DNA from: Sphingobacteriales bacterium | GTDB lineage: Bacteria; Bacteroidota; Bacteroidia; Sphingobacteriales; Sphingobacteriaceae | Length of the DNA: 64,000 nt | Assembly: GCA_015655115.1 (NCBI GenBank) | Contig: JAATFQ010000136.1 | Span: 1-64,000 of the forward strand | Direction of reading: 5' to 3' | In this document: one piece after another, positions 1 to 64,000 of the stretch | How the letters are laid out: every line of letters begins with the position of its first letter | How positions within the stretch are numbered: position 1 is the first letter of the stretch | The notes under the pieces: model-generated | What the model was told of the DNA's origin: nothing | The model's input: the letters and a program-made list of their open reading frames with translations, nothing else | Database searches by the model: none | Translations under genes and position numbers: made by a program

Positions 1-496
1 TCAGCATTTCACCATTATATACGCCGGCATAATTTCCGGTAGGGATACCAGGATTAGATATTTCTGCGTCAATATGCCCTGTAACAGATACTGTCTGCGG
101 AATATCCATCACATATTTCATGTGGTCCCAACCGATAGAGATACTGTAATTGTCGGCAATAAAATAACCGACACGTAAATTATATTGAGGAATAGAGATC
201 TCCGAAGGATTAATCCAATCCCAACCAAATTTAGATTGCCTGTCATGTGCTACTACATCCTTCAGTGTGAAGTCGTATCCCGGACCTTTAAAGTTGATGT
301 CACTTTTGCCGTACCAGGAATGATTGTATCCCCAGTGTACATAAAAATCTCCCTTTCTGGAGAAATCACGTTTAACCTCATTAGAGAAAATACTCTTTCC
401 AATGATTACTGTCTGGCCGCCGGCCTGATTATCCTGAGCTTTGCTGTTTAAACTAAATACAAGAACGAATAATAATACTAAGTAGCTTTTTTTCAC
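1..496 (-). CDS. Outer-membrane beta-barrel-like protein, N-terminal part (runs off window start)
   Basis: Manual minus-strand translation from GTG at 496: (M)KKSYLVLLFVLVFSLNSKAQDNQAGGQTVIIGKSIFSNEVKRDFSRKGDFYVHWGYNHSWYGKSDINFKGPGYDF..., with signal peptide and aromatic beta-barrel-like pattern; open to position 1. Absent from the ORF track, probably because it is partial with a GTG start. Confidence 0.7.
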   Translation of the reverse strand, partial: MKKSYLVLLFVLVFSLNSKAQDNQAGGQTVIIGKSIFSNEVKRDFSRKGDFYVHWGYNHSWYGKSDINFKGPGYDFTLKDVVAHDRQSKFGWDWINPSEISIPQYNLRVGYFIADNYSISIGWDHMKYVMDIPQTVSVTGHIDAEISNPGIPTGNYAGVYNGEML

Positions 497-607
497 GGCG
501 TAAAACTACTCAAAAAGTATGTTTTAACATATAATTCTTATTATATGACGCGGAAATGGCCATAATTGAGTTAAAAGTATGGCGATGGAAATAGTTATAA
601 CAAAAGA

Positions 608-633
608 AAGCCTACCAATTTTTTGGTAGGCTT
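608..633 (-). terminator. Rho-independent terminator downstream of sucB
   Basis: AAGCCTACCAA-TTTT-TTGGTAGGCTT, 11-bp perfect stem just past the sucB stop. Confidence 0.75.
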
Positions 634-661
634 CTCAATTTTTTTCTAATCCGGTTTATAT

Positions 662-1891
662 TTATACACCTAGTAACAACCTAGCAGGATCTTCCAGTAA
701 TTGTTTAACTCTTACCAAAAACCCAACAGATTCTCTGCCATCGATGATACGGTGATCATAAGATAAAGCAAGGTACATCATTGGGCGGATCACCACTTCT
801 CCTTTTTCGGCAATTGGGCGCTCAATAATATTGTGCATGCCTAAAATTGCAGACTGAGGGGCATTGATGATTGGGGTAGACATCATTGAGCCAAACACAC
901 CACCATTAGTGATCGTGAAAGTACCACCTGTCATTTCTTCAATGGTCAATTTGCTGTCACGTGCTTTCGTAGCCAGTTCAATCACAGCTTTCTCAATCTG
1001 AGCAAGCGACAGGCTTTCTGCATTTCTGATTACCGGTACTACCAATCCTTTAGGGGCAGATACAGCAATAGAAACGTCTACAAAGTCGTTATAAATGATC
1101 GAATCACCATCAATACGTGCATTTACAGAAGGGAAGTCTTTTGCAGCTTCACATACCGCTTTAGTGAAAAAGCTCATAAAGCCCAATCCAACACCATATT
1201 TCTCTTTGAATTTATCCTTGTACTTGCCACGCAGGTCCATGATTGGCTTCATGTTTACCTCATTAAATGTGGTCAGCATGGCTGTTTCATTTTTCACGGC
1301 TACCAAACGCTTGGCTACAGTTTTGCGTAAAGGAGATAATTTCTCTTTACGCTCATTCCTTGCGCCGGCTACAGCTGCCGGAGCAGCAGCCACTGGAGCA
1401 GGAGCTGGTGCTTTAGCAGCAGGTTTGGCTGCATTTAAAGCATCTTCTTTAGTTATCCGGCCATCTACACCAGAACCTTTCACGGCACCAGCTTCAACAC
1501 CTTTTTCTGCAAGGATTTTACCTGCTGCAGGTGATGGAGTACCGGTTGCATAACTATCGCCGCCCTTTTCGGCTACTGGTGCAGCATGTTTATCTGCCGC
1601 AACAGCCGCTTTTTCTGCTGCCGGAGCTTCTTCTTTTGCCGGTGCTGCCGTAGCACCACCTGCTTCAATACTACAAACAACTGCACCGATCGGTAATGTA
1701 TCACCTTCGCTTGCTACTATTTTCAAAGTTCCAGCTTGTTCAGCAGTTAATTCAAAAGTTGCCTTGTCAGACTCTAACTCGGCAATAACTTCATCCATCT
1801 CTACCGCATCACCATCATTTTTTACCCAACGTGATAAAACAACTTCTGTAATCGACTCTCCTACTGGTGGAACTTTTATTTCTAGACCCAT
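662..1891 (-). CDS. sucB: Dihydrolipoyllysine-residue succinyltransferase, E2 of 2-oxoglutarate dehydrogenase
   Basis: Lipoyl domain ([11 protein letters not shown]), peripheral subunit-binding domain, catalytic domain ending [26 protein letters not shown]. Confidence 0.95.
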
Positions 1892-1916
1892 AACTGATTG
1901 TATTATTATTTTTTTA

Positions 1917-4712
1917 TTAATCTACATTATACACTTTACTCACTGATTTCTTAGCGATCTTCTGATCTTGCTCTGTAACAGCCATCTCGAACGACTTGGC
2001 CAGGATATATGCCTGCTGATCTGCATGCTGCTTGGCAAAACCTGATGCTGTGCTGCTGCTTTCTTTCCGTGATATTACCTCAATATCGCTGAAAGCAGTT
2101 TTCCTGGTTTTACGCAACAGGTACGGCCATGCACCCATGTTCTCAGGCTCTTCCTGTACCCATACCGCTTCTTTCGCATTTTTATAGCGTTTGTAAACGG
2201 CTTCCATCTGTGCCAGTGGTGTTGGGTACAATTGCTCAACACGTACAATAGCAACATCTTTGATCTCTTCTTTTTGCTGTTTCTCCAACAACTCATAATA
2301 GATCTTGCCACTGCAATACAATACTCTTCTTACCGCCGCAGCCTTCACGTTTACATCGTCAATAACCTCCTGAAATTTACCTTCAGTAAACTCTTCCAGT
2401 TTAGACACGCACATTGGATGGCGCAATAAACTTTTTGGCGTAAACACGATCAGGGGCTTCCTGAAATCACGTTTAAACTGACGGCGTATAGCGTGGAAGA
2501 AGTTGGCCGGGGTAGTACAGTTGGTTACCTGCATATTATAATCGGCACAAAGTTCCATAAAGCGCTCAATCCTTGCAGAAGAGTGCTCCGGACCTTGACC
2601 CTCGTAGCCATGCGGCAATAAAAGGACTAATCCGTTTTCACGCTGCCATTTTGTTTCAGCACTTGCAATATACTGATCTACTACAATTTGAGCTCCGTTA
2701 AAGAAATCGCCGAACTGAGCTTCCCAAATAGTTAAAGCATTTGGATTGGCCATAGCATATCCATACTCAAAACCCAATACACCGTATTCAGATAAATGCG
2801 AGTTGTAAATATCAAATGGTGCCTGCTGATCTGAAAGATTTGCTAATGGGATATATTCCTCTTCAGAGTCTTCCAGTGTCAATACAGCATGCCGGTGAGA
2901 GAAAGTACCACGCTCTACATCCTGCCCGCTTAAGCGCACACGTTTTCCTTCAGTAAGCAATGTAGCGTAAGCCATCTGCTCACCCATGGCCCAGTCAAAC
3001 ACATGTGTGGAAACTGCCATTTTATTACGCTCGGCAAATAATTTCTCAATCTTCTTGAAAAATGTCTTGCCTTCCGGTAAGGTGCTTATTCTTTTAGCTA
3101 TTTCCAGTAAAGTGCTTTTCTTTACTGAAGTATCTGGTGAAACCTTAAAATCTTCTGCTGTAGCCAGGCGCATATCAGACCATGCTCCCGCAAATTTAAC
3201 ATCCTGATAAGTAGAGGTAATCTCTTTAGCCTCATTGAGCCTTTGCTGCAGGATACCACGGAATTCAACTTCCATCTCCTTAGCCAGGCTGGCTTCGAGT
3301 GCTCCTTCATTTATCAGCTGGTTAATATAAATATCCCTTGGATTTGCATGCTGCTCAATGAGCTTGTACAATACAGGCTGTGTAAACTTAGGCTCATCGG
3401 CCTCGTTATGCCCAAACCTGCGGTAGCAAAGGATATCAATAAATACATCGTTTTTATACTTCTGACGGTATTCCATAGCCAGGTTAATGGCATATACCAA
3501 GGCTTCGACATCATCTCCGTTTACGTGGAATACAGGCGACAAGGTTACCTTTGCAATATCAGTACAATAAGTACTTGTACGTGCATCTTTATAGTTGGTA
3601 GTAAAACCTACCTGGTTATTGATCACAAGATGGATAGTTCCGCCTGTTTTATAACCATCAAGTCCTGCCATTTGTATCACTTCATATACAATACCCTGAC
3701 CGGCAATAGAAGCATCACCATGAATAAGGATAGGTGCAATACGTGAATTATCGCCATCATATTTAAAGTCGATCTTCGAACGCGTCATCCCTTCTACTAC
3801 GCCATTTACTGTTTCCAGGTGAGATGGATTAGGACAAAGGCTTAAATGCACATTTTTACCGTCGTTGGTAGTCACATCAGTAGAGTAGCCTAAATGGTAT
3901 TTCACATCTCCCCCAAAAGGAGAATCAGCACTGTAGCCCTTGCCTTCAAACTCTGCAAAAATATCTTTATACGTTTTCTGCATAATATTGGCTAGAACGT
4001 TTAAGCGGCCACGGTGAGCCATACCGATAACGAATTCTTCAATACCAATAGCAGCCCCCTTTTCAATTACTGAATCCAGTGCCGGAATCAGTGCTTCAGC
4101 ACCTTCCAGTGAAAAACGCTTTTGTCCGAGAAACTTTGTTCCGAGGAAGTTTTCAAAGCTAACCGCCTCATTTAATTTTTTCAGGATACGTCTTTTCTCA
4201 TCGATAGAGAAGTTCGGCGTATTCTGTACGCTTTCCATCTTGTTCTCAATCCAGCTTAAAACTTCAGGATTGCGGACAAACTTATATTCGGCGCCCACAG
4301 ACCTGCAATAGGTCTTTTTCAGGAAAGCAATAATATCGCTCAGCTTGGCCGGACCGATACCTATTTGCACACCGGCAGTAAATACAGTATCCAAATCCGC
4401 TTCACTGAGGTTGAAATTTTCAAGATCGAGTGTTGGCAAGTGATGGCGCCTGGCCCTCACCGGATTAGTCTGCGTAAATAAATGCCCACGCTGGCGATAC
4501 CCAGCAATCAGGTTCAGGACATTTATTTCCTTTAAAAATTGTTCAGGAGTGCCCTCGCTAGCAGTTGGGGCATCAGCCCCTCTTCCAAAATCAAAACCCT
4601 CAAAGAATTTCTGCCAGCCAAATTCAACTGCATCAGGATCTTCTTTGTAAGTTTTATATATAGAGTCGACGTATTCGGCATTTGCGCCGTTGAGATAAGA
4701 TAAATTATCCAT
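1917..4712 (-). CDS. sucA: 2-oxoglutarate dehydrogenase E1 component
   Basis: 931 aa; [22 protein letters not shown]-terminus, [54 protein letters not shown]. Confidence 0.97.
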
Positions 4713-4737
4713 TGTATAAGAATTGGTATAAGTACGG

Positions 4738-4745
4738 CAAAATTA
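4738..4745 (-). promoter_or_regulatory. Candidate -7 element (TAATTTTG) of the sucAB operon
   Basis: Minus-strand TAATTTTG matches TAnnTTTG, 25 bp upstream of the sucA start; no clear -33 match. Confidence 0.45.
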
Positions 4746-4766
4746 GGATTTTACCTTATAAAACAG

Positions 4767-5645
4767 TTATAATTCTTCAAGAAAATCAACGATGTCACAA
4801 ACGTTCTTTAATGGTGTAAGGCGGTCATCAACCAGAACATCAAATTCTGATATTAAACTCCCGGCAACCAGTAACGGAACATTGAGGTGATCCATCACTT
4901 TCCCTATTATTTTATTTACATTTTTACCCAGGTTCAAAGAGGTCAACACGATAAAGGCATAATCCGGATGATAGGATTCTACAACTTTTTTCACATCACT
5001 ATAAGGAATTTCCTGCCCCAGATACATCGTATCCATACCGCATTTTTTTAATAAGTAGCGGGCAAACAGCAGTCCGGTTTCATGCATCTCTGTTTCAGGC
5101 AAAAACAGCAGAAACCGCTTCGGATCTTTCCGTTTGGGTTTTACCACTTTATCGATCTCCACAATAATCCGGTCGCGGATTAAATTGGAAGCAAAGTGCT
5201 CATGAGAGGGGTCGATGGTACCTGTTTGCCATAACATCCCTACTCTTTTCATATATGGGAACAGGACAGTATCCATTGTCTTGGTAAGCCCCATTTCTGA
5301 TATACATCCCGACAAGATATTAGCAATAGCCACTTCATCATACTTTAAGGTAGCTTCGGCAAGGCTTAATAACTGAATAGAATCATTGCTGTACTTAGAT
5401 TGCAACTGGATAACCAGATCGGCAATCTGTTGTTTGCCCATCTGAGCAATCCTGCTGATTTTATAGCCGTTTTCATTTAAGGCTACGATATTCAGTAAAA
5501 GCTTAAGATCATTATCATCATAATACCTGATGTTGGTAGGAGTCCGCTTGGCCGGCACAAGGTTATATCTTGTTTCCCATGCCCTTATGGTATGTGCTTT
5601 GATGCCTATAAGGCCTTCTATATCGCTGATTGAAAATTTTCTCAC
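4767..5645 (-). CDS. MerR-family regulator with C-terminal cobalamin-binding domain (CarH/LitR-like)
   Basis: N-terminal MerR HTH (SISDIEGLIGIKAHTIRAWETRYNLVPAKRTPTNIRYY); W-x9-EH (WQTGTIDPSHEH); E-x-H-x-x-G (EMHETG). GTG start. Confidence 0.88.
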   Translation of the reverse strand: MRKFSISDIEGLIGIKAHTIRAWETRYNLVPAKRTPTNIRYYDDNDLKLLLNIVALNENGYKISRIAQMGKQQIADLVIQLQSKYSNDSIQLLSLAEATLKYDEVAIANILSGCISEMGLTKTMDTVLFPYMKRVGMLWQTGTIDPSHEHFASNLIRDRIIVEIDKVVKPKRKDPKRFLLFLPETEMHETGLLFARYLLKKCGMDTMYLGQEIPYSDVKKVVESYHPDYAFIVLTSLNLGKNVNKIIGKVMDHLNVPLLVAGSLISEFDVLVDDRLTPLKNVCDIVDFLEEL

Positions 5646-5764
5646 TACTATTCTAACAACAAAAGTTAAACAAACTTGTTTTAAAAAACCATTTTTGTCT
5701 AACTTAGTAAAAAATAAACAAAATCAGCCCGGAAAAAGGGAGCTACCTTATCAATCAGGAACTT

Positions 5765-7018
5765 TTATACAATCTGATCTTCATTCACCAGTATTTTCAG
5801 GTGCTTATCCAGATCGAATGTACTTTTTGAAACCGGACTCTTCCCACCGTCAGCTACATTTGCCCAATTGCCCCAATTACTCGCCGGAGAATAATCAATC
5901 AGCTTTTCCTCAAAATAGAAAGCACCACTTGTCCAGCTCACCTTTGAGATGTGGATCAGGTAAGTAGCAACAAGCAATCGCGCATGATGCGGTATAAATC
6001 CAGTATGGTTAAGCTCATACATATATTGATCTACCAGCGGATGCCCTGTGTCTGCATTTTTCCATCGCTGAAACTGCAGGGCCTCCCTTTCTAAATTATA
6101 AGAACTCTCTACAAAAACCCCCGGCTCTTTCAGGAAATTACCGTTATGTTTCTTGAACATAAACCTGAAATAATCTCTCGATAATAAACCCAGGATCAGG
6201 TTGCTGAAATTACTGTTTGAACCAAACTCCTGCTCGGCACCTTTTATTGCCCAATAGACTTTTCGCGGCGACAAACAGCCCAGGGCAAGCCATGGTGAAA
6301 GACGGGATGAATATTTTGGTTTATACCCCTGGGTACGGCTGCTTACTTTAGCATAAATTTCCGATCCTTCTTCAAACAGCTCCTGCAAATGTTTTATTCC
6401 TTCTTCTTCACCACCGCGCAACTCCTCTGTGGCTATTGTTTCGAAATGCGGCAGCGTGCCCCAATCTTCAACTGGTACAAATGCAATAACTTCTGGCGCT
6501 GTAAAACATGCTTTTACAATAGCATCTCTTTCCGTTTTCTTTTTAAACTGGGCAAATACATCAGGAATATCTTTTATTGGAAAGGGCAGATCTTCCTTAT
6601 TGTATAAAGTATGGCCCACAAAGTGCTTCAGGTTAATTTTGATTTTCCATAAAGCGTCCTCTACGTGCGAAGAAACCGTAGTCTCTGCGGTGGCTACCTC
6701 TCTGTGATGATAAACTTCTGCTATATCGTATTTTTGTACCAGCAACGGCAAATGGTCTTCAGGTTTACCCTCAATAATAAGAAGATTGCCTCCGATTTTC
6801 TTCAGAGCGTTTCTTAATGCAGCTACACTTTCAATTAAAAACTGCACCTGGCTATCTCCATGCACTGTTTCACAGCCTTCCATGAATTCACAATAGCGCG
6901 GATCAAAGAAATAAACAGGCAGGATGGAGTCAGATTTAGCAATTGCCTCCACTAACATTTCATTGTCATGTAACCGCAGATCATTCCTAAACCAGACAAG
7001 TATTTTCCTCAGTTTCAT
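5765..7018 (-). CDS. DASH-family cryptochrome/photolyase
   Basis: KILVWFRNDLRLHDNEML start, photolyase domain with DASH-like EDLPFPIKDIPDVFAQFKKKTE and GCLSPRKVYWAI. Confidence 0.88.
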   Translation of the reverse strand: MKLRKILVWFRNDLRLHDNEMLVEAIAKSDSILPVYFFDPRYCEFMEGCETVHGDSQVQFLIESVAALRNALKKIGGNLLIIEGKPEDHLPLLVQKYDIAEVYHHREVATAETTVSSHVEDALWKIKINLKHFVGHTLYNKEDLPFPIKDIPDVFAQFKKKTERDAIVKACFTAPEVIAFVPVEDWGTLPHFETIATEELRGGEEEGIKHLQELFEEGSEIYAKVSSRTQGYKPKYSSRLSPWLALGCLSPRKVYWAIKGAEQEFGSNSNFSNLILGLLSRDYFRFMFKKHNGNFLKEPGVFVESSYNLEREALQFQRWKNADTGHPLVDQYMYELNHTGFIPHHARLLVATYLIHISKVSWTSGAFYFEEKLIDYSPASNWGNWANVADGGKSPVSKSTFDLDKHLKILVNEDQIV

Positions 7019-7048
7019 TTAATTTAGAATAATGTGTATTATGGATAC

Positions 7049-7056
7049 CAAAAATA
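7049..7056 (-). promoter_or_regulatory. Candidate cryDASH promoter: TTG-N17-TATTTTTG
   Basis: Minus strand GTTGTTAGAAAAAAAATGGTATATTTTTGG gives TTG, 17-nt spacer, then TATTTTTG (TAnnTTTG). Confidence 0.5.
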
Positions 7057-7174
7057 TACCATTTTTTTTCTAACAACTAATGCACAAAGTAATATTTACA
7101 TAAGCAACACAAAAGTTCATAAGAAATCACAATGTTTTTACAAAACATAAAAATCACATTTCGGTTATTAAGAT

Positions 7175-8080
7175 ATGGATGAACATATACTAATTACGGG
7201 TGCCACGGGCATGTTAGGCAAAAATCTGATCGCTGCGCTACGCTATCGTGGATACCGGGTGTCTGTCCTTGCCAGGAAACCACAACAAATAAAAGATGTA
7301 AATGTTTACCTGTGGGATGTTGATCAGCAGGAAATTGACACAAACTGCCTTACTGGCGTAGATAGCATCATACATATGGCCGGAGAAAATATCTCCAGCG
7401 AAAAATGGTCGCCCGCCCGCAAGAAAAAGATTGTTGACAGCCGGGTGTTATCTACTGCACTGTTGTACAAGGCTCTTGCCACCACTAAAAATCAGGTTCA
7501 GCATTTTATCTCCGCATCTGCTGTAGGTTATTATGGTAACCGCTCCGACGAAATCTTAAGCGAAGACAGCATTGCGGGAAATGATTTCCTTGCCGATTGC
7601 TGTGTACAATGGGAAAATGCGGTGGACAAAGGTAAATCTCAGGGACTGAGAGTGGTGAAAATCCGTACGGGTGTGGTATTAAGTAAAGAAGGCGGAGCAC
7701 TTCCGGCAATGGCGACACCTGTAAAATGGTTTGCAGGAGCCCCTTTGGGCAGTGGCAGACAATGGATGCCCTGGATTCATCATCAGGATATGACCCGGAT
7801 TTATATCCATGCGCTGGAGAATAAACAGATGACAGGTGCATATAATGCCTTTGCTCCTTTTCCGGTGACAAATGCAACGATCACTAAGGCTATAGCCAAA
7901 AAATTGCATCGCCCGGTATGGCCCTTTAATGTTCCGGAAAAAGTTATGAACGTTATTTTAGGGGAAATGAGCGCTATAGTACTCAACAGCACAAACACCA
8001 CTGCACAGCGTTTACTGGATACCGGATTTATTTTCAATTATACTTTGCTGGATAACGCATTATCCGATATTTACGGGTAA
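7175..8080 (+). CDS. TIGR01777-type NAD-dependent epimerase/dehydratase
   Basis: ILITGATGMLGKNLIAALRYRGYRVSVLARKP; SAVGYYGNRSDEILSEDS; divergent from cryDASH and abutting the photolyase gene. Confidence 0.88.
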   Translation: MDEHILITGATGMLGKNLIAALRYRGYRVSVLARKPQQIKDVNVYLWDVDQQEIDTNCLTGVDSIIHMAGENISSEKWSPARKKKIVDSRVLSTALLYKALATTKNQVQHFISASAVGYYGNRSDEILSEDSIAGNDFLADCCVQWENAVDKGKSQGLRVVKIRTGVVLSKEGGALPAMATPVKWFAGAPLGSGRQWMPWIHHQDMTRIYIHALENKQMTGAYNAFAPFPVTNATITKAIAKKLHRPVWPFNVPEKVMNVILGEMSAIVLNSTNTTAQRLLDTGFIFNYTLLDNALSDIYG

Positions 8081-9381
8081 TGAAGAAAGAAATCAATATC
8101 TGCTGGCTCCGAAGGGATTTAAGATTAACAGATAATGCCGCGATTTATCATGCGCTGAAAGCTGGTGTACCTGTCTTACTGGTATTTATATTTGACAAGA
8201 ATATTCTGGGCGACCTGACGGATAAATCTGATGCAAGGGTTACTTTTATCTACCATACTCTTCAGGAGCTGAATAAGAAACTCCATACTTATGGCTCCTC
8301 TCTTTTGATTAAACACGGAACGCCTGAAGAGGCATGGCAGGAAATTCTTAATGACTACACCGTTAAAGGTGTATACACAAATCATGATTATGAACCTTAC
8401 GCAATAGAGCGCGATGATGCATTGGGTGAATTCCTCCGTTCGGAGGATATTCCTTTCTATACCTATAAAGATCAGGCGATATTCGAAAAGGATGAAATCA
8501 CGAAAGCTGATGGAAAACCTTACACGGTATTTACACCCTATTTCCGTCAGTGGCACCAAAAACTGGACAGCTTTTATCTAAAGGCTTATCCTGTAGAAAA
8601 ATATTTGTCAGGCCTATTTCAAACGGAAGGTTCGCCCGTACCTTCCCTTTCAGATCTTGGCTTTATCGCGTCAGAAATGGAATTTCCGCCGCTGAGCTTT
8701 GAAGATAAACTGGCTGCTTATGAAGAAAGAAGAGATTTCCCTGCAGATGATGCGACCACTCATATTGGGTTACACCTCCGCTTTGGAACGGTAAGTATAA
8801 GGGAAGCCGCAGGGAAAGCAGTGGAGGCAAAGGCGCACAAATGGCTTTCGGAACTGGCATGGAGAGATTTCTACATGATGATCTTATGGCATTTTCCACA
8901 GGTGGCTGCGAAATCTTTTAAACCAGCATATGATAATATCAAATGGCTGAATGACGAGAAAGACTTTGAAGCCTGGAAAAATGGCAAAACAGGGTATCCT
9001 ATTGTCGATGCAGGAATGAATCAGCTGAACCAGACCGGTTATATGCATAACCGCGTGCGGATGATTGTAGGGAGTTTCCTCACTAAACATCTATTAATTG
9101 ACTGGCGCTGGGGTGAAGCTTATTTTGCGGAGAAGCTGCTGGATTATGAAATGGCGAGTAATGTTGGCGGATGGCAATGGGCATGTGGCTGCGGCAATGA
9201 TGCGGCACCTTATTTCAGGGTGTTTAATCCGGAATTGCAGGCGAAGAAGTTTGACCCGCAAAATACTTACATCTATAAATGGGCACCGGAATATAAGCAA
9301 CTTCAGCAACCGCAGCCTATTGTAGACCATGCTTTTGCAAGAGACAGGATATTGAGGGTTTTTAAAGAAGCCTTAGCTTAG
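8080..9381 (+). CDS. Deoxyribodipyrimidine photolyase / cryptochrome family
   Basis: INICWLRRDLRLTDNAAIYHAL; WRDFYMMILWHFP; MASNVGGWQWACGCGNDAAPYFRVFNP. Confidence 0.92.
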   Translation: MKKEINICWLRRDLRLTDNAAIYHALKAGVPVLLVFIFDKNILGDLTDKSDARVTFIYHTLQELNKKLHTYGSSLLIKHGTPEEAWQEILNDYTVKGVYTNHDYEPYAIERDDALGEFLRSEDIPFYTYKDQAIFEKDEITKADGKPYTVFTPYFRQWHQKLDSFYLKAYPVEKYLSGLFQTEGSPVPSLSDLGFIASEMEFPPLSFEDKLAAYEERRDFPADDATTHIGLHLRFGTVSIREAAGKAVEAKAHKWLSELAWRDFYMMILWHFPQVAAKSFKPAYDNIKWLNDEKDFEAWKNGKTGYPIVDAGMNQLNQTGYMHNRVRMIVGSFLTKHLLIDWRWGEAYFAEKLLDYEMASNVGGWQWACGCGNDAAPYFRVFNPELQAKKFDPQNTYIYKWAPEYKQLQQPQPIVDHAFARDRILRVFKEALA

Positions 9382-9560
9382 TATTTGTTAGTAAAGAACC
9401 AATTTATTACCTTAATGTAATATTACAGTTACAATTAGTTATTGTAAAGGCGAGAATTAAATGTTACCACCTAAATTAAATTACCCTAACGAGACGAATT
9501 AAATATTTAATAAAAAACATCATTAACTTGTTGATTATTTAATAACCTAAACAAGTAAAG

Positions 9561-10223
9561 ATGAAAAAGATTTATCTCTTATTAGGATTGCTTTCTATAG
9601 CAATCATTTCTTGCAAAAAAGATACAGTGGATATCAATTCTGCTAATGGCGATGCTCAAACTACTAATTACTACAAAATTGGAACTAAACTGGATATTAT
9701 AGGCAAAAATATTATCAATCCTGGTAATTTCACAACAAGCTATGTATGGTTCCCTCCAGAAGCACCTAATCCATTGAACCATCCGGACCTGGCACTAAAC
9801 GATTATAAATTAGATACAGAGATTGCAAGATCGACTAACGGATTGTATTCATTATTTTTCCAAACGGATGGAAATCTTGTATTATATAAGAGATCAAGTC
9901 CAAATGGTGATATAATATGGAGCCCAGCGCTTTGGGCAACAAATAAATATCTTCCATATTCAGTTCCTAGCAATACTAACGTCATCCCAATTACTACCTT
10001 TCAAATTGATGGCAATATTATATGTAAAGGATCAACAAGCAACGTATATTGGGCATCGAATATTACAACAAACAACGCCATATGGGTATTACAAACCGAT
10101 GGTAATTTAGTAGGTTATAACTCTACTGGGCACGGTGTTATTTCAGGCCCACCATTTGCCGCAACCTTTACTGATGGCGGTAGGGTAAGTAATAACTTTG
10201 GAAAAATGGGTAAAGTAAAGTAG
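9561..10223 (+). CDS. Lipoprotein with bulb-type (B_lectin-like) domain
   Basis: Lipobox AIISC; QTDGNLVLY fits the monocot-lectin motif QxDxNxVxY, with related QIDGNIICK and QTDGNLVGY. Confidence 0.75.
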   Translation: MKKIYLLLGLLSIAIISCKKDTVDINSANGDAQTTNYYKIGTKLDIIGKNIINPGNFTTSYVWFPPEAPNPLNHPDLALNDYKLDTEIARSTNGLYSLFFQTDGNLVLYKRSSPNGDIIWSPALWATNKYLPYSVPSNTNVIPITTFQIDGNIICKGSTSNVYWASNITTNNAIWVLQTDGNLVGYNSTGHGVISGPPFAATFTDGGRVSNNFGKMGKVK

Positions 10224-10263
10224 TCTAGGAGAAATTACCCTTATATCCTGTGAGATATAATTA

Positions 10264-10311
10264 GTAATAAAAAGGCTTATCATGGTTTTAATCATACGGC
10301 CTTTTTATTAC
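10264..10311. terminator. Bidirectional terminator between convergent genes
   Basis: GTAATAAAAAGGC ... GCCTTTTTATTAC, 13-bp perfect inverted repeat between stops of convergent CDS. Confidence 0.75.
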
Positions 10312-10321
10312 TGCTTAAATA

Positions 10322-11218
10322 TTATTCTGTGACCGCGGTAATCTCCCAATCATAATCAAGGATAGCATTCGCTGGTACAGTACCACTTGATGAAGTACCG
10401 TAAGCGTAAGCAGAAGGAATAAGCATCCTCATTTTACCACCTTTCACCAATTTTCCAGGAAAAATCATTATGGGAGCTAAAATAGTAGTTGCTGTTTTAG
10501 GATACATTGAAAAAGAAAAGTCAGTCCCCGTTTCAAGAACTACACCATCTTTCAATCGAAGTGTATAACTGGTTGTAACAGTCGAATATGTAGTAATAGG
10601 AATAGTATCTGTACCAGCTTCAACTATACTATAATATATCCCTGAAGGATCTCTGGTCATCGTTAGACCTTGAGTAGCAATAATTGCTTTGATCAACCTT
10701 TCATCACGCGCTGTCTGCGTTTCCGCATAGGTTGTGATAGTAATATCTAAGTTTTCATTAGAGGGTATGTTGTAGGTTGCTAATCCATTTTTACCAAATG
10801 CCAGATAAGAAGGAAGTATGATCCTTGCTGAGCCACCTGGTTTTAGTTTGCGGATTACATCTCTCACGGCTGGCATAGAAATACTGAAAAAAGTGTTAGT
10901 ATAGCCAACATAAGTACCCAGGTTACCGTTAGCGGGTGAAGTAGTATAGATAGTCCCATTCTCTAGCCCCTTGACCTCACCATCATACAATACAGAATCT
11001 GTATCTTTATAATAATCGCCAGCACCTTCATTCAGGATCTGATAATAATAACCACTCTTAAGCGGATCTTCAGTAACTGTGAGGTTATTTCTGGAAATAT
11101 AATCCTGTATCTTTTTGGAATCTACACTTTGGATCGACTCATAGTCCTTTTTGCATGACCCTAAAAGAACTGTGAGGCCAACTAAGGCAAGGGCAAATCC
11201 TGATAACTTTTTAAACAT
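10322..11218 (-). CDS. Lipoprotein with two FKBP-type peptidyl-prolyl isomerase domains
   Basis: Lipobox LLGSC; two FKBP-like halves (LKPGGSARIILPSYLAFGKNG and LVKGGKMRMLIPSAYAYGTS). Confidence 0.88.
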   Translation of the reverse strand: MFKKLSGFALALVGLTVLLGSCKKDYESIQSVDSKKIQDYISRNNLTVTEDPLKSGYYYQILNEGAGDYYKDTDSVLYDGEVKGLENGTIYTTSPANGNLGTYVGYTNTFFSISMPAVRDVIRKLKPGGSARIILPSYLAFGKNGLATYNIPSNENLDITITTYAETQTARDERLIKAIIATQGLTMTRDPSGIYYSIVEAGTDTIPITTYSTVTTSYTLRLKDGVVLETGTDFSFSMYPKTATTILAPIMIFPGKLVKGGKMRMLIPSAYAYGTSSSGTVPANAILDYDWEITAVTE

Positions 11219-11237
11219 TATTTATTTTATTTATATT

Positions 11238-11813
11238 TTACTTTACAACTCTTTTAGCGACTCTGATTAAGCGGATATCGAAATCAAAAATCTTATTGGG
11301 ACCCAGCGTATCCAGCCCTGGTCTCCGTATTATTCTGTCCTGGTAGGCCATAGCGGATGGTATAATCAATCTTATCTCTCCGCCTGTCTTGATCATAGAA
11401 ATACCTTTTCTCCAACCTTGCATAGCATCCCCAAATACAAATTTAGTAGCAAGCGTATCAATTGCACTCGAAGTAGAATCGTACAAAGTACCATCAAGAA
11501 ATTTGCCTACATAATGTACAGAAACAGTATCTGTTGTATCTGTGACTGCTTTTCCGGTATCTGCATCTGAAATGATTTTGTAATACAATCCATCACTTGT
11601 TCTTTCCATCTCTACACCAGATGAATCGAGGAACTTTATAATCAGATCGTCATCAATTTTTGCCTGAGTAGCTTTATCAAAAGGCGGATCATTCTTGCAG
11701 GCATAAAAAATGCAAGCAAGCAATACCAACGCCCAAAGTGTTCTACTTTTCAACATACCGCACAAAAATACTCTTTTATTAGGGATGGCACAATATTTAA
11801 CCAATTTTAACAA
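11238..11813 (-). CDS. FKBP-type peptidyl-prolyl cis-trans isomerase lipoprotein
   Basis: VSVHYVGKFLDGTLYDST...GWRKGISMIKTGGEIRLIIPSAMAYQ; likely start downstream at MLKSRTLWAL. Confidence 0.88.
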   Translation of the reverse strand: MLKLVKYCAIPNKRVFLCGMLKSRTLWALVLLACIFYACKNDPPFDKATQAKIDDDLIIKFLDSSGVEMERTSDGLYYKIISDADTGKAVTDTTDTVSVHYVGKFLDGTLYDSTSSAIDTLATKFVFGDAMQGWRKGISMIKTGGEIRLIIPSAMAYQDRIIRRPGLDTLGPNKIFDFDIRLIRVAKRVVK

Positions 11814-11817
11814 ATGT

Positions 11818-11849
11818 AAAAAACGCCCTTGTACAACAAGAGCGTTTTT
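11818..11849 (-). terminator. Hairpin terminator near the end of the fad operon
   Basis: AAAAAACGC-c-CTTGT-aca-ACAAG-a-GCGTTTTT, one mismatch. Confidence 0.6.
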
Positions 11850-11898
11850 AGCAATGAATAAATACTTATATAAGGCCCTGTTAAGGGCAGATCATCTT

Positions 11899-13698
11899 TT
11901 AATAACAATATTTATTAGCGGCAATTAATTGCTGGGCTACCTTCTGCCTTGCATCCTTAACATTAAAAGCATCCATCTTGGTAAAGCGTTTAAGGCCAAC
12001 CAGCATCATACGTTGTTCGTCACCTTCAGCAAAGGCCCATAAAGCTTCTTTACCTGCTTTCTGCAGTGCATCTACAGCCTCTACAAAATATATACGCATC
12101 ATATTCAGCTGACCTTCACAGGCGGCTTCCCCACGCAGGTTAACTAATTTTTCTGTCCGCAACAGCGCTGATTCAGCAACATAAACGTAACTGGCCATAT
12201 CGGCGATATTCATTAAGATTTCCTGCTCTTTGGATAAGCTCATCATCAGCTTCTGCACCGCAGCGCCGGCAACCATCAAAGTAGCTTTTTTCAGGTTTTT
12301 CACAATCTTCTTCTCCGCAGCAAACAGCGTATCGTCCTCCTCCCCAAATTCAGGTATAGACATCAGCTCTGCAGCAACAGCTGTTGCAGGTGTCATCAGA
12401 TCCAATTCTCCTTTCATCGCTCTTTTCAGCATCATGTCAACAGTCAATAACCTGTTGATCTCATTGGTACCTTCAAAGATACGGTTGATCCTGGCATCGC
12501 GGTAGGCCCTGTCCATTGGTGCATCGGCAGAAAAGCCCATACCGCCGTAAATCTGTACACCCTCATCTACAACATAATCGAGGGCTTCAGAACCCCAAAC
12601 CTTAAGGATAGCACATTCTACAGCAAACTGCTCCGTAGATTTTAACTTTGCCTTGCTGGCATCCATACCTCCGGCAACCAAAGCTTCGTAGGCATCATCA
12701 ATATTTTGTCCCGCTCTGTAATTAGCAGATTCTACGGCGTATACTTTCGTAGCCATTTCTGCAAGTTTGAAACGTATAGCCCCATATTTTGAAATCTGGC
12801 GATCAAACTGGATCCGCTCATTTGCATAATTAATAGCCGTGCTGATTACACCTTTAGAAGCACCCACTGCTGCTGCTGCCAGCTTAATCCTGCCAATATT
12901 TAAAATATTCACCGCAATCTTAAACCCATTCTGACGCTCAGAAAGCATATTTTCTACAGGCACATGGGCTTCATTAAAAAACACCTGGCGTGTTGAAGAT
13001 CCTTTGATACCCATTTTATGCTCTTCAGGATTCATGGTTATCCCGCCGAATTCACGTTCCACTATAAAGGCAGTAAGATTTTTGTCGTCCTCGATTTTGG
13101 CAAACACAATAAAGATATCCGCGAAACCGCCATTCGTAATCCACATCTTCTGCCCTGTAATCAAATAATGCTTTCCATCTGCAGATAACACGGCTTTTGT
13201 TTTACCCGAATTAGCATCAGAGCCCGAGTTAGGCTCGGTTAAGCAGTAAGCAGCTTTCCACTCTCCTGTACCTAATTTAGGTATATATTTAGCCTTTTGT
13301 TCTTCAGAACCATAATAAAGAATTGGTAAAGTGCCTATCCCTGTATGTGCAGATAAAGCTACAGCGAAAGAATGTCCCGCACCTATTACATCGGCAACCA
13401 GCATCGAGGTGTTGAAGTTCTTACCAAAACCACCAAATTCTTCAGGGATAGAAACCCCGAGAATTCCCAGCTCACCGGCTTTAGTCAACAGCGAAGGCAT
13501 CAACCCTTCTTCCAGTTTATCTATACGTTCCAGATTCGGATACACCTCAGCCGCAAGGAAATCACGGCAGGTCTGTGCAATCATCTGTTGTTCTTCATCA
13601 AATTCTTCAGGAATAAATACATCCTGCCAGGTGGTATCTTTTATTAAAAACTCACCACCTTTTACTGTTACTTTGTCTGTAGTTTCCATATATGTCAA
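11899..13698 (-). CDS. Acyl-CoA dehydrogenase family protein
   Basis: GILGVSIPEEFGGFG, CLTEPNSGSDANSGKTKA, ITNGGFADIFIVFAKI, QIYGGMGFSADAPMDRAYRDARINRIFEGTNEINR. Confidence 0.95.
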   Translation of the reverse strand: MTYMETTDKVTVKGGEFLIKDTTWQDVFIPEEFDEEQQMIAQTCRDFLAAEVYPNLERIDKLEEGLMPSLLTKAGELGILGVSIPEEFGGFGKNFNTSMLVADVIGAGHSFAVALSAHTGIGTLPILYYGSEEQKAKYIPKLGTGEWKAAYCLTEPNSGSDANSGKTKAVLSADGKHYLITGQKMWITNGGFADIFIVFAKIEDDKNLTAFIVEREFGGITMNPEEHKMGIKGSSTRQVFFNEAHVPVENMLSERQNGFKIAVNILNIGRIKLAAAAVGASKGVISTAINYANERIQFDRQISKYGAIRFKLAEMATKVYAVESANYRAGQNIDDAYEALVAGGMDASKAKLKSTEQFAVECAILKVWGSEALDYVVDEGVQIYGGMGFSADAPMDRAYRDARINRIFEGTNEINRLLTVDMMLKRAMKGELDLMTPATAVAAELMSIPEFGEEDDTLFAAEKKIVKNLKKATLMVAGAAVQKLMMSLSKEQEILMNIADMASYVYVAESALLRTEKLVNLRGEAACEGQLNMMRIYFVEAVDALQKAGKEALWAFAEGDEQRMMLVGLKRFTKMDAFNVKDARQKVAQQLIAANKYCY

Positions 13699-13715
13699 TT
13701 TAAAACAATCAATTA

Positions 13716-14894
13716 CTAAAGCATTTCAAAAACACCTGCCGCACCCTGTCCGCTGCCTACGCACATGGTAACCATGCCGTATTTACCCTGTCTGCGTTTC
13801 AGTTCATTAAACAACTGCACGGTTAGTTTACCTCCTGTACAACCCAGTGGATGGCCAAGCGCAATAGCGCCACCATTCACATTCAGCTTTTCTGTATTTA
13901 AGCCCAGGGTCCTGATGATGGCGAGCGACTGTGACGCAAAAGCTTCATTCAGCTCTATCAGGTCTAATTGTTCTAATGTTAAGCCTGCTTTTTTTAAGGC
14001 CAGCGGAATAGCCTCTATAGGGCCTATGCCCATGATGCGGGGTGGTACACCTACCACACCATAGCTTAACAGGCGTGCGATAGGATCAACCCCCAGTTCT
14101 TTCAGTTTGCTTTCTGATACGACCAGCACAAATGCAGCCCCATCGGAAGTTTGCGAGGAGTTACCAGCGGTAACACTTCCAAATGCATCAAATACAGGTT
14201 TCAATGTAGCCAGTTTCTCCAGGCTGGTATCTGCACGCGGACCTTCATCGGTATCTACTACGTAGGTCCTGCTTTTCTTTTTCATATCTCCATCCAGATA
14301 ATTTTCTGTAACAGTGATCGGCACTACACCATCCTTAAGGTGGCCATTTTTTATAGCTTCTACAGCTTTGCGGTGAGATTGGAAAGCAAACTCATCCTGG
14401 TCTTCCCTGCTTACCTTATATTCATTAGCTACCGCTTCTGCAGTTAGCCCCATCCCCCAATACCAGTCAGGATGTTTTTTAGCTACATCAGGATTCGGCA
14501 CCAGCTTCCAGCCACCGAAGGCCATGCCTGACATGACTTCTACGCCACCAGCAATAATACAGTCGGCCATTCCACTTTTAATCCTTGCCACCGCTGTAGC
14601 AATCGTGTCCAGTCCTGATGCACAATACCTGTTCACAGTTACTCCCGGAACCTTATCAGTATCCAGGCCCATCAGCGAAATCATACGGCCAATATTGAGG
14701 CCCTGTTCTGCTTCAGGTGTAGCGTTACCTACAATGACATCATCTATTTGTTCTTTATCCAGGTTAGGTACCGAGGCCACCAGCTGTCTGATCACTTCTG
14801 CAGCCAGATCATCGGCTCTGGTAAAACGAAATACACCGCGTGGAGCTTTGCCCACTGCTGTACGTAATCCTGCTATGATATATGCTTCTTGCAT
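13716..14894 (-). CDS. fadA: Acetyl-CoA C-acyltransferase (thiolase)
   Basis: VTVNRYCASGLDTIATA, ELNEAFASQSLAI, NVNGGAIALGHPLGCTGGKL, MCVGSGQGAAGVFE. Confidence 0.95.
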   Translation of the reverse strand: MQEAYIIAGLRTAVGKAPRGVFRFTRADDLAAEVIRQLVASVPNLDKEQIDDVIVGNATPEAEQGLNIGRMISLMGLDTDKVPGVTVNRYCASGLDTIATAVARIKSGMADCIIAGGVEVMSGMAFGGWKLVPNPDVAKKHPDWYWGMGLTAEAVANEYKVSREDQDEFAFQSHRKAVEAIKNGHLKDGVVPITVTENYLDGDMKKKSRTYVVDTDEGPRADTSLEKLATLKPVFDAFGSVTAGNSSQTSDGAAFVLVVSESKLKELGVDPIARLLSYGVVGVPPRIMGIGPIEAIPLALKKAGLTLEQLDLIELNEAFASQSLAIIRTLGLNTEKLNVNGGAIALGHPLGCTGGKLTVQLFNELKRRQGKYGMVTMCVGSGQGAAGVFEML

Positions 14895-14923
14895 GTCTTG
14901 TTATATTTGATGAAATACATTAA

Positions 14924-17329
14924 TTAATTACGGAGCGGCTTGCCCTTGGTTACGATGTTCTGGATACGCTCCAGTGTTTTTCTTTCCCCGCAGAGCGACA
15001 AAAAAGCCTCTCTTTCCAGGTCGAGCAAATACTGCTCTGTAACTTCTGTGGGAGAGGACAGGTCGCCGCCACACATCACCCAACCCAACTTCTCAGAGAT
15101 CTTTTTATCATGTTCAGAAATATAGTGACCTGAGTACATCGTATTTGCCCCGGCATAGACAATCCCCAATCCTTGTTTACCTAAAACTCTGATATCCTTC
15201 CGGCGTACAGGCTGGGTATATCCGGCATCAGCCAGCTCAATAGCTTTCGCTTTTGCATCCGCAATCAGCCTGCTGCGGTTCATGCTGATCGCATATTTAT
15301 CTTTCAGCAGGTACCCTAATTCAAAGGCTTCGACCGCCGAGGTAGAAACTTTGGCCATACCTATTGTCAGGAACCTATTTTTTAACACATTCTGCACAAT
15401 CTGGTCTTCATTATATTCATCCGAAGCACGCAAAGCGAACTCTTTCGTACCGCCACCACCAGGTATAACGCCAACGCCAAACTCTACCAGCCCCATATAA
15501 GTTTCTGCATTGAGCTGTACATGGTCTGCATGAAGGCTAAATTCGCAGCCACCACCTAAAGTGAGGTTGTGCGGGGCCACCACTACCGGAATAGACGAAT
15601 AGCGGATGCGCATAGAAGTGTTCTGGAACATTCTTATAGCCAGGTTCAGCTCATCCCATTCTTGCTCCACGGCCATCATAAAGATCATCCCTACATTTGC
15701 ACCAGCAGAAAAATTAGCACCATCATTACCTATCACTACGCCTTTATAGTCTTTCTCGGCCATATCAATGGCTTTATTAATGGCTTGTAAAGTATCACCA
15801 CCAATCGTATTCATCTTGGAATGGAATTCCACATTCAGGATACCATCGCCCAGGTCAATAATTGAAGCACTGGAATTTTTCCATATGGTTTTATTACCAC
15901 GGATATGATCAAGAATAATAAATTCAGATGCGCCGGGCAATGCTTTATAAGTTTTTGAAGGGATGTCGTAATATTTTTTTACTCCGTCTTCCACTTTATA
16001 GAAGGAAGTATGCCCTGCGGCAAGCATCTCATGTACCCATGCTGCAGCTTCATGTCCATACTTTTTCATGCCTTCCAAAGATTCGGCAACACCTACAGCA
16101 TCCCAGGCTTCAAAAGGACCAAGGTCCCAGCCAAAGCCAGCACGCATTGCATCATCTATACGGTAAAGCTCATCAGCAATTTCCGGTATCCGGTCTGATA
16201 CGTATTCGAACAGGCCGAAAAAAGAATGCCTGAACACCTCGCCAGCTTTATCCTTGCCCGCTGCAAATACCTTCATACGGTCTTTTACATTTTCTATAGG
16301 CTTGGTCATTTCCAGCGTAGCTGATTTTATTTTCTGCTGCGGCCGGTATTCCATTGTTTTTAAATCCAGCGCCAGGATCTCCGTTTTTCCCTCTGCTGTT
16401 TTTATCTTTTTATAAAATCCCTGTTTAGTTTTATCACCCAGCCACTGACTGGCTTCCATTTTAACCACATAATCCGGCAGTTTAAAAAGATCATGTGCTT
16501 TGTCATCCGGACAGTTGTCGTACAAACCTTTAGCTACTTTGATCATCGTATCCAGCCCAACCACATCAGAGGTGCGGAAAGTGGCCGACTTAGGCCTTCC
16601 TAAGGCCGGGCCTGTATATTTATCCACCTCTTCTACAGTAAGTTCCAGTTTATCTACCAGGTGTAGCAATGCCATGATTGCATATACCCCTACCCTGTTG
16701 GCAATAAACGCAGGCGTATCTTTACACAAGACAGTAGTCTTGCCTAAAAACTGGTCGCCATAGTGCATTAAGAAATCTACCAGGTCTGGGTGTGTATAGG
16801 GAGTAGGAATGATTTCAAGCAGCCGTAAATAGCGCGGCGGATTAAAAAAGTGAGTCCCGCAGAAATTAGCTTTAAAGTCTTCGCTCCTGCCTTCAGCCAT
16901 CAGGTGAATAGGGATACCCGAGGTATTCGACGTTACCAGAGTACCTGGCTTGCGGTGTTGCTCTACTTGTTCAAAAACCTTTTTCTTGATGTCCAGGTTC
17001 TCTACCACTACTTCAATGATCCAATCGTACCCGGCAATCCGGGCCATGTCATCTTCGAAATTTCCTGTAGTAATCTTGCTGATTACCTTTTTAGAATATA
17101 CCGGTGAGGGGTTAGTTTTCAGCGCATTTTGCAATGCAGCATTAACCACACGGTTTTTTACTGCCGGGTGCGCTAAGGTCAATCCTTTGCTTTCCTCTTC
17201 TTTACTGAGCTCTTTCGGTGCAATATCTAACAACAATACTTCTACACCTATATTCGCAAAGTGACAAGCAATGCGTGAGCCCATAATACCTGAGCCCAGT
17301 ACTGCTACTTTATTTATCTTTTTGTTCAT
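14924..17329 (-). CDS. fadB: 3-hydroxyacyl-CoA dehydrogenase / enoyl-CoA hydratase fusion
   Basis: KVAVLGSGIMGSRIACHFANIGVEVLLLDI; C-terminal crotonase domain (GGDTLQAINKAIDMAEKD, NLTLGGGCEFSLHAD, GVIPGGGGTKEFALR). Confidence 0.95.
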   Translation of the reverse strand: MNKKINKVAVLGSGIMGSRIACHFANIGVEVLLLDIAPKELSKEEESKGLTLAHPAVKNRVVNAALQNALKTNPSPVYSKKVISKITTGNFEDDMARIAGYDWIIEVVVENLDIKKKVFEQVEQHRKPGTLVTSNTSGIPIHLMAEGRSEDFKANFCGTHFFNPPRYLRLLEIIPTPYTHPDLVDFLMHYGDQFLGKTTVLCKDTPAFIANRVGVYAIMALLHLVDKLELTVEEVDKYTGPALGRPKSATFRTSDVVGLDTMIKVAKGLYDNCPDDKAHDLFKLPDYVVKMEASQWLGDKTKQGFYKKIKTAEGKTEILALDLKTMEYRPQQKIKSATLEMTKPIENVKDRMKVFAAGKDKAGEVFRHSFFGLFEYVSDRIPEIADELYRIDDAMRAGFGWDLGPFEAWDAVGVAESLEGMKKYGHEAAAWVHEMLAAGHTSFYKVEDGVKKYYDIPSKTYKALPGASEFIILDHIRGNKTIWKNSSASIIDLGDGILNVEFHSKMNTIGGDTLQAINKAIDMAEKDYKGVVIGNDGANFSAGANVGMIFMMAVEQEWDELNLAIRMFQNTSMRIRYSSIPVVVAPHNLTLGGGCEFSLHADHVQLNAETYMGLVEFGVGVIPGGGGTKEFALRASDEYNEDQIVQNVLKNRFLTIGMAKVSTSAVEAFELGYLLKDKYAISMNRSRLIADAKAKAIELADAGYTQPVRRKDIRVLGKQGLGIVYAGANTMYSGHYISEHDKKISEKLGWVMCGGDLSSPTEVTEQYLLDLEREAFLSLCGERKTLERIQNIVTKGKPLRN

Positions 17330-17768
17330 CGTTTTCTGTAGTTACTGTATATGCTAACGTGAGTTTATTCAATTTTTGTAATCCCTGCATGAGGCTGTTT
17401 TTCTCTTGTACAGTTAGGTTGGCGGTGAGGTATTCATTGAAAGAACGTACAACACCTTTGGCCATCTGTCTTTTCTCCCTGCCAAAGTCGGTCAGGAACA
17501 CCTTTACTGAGCGTTTATCGCCTGCAGCCGTCTCTCTGTAAATCAATCCATATTCTTCCATGTTGTTGAGCATCCGCGATAAGCTGGTTGCTTTAACGCC
17601 CAGCAAACCGGCAAGCTGCGAAACAGCCGTACCTTCCTGATCTATATTGATCAGCATGTAGCCAATGGCTTGCGTAATGCCAAATCCCGAGGCAATCTGG
17701 TTATAACTGTTAGACATGTTCTGCCAAACTGCCTTTAATAAATAATCTATGGTCTCCTGTTGTTTCAT
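17310..17768 (-). CDS. MarR-family transcriptional regulator
   Basis: GFGITQAIGYMLINIDQEGTAVSQLAGLLGVKATSLSRMLNNMEEYGLIYRETAAGDKRSVKVFLTDFG. ORF opens at a TTG (17792); first ATG at 17768. Overlaps fadB by 20 bp. Confidence 0.92.
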   Translation of the reverse strand: MKQQETIDYLLKAVWQNMSNSYNQIASGFGITQAIGYMLINIDQEGTAVSQLAGLLGVKATSLSRMLNNMEEYGLIYRETAAGDKRSVKVFLTDFGREKRQMAKGVVRSFNEYLTANLTVQEKNSLMQGLQKLNKLTLAYTVTTENDEQKDK

Positions 17769-17789
17769 CAATTTACTATGCTTGCATAA

Positions 17790-17816
17790 CAAAGCTATTA
17801 AATAATATCATATTAT
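17790..17816 (-). promoter_or_regulatory. Candidate marR-fadBA promoter and MarR operator
   Basis: Minus-strand TAGCTTTG (17790-17797, TAnnTTTG) with 15-bp perfect palindrome ATAATAT-G-ATATTAT (17802-17816) immediately upstream. Confidence 0.5.
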
Positions 17817-17903
17817 CCAAGTAGGGAATTAAAAAATAAAGTTTCTAAAAATGTGACAAAAGGCCTATTAAATACTGTATATTAAATAGCCGTCAATTCA
17901 ATG

Positions 17904-19688
17904 TTATTTCTGAACAGGTTTATAGTCTTCCGCATCCTTATAAACCTTCTCAATCAGATCTTTGAATTTTCCCAGAATAACTTTACGTTTTAAACTTAAT
18001 TTTGGTGTAAACTCACCACCTTCGATACTCCATTCATTGGCCAGAAGTGCGAAACGTTTCACCTGTTCCCACTTTCCAAAGCCAATAGAGCCATGCTCAA
18101 TCTCTTTCTCAAATTTTTCAAGCACATGAGGATCTTTGATCATCTCCTCATTAGTGGTATAAGGGATTCCTTTAAACTTTGCCCAGGCTTGCAGTGCTGT
18201 AAAGTTTGGCACAATCAGGGCCATAGGGAATTTACGGTTTTCTCCCAACACCATTATCTGCTCTATTACGGTAGACTCTTTGTATTTATTTTCCAGTGTT
18301 TGTGGTGCCACATATTTACCACCGGCAGTTTTAAAGATCTCTTTTTTCCTGTCGGTAATCTTCAGAAATTTACCTTCCAGCATTTCTCCGATGTCGCCGG
18401 TATGGAACCAGCCCTCGGCATCAATAGTTTCGGCAGTAGGGTCCTCCCGCTGATAATACCCTTTCATTACATTATGCCCCCTGGTAAGCACCTCTCCATC
18501 TGGCGCAATTTTCACTTCAACACCTTTAATCGGAGGACCAACAGTACCGAACATGGTATTGTCGAAATAGTTTACGGTGATTACCGGAGAAGTCTCTGTT
18601 AATCCATAACCTTCCACAACCGGCATCCCTGCTGCCCAGAAAATCCGTGCCAGACGGGGGTTTAATGCTGCCCCACCAGAAACGATGACGATGATCTCAC
18701 CTCCCAGCGCCTGCTGCCATTTTTTAAAGACCAGCTTGCGGGCAATAGAGAGTTTTAAATTATAGTACCAGCTATTTTTTTGTTCATACTGCTCTGCAAG
18801 TGCTACAGACCAGAAAAATATCTTTCTCTTTATCCCTGTAAGTTCCTTACCTTTTTCCATGATCTTATCGTATACCTTTTCCAGTAGCCGCGGAACGGTA
18901 GAAAATGCATTGGGCTTCACGTATTGGATATCGGCAACAATAGTCTCCATACTCTCTGCATAATATAAAGCGCCATCGGTAAATAGATAGAGATAGGTGA
19001 TCATCCGTTCGAAGATATGCGACAAGGGCAAAAAGCTGAGCACAGTTTTAACATTTTCAGGAAAGATGGTAGACAGGCTCTTAAAGTTCTGTACCAGGTT
19101 ATTGTGGGTAAGCATTACTCCTTTTGGGGTTCCTGTAGTGCCCGAAGTATAGATCAGGGTAAGAATGTCATCTGGCGTAACTGCGGCACGCAATGGTTCG
19201 AGATCAATATTATCGCCTGTTGCAACACCTGCATCGATGAGCTCCTGCCAGTTGGCGGCACCTTCAACCTGGTTAAAGGTGTATAGTTTTATTGCTGGAT
19301 TAACCTGTTCGCATACTGGCTTGACCTTTTGATATAAGGCTTCATCTGCCAGAAATATAACGCTTACCTCTGCATTGGTCAAAATAAACTTGATATCTAG
19401 TTCTGCTAATGTAGGATACAGGGGCACCTGGTACGCGCCAATCTGAGTAATCGCAAAATCTGTTATATTCCATTCAGGCCTGTTTGGCGACATGACTGCT
19501 ACCTTTGATGCTTTCCCTATACCAATGGTGATCAGGCCTTTACTGAGCTGATCTACAGTATCAGAAAATTTTTGGGTGCTGTACTTTTTCCATTCACCGT
19601 TTATTTTACCACTAATAAACTCTTCTTTAGGAAATTTGTCTAAATTGTATTTGAGCAGATCAAATACTCTGGTTACAGTTACAGGCAT
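17904..19688 (-). CDS. fadD: Long-chain fatty acid-CoA ligase (AMP-dependent synthetase)
   Basis: LTLIYTSGTTGTPKGVMLTHNN, VEGYGLTETSPVITVN, EGWFHTGDIGEMLEGKFLKITDRKKEIFKTAGGKYVAPQ. Confidence 0.95.
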   Translation of the reverse strand: MPVTVTRVFDLLKYNLDKFPKEEFISGKINGEWKKYSTQKFSDTVDQLSKGLITIGIGKASKVAVMSPNRPEWNITDFAITQIGAYQVPLYPTLAELDIKFILTNAEVSVIFLADEALYQKVKPVCEQVNPAIKLYTFNQVEGAANWQELIDAGVATGDNIDLEPLRAAVTPDDILTLIYTSGTTGTPKGVMLTHNNLVQNFKSLSTIFPENVKTVLSFLPLSHIFERMITYLYLFTDGALYYAESMETIVADIQYVKPNAFSTVPRLLEKVYDKIMEKGKELTGIKRKIFFWSVALAEQYEQKNSWYYNLKLSIARKLVFKKWQQALGGEIIVIVSGGAALNPRLARIFWAAGMPVVEGYGLTETSPVITVNYFDNTMFGTVGPPIKGVEVKIAPDGEVLTRGHNVMKGYYQREDPTAETIDAEGWFHTGDIGEMLEGKFLKITDRKKEIFKTAGGKYVAPQTLENKYKESTVIEQIMVLGENRKFPMALIVPNFTALQAWAKFKGIPYTTNEEMIKDPHVLEKFEKEIEHGSIGFGKWEQVKRFALLANEWSIEGGEFTPKLSLKRKVILGKFKDLIEKVYKDAEDYKPVQK

Positions 19689-19957
19689 AAAATGTTTATT
19701 AGTATTTGGTTAAATCTTGTTATAAAAACACATTTATTGATAATATGTTGTCAGCCAAATCTAAGAATTTTAAATTCTCTATATATACCAATTTCAATTC
19801 ATATCCATTTTCTTTGAAGAAGAATGATATTCTGATGCAATTGGTACTGCCCAAAGCAGCTAAAACCTATAAATTAAAAGACCATTTATTAAAAAACTGA
19901 CTGGCGGCACAATAATTGTTAAGATGATTTTATTACAAATAATAAAACACAAATCAT

Positions 19958-20437
19958 ATGAAAAAAGTATTTACTATACTTTGCTTAGCTGTAATCGCTA
20001 CATTGGCAATCCAATTTTCTTCAAAAGCCCAGGGCTATGACAATGCAATAGGTGGTCGCTTTGGCGCTGCAAATGGAGTAACTTTCAAAACTACATTAGG
20101 TGGTAATAAAATGATTGACCTGATCGCAAATTTCAGATCTAATAATAACTACAATTATTTCAGGGTAACTGGTTTATATGAAATCTATAACCCTATACAA
20201 AATGCAGCGGGTTTAAACTGGTATTATGGTATTGGTGGTAGTATTGGTACTGCTAAATGGAAATATGACGATTCAAGTGATTTATATCTTTCGGTAGATG
20301 GTGTCTTAGGACTGGATTATAAATTTGCAGATGCACCAATCAATATCTCGTTAGACTGGAAGCCTGCTATTGAATTAGCACCAGATACAGATTTTGATGC
20401 TTCGGGCGTTGGGCTGTCTCTGCGTTTCACTTTCTAA
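19958..20437 (+). CDS. Small outer-membrane beta-barrel protein
   Basis: Signal peptide MKKVFTILCLAVIATLAIQFSSKAQ; alternating beta-strand pattern ending in LSLRFTF. Confidence 0.75.
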   Translation: MKKVFTILCLAVIATLAIQFSSKAQGYDNAIGGRFGAANGVTFKTTLGGNKMIDLIANFRSNNNYNYFRVTGLYEIYNPIQNAAGLNWYYGIGGSIGTAKWKYDDSSDLYLSVDGVLGLDYKFADAPINISLDWKPAIELAPDTDFDASGVGLSLRFTF

Positions 20438-20456
20438 AACATAACGCTTAAAAATT

Positions 20457-20494
20457 AAAAAGCCAGCGGATGATTTTTTATCTGCTGGCTTTTT
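20457..20494. terminator. Bidirectional terminator between convergent genes
   Basis: AAAAAGCCAGCgGAT ... ATCtGCTGGCTTTTT, flanked by A- and T-runs. Confidence 0.75.
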
Positions 20495-20510
20495 TGTGGA
20501 TTGAGAAAAA

Positions 20511-22298
20511 CTATATGCCCATCCATTTCTTTAACACAGCACGCTGTGCATCAGTCACATTTGGATCGAGTGAGGGTACCAGGCTTACATTAGGACTCGA
20601 TTTAAGCGTTACATTTATATCCTTTTCTACCCCATCTCTTTTGATTTTAACCTTTACCACATCGCCAACTTTGCGGTTAACAATTTCAGGCATCCTTTCA
20701 ATAGCACCTGTGGGCACAGCCCCGTCAATACTAACTACGATATCACCCGCATTTAATCCATCTGTCCATGCAGCTGAATTCCGTGAAACAGAGCCAATAC
20801 TGAACAGTCCTTCTGCTTTTTTGGTGGAAACCCCAAGGTAAGGGATAGCCTTGCCTTCATTCTGGTCCTGAACTTTAATCCCGGCAAAGCCGAAATATTT
20901 AGCGTATTCAACAGGAGCAGTACCATTTACATATTTTGTCCAGAAATCAGTAAGGTTAATACCGCTGATCTTCTCTGCTGTTGCCTTAAATTCTGCGTCT
21001 GTATATCCTTTGCCTGTTGTTTTGCATTGTAAGTATACCGCTTTCATCACATCATCAAGGCTATGTGCCCCTTTTGTGGCATGTGCAATTTCCAGGTCCA
21101 GCAGCAATCCAACAACTTCACCTTTACTGTAATAGGAAACAGTGGTATTGTTTGAATTCTCATTAGGCCTATATTGTTTTATCCAGGCATCGAAACTCGC
21201 TTCTGCCGCAGACTGCACTTTAGCACCTGGAGTATTTACTACTGAAGACACAGAGCCTACTAATACCCCTACAAAATTATCAGGTGTCCAGAATCCGGCA
21301 CGCAGCATAAACTTATTTTCATAATAGGCAGTAAAACCTTCAGCAATCCACAGATCTGTAGTGTAATTTTCATTTTCATAATCAAACGGGCCCAAAGCTA
21401 CCGGGCGCATCCTTTTTACATTCCATAAATGGTGGTACTCATGTGCTACCAGACTTAAAAAACCTTTATAACCATCTTCATCCGCATACTGATCTTTTGA
21501 AGCACCCAACACGGTAGAATTCAAATGCTCTAAACCACCGCCACCGCCAGAAAAGTTATGCACAATAAAGGTATAGCTGGTATTTGGATTTTCACCATAA
21601 ACAGCAGTAGCTGCTTCAATAACTTTGGGTAAATCTACCTTTAAACGTTCCTTATCGTAATTTCCACCACCATACATGGCCATTTCATGCTTCACTCCCG
21701 CAGCCATAAATTCAAATATATCCTGATTACCTACTTCCAGGGGGCTGTCATATAAAATGTCAAAGTTCTTAGCTGTATACGTGAAAGCCTGGCCAGCTAT
21801 AGCCGGTAAGCCAGTGGAAACCTTGCTCCATCCTGTATAAGGAATAATCTTAACTGTACTTGGCAGCGACAGCATCTTATCCGGATACATAAAGACCCCC
21901 GTAGATGACAGGAATGCATGTGTATTATCAATAAACGTAGTCCGTACAGACACTTCATTGCCATAAACGCGGTAGTTGATATGAACAGATTTAGCTGTAC
22001 CTGTATAGATTCTCCAGGTATTCTTTTTTGTTTTCTCCAGTTTCAATGCTTTATTTCCGGCAGAGGCAGTAAAGCCTTCTACATTTTTAGCAAATTCGCG
22101 CACCAGATATGATCCTGGTGCCCACACAGGCATTTTAACATCTATGTACTCTTTTGTTAAACCCGAAAGGTTCATTTCCACTTCGGCATAATGTGCCTGT
22201 GGCTCTTTAAAACTAATTTCGTACCCGATTTTTACTTGTGCACCGGCCCTGAAAGAGAGCGACCATAAAAGAAGAATTCCCAGTGTAATTTTTTTCAT
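20511..22298 (-). CDS. M61 family metallopeptidase with PDZ domain
   Basis: VAHEYHHLWNVKRMRP with HExxH, GGGGGLEHLNS, C-terminal PDZ (GLNAGDIVVSIDGAVP). Confidence 0.92.
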   Translation of the reverse strand: MKKITLGILLLWSLSFRAGAQVKIGYEISFKEPQAHYAEVEMNLSGLTKEYIDVKMPVWAPGSYLVREFAKNVEGFTASAGNKALKLEKTKKNTWRIYTGTAKSVHINYRVYGNEVSVRTTFIDNTHAFLSSTGVFMYPDKMLSLPSTVKIIPYTGWSKVSTGLPAIAGQAFTYTAKNFDILYDSPLEVGNQDIFEFMAAGVKHEMAMYGGGNYDKERLKVDLPKVIEAATAVYGENPNTSYTFIVHNFSGGGGGLEHLNSTVLGASKDQYADEDGYKGFLSLVAHEYHHLWNVKRMRPVALGPFDYENENYTTDLWIAEGFTAYYENKFMLRAGFWTPDNFVGVLVGSVSSVVNTPGAKVQSAAEASFDAWIKQYRPNENSNNTTVSYYSKGEVVGLLLDLEIAHATKGAHSLDDVMKAVYLQCKTTGKGYTDAEFKATAEKISGINLTDFWTKYVNGTAPVEYAKYFGFAGIKVQDQNEGKAIPYLGVSTKKAEGLFSIGSVSRNSAAWTDGLNAGDIVVSIDGAVPTGAIERMPEIVNRKVGDVVKVKIKRDGVEKDINVTLKSSPNVSLVPSLDPNVTDAQRAVLKKWMGI

Positions 22299-22602
22299 TC
22301 GTAAGTGTTGTTATTTAATTGTTATGAAGCTATCATGAGCTTGTATTCATTTGATATATGATATGTAAGCTAATGATGGTTTCATTGAATATAAATGTAT
22401 TATTGTTTTTTAGATGATGATGCTAGTATAAACAGGCATGTGTATGGCAATTTAATAATAATTTCACCTTATAATAATCTGGAGATAGCTTTGCATTATA
22501 CCTTCCGTCACAAATTTAAACCTTATCTCATTTTTACACTCTTAAAATTGAATATTAGCTGTAACATCCTTAATACAACCTGCAGCCCCACTATTATTTA
22601 AA

Positions 22603-22610
22603 TATTTTTG
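22603..22610 (+). promoter_or_regulatory. Candidate -7 element (TATTTTTG) of the RND efflux operon
   Basis: TATTTTTG matches TAnnTTTG, 31 bp before the ATG at 22641. Confidence 0.4.
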
Positions 22611-22640
22611 CGTACTGAATATAGCCCTACACACAAACAC

Positions 22641-23714
22641 ATGAAACTAAAATACATTATTTACACCATTCTTTTCCTCGGAATAGCCTATTTAATTTAT
22701 TACCGCATATCTGCCAATAAAAAAATAGAAAACGCGGGTGGAGAGCGTGGAGCCAAAGGAGCTGGAGCAAAAGGGCTTACTGTTGACGGTATTGTTGTTA
22801 AACCGGCCTCTTTCAATGATCAGCTGGAAATTACAGGAACACTGGAAGCCAATGAAGCTATCGCTTTGCAAAGCGAAGTATCGGGATTAGTTACAGGAAT
22901 ATATTTTAAAGAGGGTGCAACGGTAACGAAAGGCAGCTTGCTGGTAAAAATAAATGACCGCGATATACAGGCACAACTGCAAGAGGCACTGACTAAACAA
23001 AGCCTGTCTGCGTCTAATGAAAACAGAGCTAAACAGCTGCTGCAAAAAGGCGCAATCAGCCAGGAGGAGTATGATACGGCATTGGCCGATCTTAAATCTC
23101 TAAAAGCACAGGGGCAACTGATCAGAGCACAACTGGCAAAAACATCTATTATAGCCCCTTTTAGCGGGAAAGTCGGTTTGCGCTCAATTTCGGTAGGTGA
23201 ATATATCACCCCAACTAAGGTAATCGCCAGCCTTTTAAGTACCAACCCTATAAAAGTCAACTTTTCTGTCCCTGAAAAATATATGGGGCAGATTAAATTA
23301 AATTCTACGATCACCTTTCGCACGGATGGCTCTAACCAGATTTTCAGCGGAAAGGTATTTGCCATGGAACCGGGCATCAATGCCCAGACAAGAACATTAC
23401 AGATAAAAGCACTTGCACAAAATAACAACAATGAATTACTGCCTGGCTCATTCGCTAAGATCTCACTTGCGCTGAGCGTAATTAAAGATGCGATCATGGT
23501 GCCCAATGAGGCGGTTATCCCTGTGCTTAAGGGGAAAACTGTATTTGTAAGTAAAAATGGAAAAGCAAAACAAGTACCGGTAGAATCGGGTACGCGTACT
23601 GAAGATAAAATAGTGATTACGTCTGGATTAAACGTGGGTGATACGGTGTTGACCACCGGTGCGATGTCTCTTAAAGAAGATGCACCTGTGAAAGTTAACC
23701 TGGTTAAAAATTAA
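22641..23714 (+). CDS. RND efflux periplasmic adaptor subunit (MFP)
   Basis: ITGTLEANEAIALQSEVSGLVTGIYFKEGATVTKGSLLVKINDRDIQAQL. Track start 22608 is a TTG; MKLKYIIYTILFLGIAYLIYY at 22641 is more likely. Confidence 0.93.
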   Translation: MKLKYIIYTILFLGIAYLIYYRISANKKIENAGGERGAKGAGAKGLTVDGIVVKPASFNDQLEITGTLEANEAIALQSEVSGLVTGIYFKEGATVTKGSLLVKINDRDIQAQLQEALTKQSLSASNENRAKQLLQKGAISQEEYDTALADLKSLKAQGQLIRAQLAKTSIIAPFSGKVGLRSISVGEYITPTKVIASLLSTNPIKVNFSVPEKYMGQIKLNSTITFRTDGSNQIFSGKVFAMEPGINAQTRTLQIKALAQNNNNELLPGSFAKISLALSVIKDAIMVPNEAVIPVLKGKTVFVSKNGKAKQVPVESGTRTEDKIVITSGLNVGDTVLTTGAMSLKEDAPVKVNLVKN

Positions 23715-23724
23715 TTCTTAGAAA

Positions 23725-26700
23725 ATGAGTATATCGACTACCAGTATAAAAAGGCCTGTCTTAGCTATAGTGATGAACCTGGTGATCCTGTTATTTGGGA
23801 TTATAGGGTACAATTTTCTGGGGGTCAGGGAATTCCCGAATATAGACCCAACGGTGGTGTCTGTACGTACCTCCTACCCTGGAGCAAATTCAGATATCAT
23901 TGAATCTCAGATAACGGAAGTCCTGGAGAAATCCATCAACGGAATTGATGGCATCAGGAATATATCCTCGTCAAGTAATAACGGGACAAGTAATATTACC
24001 GTAGAGTTCAACCTCAATAAAAACATTGAAGAGGCTGCGAATGACGTGCGTGACAAGGTATCACAAGCCGCAAGGAGCCTGCCTAAAGATATCGACGGGA
24101 ACCCTGTAGTGAGCAAGGCGGATGCCAACTCGGATCCTATTATTACGATGACGGTACAAAGTGCCAAGCGGAACCAGATGGAGCTGAGTGACTATGCAGA
24201 AAATGTAATCGCTGAGCGCATACAGACTATTCCCGGGGTGAGCGGTGTACAAATACAGGGGCAGCGTAAATATGCAATGCGTATCCGTATTGACCCGGCG
24301 AAGCTGGCTGCCTATGGATTAACTTCGCAGGATATTGTGACAGCGCTGGATAATGAAAATGTAGAGTTGCCGTCGGGGAAAATTACCGGGGCAAGCACTG
24401 AGCTGATTGTGAAAACACTGGGTAAACTAACGGATGAAACGCAGTTCAATAACCTGATCTTAAAAAACGACAGCAATAATGTAATTAAGCTGAAGGATGT
24501 GGGCTATGCAGAACTGGGCTCCGAAAATGAAGAGACTATTCTTCGTGAGTCTGGCAGGCCCATGGTTGGTGTAGCGATTATCCCGCAGCCGGGAGCTAAC
24601 TACCTTGACATCTCCAAAGAATTTGAGAAGCGTTTTGCACAGCTGGAAAAAGATGTTCCAAAAGATATTAAGCTGAACGTTGCCATTGATAACACTATGT
24701 TTATCAAGAGTTCCGTAACAGAGGTTGCGGAGACGATTATCCTTTCGCTGGTGCTGGTAATCATCATTATTTACCTGTTCTTCAGAGACTGGGCAATCGC
24801 CTTCAGGCCACTGATTGATATCCCCGTCTCCCTGGTATTCACTTTCTTTATCATGTATATCTTTGGCTTTTCCATTAATGTGCTGAGCTTGCTGGCTATT
24901 GTACTGGCCACGGGACTGGTAGTGGATGACGGTATTGTGGTGACGGAGAATATCTTTAAAAAGGTGGAAGAGGGCATGTCACCTTTTGAGGCTGCTATTA
25001 AAGGAGCTAATGAAATATTTTTCGCCGTAATTTCTATCTCTATTACACTGGCAGCAGTATTCCTGCCTGTTGTTTTCCTGGAAGGCTTTGTAGGCCGCCT
25101 GTTCAGGGAGTTCGGTATTGTGATCGGCGCCGCGGTACTTATTTCGGCTTTCGTATCGCTTACCTTAACACCGATGCTTAACGCCTACTTAATGAAAAAG
25201 ACAGGTCATAAAAAGTCTAAGTTCTATGATCTTACTGAACCTTATTTTGTAAAGCTGAATGATAGCTATTCGGAAAACCTGAATAAGTTCCTTACCAGAC
25301 GATGGCTGGCAGCACCAATTATACTGGCCTGCGTGGGACTGATTGTATTGTTCTGGAAAATCCTGCCTAAGGAAACTGCACCTTATGATGACAGGAGCGC
25401 AATTAATATGAATGTAACTACTCCTGAAGGGGCTTCTTTTGCCTATACGGATCAGTTTATTATGAAAATAGCGAAGATGGTCGAGGATTCTATACCGGAA
25501 AAAAAGGTAGCGATAACGATTACCTCACCAGGATTTGGCGGATCGGGCTCTACAAACAGTGGCTTTGTAAGAATGGTGCTGGTAGACCCTGATGAACGGG
25601 AAAGATCACAGGAGGAAATTGCCAATCAGCTGACGCGGATTACCAAAAAATATTCGGAGGGGAAGGTGCTGGTAACGCAGCAACCGACAATTTCGGTTGG
25701 CCGCAGAGGAGGACTGCCGGTAAGTTATATTATACAGGCACAGAATTTTGACAAGCTACGTGAGAAAGTACCTTTGTTTATGGATGAGGTGAGTAAAGAT
25801 CCTACATTTACGGTGTCGGATGTGAACCTTAAATTCAATAAGCCGGAGATCAACCTCACCATAGACAGGGATAAGGCAAGAAATCTGGGGGTATCTGTAT
25901 CGGCAATTGCCCAGACGCTGCAGCTGGGTCTGAGCGGACAGCGTTTTTCGTACTTCTTTATGAATGGAAAACAATACCAGGTTATCGGACAGTTTGATGT
26001 GGATAACAGAAAAGATCCACTGGACCTCAGCTCGGTATATGTACGTAGTGAAAAAGGTGAATTGATACAGATGGATAACCTCGTGACGGCAAAAGAAGAA
26101 AGCAGTCCGCCGCAGCTGTACAGGAACAACCGCTTTATCGCAGCTACTGTTTCTGCGGGACTGGCGCCGGGAAAAAGTATGGGCGACGGGATTGCAGCAA
26201 TGGACAGGATAAGGGATAAGGTTTTGGATGAGTCTTTCTCTACGGATCTGAGTGGCGAATCGCGCGACTTCCAGGAGAGCTCTTCGAACACGCTATTTGC
26301 CTTTGGCCTGGCGATATTATTGGTATATCTTATTCTTTCTGCACAGTTTGAAAGTTTTAAAGATCCTATTATTATCATCCTTACTGTGCCGATGGCAGTT
26401 GCAGGGGCATTTCTTTCTTTATGGCTGTTTGGCCAGAGCTGGAATATCTTCAGCCAGATAGGGACGATCATGCTCATTGGGCTGGTTACAAAAAATGGGA
26501 TCCTGATTGTGGAATTTGCCAACCAGCTTAAGGAAGAAGGGAAAAGCGTGCATGATGCGATCAGAGAAGCTTCTGTAGCGAGGTTAAGGCCAATCTTAAT
26601 GACCAGTCTTGCTATTGCCATTGGTGCATTACCTATCGCAATAGCATTAGGTGCGGCAGCAAAAAGCAGAATGGGTATGGGTATTGTTATTGTTGGGGGT

Positions 26701-26838
26701 ACTATATTTTCACTGGTGCTTACACTTTTTGTAATCCCTTCCATCTATTCTTACTGGTCTAAAGAACACCAGACAAACAGCGAACTGCAAGACTCACTGA
26801 AAGCTGCATTGGAAGAAGAAAATAAAATCACAGCTTAA
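23725..26838 (+). CDS. RND efflux inner-membrane permease (AcrB-like)
   Basis: 1037 aa; GVREFPNIDPTVVSVRTSYPGANSDIIESQITEVLE, GLVVDDGIVVTENIFKKVEEG, RLRPILMTSLAIAIGALPIAIALGAAAKSR. Confidence 0.97.
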   Translation: MSISTTSIKRPVLAIVMNLVILLFGIIGYNFLGVREFPNIDPTVVSVRTSYPGANSDIIESQITEVLEKSINGIDGIRNISSSSNNGTSNITVEFNLNKNIEEAANDVRDKVSQAARSLPKDIDGNPVVSKADANSDPIITMTVQSAKRNQMELSDYAENVIAERIQTIPGVSGVQIQGQRKYAMRIRIDPAKLAAYGLTSQDIVTALDNENVELPSGKITGASTELIVKTLGKLTDETQFNNLILKNDSNNVIKLKDVGYAELGSENEETILRESGRPMVGVAIIPQPGANYLDISKEFEKRFAQLEKDVPKDIKLNVAIDNTMFIKSSVTEVAETIILSLVLVIIIIYLFFRDWAIAFRPLIDIPVSLVFTFFIMYIFGFSINVLSLLAIVLATGLVVDDGIVVTENIFKKVEEGMSPFEAAIKGANEIFFAVISISITLAAVFLPVVFLEGFVGRLFREFGIVIGAAVLISAFVSLTLTPMLNAYLMKKTGHKKSKFYDLTEPYFVKLNDSYSENLNKFLTRRWLAAPIILACVGLIVLFWKILPKETAPYDDRSAINMNVTTPEGASFAYTDQFIMKIAKMVEDSIPEKKVAITITSPGFGGSGSTNSGFVRMVLVDPDERERSQEEIANQLTRITKKYSEGKVLVTQQPTISVGRRGGLPVSYIIQAQNFDKLREKVPLFMDEVSKDPTFTVSDVNLKFNKPEINLTIDRDKARNLGVSVSAIAQTLQLGLSGQRFSYFFMNGKQYQVIGQFDVDNRKDPLDLSSVYVRSEKGELIQMDNLVTAKEESSPPQLYRNNRFIAATVSAGLAPGKSMGDGIAAMDRIRDKVLDESFSTDLSGESRDFQESSSNTLFAFGLAILLVYLILSAQFESFKDPIIIILTVPMAVAGAFLSLWLFGQSWNIFSQIGTIMLIGLVTKNGILIVEFANQLKEEGKSVHDAIREASVARLRPILMTSLAIAIGALPIAIALGAAAKSRMGMGIVIVGGTIFSLVLTLFVIPSIYSYWSKEHQTNSELQDSLKAALEEENKITA

Positions 26839-26847
26839 AACGAACAA

Positions 26848-28164
26848 ATGAACACTAAGAATTTTATAGCTGCCTTAGCTTTCTTTTCTGCAAGCTGCAC
26901 ACAGGTTGTATGGGCACAAGACACGCTAAGGTTACAGGAAGCCATAACAACTGCACTGAAAAATAACTACGATATTAAACTGGTAAGCAATGATGTGCAG
27001 ATTGCTAACAACAATGTGAACATTGGAAACGCAGGAATGCTGCCTGCCATTGGAGGCACGTATACGAACGGTGGCAGCCGCCAAAATACGATACAGACAC
27101 CCGCTACCGGTGTTGAAAAGAAGGCCAATGGGGTTTTGAGTACAAATTTAAGCTATGGCGTAGCGCTGGACTGGACTATCTTTGATGGTTTCCAGATGTT
27201 CGCCAGCTATAACAAACTTAAAGAACTACAGAAACAAGGGGAAGTGATCGCAAAATCGACCATCCTCAGCACGGTATCATCAGTGGTATCTGCGTATTTC
27301 GCTGTTGCCAGGCAGCAGCAGCTGGTGAAAGCTACCGATAGCGCACTGATTATCTCCAAATTAAGGGTAAAGATTGCAGAAAATAAGTTGCAGATAGGAC
27401 GTGGTTCAAAACTTGATGTGCTTACTGCTAAAGTGGATTATAATACGGATACAACGCTATACCTGCAGCAGAAGAACCTATTGCAGACTTCAATGGTTAC
27501 GCTGAACCAGGTGATGGCGCGCGACCTGAATGCTGACTTTGCCGTAAGCGAGGTAATGAACATCAATGAGAACCTGAAATTGGACGAGCTGAGCCTGCAG
27601 ATGCAGCAGCTGAACCCTGATTTACAGAATGCCTTTATCAGTAAGAAAATCGCAGAGCTAAACCTTAAACAGATAAAAGGCCAGCGCTACCCTACAGTAG
27701 GACTGAATGGAGGATATGAGCATTCCAAAAGCACTAGTCCCACGGGTTTTAATCAAAAGTTCAGGGCTAATGGATTAACTTATGGCGTAACGGCAAGCCT
27801 GAATGTGTTCAATGGTTTTTTACAAAGACAAAATGAGCGGAATGCAAAAGTAGAGATCAGCTCATCAGAGCTTACCCTTGAAAAAACAAAACAGGATATC
27901 AGCGCGCTGCTGATTTCTACCTACAGGAATTATGCGACAAACCTGGACCTGCTGAGGGTGGAGACAGGTAATGTAGAGCTTGCAAAACAAAATCTTGATA
28001 TTACTTTTGATAAATACAGATTGGGAAATATAAGCCCTCTGGAATTACGGGAAGCACAGCGAAACTCCATAAATGCTATTATCCGTTTTCTGGATGCATC
28101 TTATCAGGCAAAATTAACAGAGATCAGCCTTAAAGAGATTAGCGGTACATTAAATATTCAATAA
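26848..28164 (+). CDS. TolC family outer membrane efflux protein
   Basis: LRLQEAITTALKNNYDIKLVSNDVQIANNNVNIGNAGMLP; third gene of an RND operon. Confidence 0.93.
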   Translation: MNTKNFIAALAFFSASCTQVVWAQDTLRLQEAITTALKNNYDIKLVSNDVQIANNNVNIGNAGMLPAIGGTYTNGGSRQNTIQTPATGVEKKANGVLSTNLSYGVALDWTIFDGFQMFASYNKLKELQKQGEVIAKSTILSTVSSVVSAYFAVARQQQLVKATDSALIISKLRVKIAENKLQIGRGSKLDVLTAKVDYNTDTTLYLQQKNLLQTSMVTLNQVMARDLNADFAVSEVMNINENLKLDELSLQMQQLNPDLQNAFISKKIAELNLKQIKGQRYPTVGLNGGYEHSKSTSPTGFNQKFRANGLTYGVTASLNVFNGFLQRQNERNAKVEISSSELTLEKTKQDISALLISTYRNYATNLDLLRVETGNVELAKQNLDITFDKYRLGNISPLELREAQRNSINAIIRFLDASYQAKLTEISLKEISGTLNIQ

Positions 28165-28181
28165 GATGATTACTTTTGGTT

Positions 28182-29036
28182 ATGATATTAGTAGCAGATA
28201 GCGGATCGACTAAAACTGACTGGATGGGTTATTCAGCGGATAAAAGTATAAGTTTTAGTACACAGGGTATCAATCCATATTTTTTAAATGCACAGGACAT
28301 TTTTAAAATATTTGCTAAAATGAAAGACCTGGAGGATATCGCTGCAAAAGTAAAAGAGATTTATTTTTATGGTGCGGGCTGCTCATCTCCGGATAAACAC
28401 GAAGTGATTTCCAATGGGCTATCCTTATTTTTCACTAATGCTTATATCAGTGTAGACAACGACCTGATGGGCTCTGCATATGCAACCTGCGGCGATCAAA
28501 AAGGATTGATTTCCATTCTGGGCACAGGATCTAATGTTTCCTATTATGACGGATCGACAGTTCATGAAAGCAACTATGGACTGGGTTATATTTTGGGCGA
28601 TGAAGGTGCAGGAACTTACTTTGGCCGGAAAATGATTACGTCTTATCTTTACGGGCATATGCCGGAAGAATTAAGCTCATTATTTGGAACGGAGTTTAAG
28701 GCTGACAGGGAAACTATCATTACTCATGTTTATCAAAAGCCTTATCCCAATACATATTTAGCTGGCTTCAGTAAGTTTATGTCGGCACACAAAGACCATC
28801 CTTTTATTTTAAAGACGCTGACTGATGGCTTCCAGGAATTTATAGACACTAATATTAAGTCTTTTGAAGATTATCAGGAGCTGAATTGCCACTTCGTGGG
28901 CTCTATTGCCTTTTATTATCAGGATATACTTAAAGAGATTTGTGTTAAAAATGGTATCCATGTAGGAAAGATCCTTCAAAAACCTATTGAAGGGATCTTT
29001 AACTATATTTTAAAAAGAGAGGGGATAGCACAATAA
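28182..29036 (+). CDS. BadF/BadG/BcrA/BcrD ATPase family protein (N-acetylglucosamine kinase-like)
   Basis: MILVADSGSTKTDWMGYS, ISILGTGSNVSYYDG, GLGYILGDEGAGTYFGRK. ATG at 28182 preferred over TTG at 28176. Confidence 0.9.
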   Translation: MILVADSGSTKTDWMGYSADKSISFSTQGINPYFLNAQDIFKIFAKMKDLEDIAAKVKEIYFYGAGCSSPDKHEVISNGLSLFFTNAYISVDNDLMGSAYATCGDQKGLISILGTGSNVSYYDGSTVHESNYGLGYILGDEGAGTYFGRKMITSYLYGHMPEELSSLFGTEFKADRETIITHVYQKPYPNTYLAGFSKFMSAHKDHPFILKTLTDGFQEFIDTNIKSFEDYQELNCHFVGSIAFYYQDILKEICVKNGIHVGKILQKPIEGIFNYILKREGIAQ

Positions 29037-29041
29037 GACTG

Positions 29042-29548
29042 TTACAATCGTCCTTCTATCTCTACGCGGATCGTATCGGCAATACGCTCGAGCTTATACT
29101 TATCTTCTGCTGTGAACTTCCTGACTGCTTTGTCTAGGATACAAACGACACCAATGTTAAATCCCTCGCTGGTTTTTATGGGTGCAGCAGCATAGAACCT
29201 AAAACCTGATTCGCCTGCTATCAGCGGATTTGATAATAGTGTGGGTGCTGAATGAAAATCTTCAATAACGGAAACACTGTCATTCATTATTGCCAGAGAG
29301 CATAAGCTGGAGCCACGTTCTACATCAGTATTGATCTCCCCGCCATCTTTCGCTGCCTTTGTCCAGACGTTATGCTTATCGACAAAGTTGATCATTGCAA
29401 CAGGAACCCCAAAAATTGTTGCTGCACTTGCCGCCAGCTGATTAAAAATAGGCTCAGTCTGTGTATATAAAACTTTGTATTTCTTAAGATTTTCCAGGCG
29501 CTCTTCCTCATTTTCCGGGATGATACTACTTCCAAATATATTTTCCAA
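29042..29548 (-). CDS. GAF domain protein
   Basis: ITYPE GAF pattern: FNQLAASAATIFGVPVAMINFVDKHNVWTKAAKDG...FYAAAPIKTSEGFNIGVVCILDK. Confidence 0.85.
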   Translation of the reverse strand: MENIFGSSIIPENEEERLENLKKYKVLYTQTEPIFNQLAASAATIFGVPVAMINFVDKHNVWTKAAKDGGEINTDVERGSSLCSLAIMNDSVSVIEDFHSAPTLLSNPLIAGESGFRFYAAAPIKTSEGFNIGVVCILDKAVRKFTAEDKYKLERIADTIRVEIEGRL

Positions 29549-29764
29549 TTTGATTTATTGTATTGATTACTAATCCAAAGCTATGCAATTACCATCCCTC
29601 TTTAATACTTTTCAAACAAAAATCATACACCTGACTGGAATAATCAAATTACCGTTCTCATTCTTTAAATCATTAAATGATTTAGTGGTTTTTATAGGTA
29701 TTGCCGCTATATGTATTATCTGGCGAACATCGCCGACCAGGCATACATCAGAATTGCATACAGA

Positions 29765-29953
29765 TTAATGCTCTGCCTCTTCAAAACCGACAAATTGCCA
29801 GTTTGACTTTGTATCCTTCTTAAAAAAAACTTTATAGCTGGAATTTGGCGGCAGGGTAAAATGAAAACATAACTCTGTTTCTGCTTTGTCTTTAGGTATA
29901 AAGCTGGGAAGTAAGGTATTAGCTATTGCCTCTATTTTTTGATTAAGTTCCAT
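29765..29953 (-). CDS. Small hypothetical protein
   Basis: 62-aa ORF, MELNQKIEAIANTLLPSFIPKDKAETELCFHFTLPPNSSYKVFFKKDTKSNWQFVGFEEAEH; no overlapping better ORF, plausible composition. Confidence 0.5.
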   Translation of the reverse strand: MELNQKIEAIANTLLPSFIPKDKAETELCFHFTLPPNSSYKVFFKKDTKSNWQFVGFEEAEH

Positions 29954-30039
29954 ATAAATATGATTGTTTTGCCCGACAAAAGTATATATTCTTTAGGCAG
30001 CTTCATGGCACTAAAGTTGTTGATCAATGATTTTTAATT

Positions 30040-30399
30040 ATGAACAGAATACTTGTTGTTGAAGATGACCCAGACTTACTGGAGGCAGTGCAGACGATTT
30101 TAGAATCAAATAATTATAAAGTTTTCCCTTTAATGAATGGCAGGCCTATATTCAGGATTATTGAGGAGTTTAAACCCGACCTGATCTTAATGGACATTAA
30201 GCTGGATGGTATGGATGGCAGAGCCATATTCAGGGAAATCAGAAGCAGGCAGATTACGTCTCACCTGCCTGTTATTCTTACTTCTGGTGGATTCTCGGAA
30301 GACTATATCATGAGAGAGCATTTACTGTCTGACGATTACCTGGAGAAACCTTTTGAAATGTCGGTGATGCTGGATAAAATTGAAAAGCTGCTTGAATAA
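30040..30399 (+). CDS. Single-domain response regulator (receiver only)
   Basis: ILVVEDDPDLLEAVQTILESNNYKVF...PDLILMDIKLDGMDG...HLPVILTSG...DDYLEKPFEM. Confidence 0.9.
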   Translation: MNRILVVEDDPDLLEAVQTILESNNYKVFPLMNGRPIFRIIEEFKPDLILMDIKLDGMDGRAIFREIRSRQITSHLPVILTSGGFSEDYIMREHLLSDDYLEKPFEMSVMLDKIEKLLE

Positions 30400-30412
30400 G
30401 CAAGCAGCTTTT
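30383..30412 (+). terminator. Terminator overlapping the response-regulator 3' end
   Basis: AAAAGCTGCTTG-aataag-CAAGCAGCTTTT, 12-bp perfect stem; the TAA stop is in the loop. Confidence 0.75.
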
Positions 30413-30769
30413 TAATTACGTTTTTTTAATTCACGTTCCCGCATTAGAAGTACTCCAATTCATTCCTGGCGCTTTAGAGTTAACGCATATACCTAGAGTA
30501 ATTTTAAAAGCGCTGATTCAATTTTAAGGCATTCATGTCATTCATCAGTAACAGAATTAAACTCACGATTCTATTCATTACGTTCGTTTCAATTAATTTT
30601 CATTCATTCACACCCGCCGGTTACTCAGATCTGTCAATAAGCTAAATAGCTTATCAATTAAAATCAATATCTTTAAAAATTAAAACCATTTCGTTCATTT
30701 ACGACGTAGATGTGCTATATTGAATACTTATTTTCATTTGAAATACTAATACAGACTAGATATTGAAGT

Positions 30770-33283
30770 ATGGAATATAATCAACGGTTGGCTGAACTTA
30801 AACGTCTTATACTACTAAAAAGTGGCATTAAGTTTATTACACCTGCAGATTGTAAGAGAATCTCCATAGAGATTAGTAGACAGCTGAATAAGAATGTCAG
30901 TGAAACTACTATAAAAAGATTATTTGGGTTTGCTGTTGTAAAGCACAAATTCTCCAACTTCACATTGACTACGCTCGCAGAGTATGTAGATGCCGACGAC
31001 ATTAAAAATGGAATGCTGCCCGAACGGGATTCCAGAATTAATGGATGGAATGCCGTTAAAGACAAAGTGGCAAAAATTACTGGCTTTACTTTAAAAACCA
31101 TTAGAAACCGTTCTGGCATCCCTTATGAAATGACCATCGGCAGACGGTATGCTGAGCATGACTTTGATGACTTCTATCAAAGCGGGTATCTCTTTACCAG
31201 TTTGGTATCGCAGCCCGGCTTCGGAAAAACCACGCTGCTGTGCCATTTGGCAGAAAATTTATTTCTGGCGCCCAATGCCCAGTATAAAACGAGTACACTG
31301 CTATTTCTTCAGGCATATAACTTTTTTAATCTTGAACAACTTAACCTTAACCTGGATGACCAGATTAAATCACAGCTGCAAATTGATGCCGAAGAGAATA
31401 CCTTAGATTATATCCAAAAACAACAAACAAAACAAGGAGGGAAATTTATTATCATTTTAGATGGCCTGTCAGACCTGGTCTTAAAAAAAGAACAAAAGGA
31501 TCAATTATTTGATAGCATTATTAATTTAATATGCTCCCTTGAAGGTTATAAAAATATCAGGCTGATTCTAAGCATGAGATCAACGACATGGGTAAGATTC
31601 CATGACAGGACACGTCAATCTACATTTTTACAATCGTCGTGGTATCGCGGGCACTACTTTAGCATGCAGGAAATGACCAATGTTCCTGCACTCTCTGAGA
31701 AAGAAGTAGAATTGATTATTTCAAAAATCAATCACATGAACGACAAGTGTATCAACTCACGACTTAAGTCACAGTTGAAATTCCCTTTTCATATTCATTT
31801 GTACTACCAGCTTAAAGAAGAAGATCCTGATTTCAACTATTACTCGAATATTACTTTTTATGAGCTTGCATCCAGATTTATTCAGGAGAAAATCTACAGA
31901 GCGAACTACTATACGGAAAAAATCCTTTTTCTCAAAAGAGTAGTACAGCTCACTGCATATGGCAAAGATGGTGACAGCGTGGCAAAAGATAGCCTGCTAA
32001 AAGAGCTTTCAAGATTTAAAAATGCATATATGGAGCTAATTGCTGATGGCATTTTAATGGAAGAAAAACGCTTTGAAGATGAACTCACCAGAGAGTATGT
32101 CCGTTTCCTCCATACGCATATGTTTGAATACTTCTTATTTGTGGAAATACTTGAAAAATTCTACCTCCAGATAAACAAAGATTTCTTTGAATATATCAAC
32201 ACACATTACGACTCTCATCACTCACGTTTTCAACTGCTGCAATGGACAATAAGGTTCTTGATTAAAACGGGTAACTTTGAAGTCTTAAAATCTCTTTTCC
32301 TGCTGAACCACAATATTTACGAAACCAATTACCTTATACTCTTCATTGCTGAAGAAATTAAATACAGATCTAAGTATAATCCTGGCTTAGTAAAGGCTGT
32401 TGACGAGAGTGATTTCCATAGTATCCTCATTGCTGAACTTTTCAACTTTGATTTCATAGATCCGTGTTTCAGGGATGCCGTGCGTACACTCACCCATATA
32501 GCTACTAAAGATGAACACCTGATGATTTACAATGCAATCCTTGGAATTATCGACATGCTATCTATGGATAAAGAAGAGGTGAAAGTCAGGATTGATGAAA
32601 TGGATAAACTGGTTATGGACCAATGGACTATTAATCCATCAGAAGCCCTTAATATTATTTATGCCAGCATGGCCGCATTACCAATTAGCTCATTTAAATT
32701 AATGGCGCAAATTGAATCCTTAAAAAAGGGCGGAAATCTATTCCGTACAGATAAAGAAACTTATCCGGACACTAAACAGGGTATATCTTATATCCTTATC
32801 CTGTTTGTAAGCTTCTTTACCGGCAATAATTCTGACAATATCCAGCTTATCGAAGTTCTTGCCATGTTAAATCCTGATTTATTTAAAAGGAATTCACTGG
32901 CTATTTTAATGCTGAATATATATGATATATCAATTTCAAGGATAAACCACATTAGGCAGGCAGATCATATTGAAAAAATCCTCGTTAATTTATCAAATGA
33001 TAGTAATATCACAAATTATCAGGAGGTTATACTGATGATGCACCAATCTCAGCAATTACTGATAAGCGGGAAAAATGCTGAAGCAGCGGCTGAAATTGCG
33101 AAAGAATGCCTTACGCTATTTAAGCAAAATGCAATGATATTTAATGCCCTGGCCTGTTATGACCTGCTGATTAAAATTGCTGTAGAAATGAAGGACAATC
33201 AAATGATCAATGACCTCAAAGTTGAGAAAAACCTGATGCTTAACCAATATCATATTCCTGACAGCTTATTTATACCTGCCTGA
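30770..33283 (+). CDS. STAND/NACHT-like P-loop NTPase with N-terminal HTH-like domain and helical-repeat C-terminus
   Basis: Walker A SQPGFGKTTLL; Walker B KFIIILDGLSDL; sensor-like RLILSMRSTTW; N-terminus DCKRISIEISRQLNKNVSETTIKRLFGF...FTLTTLAEYV. Confidence 0.75.
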   Translation: MEYNQRLAELKRLILLKSGIKFITPADCKRISIEISRQLNKNVSETTIKRLFGFAVVKHKFSNFTLTTLAEYVDADDIKNGMLPERDSRINGWNAVKDKVAKITGFTLKTIRNRSGIPYEMTIGRRYAEHDFDDFYQSGYLFTSLVSQPGFGKTTLLCHLAENLFLAPNAQYKTSTLLFLQAYNFFNLEQLNLNLDDQIKSQLQIDAEENTLDYIQKQQTKQGGKFIIILDGLSDLVLKKEQKDQLFDSIINLICSLEGYKNIRLILSMRSTTWVRFHDRTRQSTFLQSSWYRGHYFSMQEMTNVPALSEKEVELIISKINHMNDKCINSRLKSQLKFPFHIHLYYQLKEEDPDFNYYSNITFYELASRFIQEKIYRANYYTEKILFLKRVVQLTAYGKDGDSVAKDSLLKELSRFKNAYMELIADGILMEEKRFEDELTREYVRFLHTHMFEYFLFVEILEKFYLQINKDFFEYINTHYDSHHSRFQLLQWTIRFLIKTGNFEVLKSLFLLNHNIYETNYLILFIAEEIKYRSKYNPGLVKAVDESDFHSILIAELFNFDFIDPCFRDAVRTLTHIATKDEHLMIYNAILGIIDMLSMDKEEVKVRIDEMDKLVMDQWTINPSEALNIIYASMAALPISSFKLMAQIESLKKGGNLFRTDKETYPDTKQGISYILILFVSFFTGNNSDNIQLIEVLAMLNPDLFKRNSLAILMLNIYDISISRINHIRQADHIEKILVNLSNDSNITNYQEVILMMHQSQQLLISGKNAEAAAEIAKECLTLFKQNAMIFNALACYDLLIKIAVEMKDNQMINDLKVEKNLMLNQYHIPDSLFIPA

Positions 33284-33303
33284 CAGTTAGAATAGTACTT
33301 TTG

Positions 33304-34989
33304 CTAAAAACGACTTTTCGGTGTTTTATCAGCTATATTAATAATTATAGAATCCAACTCTTTAGCAGAACTTTCAAGGTGTATTAAAAGTTCGTCAGTT
33401 TCTTCACCTGGCACAAAATTCTTTAACAGATCGACAAGCCCCATTACCCTGGCTAATGGTGCACGTACTAAATGCGATTGTATCCAGGCTATGTCCTTAA
33501 ATTTTTTATTCTGCTCTTCTATTTCCCGCACATATTTTTTATTCTGGGAAATATCCCTTTGTATAGAGATCCAATGTGTAACGGTCCCACTTGTATCTGC
33601 AATTGGTGCATTACTCTGACTTACCCAGTATTCATTTCCCTGCTTCGTATAATTGATAACTTCTATCTGACAGGGGATATTATTCTCAATAGCAATTTTC
33701 AACCTGTTGATTTCATTGACATCCGTTTCCGGTCCCTGCGAAATTCTGGGTGATGCACCAATAAGTTCGTGCTTTGCATAGCCAGACATTTTAGTATAGG
33801 CCTCATTTACATAAATAATAGATTGCCCGCTGCCTTCTACATTTCCGGTACAGATAAGTACCGCATCAGTAGCATTGATCACAACCGACTCCAGTAATCT
33901 TGACCATTGTTCTTCCTGCTTCCGCTGGGAGATATCCTGCATACTACCTATAATACGAACGGAAATACCATCTTCATCAAAAACCATGAACCCACGGTCC
34001 AGAACATACTTAAAAGTTCCATCGGCACATAAAAACCGATATTCATCTTTCCATCGCGAAATTTTATCACGAATATGATTATGCAGGTTATTCATCACCC
34101 TTTCACGATCTTCGGGGTGTATGTGCATAGTCCACCATTTACCACTTGTCGAATTATCGGGCAGATGCTTGTACCCAAATATGCCTTTGATACCTTTATT
34201 CCATGAAATATGATCTGTTAGGAGGTTCCAGTCCCAGATTGCGTCGCTGGTTGCCTTCGAAATGATGTTATACTTTTCAACGGTAAGCTTAATCTTCGCC
34301 TCATTACTGATACGCTCCGTAACATCACGCGAATTACAGATTATACCTCCCACAGCAGGATCATTAAGCATATTTGTCACCAGTGTTTCAATCCATCGCC
34401 ACTCGCCATCCGCATTCCGAAGTCTGAAAGGCGTTAACTGTATATTCTTTTTTAAGTAGATATCTGATAATAATGTCTCTAGTCTTTCATAATCATTTTC
34501 ATGCACAAAATCTCTTATATTTTTCCCTATCATCATCGTCGAATCAATATCTCCGGTATAAAACTTAAGCAAAGCAGGACTCAGATAGATATAATTATGC
34601 TCGGGACTGATCAGTGAAACCATGTCTGCCCCGTTCTGTATCATAGATTTAAATCTTTGTGCAGCTGTCTTTAATGTATTTTTTATTTTTACCTCTTCCG
34701 TAATATCTGATGAAACCATCAGTATTGCTTCTGTCCCTTCAAAATTAATTATGGTTCTTTCGATATTGACATAAATAATCTTTCCTTTTTTAGTGATATG
34801 CTTAATTTCCGGGCCTTCGGTGTATTGAGCAGGTTGAATAAGCCGGATAGTCTCTGCAAGAAACTCCTCTTTAGTATATCCATATAGCTTTACTGCGGCA
34901 TCATTAACAATAATAAATTTAAACGATTTAGTATCAAAAACCAACATGGGGACAGGGGAAACCTGAAATAAGTAATCGGAAATTGCCAT
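33304..34989 (-). CDS. Multi-PAS sensor protein ending in a DHp-like segment, no HATPase domain
   Basis: Repeated PAS/PAC motifs (ISRDVTERISNEAKIKL, IGSMQDISQRKQEEQ, WISIQRDISQNKKYVREIEEQN); C-terminus IQSHLVRAPLARVMGLVDLL, then stop about 45 aa later. Confidence 0.85.
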   Translation of the reverse strand: MAISDYLFQVSPVPMLVFDTKSFKFIIVNDAAVKLYGYTKEEFLAETIRLIQPAQYTEGPEIKHITKKGKIIYVNIERTIINFEGTEAILMVSSDITEEVKIKNTLKTAAQRFKSMIQNGADMVSLISPEHNYIYLSPALLKFYTGDIDSTMMIGKNIRDFVHENDYERLETLLSDIYLKKNIQLTPFRLRNADGEWRWIETLVTNMLNDPAVGGIICNSRDVTERISNEAKIKLTVEKYNIISKATSDAIWDWNLLTDHISWNKGIKGIFGYKHLPDNSTSGKWWTMHIHPEDRERVMNNLHNHIRDKISRWKDEYRFLCADGTFKYVLDRGFMVFDEDGISVRIIGSMQDISQRKQEEQWSRLLESVVINATDAVLICTGNVEGSGQSIIYVNEAYTKMSGYAKHELIGASPRISQGPETDVNEINRLKIAIENNIPCQIEVINYTKQGNEYWVSQSNAPIADTSGTVTHWISIQRDISQNKKYVREIEEQNKKFKDIAWIQSHLVRAPLARVMGLVDLLKNFVPGEETDELLIHLESSAKELDSIIINIADKTPKSRF

Positions 34990-35053
34990 TAGTGAAAGGG
35001 ATGTGTAAATTGATACTTGAGTACTGTAATATTACAAAAAACTTGAAACAAAA

Positions 35054-35078
35054 CAACCCTTCTTTTGGAGAAGGGTTG
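35054..35078. terminator. Hairpin between S8 peptidase 3' end and PAS gene 5' region
   Basis: CAACCCTTCT-TTTGG-AGAAGGGTTG, 10-bp perfect stem. Confidence 0.55.
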
Positions 35079-35104
35079 CAATTAGTATAGGATAATAAAA
35101 TAAA

Positions 35105-36703
35105 TTATTTGTATGTCGCAGCAAGCTTTAAGGCTTCATAAGCATTAACGATACCACCAGTAATACAAAGATCAGAAAAAGGTACTGATTTCGCGGCACC
35201 ACCTTCTTCAGCAAGGTCTACATTATGGTTAACTTTTACGACAGACTTCATAATGATTTCTTTCACCTGTAAGGCAGTTAGCTTCGGATAGTATTCTCTG
35301 ATCAATGCAGCTAAACCAGCAACAACTGGGGAAGCCATACTTGTACCATCATAGGCCTCATATTTCGACTCGGGTGTAGTAGAATAGATCTGAACACCCG
35401 GAGCAAATACATCTACAGTAGTTTTTCCATAGTTAGAGAAACTTGCTTTTAATGTGTTATCATCTTTAGGTCCGGAAGCACCAACTACAAGGTATGCATC
35501 TGCTATGCCCCCACCCTCAAATTTGCGGTCAGGAAAACTTTTTACTTTATCAAGATTTTTATTGTCATTTCCTGCTGCCTGAACAAGCAAAACGTCTTTA
35601 GACATCGCATACTTTACAGCTTCATCTACAGCTTTTTTATCCCATGAATAAGCTTTTCCAAAACTCATATTGATGACCTTCGCTCCGTTTGCTACAGCAT
35701 AACGGATAGAATTTGCGACATCTTTATCACGCTCATCCCCATTAGGTACAGCACGTACGCCCATGATCCTTACATTGTCTGCCACTCCCATAATACCAAT
35801 TGTATTGGTACGGTCGGCAGCAATGATACCAGAAACATGTGTTCCATGACTCGCATCCGGACCTTTTACATCATTCACACCATAATTACGCTGTTTACTA
35901 TCAGCATAATTATCACCTACAAGCTCTGCCCGGGGATCGAAATCAAGATTAAGGTTATACTTCAGCTGATCATTATAATGATCCAGCCCTTTAACAATCT
36001 GACCATCATAAAATTCCTTAAAGGTGTTACTTTGAAGTTGGGAAACCATCATATTTTTCAGCTGAGTCTCAGGTCCCGCTGCAGGTGTAAAATTCTGAAA
36101 ATCAGCAAGTGTAGGATCTGCTTTACCGATTTTTGCAACCATAGCATCTAACACCTGTTTAAATCCATTAATATTCTGCAGAACGTTCTTTGCTTCAGCT
36201 GTCTGTTGATCATAATCAGCTATTGCCGACTGATAAATTTTAAAAGCTGCTGAATCAGCAGGTTTCACGGTTGCAGCGGTAACGCCCTCAAATTTCGATT
36301 TGTCTCTGCGAATGATACGGGTGAGCTCCAGGGTTTCATCTTTAACTGATCCTTTTGCAGACCCTAAGAAATTCCATCCATTAACATCATCCACATAACC
36401 ATTTTTGTCGTCGTCTTTACCGTTACCTGCAATTTCTTTCTTATTTACCCAGATAATGCGGGTAAGGTCTTCATGTTTAATATCAACACCACCATCAAGA
36501 ACACCAACTAACACTTGTGTTGATTTCTTTCCTTTCAATAATTCTGCATATGCCTTTTCTGTGCTGATACCGAAAGTTGAATCTTTTTTAAGGTCAAGAT
36601 TCTGCCAGTTCTTTTTTTGTGCAAATGAATTAAATCCAAGTGCAGCTACAAAAGTTACACTAAGTAACCCACGTAACATCACTTTGTTTTTTACAATAAT
36701 CAT
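35105..36703 (-). CDS. S8 family serine peptidase (subtilisin-like)
   Basis: Catalytic motifs GVLDGGVDIKHEDL, SHGTHVSGIIAA, YDGTSMASPVVAGLAALI; N-terminal signal region. Confidence 0.93.
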   Translation of the reverse strand: MIIVKNKVMLRGLLSVTFVAALGFNSFAQKKNWQNLDLKKDSTFGISTEKAYAELLKGKKSTQVLVGVLDGGVDIKHEDLTRIIWVNKKEIAGNGKDDDKNGYVDDVNGWNFLGSAKGSVKDETLELTRIIRRDKSKFEGVTAATVKPADSAAFKIYQSAIADYDQQTAEAKNVLQNINGFKQVLDAMVAKIGKADPTLADFQNFTPAAGPETQLKNMMVSQLQSNTFKEFYDGQIVKGLDHYNDQLKYNLNLDFDPRAELVGDNYADSKQRNYGVNDVKGPDASHGTHVSGIIAADRTNTIGIMGVADNVRIMGVRAVPNGDERDKDVANSIRYAVANGAKVINMSFGKAYSWDKKAVDEAVKYAMSKDVLLVQAAGNDNKNLDKVKSFPDRKFEGGGIADAYLVVGASGPKDDNTLKASFSNYGKTTVDVFAPGVQIYSTTPESKYEAYDGTSMASPVVAGLAALIREYYPKLTALQVKEIIMKSVVKVNHNVDLAEEGGAAKSVPFSDLCITGGIVNAYEALKLAATYK

Positions 36704-36762
36704 AAATATATTTTAGTTTAATTTGGGAACGAAAATAATGAGAATTCAGTACACTGTGACAA

Positions 36763-38721
36763 CTATTTATATTTCAGAGTAAAAAAGAACGATGAACCTT
36801 CATTTTCGATACTCTCAACCCATATTTTCCCATTATTGGCCAAAATAAATTCTTTACAGATAACCAGTCCCAGATTGGTGCCCTTCTCGTTGTTGGTACC
36901 ATTGGTACTTACACTATTGGTACTAAAAATTGTAGGCATACGATCTTTGGATATTCCCACTCCATTGTCCTCTACCAGGAAGATGACCTCATTTGTTAAA
37001 AGCTCTTTACGAGCAGATATTTTTATTTCCCCACCTTCATAAGTAAATTTTATAGCATTCGACAGTAAATTACGAATGATAAAATCAAGATGGTCAGCAT
37101 CTGAAAAGACGGTTAAGTCCTCTGCGATATCATAAATGACAGCTATCGACTTTTGTTCTGCCGCTTCGAAAAGCAGTGACATATTTCTTTTAATAATCTC
37201 AAAAGGAGTTAAAATAATCTGATTGATCATCACTCCGTTTATTTGCATTTGCCCCCATCTCAACAGCAAATTGAGGGTCTCCATTGAAGCTGCATTCTGG
37301 TCAGCAAGTTTGGATAGCATCAGCGCTTTTTCTTGCTCATCAAGCCATCCATTATTGATCATGTCCAGCAACTTAATCCCCGAAGCCAGCGGAGCCTTCA
37401 GGTCGTGTGCAAGCACTGAAAACAACTTATCTTTCACAGAATTTGAGGTGGTCAGCGCCGTATTTGACTTGTTCAACAAAAGGTTCAGCTTCCGTATCTT
37501 GAAAAAATTAATACCCAGTATACACAATAAAACTATGCTTCCCAGTATAATCCATAACATGACCTTTTGCTCCATGGCCTGTTTACTATTGATAAATTTC
37601 AACTCCTGAACTTTAACCTCTGATTTATTGAGCTCATACTGTGCCTGCAGATCAGCGATCTTAAGGGTTATATCCTTAAAATAAAAGCTGTCTGCCATCT
37701 TATATTGCTGTTCCTTGGCTTTATAGGCGGCTTTATAATTAGCTAAGTCTGCCTGCAGCTTAGCAATCCTTTCCAGCACTTCCAATACTTGTTTATTTGC
37801 ATGCCTGCTTGTGGCGAGGGACTGAGCCTGTGCAAGGTATTTAAAACTAATTTTAATATCTATTGAACGATAGCTATCGGCAAGTGCTACCAGACTCTGA
37901 TATTCCCTGATAAAATTATCTATCTTCCTTGACTTGAGTAAGGCTAGCTTCTGCAAAGCTATGGCCTCATGTAGTCTTCCCAGCTCAGCATAAACTTTGC
38001 TCAAACCAATAGTCAACGAAATGTGCGATCCCATCATCTGCGGGATATTGCTCTGTTCTATTCCCATATTAAAATAGGTTATAGCAGTTTTATAGTCTTT
38101 GATTTCACGGTAGGAAATACCTAAATCATTATACATATTCAGCCTGATACTGAAAAAGGGCAGCTGCAAACTCAGCCGTTCAGCTTTTAGATAATACTCA
38201 ATGGCTTTTTTTTGATTTCGCTGGGCAGCGTAAACCTCACCGATAGTAACATAAGCTTCCATCACACCCGCCATATCCCTGATCTTCTCGCTTATTTTAA
38301 GGGAATAGAGAAAATAAGCACTCGCTTTATCATAGTTACCTTTCCTTTTTTCAATTACCCCCAGACGGATATTTTCTCTGGCTATCCCTTTGTCGTCCTT
38401 CAGCCGCTTGTAGATCTCAAGGGCCTCCAGGTATTTCTGTCTTGAATCATCTGCTTTGCCAAGATTATCATCAATCATGCCCAGCTGGTGCAACATCCTC
38501 GCAACACCATACTCATCATTCTTTAAACGCGAAATTTTAAGTCCTTTAATAGCGAAGAAGATAGCAGAATCTGGTTTATCATAGCGATATCTGACAACCA
38601 TCTTCTCTATTGCACTAATAGCCTGATTTGAATCCAGTTGATTTTTTGGTTCCTGATGCCCATAGAGCATGTGAATATTGAATACCAGAAAGAAAGAAAA
38701 TATTATTCTACAAAAAAACAT
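36763..38721 (-). CDS. Tetratricopeptide-repeat sensor histidine kinase
   Basis: TPR-like repeats, TM segment, HisKA (LFSVLAHDLKAPLASGIKLL), HATPase (VEDNGVGISKDRM, GTNLGLVICKEFI). Confidence 0.92.
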   Translation of the reverse strand: MFFCRIIFSFFLVFNIHMLYGHQEPKNQLDSNQAISAIEKMVVRYRYDKPDSAIFFAIKGLKISRLKNDEYGVARMLHQLGMIDDNLGKADDSRQKYLEALEIYKRLKDDKGIARENIRLGVIEKRKGNYDKASAYFLYSLKISEKIRDMAGVMEAYVTIGEVYAAQRNQKKAIEYYLKAERLSLQLPFFSIRLNMYNDLGISYREIKDYKTAITYFNMGIEQSNIPQMMGSHISLTIGLSKVYAELGRLHEAIALQKLALLKSRKIDNFIREYQSLVALADSYRSIDIKISFKYLAQAQSLATSRHANKQVLEVLERIAKLQADLANYKAAYKAKEQQYKMADSFYFKDITLKIADLQAQYELNKSEVKVQELKFINSKQAMEQKVMLWIILGSIVLLCILGINFFKIRKLNLLLNKSNTALTTSNSVKDKLFSVLAHDLKAPLASGIKLLDMINNGWLDEQEKALMLSKLADQNAASMETLNLLLRWGQMQINGVMINQIILTPFEIIKRNMSLLFEAAEQKSIAVIYDIAEDLTVFSDADHLDFIIRNLLSNAIKFTYEGGEIKISARKELLTNEVIFLVEDNGVGISKDRMPTIFSTNSVSTNGTNNEKGTNLGLVICKEFILANNGKIWVESIENEGSSFFFTLKYK

Positions 38722-38787
38722 ATAAAGGGCGCCGGCTCATACCTTAGGTTAGCCAAAGGTAATAGTTTTGAAGCAATTACAAATCAA

Positions 38788-38812
38788 AAAGCCAGGTTGT
38801 TGGCCTGGCTTT
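38788..38812. terminator. Terminator hairpin
   Basis: AAAGCCAGG-ttgttgg-CCTGGCTTT. Confidence 0.6.
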
Positions 38813-38846
38813 ACTTATATATCATAATTGTATTACTAGTAGAAAA

Positions 38847-39638
38847 TTATTCTTCAGAAAGAACCTGATAGAAGTCTCTGATACGCGCAAATGCGGGATG
38901 TAATGAAACCACATCTCCAAAAACCAATAAGGCAGGAGATGAAATATGATGATCTTCAATTAATTCTGCAATGGTATCTACTATGCCAACACGTATATGC
39001 TCATCTGAAGTAGACCCATTTTCTATCACTGCAACTGGCAACCTGTTTTTACCTTCCTGCTGAAAAATTGCTGCAATCTCTGAGATCCTTTCAATACCCA
39101 TCATCACAACTACAGTAGCGTTGGATTTTGCCGCTCCTATTAAATCTGGTGAAAGCTCACCTTTGGAATTTGTACCTGTTAACACCCAGAAGCTCTCACT
39201 CAGGTCGCCATAGATCATCGGGATCTTCTGTAGTCCCGGTACACCTGTAGCGCTGGATATACCTGGAACAATCTCTGTCTCAATACTATAAGACTCTGCA
39301 AAATTTACCTCTTCAAATCCACGTGCAAAAACAAAAGGATCACCGCTTTTCAGGCGCACTACGTGGCCATAATTTAAAGCATAATCTATCATCAGTTTAT
39401 TAACCGCATCCTGCGAAAAAGATTCGTCATCAGATGTTTTTCCTACAAAAATCTTTATTGCATTCTCAGGAGCATGATTAAGCAATGCACCATTCACCAG
39501 TGCATCATACAAAACAACGTTGGCAGTGTTTAATGCCTTAACTCCTTTTAAACTAATTAAATCGGGATCGCCCGGGCCAGCTCCTACTAATGTTATTTTG
39601 GGCTCGAGGATACTGTTTTTTATTTTATTTAAAATCAT
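38847..39638 (-). CDS. cobA: Uroporphyrinogen-III C-methyltransferase
   Basis: ITLVGAGPGDPDLISLKGVKALNTANVVLYDALVN; VVRLKSGDPFVFARGFEE; EIVPGISSATGVPG. Confidence 0.95.
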   Translation of the reverse strand: MILNKIKNSILEPKITLVGAGPGDPDLISLKGVKALNTANVVLYDALVNGALLNHAPENAIKIFVGKTSDDESFSQDAVNKLMIDYALNYGHVVRLKSGDPFVFARGFEEVNFAESYSIETEIVPGISSATGVPGLQKIPMIYGDLSESFWVLTGTNSKGELSPDLIGAAKSNATVVVMMGIERISEIAAIFQQEGKNRLPVAVIENGSTSDEHIRVGIVDTIAELIEDHHISSPALLVFGDVVSLHPAFARIRDFYQVLSEE

Positions 39639-39725
39639 AACCGACGTTTTTAAAGATTAATTATAGATGCGATGAACAAATATAATAAAGTCTATCGATA
39701 AAGTCGTCTTTATTTTAAAATAAAT

Positions 39726-40163
39726 TTACTGCATCAGCTCGCCGCTATTCTCACGTGCAATTACATCAGCTACTGAGGTCTTGGAAAGCACTTCCAAAGT
39801 TGCATTCCTCACATCAATAAAGGTTTTCCTGATTCCGCAAGTCACCTCGTCATGGCATTCATCACATTTCCTGTAAAACTTCAGGCTTGCGCATGGAACC
39901 ATCGCTATCGGCCCATCGGTTATACGCAGAATATCTACTAAGTAGATATCAGCTGCATTTTTATTCAGGCTATATCCGCCTCCGGCGCCTTTCTTGCTGT
40001 ATAAATATCCTGCATTCCTCAAATCCAGTAAGATCTGCTCGAGGAATTTCCGCGGGATCATCTCCTGCTCAGCAAGTCTGCTGATCTGCATGGGAGGATT
40101 TTCAATGTTTTTACCTAAAGCGACCAGCGCCTTAATGGCATATTTCGTTTTCTTAGACAACAT
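39726..40163 (-). CDS. Rrf2-family transcriptional regulator with cysteine cluster
   Basis: MLSKKTKYAIKALVALGK; PRKFLEQILLDLRNAGYLYSKKGAGGGYSL; CASLKFYRKCDECHDEVTCGIRKTF. Confidence 0.92.
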   Translation of the reverse strand: MLSKKTKYAIKALVALGKNIENPPMQISRLAEQEMIPRKFLEQILLDLRNAGYLYSKKGAGGGYSLNKNAADIYLVDILRITDGPIAMVPCASLKFYRKCDECHDEVTCGIRKTFIDVRNATLEVLSKTSVADVIARENSGELMQ

Positions 40164-40170
40164 ATTAATG

Positions 40171-40202
40171 CAAAGCTAAGAAAAGATTCAGGTATTGATA
40201 CC
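40171..40202 (-). promoter_or_regulatory. Candidate rrf2 promoter and autoregulatory palindrome
   Basis: Minus-strand TAGCTTTG (40171-40178); GGTAT-TG-ATACC palindrome (40191-40202) just upstream. Confidence 0.5.
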
Positions 40203-40214
40203 AACAGGATAAAA

Positions 40215-40466
40215 TCATGCTATAAAGTTCTCCTCGTAATTCTCCGGAGCCTCTTCGTTCAGGTTATCATCTTTTTTAATTGTTGCAAGCAATGCAATCA
40301 GTTTTTTTTCTAAGCGTTCATATTCTGCCCTGTGCTGTTCAGTCTTATCGGCTAAAAAGGTATCAGAATCAGATATACCTGCAATTTTAGCATTTAGATA
40401 TGATTCATATGTACTTACTGTTTTAGCTACAATGGAATTTAAAATCTCTTGGTATGTCATAATCAT
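40215..40466 (-). CDS. Small hypothetical protein (83 aa)
   Basis: MIMTYQEILNSIVAKTVSTYESYLNAKIAGISDSDTFLADKTEQHRAEYERLEKKLIALLATIKKD; helical, protein-like composition. Confidence 0.6.
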   Translation of the reverse strand: MIMTYQEILNSIVAKTVSTYESYLNAKIAGISDSDTFLADKTEQHRAEYERLEKKLIALLATIKKDDNLNEEAPENYEENFIA

Positions 40467-40535
40467 TAGGTTTAAGTATGTTTATATAACGCCTGACCAA
40501 CTATTTTGTTCTGTCATAAAAAGCACTGAGCCAGA

Positions 40536-40551
40536 CATAATTTAAATTATG
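40536..40551. promoter_or_regulatory. 16-bp perfect palindrome upstream of the sigma-54-type response regulator
   Basis: CATAATTTAAATTATG, with candidate -7 TATTTTTG at 40586-40593. Confidence 0.4.
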
Positions 40552-40616
40552 AAGAGATAAAAGGCCGGATATGCTTGTTCTTTTGTATTTTTGCTATTAT
40601 TTCAACTTGAATACCC

Positions 40617-41945
40617 ATGGCGAAAATACTTATTATTGAAGATGATCTAACTTTCTCACAGCTGTTAGAGGGCTTTCTTAGCAAGCATGGCCATGAACCA
40701 TATTTAGCCCACAATGTAAAAAATGCGTTGAAGATATTAACACAGGACACTTTCGACCTGATGCTGGTTGATTATCGCCTTCCTGACGGTACAGGGCTAG
40801 ACATCCTTTCACATATACGTGAAAAGGGACTAAATTACCCTCTGGTAATTATGACAAGTTTTAATGATGTGCGTACTGCCGTAAAATCGATTCAGCTTGG
40901 GGCGATAGATTACATTACAAAACCTGTTAATCCCGATGAATTGTTAATGATCATTAATGGTGCCTTTGAAAAAAAGGAGATAAAAGCCGATATTCCATCT
41001 ACCACAAATACCGACTTTATTAAAGGAAGAAGTAGTACTGCTGACAAACTCTATGCACATATAGATCTTGTAGCGCCAACTGATATGTCAGTCATTATCC
41101 AGGGAGAAAGTGGTACAGGTAAGGAATATGCCGCAAGGATTTTACATGCACAAAGCAAACGCAGCAAAAAGCCCTTTATCGCTATAGATTGTGGCGCGCT
41201 GTCCAGAGATTTGGCAGCAAGCGAACTCTTCGGCCATGTCAAAGGAGCTTTCACCGGTGCTATTAATGATAAAAAAGGCCAGTTTGAAGCAGCAGAAGGA
41301 GGAACGTTATTTCTGGACGAGGTAGGTAACCTGAGTTATGAAGTACAGATAAAATTATTAAGAGCTTTACAGGAGAGAGTGATCCAGCCGCTGGGCAGTA
41401 CGAAACAGATCGCAGTAAATGTGAGGATTATTACGGCTACAAATGACGACCTGCTAAACAGTATACAAAACGGGGAATTTCGCGAAGATCTTTACCATCG
41501 CCTAAATGAATTCAAAATCCTGTTACCTGCTTTAAGAGACCGTGGAAAAGATCTGGAATTATTTATTGATCATTTTATTCGTCTTTCTAATACTGAACTG
41601 GGTAGAAATGTACAGAAGCTATCGCAGCCAGTAAGAGACCTGTTGCTAAAATACGACTGGCCGGGAAACTTACGGGAACTGAAAAATGTAATTAAAAGAA
41701 TGGTATTGCTTACTCCGACAGATACTGCCGGAATAGAATCACTGCCAGAAGAAATGATTTTATCTATTAGCCAAACACCAAAACCCAGCGGGTCTGATCT
41801 TAAAGCTATCAATGAAAGTAACGAAAAAACGCTGATCATTGAAACACTGATTAAGGTCAAATACAATAAGTCAAAAGCAGCGAAGTTGCTCAATATAGAT
41901 AGGAAAACGCTATATAGTAAAATAGAGCGCTACGAAATTGAGTAA
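40617..41945 (+). CDS. Sigma-54-dependent response regulator (REC-AAA+-Fis)
   Basis: ILIIEDDLTFSQLLEGFLSKHGHEPYLA; GESGTGKEYAARILH; GAFTGAINDKKGQFEAAEGGTLFLDE; C-terminal NKSKAAKLLNIDRKTLYSKIERYE. Confidence 0.95.
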   Translation: MAKILIIEDDLTFSQLLEGFLSKHGHEPYLAHNVKNALKILTQDTFDLMLVDYRLPDGTGLDILSHIREKGLNYPLVIMTSFNDVRTAVKSIQLGAIDYITKPVNPDELLMIINGAFEKKEIKADIPSTTNTDFIKGRSSTADKLYAHIDLVAPTDMSVIIQGESGTGKEYAARILHAQSKRSKKPFIAIDCGALSRDLAASELFGHVKGAFTGAINDKKGQFEAAEGGTLFLDEVGNLSYEVQIKLLRALQERVIQPLGSTKQIAVNVRIITATNDDLLNSIQNGEFREDLYHRLNEFKILLPALRDRGKDLELFIDHFIRLSNTELGRNVQKLSQPVRDLLLKYDWPGNLRELKNVIKRMVLLTPTDTAGIESLPEEMILSISQTPKPSGSDLKAINESNEKTLIIETLIKVKYNKSKAAKLLNIDRKTLYSKIERYEIE

Positions 41946-42019
41946 GCATCAGACTATAAGTAACCAATGCGTTGTGATTGAGCGCTACGCTGGTTAAACA
42001 CGCTGAAAACACCACCCTG

Positions 42020-44617
42020 TTAGGCAATTTTCTCATCAACCAATGTCATCAGGTAATTCAAATCTGCAATTAAAGCATGAATCTGCTTTTTTAAAGGCCC
42101 ATCTATGGTGCCGGATGCAGCAAGGTCTATTTCCATCTGCCTGAATCCTGCCGCTAGCTTCCCTGAGCCCATCTGAGCAGTTCTGCCAGCTATACGGTGG
42201 ACAATCAATCTTGCCAGTGGCTGGTCATTGTCTTTGAGGCTATCTCCTAATGCTAACATATCATCCCTGCAGTCTTCCTTAAACCTGTTCAGTATCTTTA
42301 GCAGCAGGCCGGCATCACCAAACGTCATCTTTTCAATCACAGAGGTATCAAAGCTAACTTCAGAGAAATCTGACTGAGCTACCTGACCAGGTGTAGAAAT
42401 TTCTTCTTCAGTACCTGATACCTTATTGGTATTTGAAAGATGCCCTTCTGTTTCCTTTAAAACAAGCTCCTGTGTTCCCTGTAAATCAATTTCCTCTGTT
42501 TCTAAAACCGTCAGCAAATCATTTTCACGGAAGGGTTTCATAATCAATCCGTCAAAGCCCTGTTTTAAAACCGCCTCAAGCTCTTCCGGAAGCACTTGTG
42601 CAGTCATTGCGTAAATCTTCAAATCCCATGGAATTCTGTCTCTCATGATCTGGCATAACTCCACGCCCGACAATTCAGGCATTCTCATATCCATCAGAAT
42701 ATACTTTACCGTTGTATCCAGTGCAGCATCCATCATCTTCAGCGGTGAATTGAAACATTCATAAGCAATGCCTCTTTTCGAAAAGATAATTCCGCACAGG
42801 TCAAGAATCAGCTGATCGTCATCTACAACCCAAACCTTATCGTTAGTATAGGTTTTCTGTGTTGTGCTTACCTGATCTTCAATAGATTGCTGTGGAGCAA
42901 CAGTAAAAGTAAGATATACTGTAAAAGCACTCCCTTCTCCCTGCTTACTTTTCACATAAATACGGCCATCCTGGTTTTCAATCAATGCTTTAATAATCGA
43001 CAGCCCTAATCCTGCCCCTGCTTTATTGATCACTTCCTTATCGGGAGAGTCTATTTGTTCAAATTCATTGAATATTCTGTTTACATCCTCGTCCGCTAAA
43101 CCGATACCAGTATCTTTTACAATAAAGGTAAAATGAAGCTGATCAGACTGTCTTTTATAAAAAGCCGATAAGACGACCTCCCCTGTTTGTGTAAATTTAA
43201 TCGCATTGGAGATCAGATTATAAAGAATCTGCTTGAGGCGAAAGGCATCACCAATAATATATTCAATTCCATGCAGATCAATCTCACTGCGCATACTCAA
43301 CTGCTTATGTTCTGCCTGAGGTTCCATTACTGAAATGACCTCTGCTAACAGCTCTCTGATATTAAATGGCTTATTTGCAAAGCTGAACTTGCCTGAGATA
43401 ATCCGGTTATAATCCAGGATTTCATTTACAATCTGCAGCAGATGTTCTGAGGAGTGATAGATAGCCTCAATATCTTTCTTCTCAGGCTGGGGCTGGTTCC
43501 TTATAATTTCCGCATATCCAATGATAGATTGTAGAGGGGTACGGATTTCGTGGCTCATATTAGATAAAAACCGCTGTTTAGCCATCCCGTGATATTCCGC
43601 TTCGTCTCTTGCTTTCTCCAGCGCTTTTCTGTATTGATTGCTATGGGTAATGTCCGTCAGAATCAGGTAAAGTAAAATAACTGTCAGGACAAAAAAACCA
43701 ACCATAATAATACTGATCCTGGTGATCCCTGTGTTGACAACTTCTTTTGCCTGTATGCCATTCTGTTCAATCTGGGCAACAACTTCTGCTTCTACTTTTC
43801 TAAGGATATCCAGCATTTGATTGATCAGCAGGTTATTTGCATTGGCAAGCACAGCTTCCCTGTTTAAAAACCGGGCACTCTTCAGACGCTGCTCCAGTTC
43901 AATGTTACGAAGTGATTTTTTAAAGCCTCTGGCTATAATCGTATCACCTGATAGCGCAATGGTATCCCTCTTTATATTCTCCTCATTAGTGAGCTGATAA
44001 GACTGATTAGTTTGCTCAGCTTTCTTTTTTCCAAATAACCGGTTGAAAAAACCTTTAGGTTTATCTGCGTCTGAAGGAAAAATAGTTACTGTCGATGTCT
44101 TTTTCTCCGTCGTAACTACAGTGCTATCCTGCTGCTGAGGATTTCTGTTCACTAAGTCATTCAGCTTCTTTACTTCATCAGTAAAAGAACGATCGTGTAC
44201 GAGCCGCTCCCGCACTTTCAGGTAATTAACAAATTGCTTATCTCTTTCAACTAATAGTTGCTTTACAGAGGCTATACGGCTTGCCTGTAATGAATCTGCC
44301 TGATACATACCAGACAGGGTATCCAGTAGTGATCTTAGGTTGGTGGATTCTTTAAAGAACTGGTCGTAATTGCCAGGTGAATTAAAGGCAAGGTTTTTCT
44401 GTTGCTGGTCAAGGCCGGCAACCTTACGGGAAACCGCATTGACCATTCTCAATTTCGCATTTGGTGCAGAGACAGCGTCTACAGTGTCTAACATCTCATT
44501 AAATGCAATTTTACTCACTCCCCAAGCCAAAAACAAGGCCAAGAATGCCAGCGTAAATCCAATTATGATTTTGCCTTTGGCAGCACTGAGAAAACTTTTC
44601 TGGGAAACACCTATCAT
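42020..44617 (-). CDS. Hybrid sensor histidine kinase (HisKA-HATPase-REC-Hpt)
   Basis: FLSNMSHEIRTPLQSIIGYAE; GIGLADEDVNRIFNEFEQ; REC (KVWVVDDDQLILDLC, ILMDMRMPELSG); C-terminal Hpt-like ARLIVHRIAGRTAQMGSGKLA. Confidence 0.92.
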   Translation of the reverse strand: MIGVSQKSFLSAAKGKIIIGFTLAFLALFLAWGVSKIAFNEMLDTVDAVSAPNAKLRMVNAVSRKVAGLDQQQKNLAFNSPGNYDQFFKESTNLRSLLDTLSGMYQADSLQASRIASVKQLLVERDKQFVNYLKVRERLVHDRSFTDEVKKLNDLVNRNPQQQDSTVVTTEKKTSTVTIFPSDADKPKGFFNRLFGKKKAEQTNQSYQLTNEENIKRDTIALSGDTIIARGFKKSLRNIELEQRLKSARFLNREAVLANANNLLINQMLDILRKVEAEVVAQIEQNGIQAKEVVNTGITRISIIMVGFFVLTVILLYLILTDITHSNQYRKALEKARDEAEYHGMAKQRFLSNMSHEIRTPLQSIIGYAEIIRNQPQPEKKDIEAIYHSSEHLLQIVNEILDYNRIISGKFSFANKPFNIRELLAEVISVMEPQAEHKQLSMRSEIDLHGIEYIIGDAFRLKQILYNLISNAIKFTQTGEVVLSAFYKRQSDQLHFTFIVKDTGIGLADEDVNRIFNEFEQIDSPDKEVINKAGAGLGLSIIKALIENQDGRIYVKSKQGEGSAFTVYLTFTVAPQQSIEDQVSTTQKTYTNDKVWVVDDDQLILDLCGIIFSKRGIAYECFNSPLKMMDAALDTTVKYILMDMRMPELSGVELCQIMRDRIPWDLKIYAMTAQVLPEELEAVLKQGFDGLIMKPFRENDLLTVLETEEIDLQGTQELVLKETEGHLSNTNKVSGTEEEISTPGQVAQSDFSEVSFDTSVIEKMTFGDAGLLLKILNRFKEDCRDDMLALGDSLKDNDQPLARLIVHRIAGRTAQMGSGKLAAGFRQMEIDLAASGTIDGPLKKQIHALIADLNYLMTLVDEKIA

Positions 44618-44868
44618 TCTTTAAAGGGAAATATCTATGTAAAGATAACAATACCCTAAAGCTTTTTGTTTAGTGTGCCTATTTCCTTATTGCCAGATCA
44701 ACGCTAATATGATGATCGCTGAGTTTAATATTTCAATTGTAATATCCGTATTTTACATAAACGGACCTTTGTCATCTAACCTGGAACCGGGACATCCAAT
44801 TCTGCTATCTGATCATTTAATAGGGACAGGAATTTTTATTGAGCCGAATTATCTGTAAAATTGTGGCT

Positions 44869-45456
44869 ATGTATTGGTACGAAGAAGAAGTACAGTCCCT
44901 GGTTCTAAAAAAAGAAACACTTACTGTTGCTCCAAAAACAATTTTTTATGGCAGCTCAACCATTCGGTTATGGGTTACGCTTACTGAAGACTTTGCCGAT
45001 CTGGCTCCCGTTAACCTCGGTTTTGGTGGTTCTACTTTAGCAGCATGCGTTTGGTTTTTTGACCGGATTGTAGGTCCTTATACCCCCGAAAGAATAATTG
45101 TTTACGCAGGCGACAACGACCTTGGAGATGGCAGGACTCCTGAAGAGGTGTTTATTTTCTTTCAGCAACTAACAGAAAAGGTGAAACAACATTTTAGCAC
45201 TGTCCCTTGTTATTTCATTTCCCTGAAACCAAGTCCTGCGCGTTGGACGCTAAATACGTCATTTGAATATACAAACAAACTTATTGCTGAAGAAATTGTT
45301 GAAAATCATAAAAACTGGAAGTTCATCAATATATTCCCGGATATGGTTGGGCCTGATGGGGAGCCAATGGCAAAATATTATGATACTGACGGACTTCATC
45401 TTAGTCCGGCTGGTTATAAACTTTGGAAGGAAATTGTTTCTCAGCATCTAGCCTAA
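44869..45456 (+). CDS. SGNH/GDSL hydrolase
   Basis: FYGSSTIRLW; PVNLGFGGSTLAACVWFFDRIV; DTDGLHLSPAGYKLW (DxxH). ATG at 44869 preferred over TTG at 44839. Confidence 0.85.
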   Translation: MYWYEEEVQSLVLKKETLTVAPKTIFYGSSTIRLWVTLTEDFADLAPVNLGFGGSTLAACVWFFDRIVGPYTPERIIVYAGDNDLGDGRTPEEVFIFFQQLTEKVKQHFSTVPCYFISLKPSPARWTLNTSFEYTNKLIAEEIVENHKNWKFINIFPDMVGPDGEPMAKYYDTDGLHLSPAGYKLWKEIVSQHLA

Positions 45457-45520
45457 TAGTTACCAGATTTTAACAGTTTTTTAATGTTAATATGGATTTG
45501 CATACTTAGCTTTATGGGGA

Positions 45521-46249
45521 ATGAAAAGAGTTTATCAAAAATGGTTCAGTAAATCGGTAAACCGCGAAATGGAATTGCTGATTTTTGGTCATAGCGGTGC
45601 CGCGGTCTTATTTTTCCCTACCCGCTCTGCCAGGTTTTTCGACTACGAAAACTGGGGGATGATCGACTCCATAAAAGATAAAATAGAAAGCGGATATCTT
45701 CAGCTCTTTTGCGTAGACAGCCTGGATCAGGAAGCATTTTATGATTCTACCTCTTCACCAGAAGAGAAAATGAACCGGCACCTGCAATATGAACAATATA
45801 TTCTCAATGAGGTAATTCCACTCATGCACCGTGAAAACTCCGGCAACTACCTGATATCAGCAGGATGCAGCATGGGCGCCTTCCATGCACTTAATATTGC
45901 CTTTAAATATCCGCAGCTATTCAATAAAGTGGTCGCTATGAGCGGGAGGTATGACCTTACCCAGCAAATGGGTAGCTTTGAGGATTTATTACATGGTTAC
46001 CGTAATGAAACGATTTATTTTAACTCGCCAAATCAATATGTAGCTAATCTAAGCGACGACCAAATATTAGAGGCGATAAGGAAGCTGACAATCATCATTG
46101 CTATAGGGGAAAAGGACGCTTTCCTGGAGAATAATAATCAACTGAACGGAATCCTCTGGAATAAGAAAATAACACATGAATTTTATATCTGGAAAGGTGA
46201 AGCACATAAACCAAAATATTGGAAGCAGATGATCAATCTTTATATCTGA
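45521..46249 (+). CDS. Putative esterase, alpha/beta hydrolase fold
   Basis: ISAGCSMGAFHALNIAFKYPQLFNKVVAMSGRYDL (G-x-S-x-G nucleophile elbow). Confidence 0.8.
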   Translation: MKRVYQKWFSKSVNREMELLIFGHSGAAVLFFPTRSARFFDYENWGMIDSIKDKIESGYLQLFCVDSLDQEAFYDSTSSPEEKMNRHLQYEQYILNEVIPLMHRENSGNYLISAGCSMGAFHALNIAFKYPQLFNKVVAMSGRYDLTQQMGSFEDLLHGYRNETIYFNSPNQYVANLSDDQILEAIRKLTIIIAIGEKDAFLENNNQLNGILWNKKITHEFYIWKGEAHKPKYWKQMINLYI

Positions 46250-46442
46250 CAAGAGTACCTTCCTGTCTCGAAAATGTTATTTCAATTCCCTGTCAACACA
46301 AAACATACAGCTATCTTATCTCAGTTTCCCTTATCTAATGCTGATTTTTAATGCTGATTTTCATCATGATGATATAAAGCCGGTCAATATGTCCGGCATT
46401 TTCCTTGATAAATAGTAAAATATTTTACCTTTGCTTCATAAT

Positions 46443-46515
46443 GATGCTAACTATAATTACGTTAGCTCCTATACCTATCCTGACAGGGTGTTGCCGGCAT
46501 CATGCCGATAGCATC
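46443..46515 (+). promoter_or_regulatory. Structured 5' leader of the nucleoside hydrolase gene (candidate cis-regulatory RNA)
   Basis: GATGCTA (46443-46449) / TAGCATC (46509-46515) closing pair; GCTAAC/GTTAGC hairpin (46446-46451/46461-46466) competes with it; CGGCA-TCA-TGCCG hairpin (46495-46507). Candidate -7 TACCTTTG just upstream. Confidence 0.35.
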
Positions 46516-46538
46516 TTACCATAGAAAAAAATAAATAG

Positions 46539-47585
46539 ATGAAATATAGCATTTGTATACTCACTTTAGCAATTGGATTATCAGTACTGAAGGTAAGCGC
46601 ACAAGATCAGCGCAAGACAAATATTAAGTCGCTAGCAGTGCCTGGAGATTTAATCAAGCCGCGTATGCGGGTAATTGTTGATAATGATTTTGGTGGCGAC
46701 CCTGATGGATTATTTCAGCTTGTACATCAGATTTTATCTCCGTCAGTAGAAATAAGAGCCATTGTGGGGTCACATTTAAAAAAGGGGGACCCGTTTGACT
46801 CTTCCAGTGAAACAGCAACAAATGCGAAGAAAAAGGTTGAAGAAGTACTGAATGTAATGGAATTAACCGGACGTTTCCCTGTTTATGAAGGATCAAATAC
46901 TGCTCTATCAAATGATACTACTGCCCAGAATTCTACAGCAGCACAAGTAATCATTAAAGAAGCTATGCGCACCGATACCGATTTACCACTTTATGTAGTT
47001 TGCGGGGCCGGATTAACAGATTTAGCAAGCGCATATTTGCTCGAACCTAAAATTGCTGCGCGCCTGACGCTTATATGGATCGGCGGACCTGAATATGCGG
47101 GACTAGCAACACCTCCTCCAGGTTATACAAGTTTAGAGTATAACCTCGGAATTGATGTAATGGCTGCGAAGGTTATATTTAACCAATCTGCTATTCCCAT
47201 CTGGCAGGTTCCGCGCAATGCTTACCGGCTGGCATTGATGCCTTATGCTGAATTGCTGCTTAAAGTTAAACCCCAGGGTAAAACAGGGAAATATCTGGCA
47301 GACAAAATCGAGGCGCTAATGCGGATGACCGCAAAGTTTAATCTGAAAATTGGTGAGACTTATATTATGGGTGACAGCCCTTTAGTGCTATTAACAGCAT
47401 TGCAGTCGTCATTTGAGGCCGATCCATCATCAAGCCAGTACGTAACCAGGCAAGCTCCAATAATCAACAATCAAGGTCTGTATGAGGTAAATAATGCTGG
47501 CAGGAACATAAGAATTTATACACAGCTGGATACCCGCCTACTATTCGAAGATTTTTTCGCAAAGCTGAGCTTATTTTGTCGCTAA
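46539..47585 (+). CDS. Nucleoside hydrolase-like protein (IU-nucleoside hydrolase fold)
   Basis: Signal peptide; MRVIVDNDFGGDPDGLFQLVHQILSPSVEIRAIVGSH; PLYVVCGAGLTDLASAYLLEPKIAARLTLIWIGG. Confidence 0.82.
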   Translation: MKYSICILTLAIGLSVLKVSAQDQRKTNIKSLAVPGDLIKPRMRVIVDNDFGGDPDGLFQLVHQILSPSVEIRAIVGSHLKKGDPFDSSSETATNAKKKVEEVLNVMELTGRFPVYEGSNTALSNDTTAQNSTAAQVIIKEAMRTDTDLPLYVVCGAGLTDLASAYLLEPKIAARLTLIWIGGPEYAGLATPPPGYTSLEYNLGIDVMAAKVIFNQSAIPIWQVPRNAYRLALMPYAELLLKVKPQGKTGKYLADKIEALMRMTAKFNLKIGETYIMGDSPLVLLTALQSSFEADPSSSQYVTRQAPIINNQGLYEVNNAGRNIRIYTQLDTRLLFEDFFAKLSLFCR

Positions 47586-47663
47586 ATAACAATTTTCAAT
47601 AATCAGGAAGCTGTAAACGGCCCTCTTACACCCCATCTAAATATCCTGATAAAATCTCGGTTT

Positions 47664-47710
47664 AGATATATATTAGCCTTCTGCCCTGAGCAGGATGTTA
47701 ATATATATCT
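47664..47710. promoter_or_regulatory. 12-bp inverted repeat / stem-loop in the nrdD upstream region
   Basis: AGATATATATTA (47664-47675) and TAATATATATCT (47699-47710) with inner CTGC/GCAG pairing. Confidence 0.45.
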
Positions 47711-48104
47711 CACCAATAAAGCATAATCAATACTGCTTCAAAGATAGTGCAGGCAGATCCTAAATCTGTATCCTGTACCGGAGCATTGTGATTAATTTTA
47801 TAAATACTAAGCCTTCGGTAAAAGTAACGAAGATCATATTTTTACCTAATAAATATAACATCTTGATTTTACAAAAGTTAAGGAACTTAGGCGTTAGTAT
47901 ACCTTTAATCTAAAAAATATGAGTTTTAATTTTATGCTTACCGTCATATTATTCGACTCTGCCGGTCACTATGTTTGTGTACAGACAGCAGTTGATATAC
48001 CAGCTTTTTTATCGCATCCGGCATTTATAAACATCATCCCTGATATTATTTGATACGATAGAATTTCTGGCCCATCCTGCTTTTATATCGCAAAAATCAT
48101 CATA

Positions 48105-50231
48105 ATGGAGAAAAACGTTATCAAAAGAAGTGGCACTTACAGCCGGTTTGAAAGCTATAAAATAGAAGATGCAATCGTCAAATCTTTTCAAAGTACGTCG
48201 GTAACGCCGGATAGCAGTGTTTTTAAATCGGTTATGGATCTGCTGGAGACAAAAGAAACATGGGCGGTAGAAGAAATTCAGGACTGTATAGAAAAAACAC
48301 TTTTTGATAAGGGATATTTTGAAGTCATGCGCTCTTTTATGCTTTACCGTCATACCCGAAAACTGCAACGGGAGCATACCGGAGATCTGCAGGACGACAC
48401 CACCTATGTGAACAGTACCCAGACCATTGAAGAGTATATCAAGCAAACAGACTGGCGTATTAATGCAAATGCAAATACATCATACTCTAACGCGGGACTG
48501 GTTAATAATGTAGCAGGTAAGATCATTGCTAATTACTGGCTGGATAAAGTATACAGCAAGGAAGAAGGATACGCACACAGAAATGGTGATTTTCATATCC
48601 ATGACCTGGATTGCCTTACAGGATATTGTGCAGGATGGAGCCTGCGGGTATTATTAAATGAAGGATTCAACGGAGTAAGGGGACGTGTAGAAAGCCGCCC
48701 GCCATCCCATTTCAGAGAGGCCCTTGGTCAAATGGCAAACTTTTTAGGTATTCTGCAAAGTGAATGGGCAGGCGCACAGGCCTTCAGTTCATTCGACACC
48801 TATCTGGCCCCGTATGTATTCAAAGATCGGCTGACTTATACCGAGGTACTGAAAGCAGTAAGGAGCTTTGTTTATAACCTTAATGTTCCAGCACGCTGGG
48901 GCCAGTCGCCCTTTACAAATATCACTTTAGACTGGGTTGCTCCCGAAGACCTTAAAGGACAGATCCCCACCCAAAAAGACCTTCACCTTTTTGGTCACAT
49001 TACAGATGCAGAGCTCCTGAGAATAAGTAAAGAACGTGGAGCAGAAAAACTTACTGATCTATGCTATGGCCATTTCCAACCGGAAATGAACTTAATTAAC
49101 AAGGCCTATTATACTGTAATGACCGAGGGCGATGCAAACAGCCAGCCTTTTACTTTTCCCATTCCAACAGTCAATATCACAGAAGATTTTGATTGGTATG
49201 GAGAAAATACTGACTTACTATTTGAAAATACTGCGAAAATAGGGTCTTCTTATTTTCAGAACTTTATCGGAAGCCAGTATTTCAAGGATGAATTTGGTAA
49301 CAAAGTAGAAAATCCTGAAGCATACAAGCCAAATGCTGTGCGCAGTATGTGCTGCAGGCTGCAACTTGATCTAAGGGAATTGCTAAAGCGCGGTAATGGC
49401 TTATTTGGAAGTGCTGAAATGACAGGAAGTATCGGAGTGGTGACGCTTAACATGGCACGGCTGGGCTATCTCTATCCTGGCAATGCCGATGCATTATATG
49501 TACGCCTGGATCAGTTGCTGTACCTGGCAAAATCGACCCTCGAAAAGAAACGGGTATTTATACAGGAAATGTACGACCGCGGTCTATACCCATATACGAA
49601 AAGATATCTTGACCATTTCAGGAACCACTTTTCTACTATCGGTGTTAATGGTATGAATGAAATGATTCAGAACTTCACCTCCGGCGAAGACGAGATTACC
49701 AGTAAATGGGGCATTTCTTTTGCAACATCCATTTTGGAACATATCCGTATGCGGCTAAAAGCATTTCAGGAGTCGACCGGAAACCTATACAACCTGGAAG
49801 CTACACCTGCCGAAGGTACCACTTACCGCTTTGCCAAAGAAGACTTCAAGCGTTATCCTGATATTATCCAGGCAGGTGCAGGAGATAATATTTATTATAC
49901 TAACAGCTCACAGATAAGAGCAGATCATACAGACGATCCTTTTGAGGCTTTGATGCTGCAGGACGATCTGCAGTGCAAATATACAGGAGGGACTGTATTA
50001 CACTTGTATATGCGCGAGAAAATCAGCTCAGCCGAAGCATGCCGCAATTTTGTGAGAAAGGTACTGACTAACTTCAGGCTGCCATACATTACCGTCACAC
50101 CTGTTTTTAGTATCTGCCCTGTCCACGGTTACCTGCCTGGCGAACATGGTTTCTGCCCAAAATGTGATGAACTCATTATATTAAAACACACTTTAAAATC
50201 ATCTAATTATGAACAAATTACAGCATCATGA
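48105..50231 (+). CDS. nrdD: Anaerobic ribonucleoside-triphosphate reductase, catalytic/ATP-cone part (lacks the C-terminal glycyl-radical tail)
   Basis: ATP-cone KRSGTYSRFESYKIEDAIVKSFQ; NrdD core HIHDLDCLTGYCAGWSLRVLLNEGF; ends SICPVHGYLPGEHGFCPKCDELIILKHTLKSSNYEQITAS*. Confidence 0.93.
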   Translation: MEKNVIKRSGTYSRFESYKIEDAIVKSFQSTSVTPDSSVFKSVMDLLETKETWAVEEIQDCIEKTLFDKGYFEVMRSFMLYRHTRKLQREHTGDLQDDTTYVNSTQTIEEYIKQTDWRINANANTSYSNAGLVNNVAGKIIANYWLDKVYSKEEGYAHRNGDFHIHDLDCLTGYCAGWSLRVLLNEGFNGVRGRVESRPPSHFREALGQMANFLGILQSEWAGAQAFSSFDTYLAPYVFKDRLTYTEVLKAVRSFVYNLNVPARWGQSPFTNITLDWVAPEDLKGQIPTQKDLHLFGHITDAELLRISKERGAEKLTDLCYGHFQPEMNLINKAYYTVMTEGDANSQPFTFPIPTVNITEDFDWYGENTDLLFENTAKIGSSYFQNFIGSQYFKDEFGNKVENPEAYKPNAVRSMCCRLQLDLRELLKRGNGLFGSAEMTGSIGVVTLNMARLGYLYPGNADALYVRLDQLLYLAKSTLEKKRVFIQEMYDRGLYPYTKRYLDHFRNHFSTIGVNGMNEMIQNFTSGEDEITSKWGISFATSILEHIRMRLKAFQESTGNLYNLEATPAEGTTYRFAKEDFKRYPDIIQAGAGDNIYYTNSSQIRADHTDDPFEALMLQDDLQCKYTGGTVLHLYMREKISSAEACRNFVRKVLTNFRLPYITVTPVFSICPVHGYLPGEHGFCPKCDELIILKHTLKSSNYEQITAS

Positions 50232-50394
50232 GGCTATTCTGGCCCAATATCAGAGTCAACGGAGTAAATGTCTGGTATACACCCGTGTAATGGGCTATCA
50301 CAGACCAGTAGAAAGTTTTAATATAGGTAAAAAAGGTGAGCATAAACAAAGGACCCATTTTGCAGAGCAGCACGACGGCAAAACGATTATATAA
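50209..50394 (+). CDS. Separate glycyl-radical tail of anaerobic RNR
   Basis: MNKLQHHEAILAQYQSQRSKCLVYTRVMGYHRPVESFNIGKKGEHKQRTHFAEQHDGKTII; resembles the NrdD C-terminal glycyl-radical motif. +1 frame, 23-nt overlap with nrdD. Confidence 0.85.
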   Translation: MNKLQHHEAILAQYQSQRSKCLVYTRVMGYHRPVESFNIGKKGEHKQRTHFAEQHDGKTII

Positions 50395-51052
50395 TATTAC
50401 TCCTTTTACGTTACTGGATTATCCCGAAAAAATAGCCTGCATCCTTTGGTTTGCAGGCTGCAATATGCGCTGCAGCTATTGCTATAATCCAGATATTGTA
50501 TTAGGGAAGGGACATATAAGTTACAGTGATGTTTTAATTTTTCTTGATTCACGCAAACATCTGCTTGACGGCGTAGTGCTGAGTGGTGGCGAATGTACCC
50601 TCCATAAAGGCATTTTACCACTGATTGAGCAAATCAGGTCAATGGGCTTGCTGGTGAAAATCGATACCAATGGATCTAATCCCCCAATTCTGGCGAAGCT
50701 CCTCAAAAAGAAGTTGATAGATTATGTGGCGCTTGACTTTAAAGCTCCGGAAAGTAAATTTTACGACATCACGAAATCATATCTGTTTAACGGTTTTGAA
50801 AGTACGTTATCCTTATTGCTCAAGGCTGATATTCCTTTTGAAGTAAGAACAACTGTACACGCCGATCTGCTGAACATTGAAGACCTGGTAGGTATGATAG
50901 CCTATCTTGAAGAAAAAGGCTACCGTGGAAATTACTATATCCAGCATTTTATTAATAATACTGTTACCCTGCAAAAATTGAACTATTCAGTACAGCAAAT
51001 TGATTTTGAGCTACTATCTACACCAAATATTAAGGTAATGGTAAGGAGCTAA
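50336..51052 (+). CDS. nrdG: Anaerobic RNR-activating protein, radical SAM
   Basis: ITPFTLLDYPEKIACILWFAGCNMRCSYCYNPDIVLGKG (CxxxCxxC). Start is GTG 50336 or TTG 50360; overlaps the glycyl-tail ORF. Confidence 0.92.
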   Translation: MSINKGPILQSSTTAKRLYNITPFTLLDYPEKIACILWFAGCNMRCSYCYNPDIVLGKGHISYSDVLIFLDSRKHLLDGVVLSGGECTLHKGILPLIEQIRSMGLLVKIDTNGSNPPILAKLLKKKLIDYVALDFKAPESKFYDITKSYLFNGFESTLSLLLKADIPFEVRTTVHADLLNIEDLVGMIAYLEEKGYRGNYYIQHFINNTVTLQKLNYSVQQIDFELLSTPNIKVMVRS

Positions 51053-51071
51053 ACTCATATATTGGATAAGC

Positions 51072-51734
51072 TTAATTGGATAAAAAGAAAGAGATAGCCA
51101 TTTGAATCTTTACATTCACTGGCTTACCCTCCACGAGATAAGGCAGCCACTCGTCTGGAATCAACTTGAACACTCTCAACGCCTCCTCATTGGTACCATG
51201 TCCCGGACCGGATTCTACTTGCTCGTCTATCATTTTGCCCTCTTTTGTGATGACTGCGGAAACAAAAACTTGTCCTTGAATATTACTTTCCTGTGCTCGT
51301 CTCGGATATCTTACACAATGAAGCATATTAATATAGAGCTTAGCATCTCCACCTATGAATATGGGCTTCACCTCTGTTTCTTTAAGAATGGCGCCATTAT
51401 CGTCCAATATCCAGGTTTTTAACACGCCCTCAGAAGGCTTGTTATAGATCACTTTATCTGCAGAGAAATCAATTATTTGCACAACTCCCTGAGGAGTTGA
51501 AAATTCCCATTCACCTACTTTTTTACCATTATCATATTGCCCCTTTTCTAACAGGCCAGGAAGTGAATTTTGATAAGCACCATGCCTTATTTCAGGATTC
51601 GACTTTAAAACATAGAAAACTTCTCTTGCAGCGTAACATGGAAATCTATTATTTTTAGTCACTTTTTTGAGTTCCTGGCCCAGTGCAACAGATCCTAAAC
51701 CGGCGAGCAGAAAAATTGACACGAAAAACTTCAT
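51072..51734 (-). CDS. Energy-transducer TonB C-terminal domain protein
   Basis: Signal peptide; VRYPRRAQESNIQGQVFVSAVITKEGKMIDEQVESGPGHGTNEEALRVFKLIPDEWLPYLVEGKPVNVKIQMAISF. Confidence 0.85.
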   Translation of the reverse strand: MKFFVSIFLLAGLGSVALGQELKKVTKNNRFPCYAAREVFYVLKSNPEIRHGAYQNSLPGLLEKGQYDNGKKVGEWEFSTPQGVVQIIDFSADKVIYNKPSEGVLKTWILDDNGAILKETEVKPIFIGGDAKLYINMLHCVRYPRRAQESNIQGQVFVSAVITKEGKMIDEQVESGPGHGTNEEALRVFKLIPDEWLPYLVEGKPVNVKIQMAISFFLSN

Positions 51735-51940
51735 ATATACTTTCTAAATAAGAAATAAATATACAGTATTGGTCTGATATATAAGATGAGAATAATTTAT
51801 AAAATTAAATATTACAGCACAGACACAATACATTGACAAACAATTATTTAAATGAGTAATTTATTGAAAAGAAGCACAAAAAAGCAATCCGGGAAAAATA
51901 TTCACGAAGAATATTCTTTTTAAAACACCTCATTTCTATA

Positions 51941-52888
51941 TTAAAAAAATCTCTTTTGTTTAATATACTGAATTACTCTGTTTGTCCATTCAGTTGCTCC
52001 TGTATCATTTAAATGAGTTAAATCACTAAATAGTTTACAGTTACCAGCAAAGCCCGGGTTGTGTCCATCATTGAGGTAATCAACATGTGCACCCTTTAAT
52101 ATAGATGCCATCTTTAACGCGTACGGATTTTTCTTCTTTACATCGTCATTATACAGTGGTGTAGTTGTAATCAATAAACTGACCCCTTGTTTTTGGATAG
52201 TTGAAATCAGGTCAGTCAGCTCTTTTATTTTATGGTGGTCAAACCTGACCCTCTGATCAGGTGCCTGCACTACAATGCTTCCTTCCTGCTGCAAGTTGGC
52301 ACAGATATCTCCGTAAACCGGATCATAACCTAAACTAATATAACTTTTATTCAATGTGGGCTTAAAAGTATTCAGTAATGAATATCCTATTATAGAATTA
52401 TATCGATACGAAGAAGAAAGAGCCTTATACCGCTCTTTGCTGTCAATCATCTCAATCGCAGAATCAACATGGGCATTTAAGGTATAATAAGGTAACAGAA
52501 TAGAGAGCCGCTGATAGTCGTCGCTGTTATATTGGAGCTCCGTATAGTCCACATTGATAATAACCAGTTTAGGTTTGTACCGGTCTAAAATACTTTTTAC
52601 AACCGGATACACATAGAGCAGGCTTTGCCCCTGGTTTCCAAAATTAAAAACGCTTGCATGCAGCTCCTTTTTCATTATTGGAGCATTAAAGTGTTGTGCC
52701 GCATGCGAGTTCCCAAAGATGACAATATCTTCAGCGCCATCCTTCAATGCATGAGAAGTAGTAAAGAATTTACCACTTTTCTGTTTGTAAAAAAGCTTAT
52801 TGAGTACAGCACCTGCAACAAAATCAGCAATTATCAAAAGACAGATAAAACATAAACATTTAGATACAAAAACTATATTCTTAGACAT
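51941..52888 (-). CDS. SGNH-fold protein partnered with MBOAT
   Basis: DIVIFGNSHAAQHF (block I-like), SDLTHLNDTGATEW (DxxH block V-like); directly downstream of the MBOAT gene. Confidence 0.65.
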   Translation of the reverse strand: MSKNIVFVSKCLCFICLLIIADFVAGAVLNKLFYKQKSGKFFTTSHALKDGAEDIVIFGNSHAAQHFNAPIMKKELHASVFNFGNQGQSLLYVYPVVKSILDRYKPKLVIINVDYTELQYNSDDYQRLSILLPYYTLNAHVDSAIEMIDSKERYKALSSSYRYNSIIGYSLLNTFKPTLNKSYISLGYDPVYGDICANLQQEGSIVVQAPDQRVRFDHHKIKELTDLISTIQKQGVSLLITTTPLYNDDVKKKNPYALKMASILKGAHVDYLNDGHNPGFAGNCKLFSDLTHLNDTGATEWTNRVIQYIKQKRFF

Positions 52889-52898
52889 TCATCAATTG

Positions 52899-54305
52899 TT
52901 AGAATTGAAAATAAATAAACTGTCCGCCATCGAAAACACCAAAAAGCATAATTATCATAACCACAACCAGGTAATAACTAAACCTTGTTGCCACATTATT
53001 GGGAATAACTTTATACAAAGCCGGACGATATTCGCTGATAAACTCAAATATGAGCAGAAAAAAAAGGGCAACTATTGAATAGAAAAAGTGGTCTTTGGGG
53101 TTGCCAGGATAGAATGGCCCATCAAAAAGTACAATTTTCTTTACAATATCCAAGGCCTGTTGTACCGTTTCTGCCCGAAAGAAAACCCAGGAAATGCAAA
53201 TTAGCAAAAACGTCAGTAATGTCTTAAAAATCAAAGAAATAGAGCTACCTGTTCTTATCTTTCTACCCGCAGCAGCTTCAATGATCAGGAATAAGCCATT
53301 GAGTCCACCCCACACCACATAAGTCCAGTTTGCCCCATGCCATAGCCCACTGATTAAAAACACAATCAGGATATTGATATATAACCTGTATTTATACTTT
53401 ACCCTGCTGCCACCCAATGGGATAAAAAGATAGTCCTTGAACCACGTGGATAAAGAAATATGCCATCGCCGCCAGAACTGAGATACAGAGGTAGCGAAGT
53501 AAGGCCGCTTAAAGTTTATCATCAGATCAAAACCCATCACCTTCGCCGCTCCCCTGGCGATATCAGAATAAGCAGAAAAATCGCAGTAAATCTGAAAAGC
53601 AAAAAATACAGTAGCGATGGCCAGCGATTTGCCGGATTGCGTGTTGGAATTTGCATAAACTGTATTTACATATATAGATAACCGGTCAGCGATTACTAAT
53701 TTCTTTAAGAAACCTATCAGCATTAATTTAAGGCCGGCAACAATGTTATCCGGATTAAAAGTGTGTTTTTCATGAAACTGAGGCAGTAAATTCTGTGGCC
53801 TTTCAATAGGTCCTGCAACGAGTTGTGGATAGAACATCACATACAGCGCATATATCCCGAAATTCCGTTCTGCCTTTTGATGTCCCCGATAAACTTCTAT
53901 AGTATAGCTCATCGCCTGGAAAGTATGAAAAGATAGCCCTAAGGGCAGCAGAATGGATAAAGCAGGAAATGGAGTAGTATATCCCCAGGCCGACAATACA
54001 GCACCTATATTAAAATTGATAAAATTATAATATTTGAATACACACAGTATGCCAATATTGGCGATCAAACTGGTTATGAGCCATAACTTCCTTCGCTTTC
54101 CGGTATTTTTTTCTATAAAAATACCAGCTATATAATCTATGACAATGGTAAATCCCAATATCAAAATATAGATAGGAACAAAAGCCATATAGAAATAGCA
54201 ACTTGCTGCTAACAATAAGAGCCAGCGATATTTATGTGGTAACAGATAAAAAAGCGCTGTAATTACAATGAAAAAAGCTACAAAGTTTATTGAATCAAAA
54301 AGCAT
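52899..54305 (-). CDS. MBOAT family O-acyltransferase (AlgI-like)
   Basis: FYLLPHKYRWLLLLAASCYFYM; SVSQFWRRWHISLSTWFKDYLFIPLGGSR; FLISGLWHGANWTYVVWGGLNG. Confidence 0.95.
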   Translation of the reverse strand: MLFDSINFVAFFIVITALFYLLPHKYRWLLLLAASCYFYMAFVPIYILILGFTIVIDYIAGIFIEKNTGKRRKLWLITSLIANIGILCVFKYYNFINFNIGAVLSAWGYTTPFPALSILLPLGLSFHTFQAMSYTIEVYRGHQKAERNFGIYALYVMFYPQLVAGPIERPQNLLPQFHEKHTFNPDNIVAGLKLMLIGFLKKLVIADRLSIYVNTVYANSNTQSGKSLAIATVFFAFQIYCDFSAYSDIARGAAKVMGFDLMINFKRPYFATSVSQFWRRWHISLSTWFKDYLFIPLGGSRVKYKYRLYINILIVFLISGLWHGANWTYVVWGGLNGLFLIIEAAAGRKIRTGSSISLIFKTLLTFLLICISWVFFRAETVQQALDIVKKIVLFDGPFYPGNPKDHFFYSIVALFFLLIFEFISEYRPALYKVIPNNVATRFSYYLVVVMIIMLFGVFDGGQFIYFQF

Positions 54306-54546
54306 TTATTGTTTCTTGCAAAAGTATATGAAAAAAATAAAAATGCAATGTTTATTTATAGCTGTACTTCAGGCAACACACACCGATTAAAGAACAATAT
54401 GGAGTTGGAAAGGCAACCTCCGCAGTGTTTCCAGGTGAAAATATTCACATTGATATACATTCCTTAAATTAAAGACAACTCTGCAAAACGGAAAGAAACG
54501 TTTTTGCATTCCATTTTGTCATCCAAACCTAATAATTCTTATTACC

Positions 54547-54614
54547 GGAACAATCGTTCCGTATTACATATATATTTGCGGAACGATTATTCCACTTACA
54601 AAAATAATTATTCC
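54547..54614. promoter_or_regulatory. TetR-type operator cluster upstream of the SDR/tetR unit
   Basis: GGAACAATCGTTCC (54547-54560), GGAACGATTATTCC (54580-54593), half-site AATAATTATTCC ending at 54614. Confidence 0.65.
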
Positions 54615-54619
54615 ATAAT

Positions 54620-55369
54620 ATGAAAAAGTTAGCAAACAAAGTAGCCGTAATAACAGGAGCATCAAAAGGTATTGGTGCCGGTATAGCTAAAAGCCTTGCG
54701 GCAGCAGGTGCAAGCGTGGTTGTAAATTATGCATCGGCAAAAGCGAATGCGGATCAGGTAGTTGCGGAAATTACAGCTGCCGGTGGCAAGGCCATTGCAG
54801 TTCAAGGCAATGTGTCTAATGTGGACGATGTTGCCCGTCTGTTTGACGAAACAACTAAAGCTTTCGGGGCGGTTGATATCCTTGTAAATAATGCAGGCGT
54901 TTACAAATTTGCGCCTATTGAAGAGATTAGCACTGAAGATTTTTATAACCAGTTCAACACTAATGTGCTTGGCTTATTGTTGGTCACACAGGGAGCTGTT
55001 AAGAATTTTAATGAACAAGGGGGAAGCATTATCAACATTGGTTCTGCAGTAAGTAATATCGCTCCTCCGGGAAGCTCGATTTACACTGCAACAAAAGGTG
55101 CTGTTGATGCAATTACCCATGTATTGGCGAAAGAGCTTGGCGGTAAAAAGATACGTGTCAACTCTATCAATCCAGGTATGGTAGAAACAGAAGGCTCGCA
55201 TGCTGCCGGCTTCATTGGCAGTGATTTTGAAACTGAAATAGTACGTACCACTCCCCTTGGCCGCATTGGTCAGCCTGATGATATTGCTGATGTGTCCGTA
55301 TTTCTTGCATCTGAAGATTCACGCTGGTTAACGGGTGAAATATTACTTGCAAGCGGTGGTGTAAGGTAA
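54620..55369 (+). CDS. SDR family oxidoreductase
   Basis: KVAVITGASKGIGAGIAKSLAAAGASVVVNYA; DILVNNAGVYKFAPIEEI; SIYTATKGAVDAITHVLAKELGGKKIRVNSINPG. Confidence 0.95.
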   Translation: MKKLANKVAVITGASKGIGAGIAKSLAAAGASVVVNYASAKANADQVVAEITAAGGKAIAVQGNVSNVDDVARLFDETTKAFGAVDILVNNAGVYKFAPIEEISTEDFYNQFNTNVLGLLLVTQGAVKNFNEQGGSIINIGSAVSNIAPPGSSIYTATKGAVDAITHVLAKELGGKKIRVNSINPGMVETEGSHAAGFIGSDFETEIVRTTPLGRIGQPDDIADVSVFLASEDSRWLTGEILLASGGVR

Positions 55370-55440
55370 TCCCCACTGATCTTACAAAAAGTAATTTAAA
55401 ATGAATAGCTTTGCTTATATAAGCAAGGCTATTCCCGGTT

Positions 55441-56022
55441 ATGGCAAGGACGAAAGATTTTGATGAGAAAGAGGTGCTGACCAAAGCAATACAACTTTTT
55501 TGGCACAAAGGGTATAATGGGACTTCTATGCAAGACCTTGTGGAAGCCTTGGGCATCAGCCGCTCCAGCTTGTACGACACTTATACTGACAAACACACTT
55601 TGTTTGTAAAGGCCTTGGAAAGCTACCAACACACAGGAGCGACAAGGATTCAGCAGCTCATTGATCAAACAGATTCGGCGAAGGAAACGGTTAAGAAATT
55701 ACTGGAACTGGCGACCTCTGATTTAATTAGTGACAAACAGCAGAAAGGCTGCTTTATGGTAAACGCCGAAGTTGAAGTTGCGCCACATGATCAGGAAGTT
55801 AACAACGTGGTCTGCAAAAATGACCAGCAAATGGAAGATGCTTTTTACCAGGTAATCAGGAAAGGCCAGAACAGTGGAGAGATTAAAAATATGCGGGACG
55901 CCCGTGCACTGGCCAGATTTATTTTTAACGCAGTAAAGGGCATGCGTGTTACGGCAAAATCAACTCCAGATCAATCTGTTTTTGAGGATATTATCCAACT
56001 TACCATATCAGCTCTTGATTAA
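55441..56022 (+). CDS. TetR/AcrR family regulator
   Basis: MARTKDFDEKEVLTKAIQLFWHKGYNGTSMQDLVEALGISRSSLYDTYTDKHTLFVKALESY. Confidence 0.95.
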   Translation: MARTKDFDEKEVLTKAIQLFWHKGYNGTSMQDLVEALGISRSSLYDTYTDKHTLFVKALESYQHTGATRIQQLIDQTDSAKETVKKLLELATSDLISDKQQKGCFMVNAEVEVAPHDQEVNNVVCKNDQQMEDAFYQVIRKGQNSGEIKNMRDARALARFIFNAVKGMRVTAKSTPDQSVFEDIIQLTISALD

Positions 56023-56075
56023 ATTTTAAAAGCTAATTACTAAAATTATTAGTAAATTAGCTTTTAAAATTTAAT
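56018..56075. promoter_or_regulatory. Long near-perfect hairpin between tetR and the 2H phosphoesterase gene
   Basis: ATTAAATTTTAAAAGCTAATT-ACTAA / TTAGT-a-AATTAGCTTTTAAAATTTAAT: about 26 bp with one single-nt bulge, 5-nt loop. Confidence 0.75.
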
Positions 56076-56076
56076 T

Positions 56077-56679
56077 ATGGAAAATAGCATTTTATATGAG
56101 TACCTGGGAATAATAGAGCCGAATGGGTTCGTTAATTCAGCTGCCATGGACATGAAGATCCGATGTAGGAATGACTATGGCTGGAATTCCGCAGTTTGGT
56201 CAAAACCACATTTTACCGTTTGTAATATTATTCAGCCTCTGCTAAACGAAGAAAAACTAACTAAATGCTTCGAAAGAAATACACTAAATATTTCACCATT
56301 TAATATACATCTTTATGGTTTTGATTACTTCCCCAGCCCCACCTGTACGCTTTATGTTAAGGTGAAAGATGATAAAGAGTTCTCGGAAATGGTGAAATAT
56401 ATCAGAAAATTTTCCAGTCCGATATTAAGGCCTGTAAGAAACTATACACCTCACTATACTCGAAAAGCTCATTTAACTATCGCAAAAAGGATTTTCGAAA
56501 ATGACTTTATGAAAGTATGGCCAAATTGGGAAAAGGCAGTATATCAATCCAGCACTAATGCAGATCGTATGCTATTATTGAGAAGACCGTTAAGCCGTGG
56601 TTACCATAAATTTGAACAAATCGGCGATTATCCTTTTTTAGCAAAAGGAGCCATAAACCCACAGATGAAGTTATTCTAA
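56077..56679 (+). CDS. 2H phosphoesterase superfamily protein (2'-5' RNA ligase-like)
   Basis: Two HxT motifs: KPHFTVCNII and KAHLTIAKRIF. Confidence 0.75.
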   Translation: MENSILYEYLGIIEPNGFVNSAAMDMKIRCRNDYGWNSAVWSKPHFTVCNIIQPLLNEEKLTKCFERNTLNISPFNIHLYGFDYFPSPTCTLYVKVKDDKEFSEMVKYIRKFSSPILRPVRNYTPHYTRKAHLTIAKRIFENDFMKVWPNWEKAVYQSSTNADRMLLLRRPLSRGYHKFEQIGDYPFLAKGAINPQMKLF

Positions 56680-56687
56680 AAATAAAA

Positions 56688-56716
56688 ATCCCGCTTTACA
56701 TAAAGTAAAGCGGGAT
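56688..56716 (-). terminator. Rho-independent terminator of the minus-strand ncRNA
   Basis: ATCCCGCTTTA ... TAAAGCGGGAT, 11-bp perfect stem; minus-strand T-run (TTTTTATTTTTAG) follows. Confidence 0.75.
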
Positions 56717-56817
56717 AGTAGCCCCTAGGGGAAAAATCTCGAATCACTTTTTTGAAGATCTGCAACGTTTAGCAGATAAATGATTTGAGAACTTTCAATC
56801 TTTCAGAGATACTATCC
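56713..56817 (-). ncRNA. Structured ncRNA, 6S-like (candidate 6S-Flavo/ssrS type)
   Basis: Minus strand: GGATAGTA/TACTATCC closing stem; unpaired arms 19 and 16 nt (the latter with CCCCTAGGGG); TCTCAAATCA/TGATTCGAGA stem; apical ATCTGC/GCAGAT hairpin. Upstream TATCTTTG and downstream terminator. Confidence 0.6.
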
Positions 56818-56840
56818 TTAGCTATTTTTTTAAGGTGAGG

Positions 56841-56848
56841 CAAAGATA
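56841..56848 (-). promoter_or_regulatory. Candidate -7 element (TATCTTTG) of the minus-strand ncRNA
   Basis: Minus-strand TATCTTTG matches TAnnTTTG, 24 bp upstream of the closing stem. Confidence 0.5.
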
Positions 56849-57119
56849 AATATATATTTCAAAAATCTAAGGTAAATATTGCTCTTCTTTACACGGATAC
56901 AACAGATAATTATTTAATTCCCTAAATTTTAACCTTTTATGAAAAGAATATTTTATGAAAAAAACGAGTCTCGATTCTGTGGCCGTGATTTGTTGCATTT
57001 ATGAATACTAATTCGCTGTAATCCTTTTAATCAGAGGCAGCGAATGAACTTGATATTGATGCATCCAGGTTGAGTAAATAGGGCAACAACCCACTATTTA
57101 ACGGTGGTAATATCCTGAT

Positions 57120-57215
57120 GGATAAAGTCGGTCTCAGTGAAGAACAACAGGAGATCCAGGCGATTGAAAAAAGCACTAAAGAATGCGGAACTGGAACGTG
57201 ACAAAAGTCAGTACA
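57120..57215 (+). pseudogene. Degenerate IS3-type orfA remnant
   Basis: LSEEQQEIQ in one frame continuing as RRLKKALKNAELERDKS in another; resembles the coiled-coil part of IS3-family orfA proteins. Confidence 0.3.
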
Positions 57216-57492
57216 ATTATAAGAGTTTAATGCATAAAAACCGCTACTCTCCTTTCATGTCATTTTTCTTAAAACACATATCGGAAATAATGGGAGGAAG
57301 ATGTAAGTTGCTATACTTATAGAATATACGGAGTGTATTCTAATAAAAAGTCCTCCCATAATAAGCAATACGCTGAATAAAAATGATAGTACATAATAAA
57401 AAAGGATGGATAGTTAGATAGATATACTAAGAATCGAAGAACTAAGTTAGCCCTCCTGAAAAATTTCTAAATTTGGGATTTGAATTTTGCAG

Positions 57493-57590
57493 ATGTTATC
57501 GGGTTACGAAGAGGTTTTACGATTATTACTACCTGAGTATATCAGAGAATTTTGAGTTGAATCCGCTCGCAAATAGCCATTTGTTATCGA
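57493..57590 (+). pseudogene. Degenerate transposase N-terminal remnant (ISAon1-like)
   Basis: MLSGYEEVLRLLLPEYIREF* then ELNPLANSHLLSK* in a shifted frame. Confidence 0.3.
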
Positions 57591-57860
57591 AATGACTTTG
57601 CTACAAGTGCTTTAAGGTTCGAAGCATAATTTAGTTAGCGACATATTAATGTTCAGCCATAATCTGCGCTTTTAACTTTTCAGGATAATATATGTTTTTG
57701 TGAATATAACAGAATACGGCCTGCATATCTTTTGTTCTATGTTCGTTTGATCTGATTTCTGGCATATAACGCTGTAGAATATGAGCCAGCGTGAGCACTT
57801 GCATCCAGATAAGGTTTTCATTTCGCAGTATTTTCTGAAGTACCTGCTAAGAACCAAAGC

Positions 57861-58844
57861 TTGAAAACTATTTATGCTAAACACTATCTTTGTTTAGCAA
57901 ACATCTATGATAAATTAATGATGAAAAGTAATAATGGTGAGGTATTCGAAACATTGGAAGACCAATACCGATACATGAATATCCCCATCGGAACGATTCA
58001 ATTGGACTCAGAGTTTACCATCTTCAATCTGGCAGACCTGAAGCAGACTATGCCGTTTAGCTTACCTGTAAGCAGGCTGAACTTCTTTGTGTTTGGGTTT
58101 ATCAAAGAGGCCGAAGGCAAGTATCAAATTGATCAGCACACCTTTGATTTGAAACCCGGCACAATTTATTTCACTAATCCAGGACATTTCCGGTCTTTTG
58201 AATATACACACATTGCCCAGGCATATCTCATCACATTCGATGAGCTATGCCTGAAGGAGAATTTCCATCAGGATTTTTTTGAGGAATTTCCATTCCTATT
58301 AACTGAGACAGCACCTGCACTAGTTACAGATGCTCAAATTTACCAACAGTTTGAACGCCTTTACTTACAGATTTATCAGGAATATATTAGTCAATCGCCT
58401 TTTCGAACAAAAATAATTGCCAGTCTGTTTTTTGCTTTGTTGTTAAAGTATAAGGAGCATTTTGGCATGGGTTATAATCCAATATACGAGGGTAACCGGA
58501 GCTCCGAGATTGTTAAGCAATTCAGGAAGGATCTGGAAATGCACTTCAGGAACATTTCAGACGGTATAGCTCAGCACCCTTTCAGGATTCAGGATTACGC
58601 TGATGCCCAAAACCTTCATCCCAATCACGTAAGTAATGTAATCAAGAGCAAAACAGGAAAAACAATAGGCACGTGGATAACTGAGAAAAACATCACATAT
58701 GCTAAATCGCTGCTGCAGAACACCTCTAAATCAATAAAGGAGATTGCATATCAATTAGGGTTCAATGATTCTGCACATTTTAGCAAATACTTCCAGAAAC
58801 AGTGCGGAAACTCCCCATCTTCCTACCGTAATGATAAACATTAG
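57861..58844 (+). CDS. AraC family transcriptional regulator
   Basis: C-terminal HTH: FRIQDYADAQNLHPNHVSNVIKSKTGKTIGTWITEKNITYAKSLLQNTSKSIKEIAYQLGFNDSAHFSKYFQKQCGNSPSSYR. True start may be internal. Confidence 0.93.
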   Translation: MKTIYAKHYLCLANIYDKLMMKSNNGEVFETLEDQYRYMNIPIGTIQLDSEFTIFNLADLKQTMPFSLPVSRLNFFVFGFIKEAEGKYQIDQHTFDLKPGTIYFTNPGHFRSFEYTHIAQAYLITFDELCLKENFHQDFFEEFPFLLTETAPALVTDAQIYQQFERLYLQIYQEYISQSPFRTKIIASLFFALLLKYKEHFGMGYNPIYEGNRSSEIVKQFRKDLEMHFRNISDGIAQHPFRIQDYADAQNLHPNHVSNVIKSKTGKTIGTWITEKNITYAKSLLQNTSKSIKEIAYQLGFNDSAHFSKYFQKQCGNSPSSYRNDKH

Positions 58845-58943
58845 AATAAGTCTTAGTTATATACACACTTATCTTAGGAAGCTACATTTTTCCAGGTTCT
58901 GAAACCGTGTACCTTTGTATAATAATAATTCAATACAAAGAAA

Positions 58944-59684
58944 ATGAAAAAATTAAATGAAAAGGTTGCTATTGTGACTGGCGCATCCCGCGGGATTGGT
59001 GCAGCGGTTGCAAAAAAACTTGCAGCAGAAGGTGCTAAAGTAGTTGTTAATTATTCAGGTAGTCAGGCTGATGCGGAGAAAGTTGTTCAGCACATCGTTT
59101 CCAACCAAGGCCTGGCAATAGCGATCCAAGCCGATGTCAGTAATGCACAAGACGTTAAAAGTCTTTTCGATTCTGCTATACAACATTTTGGAAAGGTTGA
59201 CATTTTAGTTAATAACGCCGGTATTATGATCACCAAGTTATTGAAAGACACAACCGATGAAGATTTTGACAAGCAGTTTAACGTCAATGTGAAAGGAACT
59301 TTTCTCATGCTGCGTGAGGCAGCTACCAAATTGGCAGAAAACGGATCAATTATTAACTTCTCTACTTCTGTTAACAGGGTAATGTTGCCTACGTATAGTA
59401 CATATGTAGCTACAAAAGCTGCGGTTGAGCAACTTACCCGGGTATTTTCGAAAGAAATCGGTGCGCGCGGAATCACGGTGAATACTGTCTCTCCCGGTCC
59501 AACTAATACTGAGCTATTCATTAAAGGCAAGCCACAGCAAGCCATTGACGGAGCCAAATCTCTATCTGCTTTTAACAGGCTTGGCGAGCCGGAGGACATT
59601 GCGAGTGTAGTTGCATTCCTGGCGGGAGATGATGCGAAGTGGGTCAGTGCGCAAAATATAGGTGTAAATGGAGCAATGGCGTAA
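58944..59684 (+). CDS. SDR family oxidoreductase
   Basis: KVAIVTGASRGIGAAVAKKLAAEGAKVVVNYSG; DILVNNAGIMITKLL; STYVATKAAVEQLTRVFSKEIGARGITVNTVSPGP. Confidence 0.95.
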   Translation: MKKLNEKVAIVTGASRGIGAAVAKKLAAEGAKVVVNYSGSQADAEKVVQHIVSNQGLAIAIQADVSNAQDVKSLFDSAIQHFGKVDILVNNAGIMITKLLKDTTDEDFDKQFNVNVKGTFLMLREAATKLAENGSIINFSTSVNRVMLPTYSTYVATKAAVEQLTRVFSKEIGARGITVNTVSPGPTNTELFIKGKPQQAIDGAKSLSAFNRLGEPEDIASVVAFLAGDDAKWVSAQNIGVNGAMA

Positions 59685-59710
59685 TTGGAATCAAACAGAA
59701 AAAGTTAAAT

Positions 59711-60457
59711 ATGAATTCTTTAAAAAACAAAGTTGCTTTGGTAACCGGCGGAGCCAGGGGTCTGGGTAGAGCGATTGCTGAGCGGTATGCTGCGTTAGGC
59801 GCAGACATCGTAATCAATTATTCAAAAGATAAAGTCTCAGCCGAGGATGTGGTCAGCTGTATTCAGGCAATGGGTGTGAAAGTTGTCGCTATCCAGGCAG
59901 ATATCCGCCAACCGTCGGAAATTGAGCGACTGTTTCGCGAAGCAAAAGAAATGTTTAAAAAAATAGATATTGTTGTTGCTAATGCAGGTGTAGAATTAGT
60001 GGATGTACCTGTCGAAGAATTTACTGAAGAACAATTCGATCTTTTATTTGATACGAACACTAAAGGTGCATTTTTCACTTTGCAGCAAGCCGCTAAACAT
60101 ATTGCCGATGGTGGTCGTATCATAAATATTTCCTCAAGCACGACAGTTTATCCATTCGATGGTGTGGCAATATATGGTGGCAGCAAAACTGCCCCTAAGT
60201 ATTTGGTGGAGGTACTTGCCAAAGAAATTGGAGGCAGGGGCATTACTGTAAACTCCATTATTCCTTACGCCGTAAATAACGCAGGAATATTCACTGACCC
60301 AAACGAGCCGTCGATTAAGTGGCTGATTGAAGCCAATCCTATGAAACTACTTGCCGAAGTGGAAGATGTGGCCAACGTTGCGGAGTTTTTCGCAAGCGAC
60401 CTCTCCTCCTTCGTCAATGGGCAACATTTGCTGGTAAACGGAGGAGCAAGTCATTAG
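59711..60457 (+). CDS. SDR family oxidoreductase
   Basis: MNSLKNKVALVTGGARGLGRAIAERYAALGADIVINYS; AIYGGSKTAPKYLVEVLAKEIGGRGITVNSI. ATG at 59711 preferred over track start 59639. Confidence 0.92.
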   Translation: MNSLKNKVALVTGGARGLGRAIAERYAALGADIVINYSKDKVSAEDVVSCIQAMGVKVVAIQADIRQPSEIERLFREAKEMFKKIDIVVANAGVELVDVPVEEFTEEQFDLLFDTNTKGAFFTLQQAAKHIADGGRIINISSSTTVYPFDGVAIYGGSKTAPKYLVEVLAKEIGGRGITVNSIIPYAVNNAGIFTDPNEPSIKWLIEANPMKLLAEVEDVANVAEFFASDLSSFVNGQHLLVNGGASH

Positions 60458-60494
60458 CAAGCTCGCCGCTATAATTTAACAACATATAAACGAC

Positions 60495-61231
60495 ATGAAT
60501 ACTAAAAATTACACAGTCCTTATTACCGGCGGTGGTAGTGGTATAGGACTTGAATAGGCAAAAGAATTCTATAACGCAGGTAATAAAGTAATTATCTGTG
60601 GCAGAAGGAAAGAAATTTTGCAATCTGCAAACAGATGATGCCGGACCTCAACATTTTTGAATGTAACCTTGGGGAGCCTGCCGAACGGATTAAATTGGCA
60701 ACTGAAATCATCGGGCAATTTCCTGATTTAAACATGCTGGTTAACAACGCAGGAATACAGCGATTTTGGAACTTTGATAGTCCTCATGTGGCAGATCGGT
60801 CAGCTTATCAGGAGGAAATTGCGATAAATTTAGAGGCGCCCATCCACCTGATATCGCTTTTTATGGATCATCTACATACTGTTGGTTCCGCTACCAGTAT
60901 TAATGTGACTTCAGGTCTTGCATTTGTTCCCTACGCGAAAGTTCCTGTATATTGTGCCACCAAGGCAGGGCTTCATTCCTTTACCTTATCCTTGAGACGG
61001 CAGCTTAAAAATAGTGGAATAACCGTGCTAGAAATTATCCCGCCTGCGGTCGATACAGACTTAGGAGGGGAAGGGTTGCATACTTACGGTGTTAACGTAA
61101 GTGAATTTGCCAGTACGGTCTTTCAAAGGCTTGCCAATGGTGAACAGGAAGTAGGTTTTGGCGGATCTGAAGAAGTGAGGCAGTTTGGCAAAGATCAAAT
61201 CACAAAAAGATTTGAACTGTTAAATAAATAG
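60495..61231 (+). pseudogene. SDR family (DltE-like) oxidoreductase pseudogene
   Basis: MNTKNYTVLITGGGSGIGLE*AKEFYNAGNKVIICGRRKEILQSANR*; rest continues in another frame from 60635 (MMPDLNIFECNLGEPAERIKL...NNAGIQ). Confidence 0.85.
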
Positions 61232-61404
61232 TTTTGCATCATCCCTTCCAATATACAAAAACCGGACATCGGTTCAATAACCGAATGGTCAGTTAAATCC
61301 TTCTTATACCTGGGCCTGTTTAACACTACAGGAGTGCGGAGTATTTAATTGTTGTTTATATTATGGATGAGCAAATAACGAAAATAGCAGTTTGATTTGA
61401 GATT

Positions 61405-61480
61405 ATGCAGGTACAAAATATGAGCAGAGGAATGGATGCAGGATATAACTCCTCCAGACCACATGAAGCGCTAAATGGTA
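61405..61480 (+). pseudogene. IS3-family transposase C-terminal remnant
   Basis: SRGMDAGYNSSRPHEALNGKRQW resembles the conserved IS3-family transposase end (YNxxRPHxAL). Confidence 0.6.
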
Positions 61481-61517
61481 AACGCCAATGGAGTATAAAG
61501 CCCTGCCGGCGCGTGTT

Positions 61518-61554
61518 CAAATTAATCCAACTTCTTTCAAGTTGGATTAATTTG
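61518..61554. repeat. 16-bp perfect inverted repeat with 5-nt loop
   Basis: CAAATTAATCCAACTT-CTTTC-AAGTTGGATTAATTTG. Confidence 0.85.
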
Positions 61555-61662
61555 TATAAATTTGAATTCTCATCAGTAGGACGATTCGAAATCTGGGAGG
61601 GTTACAAGACACCGTTAATTTGATAACCATCACTACCAATATTTATCATAGCAATGACCTGC

Positions 61663-63957
61663 CTATTTTCTTTTTCTGCTAATTAATAGTATAGATCCTG
61701 CAGCCAATAGACATATAGGCAGAATACCTAAAAGAACTAACTTTAGTTTACCAATACCTGATGCAGATATTTTAATTAGGTTGTCAGTTGGCATAGGTCT
61801 GCTAGTATCAATAGGGAAACTCTCTTTAGAAAGCCAGCTAAAGAGTTGGGTAACAAATTGAAGATTTGATGTCTTAGGCTTAGTTCTCAAAATTTCGGCA
61901 TTGCTCATGATATCTGCATCTCCAAGTACAATCAAACGCTGATCTCGTCCATGAATAGACCGTTGCAACGCAATAGCAGGTGATCCTAAACTTCTTTGAT
62001 CACCTGCGCTTTGGTTGAATTTCCGATCCCGGTCTTCCAAATCCAAAGGCAATGCGGCTCTATAGGTCAATTTACTTTCAAGTGAAACAATTGGGGTCGC
62101 TTTATACCCACCTGTGGGGGTTGTTAAGAATGCCGCCGTGCCTTGTAAGCTCAGAAATGCATCCCCTTGACGCATTACGTCATAATATTTAGAAATTTTA
62201 GTAGATTGGGCACCCAGCTTGCCAAGTAAGAAATCAGGAGCATAATCTTTACTTTCCTGCACTAATGTTCCTTCTTCCATTACAACTCCAATCTGTTGGA
62301 ATATAGGAGTTAATACATCATGTCTTGCCGGCTCCCCCGCAATCAGCATGTTTTTACCGTCCTCTAAATATTTAAATAGGCGCTTCTGAGCTACAGGTGA
62401 AAATGGAATCTGTGGATCAGCAATTACGAGGATATCCAGATCTGGAGGTATTTGCGAAGTTTCCAAGTCAAATTTTTCAACATCAAATCCCAAATTCGGC
62501 ATTGAATATCGAAATGTTTTATCGGTTGCTACCAATTTATAATCGCGATCTCCATTCCGGTCGATATCTCTTTCCTGGTGCCCTATAATAAAGCCTACTT
62601 TAGGGACCTTTATTACCAATCTTTTAAGGGCGGCAGAAATCTCTGCTTCTGAGGGCTGGCGCTGCATGTCATCAAACAATCGCAAAAATGTTTGTTTGCC
62701 ATCTAAGGTTAATTGCCTCACCATCCGGTTTTCTTCGGGTCGAAGATCGATTATCTTTCGGATTTGTTCGGGACTCTTGAATATCTTAAAATCAACTTGA
62801 TTGGATTTAGCTATTTTCTTAGCTAAAGATTTAGTGCTTAGACCCGGGTTCATCTTGTAAAGCTTCTCATTTTTGGTAACATCGTAGAAATAAACAAAAT
62901 TAAACTTGGTATTTGGTAAAAAACGGGTATACATCCCAAACATAGCTATATTAGCCATCTGATTTGATGGCAATGATGAATGGGCATTTCTATCCAATAG
63001 ATTCACATATGTTGTGATGTGCAAAGGGTGTTTGATCTGTTTAACAATGTTCTGGCTTGCGACTGTCAACGTACGGCTTTTAGTAGCGGTCATATCATAA
63101 TAACCTATCAACGTTGGAATAGAAGTTAGGTAGCCTATGAACAAGACAACAATGGTAAGTATTGCATATCTCCCCGCGGCAATGTAACCTGGGTTTGATG
63201 CTCTTGCCGCCTGCATTTTTAGGATACTGAAACCAAGGAACATACCACTAACTAAAATAAAATACAATAGGTCTTTGGTACTAATAAGCCCACTAATCAT
63301 TTGGGTGGCGCGGCCTGAAATTGATAAAAAGTAGGTGATTTCTCTTAAAATATTGATATCCTGCCACAGGGTTCCAACATAACCCAATGCCGCTAAAGTT
63401 ACAAGTGTACTGATAGCGGCGACTACCTGATATGAAGTAATGGATGACATAAAAAGTCCAATGGCCGAATATGCACAAATAACAAGGTAAATACCAAGTA
63501 AGCCAGAGATTAACGAGTGTACGTCCAAGTTCTGGATAGATATTGCCCCGGTGATAATGACCACAATTAGGATAGCGATCAGCAATAATCCATAAGCCAT
63601 CATTGCAAAAAATTTACCGAATATAATTTGGCTAATCCGTATAGGGGAAGATAACAATAACTTAATTGAGCCACTACTTATTTCCCGGCTCATCAGGCCC
63701 ATTGTAAGTAATGGGATATAAAGAAAAAGTTTCGATTGCACCTGAGGAAAAAGTCCGCCATATCTTTCACTTGTAAATATATTAAAAGTTAGGTCGCTGA
63801 GTTTATTGCCAAGCTGCTGTGCGGCTTCCCAATTTCCAAGTAATGTTGTATATTGCAAACTAGTCTGAAAAGCGAATACAGTCAATATAAGCCATGCAAT
63901 TGGCGAATAGAATAACGTACTAAGCTCTGTTCTAGCTATTCTGAGAATGGTTTTCAT
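61663..63957 (-). CDS. ABC-2 permease fused to GldG-like ABC auxiliary domain
   Basis: N-terminus ARTELSTLFYSPIAWLILTVFAFQ...SREISSGSIKLLLSSPI; C-terminus PPDLDILVIADPQIPFSPVAQKRLFKYLEDGKNMLIAGEP and terminal TM. Track start 63984; ATG at 63957 likely. Confidence 0.82.
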   Translation of the reverse strand: MKTILRIARTELSTLFYSPIAWLILTVFAFQTSLQYTTLLGNWEAAQQLGNKLSDLTFNIFTSERYGGLFPQVQSKLFLYIPLLTMGLMSREISSGSIKLLLSSPIRISQIIFGKFFAMMAYGLLLIAILIVVIITGAISIQNLDVHSLISGLLGIYLVICAYSAIGLFMSSITSYQVVAAISTLVTLAALGYVGTLWQDINILREITYFLSISGRATQMISGLISTKDLLYFILVSGMFLGFSILKMQAARASNPGYIAAGRYAILTIVVLFIGYLTSIPTLIGYYDMTATKSRTLTVASQNIVKQIKHPLHITTYVNLLDRNAHSSLPSNQMANIAMFGMYTRFLPNTKFNFVYFYDVTKNEKLYKMNPGLSTKSLAKKIAKSNQVDFKIFKSPEQIRKIIDLRPEENRMVRQLTLDGKQTFLRLFDDMQRQPSEAEISAALKRLVIKVPKVGFIIGHQERDIDRNGDRDYKLVATDKTFRYSMPNLGFDVEKFDLETSQIPPDLDILVIADPQIPFSPVAQKRLFKYLEDGKNMLIAGEPARHDVLTPIFQQIGVVMEEGTLVQESKDYAPDFLLGKLGAQSTKISKYYDVMRQGDAFLSLQGTAAFLTTPTGGYKATPIVSLESKLTYRAALPLDLEDRDRKFNQSAGDQRSLGSPAIALQRSIHGRDQRLIVLGDADIMSNAEILRTKPKTSNLQFVTQLFSWLSKESFPIDTSRPMPTDNLIKISASGIGKLKLVLLGILPICLLAAGSILLISRKRK

Positions 63958-64000
63958 TATGATTTTGGTTTGATAGTTGCGCAAATACGGTGTCCAGGGA

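Follow-up and report, generated by a model that had tools for sequence, protein, structure and literature searches.

Anaerobic synthesis of DNA precursors centres on an oxygen-sensitive glycyl radical, which in the class III ribonucleotide reductases (NrdD) characterised so far lies within the catalytic chain. The enzymes from P. copri, T. maritima, S. thermophilus and phage T4 share an NRDD core, an ATP-cone, an SCCR-type finger loop, a zinc ribbon, an RVxGY radical loop and an adjacent activase, NrdG. The finger-loop motif SCCR was described in T. maritima NrdD (PMC4493059), and in P. copri NrdD the zinc ribbon and the radical loop lie side by side within the glycyl radical domain (PMC11226230). 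In the reviews and phylogenetic studies of ribonucleotide reductases searched, the radical domain stands at the C-terminus of NrdD, and splits are mentioned for class II and phage genes (PMC11226230, PMC9669993, PMC3653736, PMC4390871). A two-chain NrdD is described neither there nor in the results of phrase searches, which covered mainly freely available papers.

Several systems come close. GrcA/YfiD and T4 Y06I are small stand-alone proteins carrying a glycyl-radical loop, one of them phage-borne (PMC8683613, PMC12338860); by 2021 such spare parts had been validated only for pyruvate formate-lyase (PFL), and their existence for other enzymes was raised as a question (PMC8683613). The class II reductase NrdJa/NrdJb is also made of two chains, but belongs to another class (PMC9669993). 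In phages, nrdA of Aeh1 (nrdA-a/b) and nrdD of phiAS4 (three pieces) are broken frames, of which that of Aeh1 is still functional (PMC3653736).

The nrdD locus of the window

The stretch of DNA analysed here (the window, 64,000 nucleotides from a Sphingobacteriales bacterium) contains all the shared class III elements named above. However, whereas the radical loop of the P. copri, T. maritima, S. thermophilus and T4 enzymes forms their own C-terminus, in the window it is encoded as a separate 61-residue protein, referred to below as the tail. The features are as follows.

48105..50231, + strand: nrdD catalytic core, 708 aa, 81.2 kDa, with ATP-cone, class III barrel and zinc ribbon and without a glycyl-radical loop; start ATG at 48105 and stop at 50229-50231 in the ORF list
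48114..48362, + strand: ATP-cone, core residues 4-86 (PF03477, E=1.2e-15)
49350..49355, + strand: finger-loop Cys416-Cys417 in SMCCR, the expected site of the thiyl-radical Cys, invariant in 26 relatives
50115..50165, + strand: zinc ribbon C671-P-V-H674 ... C684-P-K-C687 by sequence, the whole set lying in the core chain
50166..50231, + strand: variable extension at the core's C-terminus, 21 codons and stop, replacing the linker to the radical loop
50209..50394, + strand: NrdD tail, a putative separate glycyl-radical subunit, 61 aa, 7.2 kDa, ATG start
50269..50271, + strand: tail Cys21 (in SKC), invariant in alignment A2
50293..50295, + strand: tail Gly29, candidate radical glycine in YTRVMGY, invariant; RVxGY motif of the NRDD profile
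50336..51052, + strand: nrdG, radical-SAM activase, GTG start, 238 aa (TIGR02495 NrdG2, 193 bits against a cut-off of 131)

The tail ORF lies in the +1 frame relative to nrdD, which it overlaps by 23 nt, and is itself overlapped by nrdG over 59 nt; these positions, and that of the radical glycine codon, agree with an earlier note on this DNA. The radical motif SKCLVYTRVMGYHRPVESFNIGKKGEHKQR occurs in the tail ORF and is absent from the core.

The Pfam NRDD profile (PF13597, 562 positions) matches the large ORF over positions 2-528 (E=1.6e-156) and the small ORF over positions 530-562 (E=5.5e-7), the latter matching no other Pfam family. Since the two parts of the profile join, core and tail together correspond to one complete NrdD. 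The core also scores above the cut-off for NF006126 and TIGR02487, and retains an invariant SMCCR finger loop and four zinc ligands (C671, H674, C684, C687) that are invariant among all relatives aligned. Judged by its sequence, the core is thus an NrdD, in an arrangement that departs from the standard one, in which the radical loop ends the same chain. Against a profile built from its own relatives the tail scores E=8e-29, well above anything chance would give; a profile of the tail finds no match in the PDB at E<1. Neither a second tail nor the second intact nrdD that the earlier note had named as counter-evidence occurs in the assembled part of the genome (81% complete, 294 contigs).

The cut falls exactly between the zinc ribbon and the radical loop. 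Contiguous NrdDs were expected to have few residues between CPxC and the radical motif, and about 6-14 were found in fused relatives; in split relatives, 9-28 residues of core follow CPxC.

The lone Cys of SKC had been proposed to finish a metal site across the two chains. This idea is rejected, because the core already holds the full C-x2-H...C-x2-C set with all four ligands invariant. The tail Cys occurs in several fused relatives too, and is missing from some viral tails.

Distribution and history of the split

A search of 401 Sphingobacteriaceae genomes, the group suggested in the earlier note, found an NrdD of the window type in 35; the split is conserved in 28 of the 29 foreign loci compared, and the remaining one, L015, is fused. 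Among related loci from other Bacteroidota, 107 of 109 show the same split, one is cut by a contig end and one is the fused L015. Loci with a named source (Flavobacterium, Parapedobacter, Algoriphagus, Cyclobacterium, Belliella, Marivirga, Indibacter, Anditalea, Shiella, Arcticibacter and others) are split in 79 of 80 cases, the last lying on a contig that ends just after the core. In a sample of the phylum, all 10 tails from the window's own class are in short frames of 56-92 aa, whereas the 11 matches outside that class all fall in contiguous frames of 714-805 aa.

Over 99 distinct Bacteroidota sequences the pN/pS of the tail is 0.064, which by this measure places it under strong purifying selection. 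The window comes from a fragmented assembly (294 contigs), and a sequencing error, a local mutation or a pseudogene could in principle have produced such a broken gene. This account is refuted by the relatives, as the arrangement recurs in more than 100 other genomes and in complete plasmids, and together with the low pN/pS this leaves it a negligible probability.

The same order of core, tail and nrdG extends beyond the phylum, to Campylobacterota and Pseudomonadota. In a plasmid search it was found in Campylobacterota (Sulfuricurvum), and also in Cupriavidus, Bradyrhizobium, Paracoccus, Shinella, Azospira, Aquabacterium, Thiothrix, Cereibacter and Sulfuricystis. On the sequences compared, a broad clade within the class III ribonucleotide reductases is set apart by this split. 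Several of the tails are labelled by NCBI 'nrdD: anaerobic ribonucleoside-triphosphate reductase' and one 'hypothetical protein', while others are not in the gene table.

The way in which the two genes are joined varies among the 116 non-identical split loci. Relative to the core, the tail occupies frame 1 in 69 of them, frame 2 in 25 and frame 0 in 22. With distances taken from the first ATG, so that a few extreme negative values represent mis-called starts, core and tail overlap in 66 loci (10 of them by ATGA-type -4 overlaps) and do not overlap in 50. Overlaps of -4 are typical of coupled genes. Among the Bacteroidota loci the distance ranges from -47 to +318 nt. All 116 tails have an ATG, and a radical-SAM ORF follows the tail in 114.

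These numbers bear on the possibility that a programmed frameshift, stop readthrough or bypass joins the two ORFs and that the working enzyme is a single chain. The +1-frame overlap of the window and of many relatives speaks for such an event, but all three frame relations occur, 50 of the 116 loci have no overlap at all, and stops lie in gaps that reach about 300 nt; in addition, junction sequences are not conserved, every tail has its own start codon, and phages carry the tail without a detectable core. Because frame relation, overlap and gap differ between relatives, a frameshift product, which the earlier note had kept as a counter-hypothesis, is excluded as far as comparison allows, and is given only an extremely small probability.

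Not all members of the group are split. Fused forms occur in Actinomyces oris, Geoalkalibacter, Acidiphilium and Acidithiobacillus. In a quick maximum-likelihood tree, in which several long branches were flagged, the contiguous NrdDs fall outside the split clade with full support, the fused L015 is nested within it, and the Actinomyces and Acidiphilium fusions lie in the proteobacterial branch. L015 looks like a re-fusion, and is the only fused one among the 109 related Bacteroidota loci; its NrdD (L015:1498-3681) contains CPDCEDTKCLVYTRVMGY, with both extensions gone. One old split followed by later re-fusions would be the simplest history, though not the sole possible one. The two-chain state is not obligatory, since Acidiphilium, Acidithiobacillus and Actinomyces are fused within or beside the split clade. 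By contrast with this apparently old, cross-phylum split without any insert, the Aeh1 and phiAS4 splits are found in single phages and involve introns, inteins, inserted endonuclease genes or recent fragmentation.

Genetic data exist for one of these operons. According to a passage of PMC2864759 that cites Siedow et al. 1999, the nrdDG genes of C. necator H16 on pHG1 are essential for complete denitrification. The nrdD annotated on pHG1 is a 676-aa, 76.19-kDa core without the radical glycine, and the tail gene (WP_011154154.1) sits 142 nt beyond it. A value of 76.2 kDa for NrdD is reportedly given in the abstract of Siedow et al. 1999. For C. metallidurans, NrdDG appear in the genome paper under the numbers Rmet_5137 and Rmet_5139, leaving one gene number in between. 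In Bradyrhizobium (L138 and others), Cupriavidus and Paracoccus the split operon is often carried on plasmids or megaplasmids, and it may move together with the ability to denitrify.

Stand-alone tails in viruses

Searching uncultured viral contigs with the tail returned 49 loci, nearly all of which have a short-frame tail and no core within 4 kb; a search with the core itself returned a single viral locus. When 43 of the tail-bearing records were searched over their full length with PF13597, an NrdD core was found in two and not in the other 41. The records without a core include some of 176,653, 183,351, 80,876 and 73,371 bases; one of the 41 (G801) returned no family match at all, though its tail is readable, and another record (G796) has an extra weak partial match to PF13597. 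NrdG2 scored above cut-off in one viral record only, and two more have weaker radical-SAM matches. Most of these records are fragments, so that for no individual phage is the core proven to be missing; the pattern over 41 records is hard to explain except by a real absence.

The contigs belong to phages, as terminase, head-tail connector, tail fibre and primase genes are found near the glycyl-radical tails; a terminase large subunit was present in 12 of the 26 viral records tested. In three loci the tail gene lies directly upstream of a lysis gene, encoding an amidase (L144), a phage lysozyme (L157) or an M15 peptidase (L155). Viral tails retain the radical glycine and its surrounding motif, with a pN/pS of 0.275.

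Some viral tails deviate in detail. Those of L160, L171 and L177 are without the otherwise conserved Cys ahead of the radical motif. Those of L182 and L184-L187 have TGA exactly at the expected glycine position, and in several of these records the terminase frames contain many TGA codons, which suggests phages of hosts that decode TGA as glycine.

The window tail had no match among the INPHARED phages, and two phage-type tails matched only two records there, L200 and ANMV-1. L200, a human gut phage clone, encodes a contiguous NrdD (L200:1530-3938) whose radical loop is followed, in the same chain, by a glutaredoxin-like domain, and a thioredoxin-reductase-like gene (L200:3942-4850) lies downstream; this layout points to thiol reductants for its NrdD family. 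The 'nrdD' of the archaeal virus ANMV-1 (AJP62049.1, L201:2707-3141) is likewise a short stand-alone glycyl-radical protein without a catalytic core, and is an independent, longer version (144 aa) with a zinc ribbon of its own. It was published simply as a ribonucleotide reductase (PMC4372165).

Like GrcA/YfiD and T4 Y06I, which serve pyruvate formate-lyase, the phage-borne tails probably act as replacement parts for the enzyme of the host. Their position right before a lysis gene in L144, L155 and L157 means that they may act late, and a lone tail could instead inhibit or divert the host reductase, as a decoy for NrdG or as a dead-end subunit. Such a role, which would concern the phage copies only, is rather unlikely: the tails keep the radical glycine and motif under a pN/pS expected of a working part, and Y06I offers a precedent for rescue (PMC8683613).

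A putative three-protein reductase

Taken together, the comparisons make it very probable that the locus encodes a class III reductase of three proteins, namely the NrdD core, a 61-residue glycyl-radical subunit acting in trans and the activase NrdG, the functions being inferred. The two-chain enzyme proposed in the earlier note is supported by the conservation of the split across phyla, by the variable frame and spacing, by the strong selection on the tail, by the order of core, tail and nrdG in the operon, and by the phages that carry the tail alone.

The small protein would be made from its own ATG, probably by translational coupling at the overlap. It would dock beside the zinc ribbon, at the place where the radical loop sits in an ordinary NrdD. 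NrdG would then abstract a hydrogen from Gly29 of the tail, and the radical would move on to a cysteine in the core's SMCCR finger loop. Oxygen cleaves glycyl radical proteins at the glycine (PMC3019208, PMC4390871); in the proposed enzyme such cleavage would cost only a replaceable 7-kDa part. The AlphaFold model of the fused L015 protein (pLDDT 73) resembles in Foldseek the S. thermophilus class III reductase (E=4e-28), followed by those of T. maritima and P. copri. The docking is inferred, because the tail region of this model is of low confidence and the model of the window core is worse (pLDDT 63).

The small protein might also be regulatory or belong to a different glycyl-radical enzyme, with the NrdD core using another radical source. 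As GrcA illustrates, a small glycyl-radical protein can work for a different enzyme (PMC8683613), and the binding of tail to core is a prediction. Nevertheless, NRDD is the sole Pfam family that the protein matches, at the C-terminal end, it lies between a loop-less core and nrdG in 114 of 116 loci, and it is fused to the core in L015, all of which renders such a role improbable.

The likeness to GrcA/YfiD drawn in the earlier note holds in part. The tail is a small separate glycyl-radical protein, but its sequence is of the NRDD and not the PFL type. Moreover, GrcA/YfiD backs up an enzyme that bears its own loop, whereas the core in the window has none and no other NrdD was found. Because its partner core is without a radical loop, the tail of the bacterial operons would be a required part and not a spare one.

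The split enzymes of bacteria and the lone tails of phages may be two uses of a swappable class III radical subunit, permanently separate in a widespread clade and carried by phages as about 45-80 residues that keep or restart the host reductase; this broader proposal stands at even odds. For annotation, the NrdD entries of C. necator, Bradyrhizobium, Paracoccus and their relatives are without the radical glycine, and the missing piece is a small neighbouring gene, which carries the label nrdD or hypothetical or does not figure in the gene table. A natural two-chain NrdD would allow activation, docking and radical transfer to be studied in separate parts, and could account for a low-cost way in which facultative bacteria come through exposure to oxygen. 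The tail is also a concrete candidate for the question of spare parts beyond pyruvate formate-lyase (PMC8683613) and, if the proposal is true, the swappable, phage-carried tail would be the first spare-part system for a ribonucleotide reductase.
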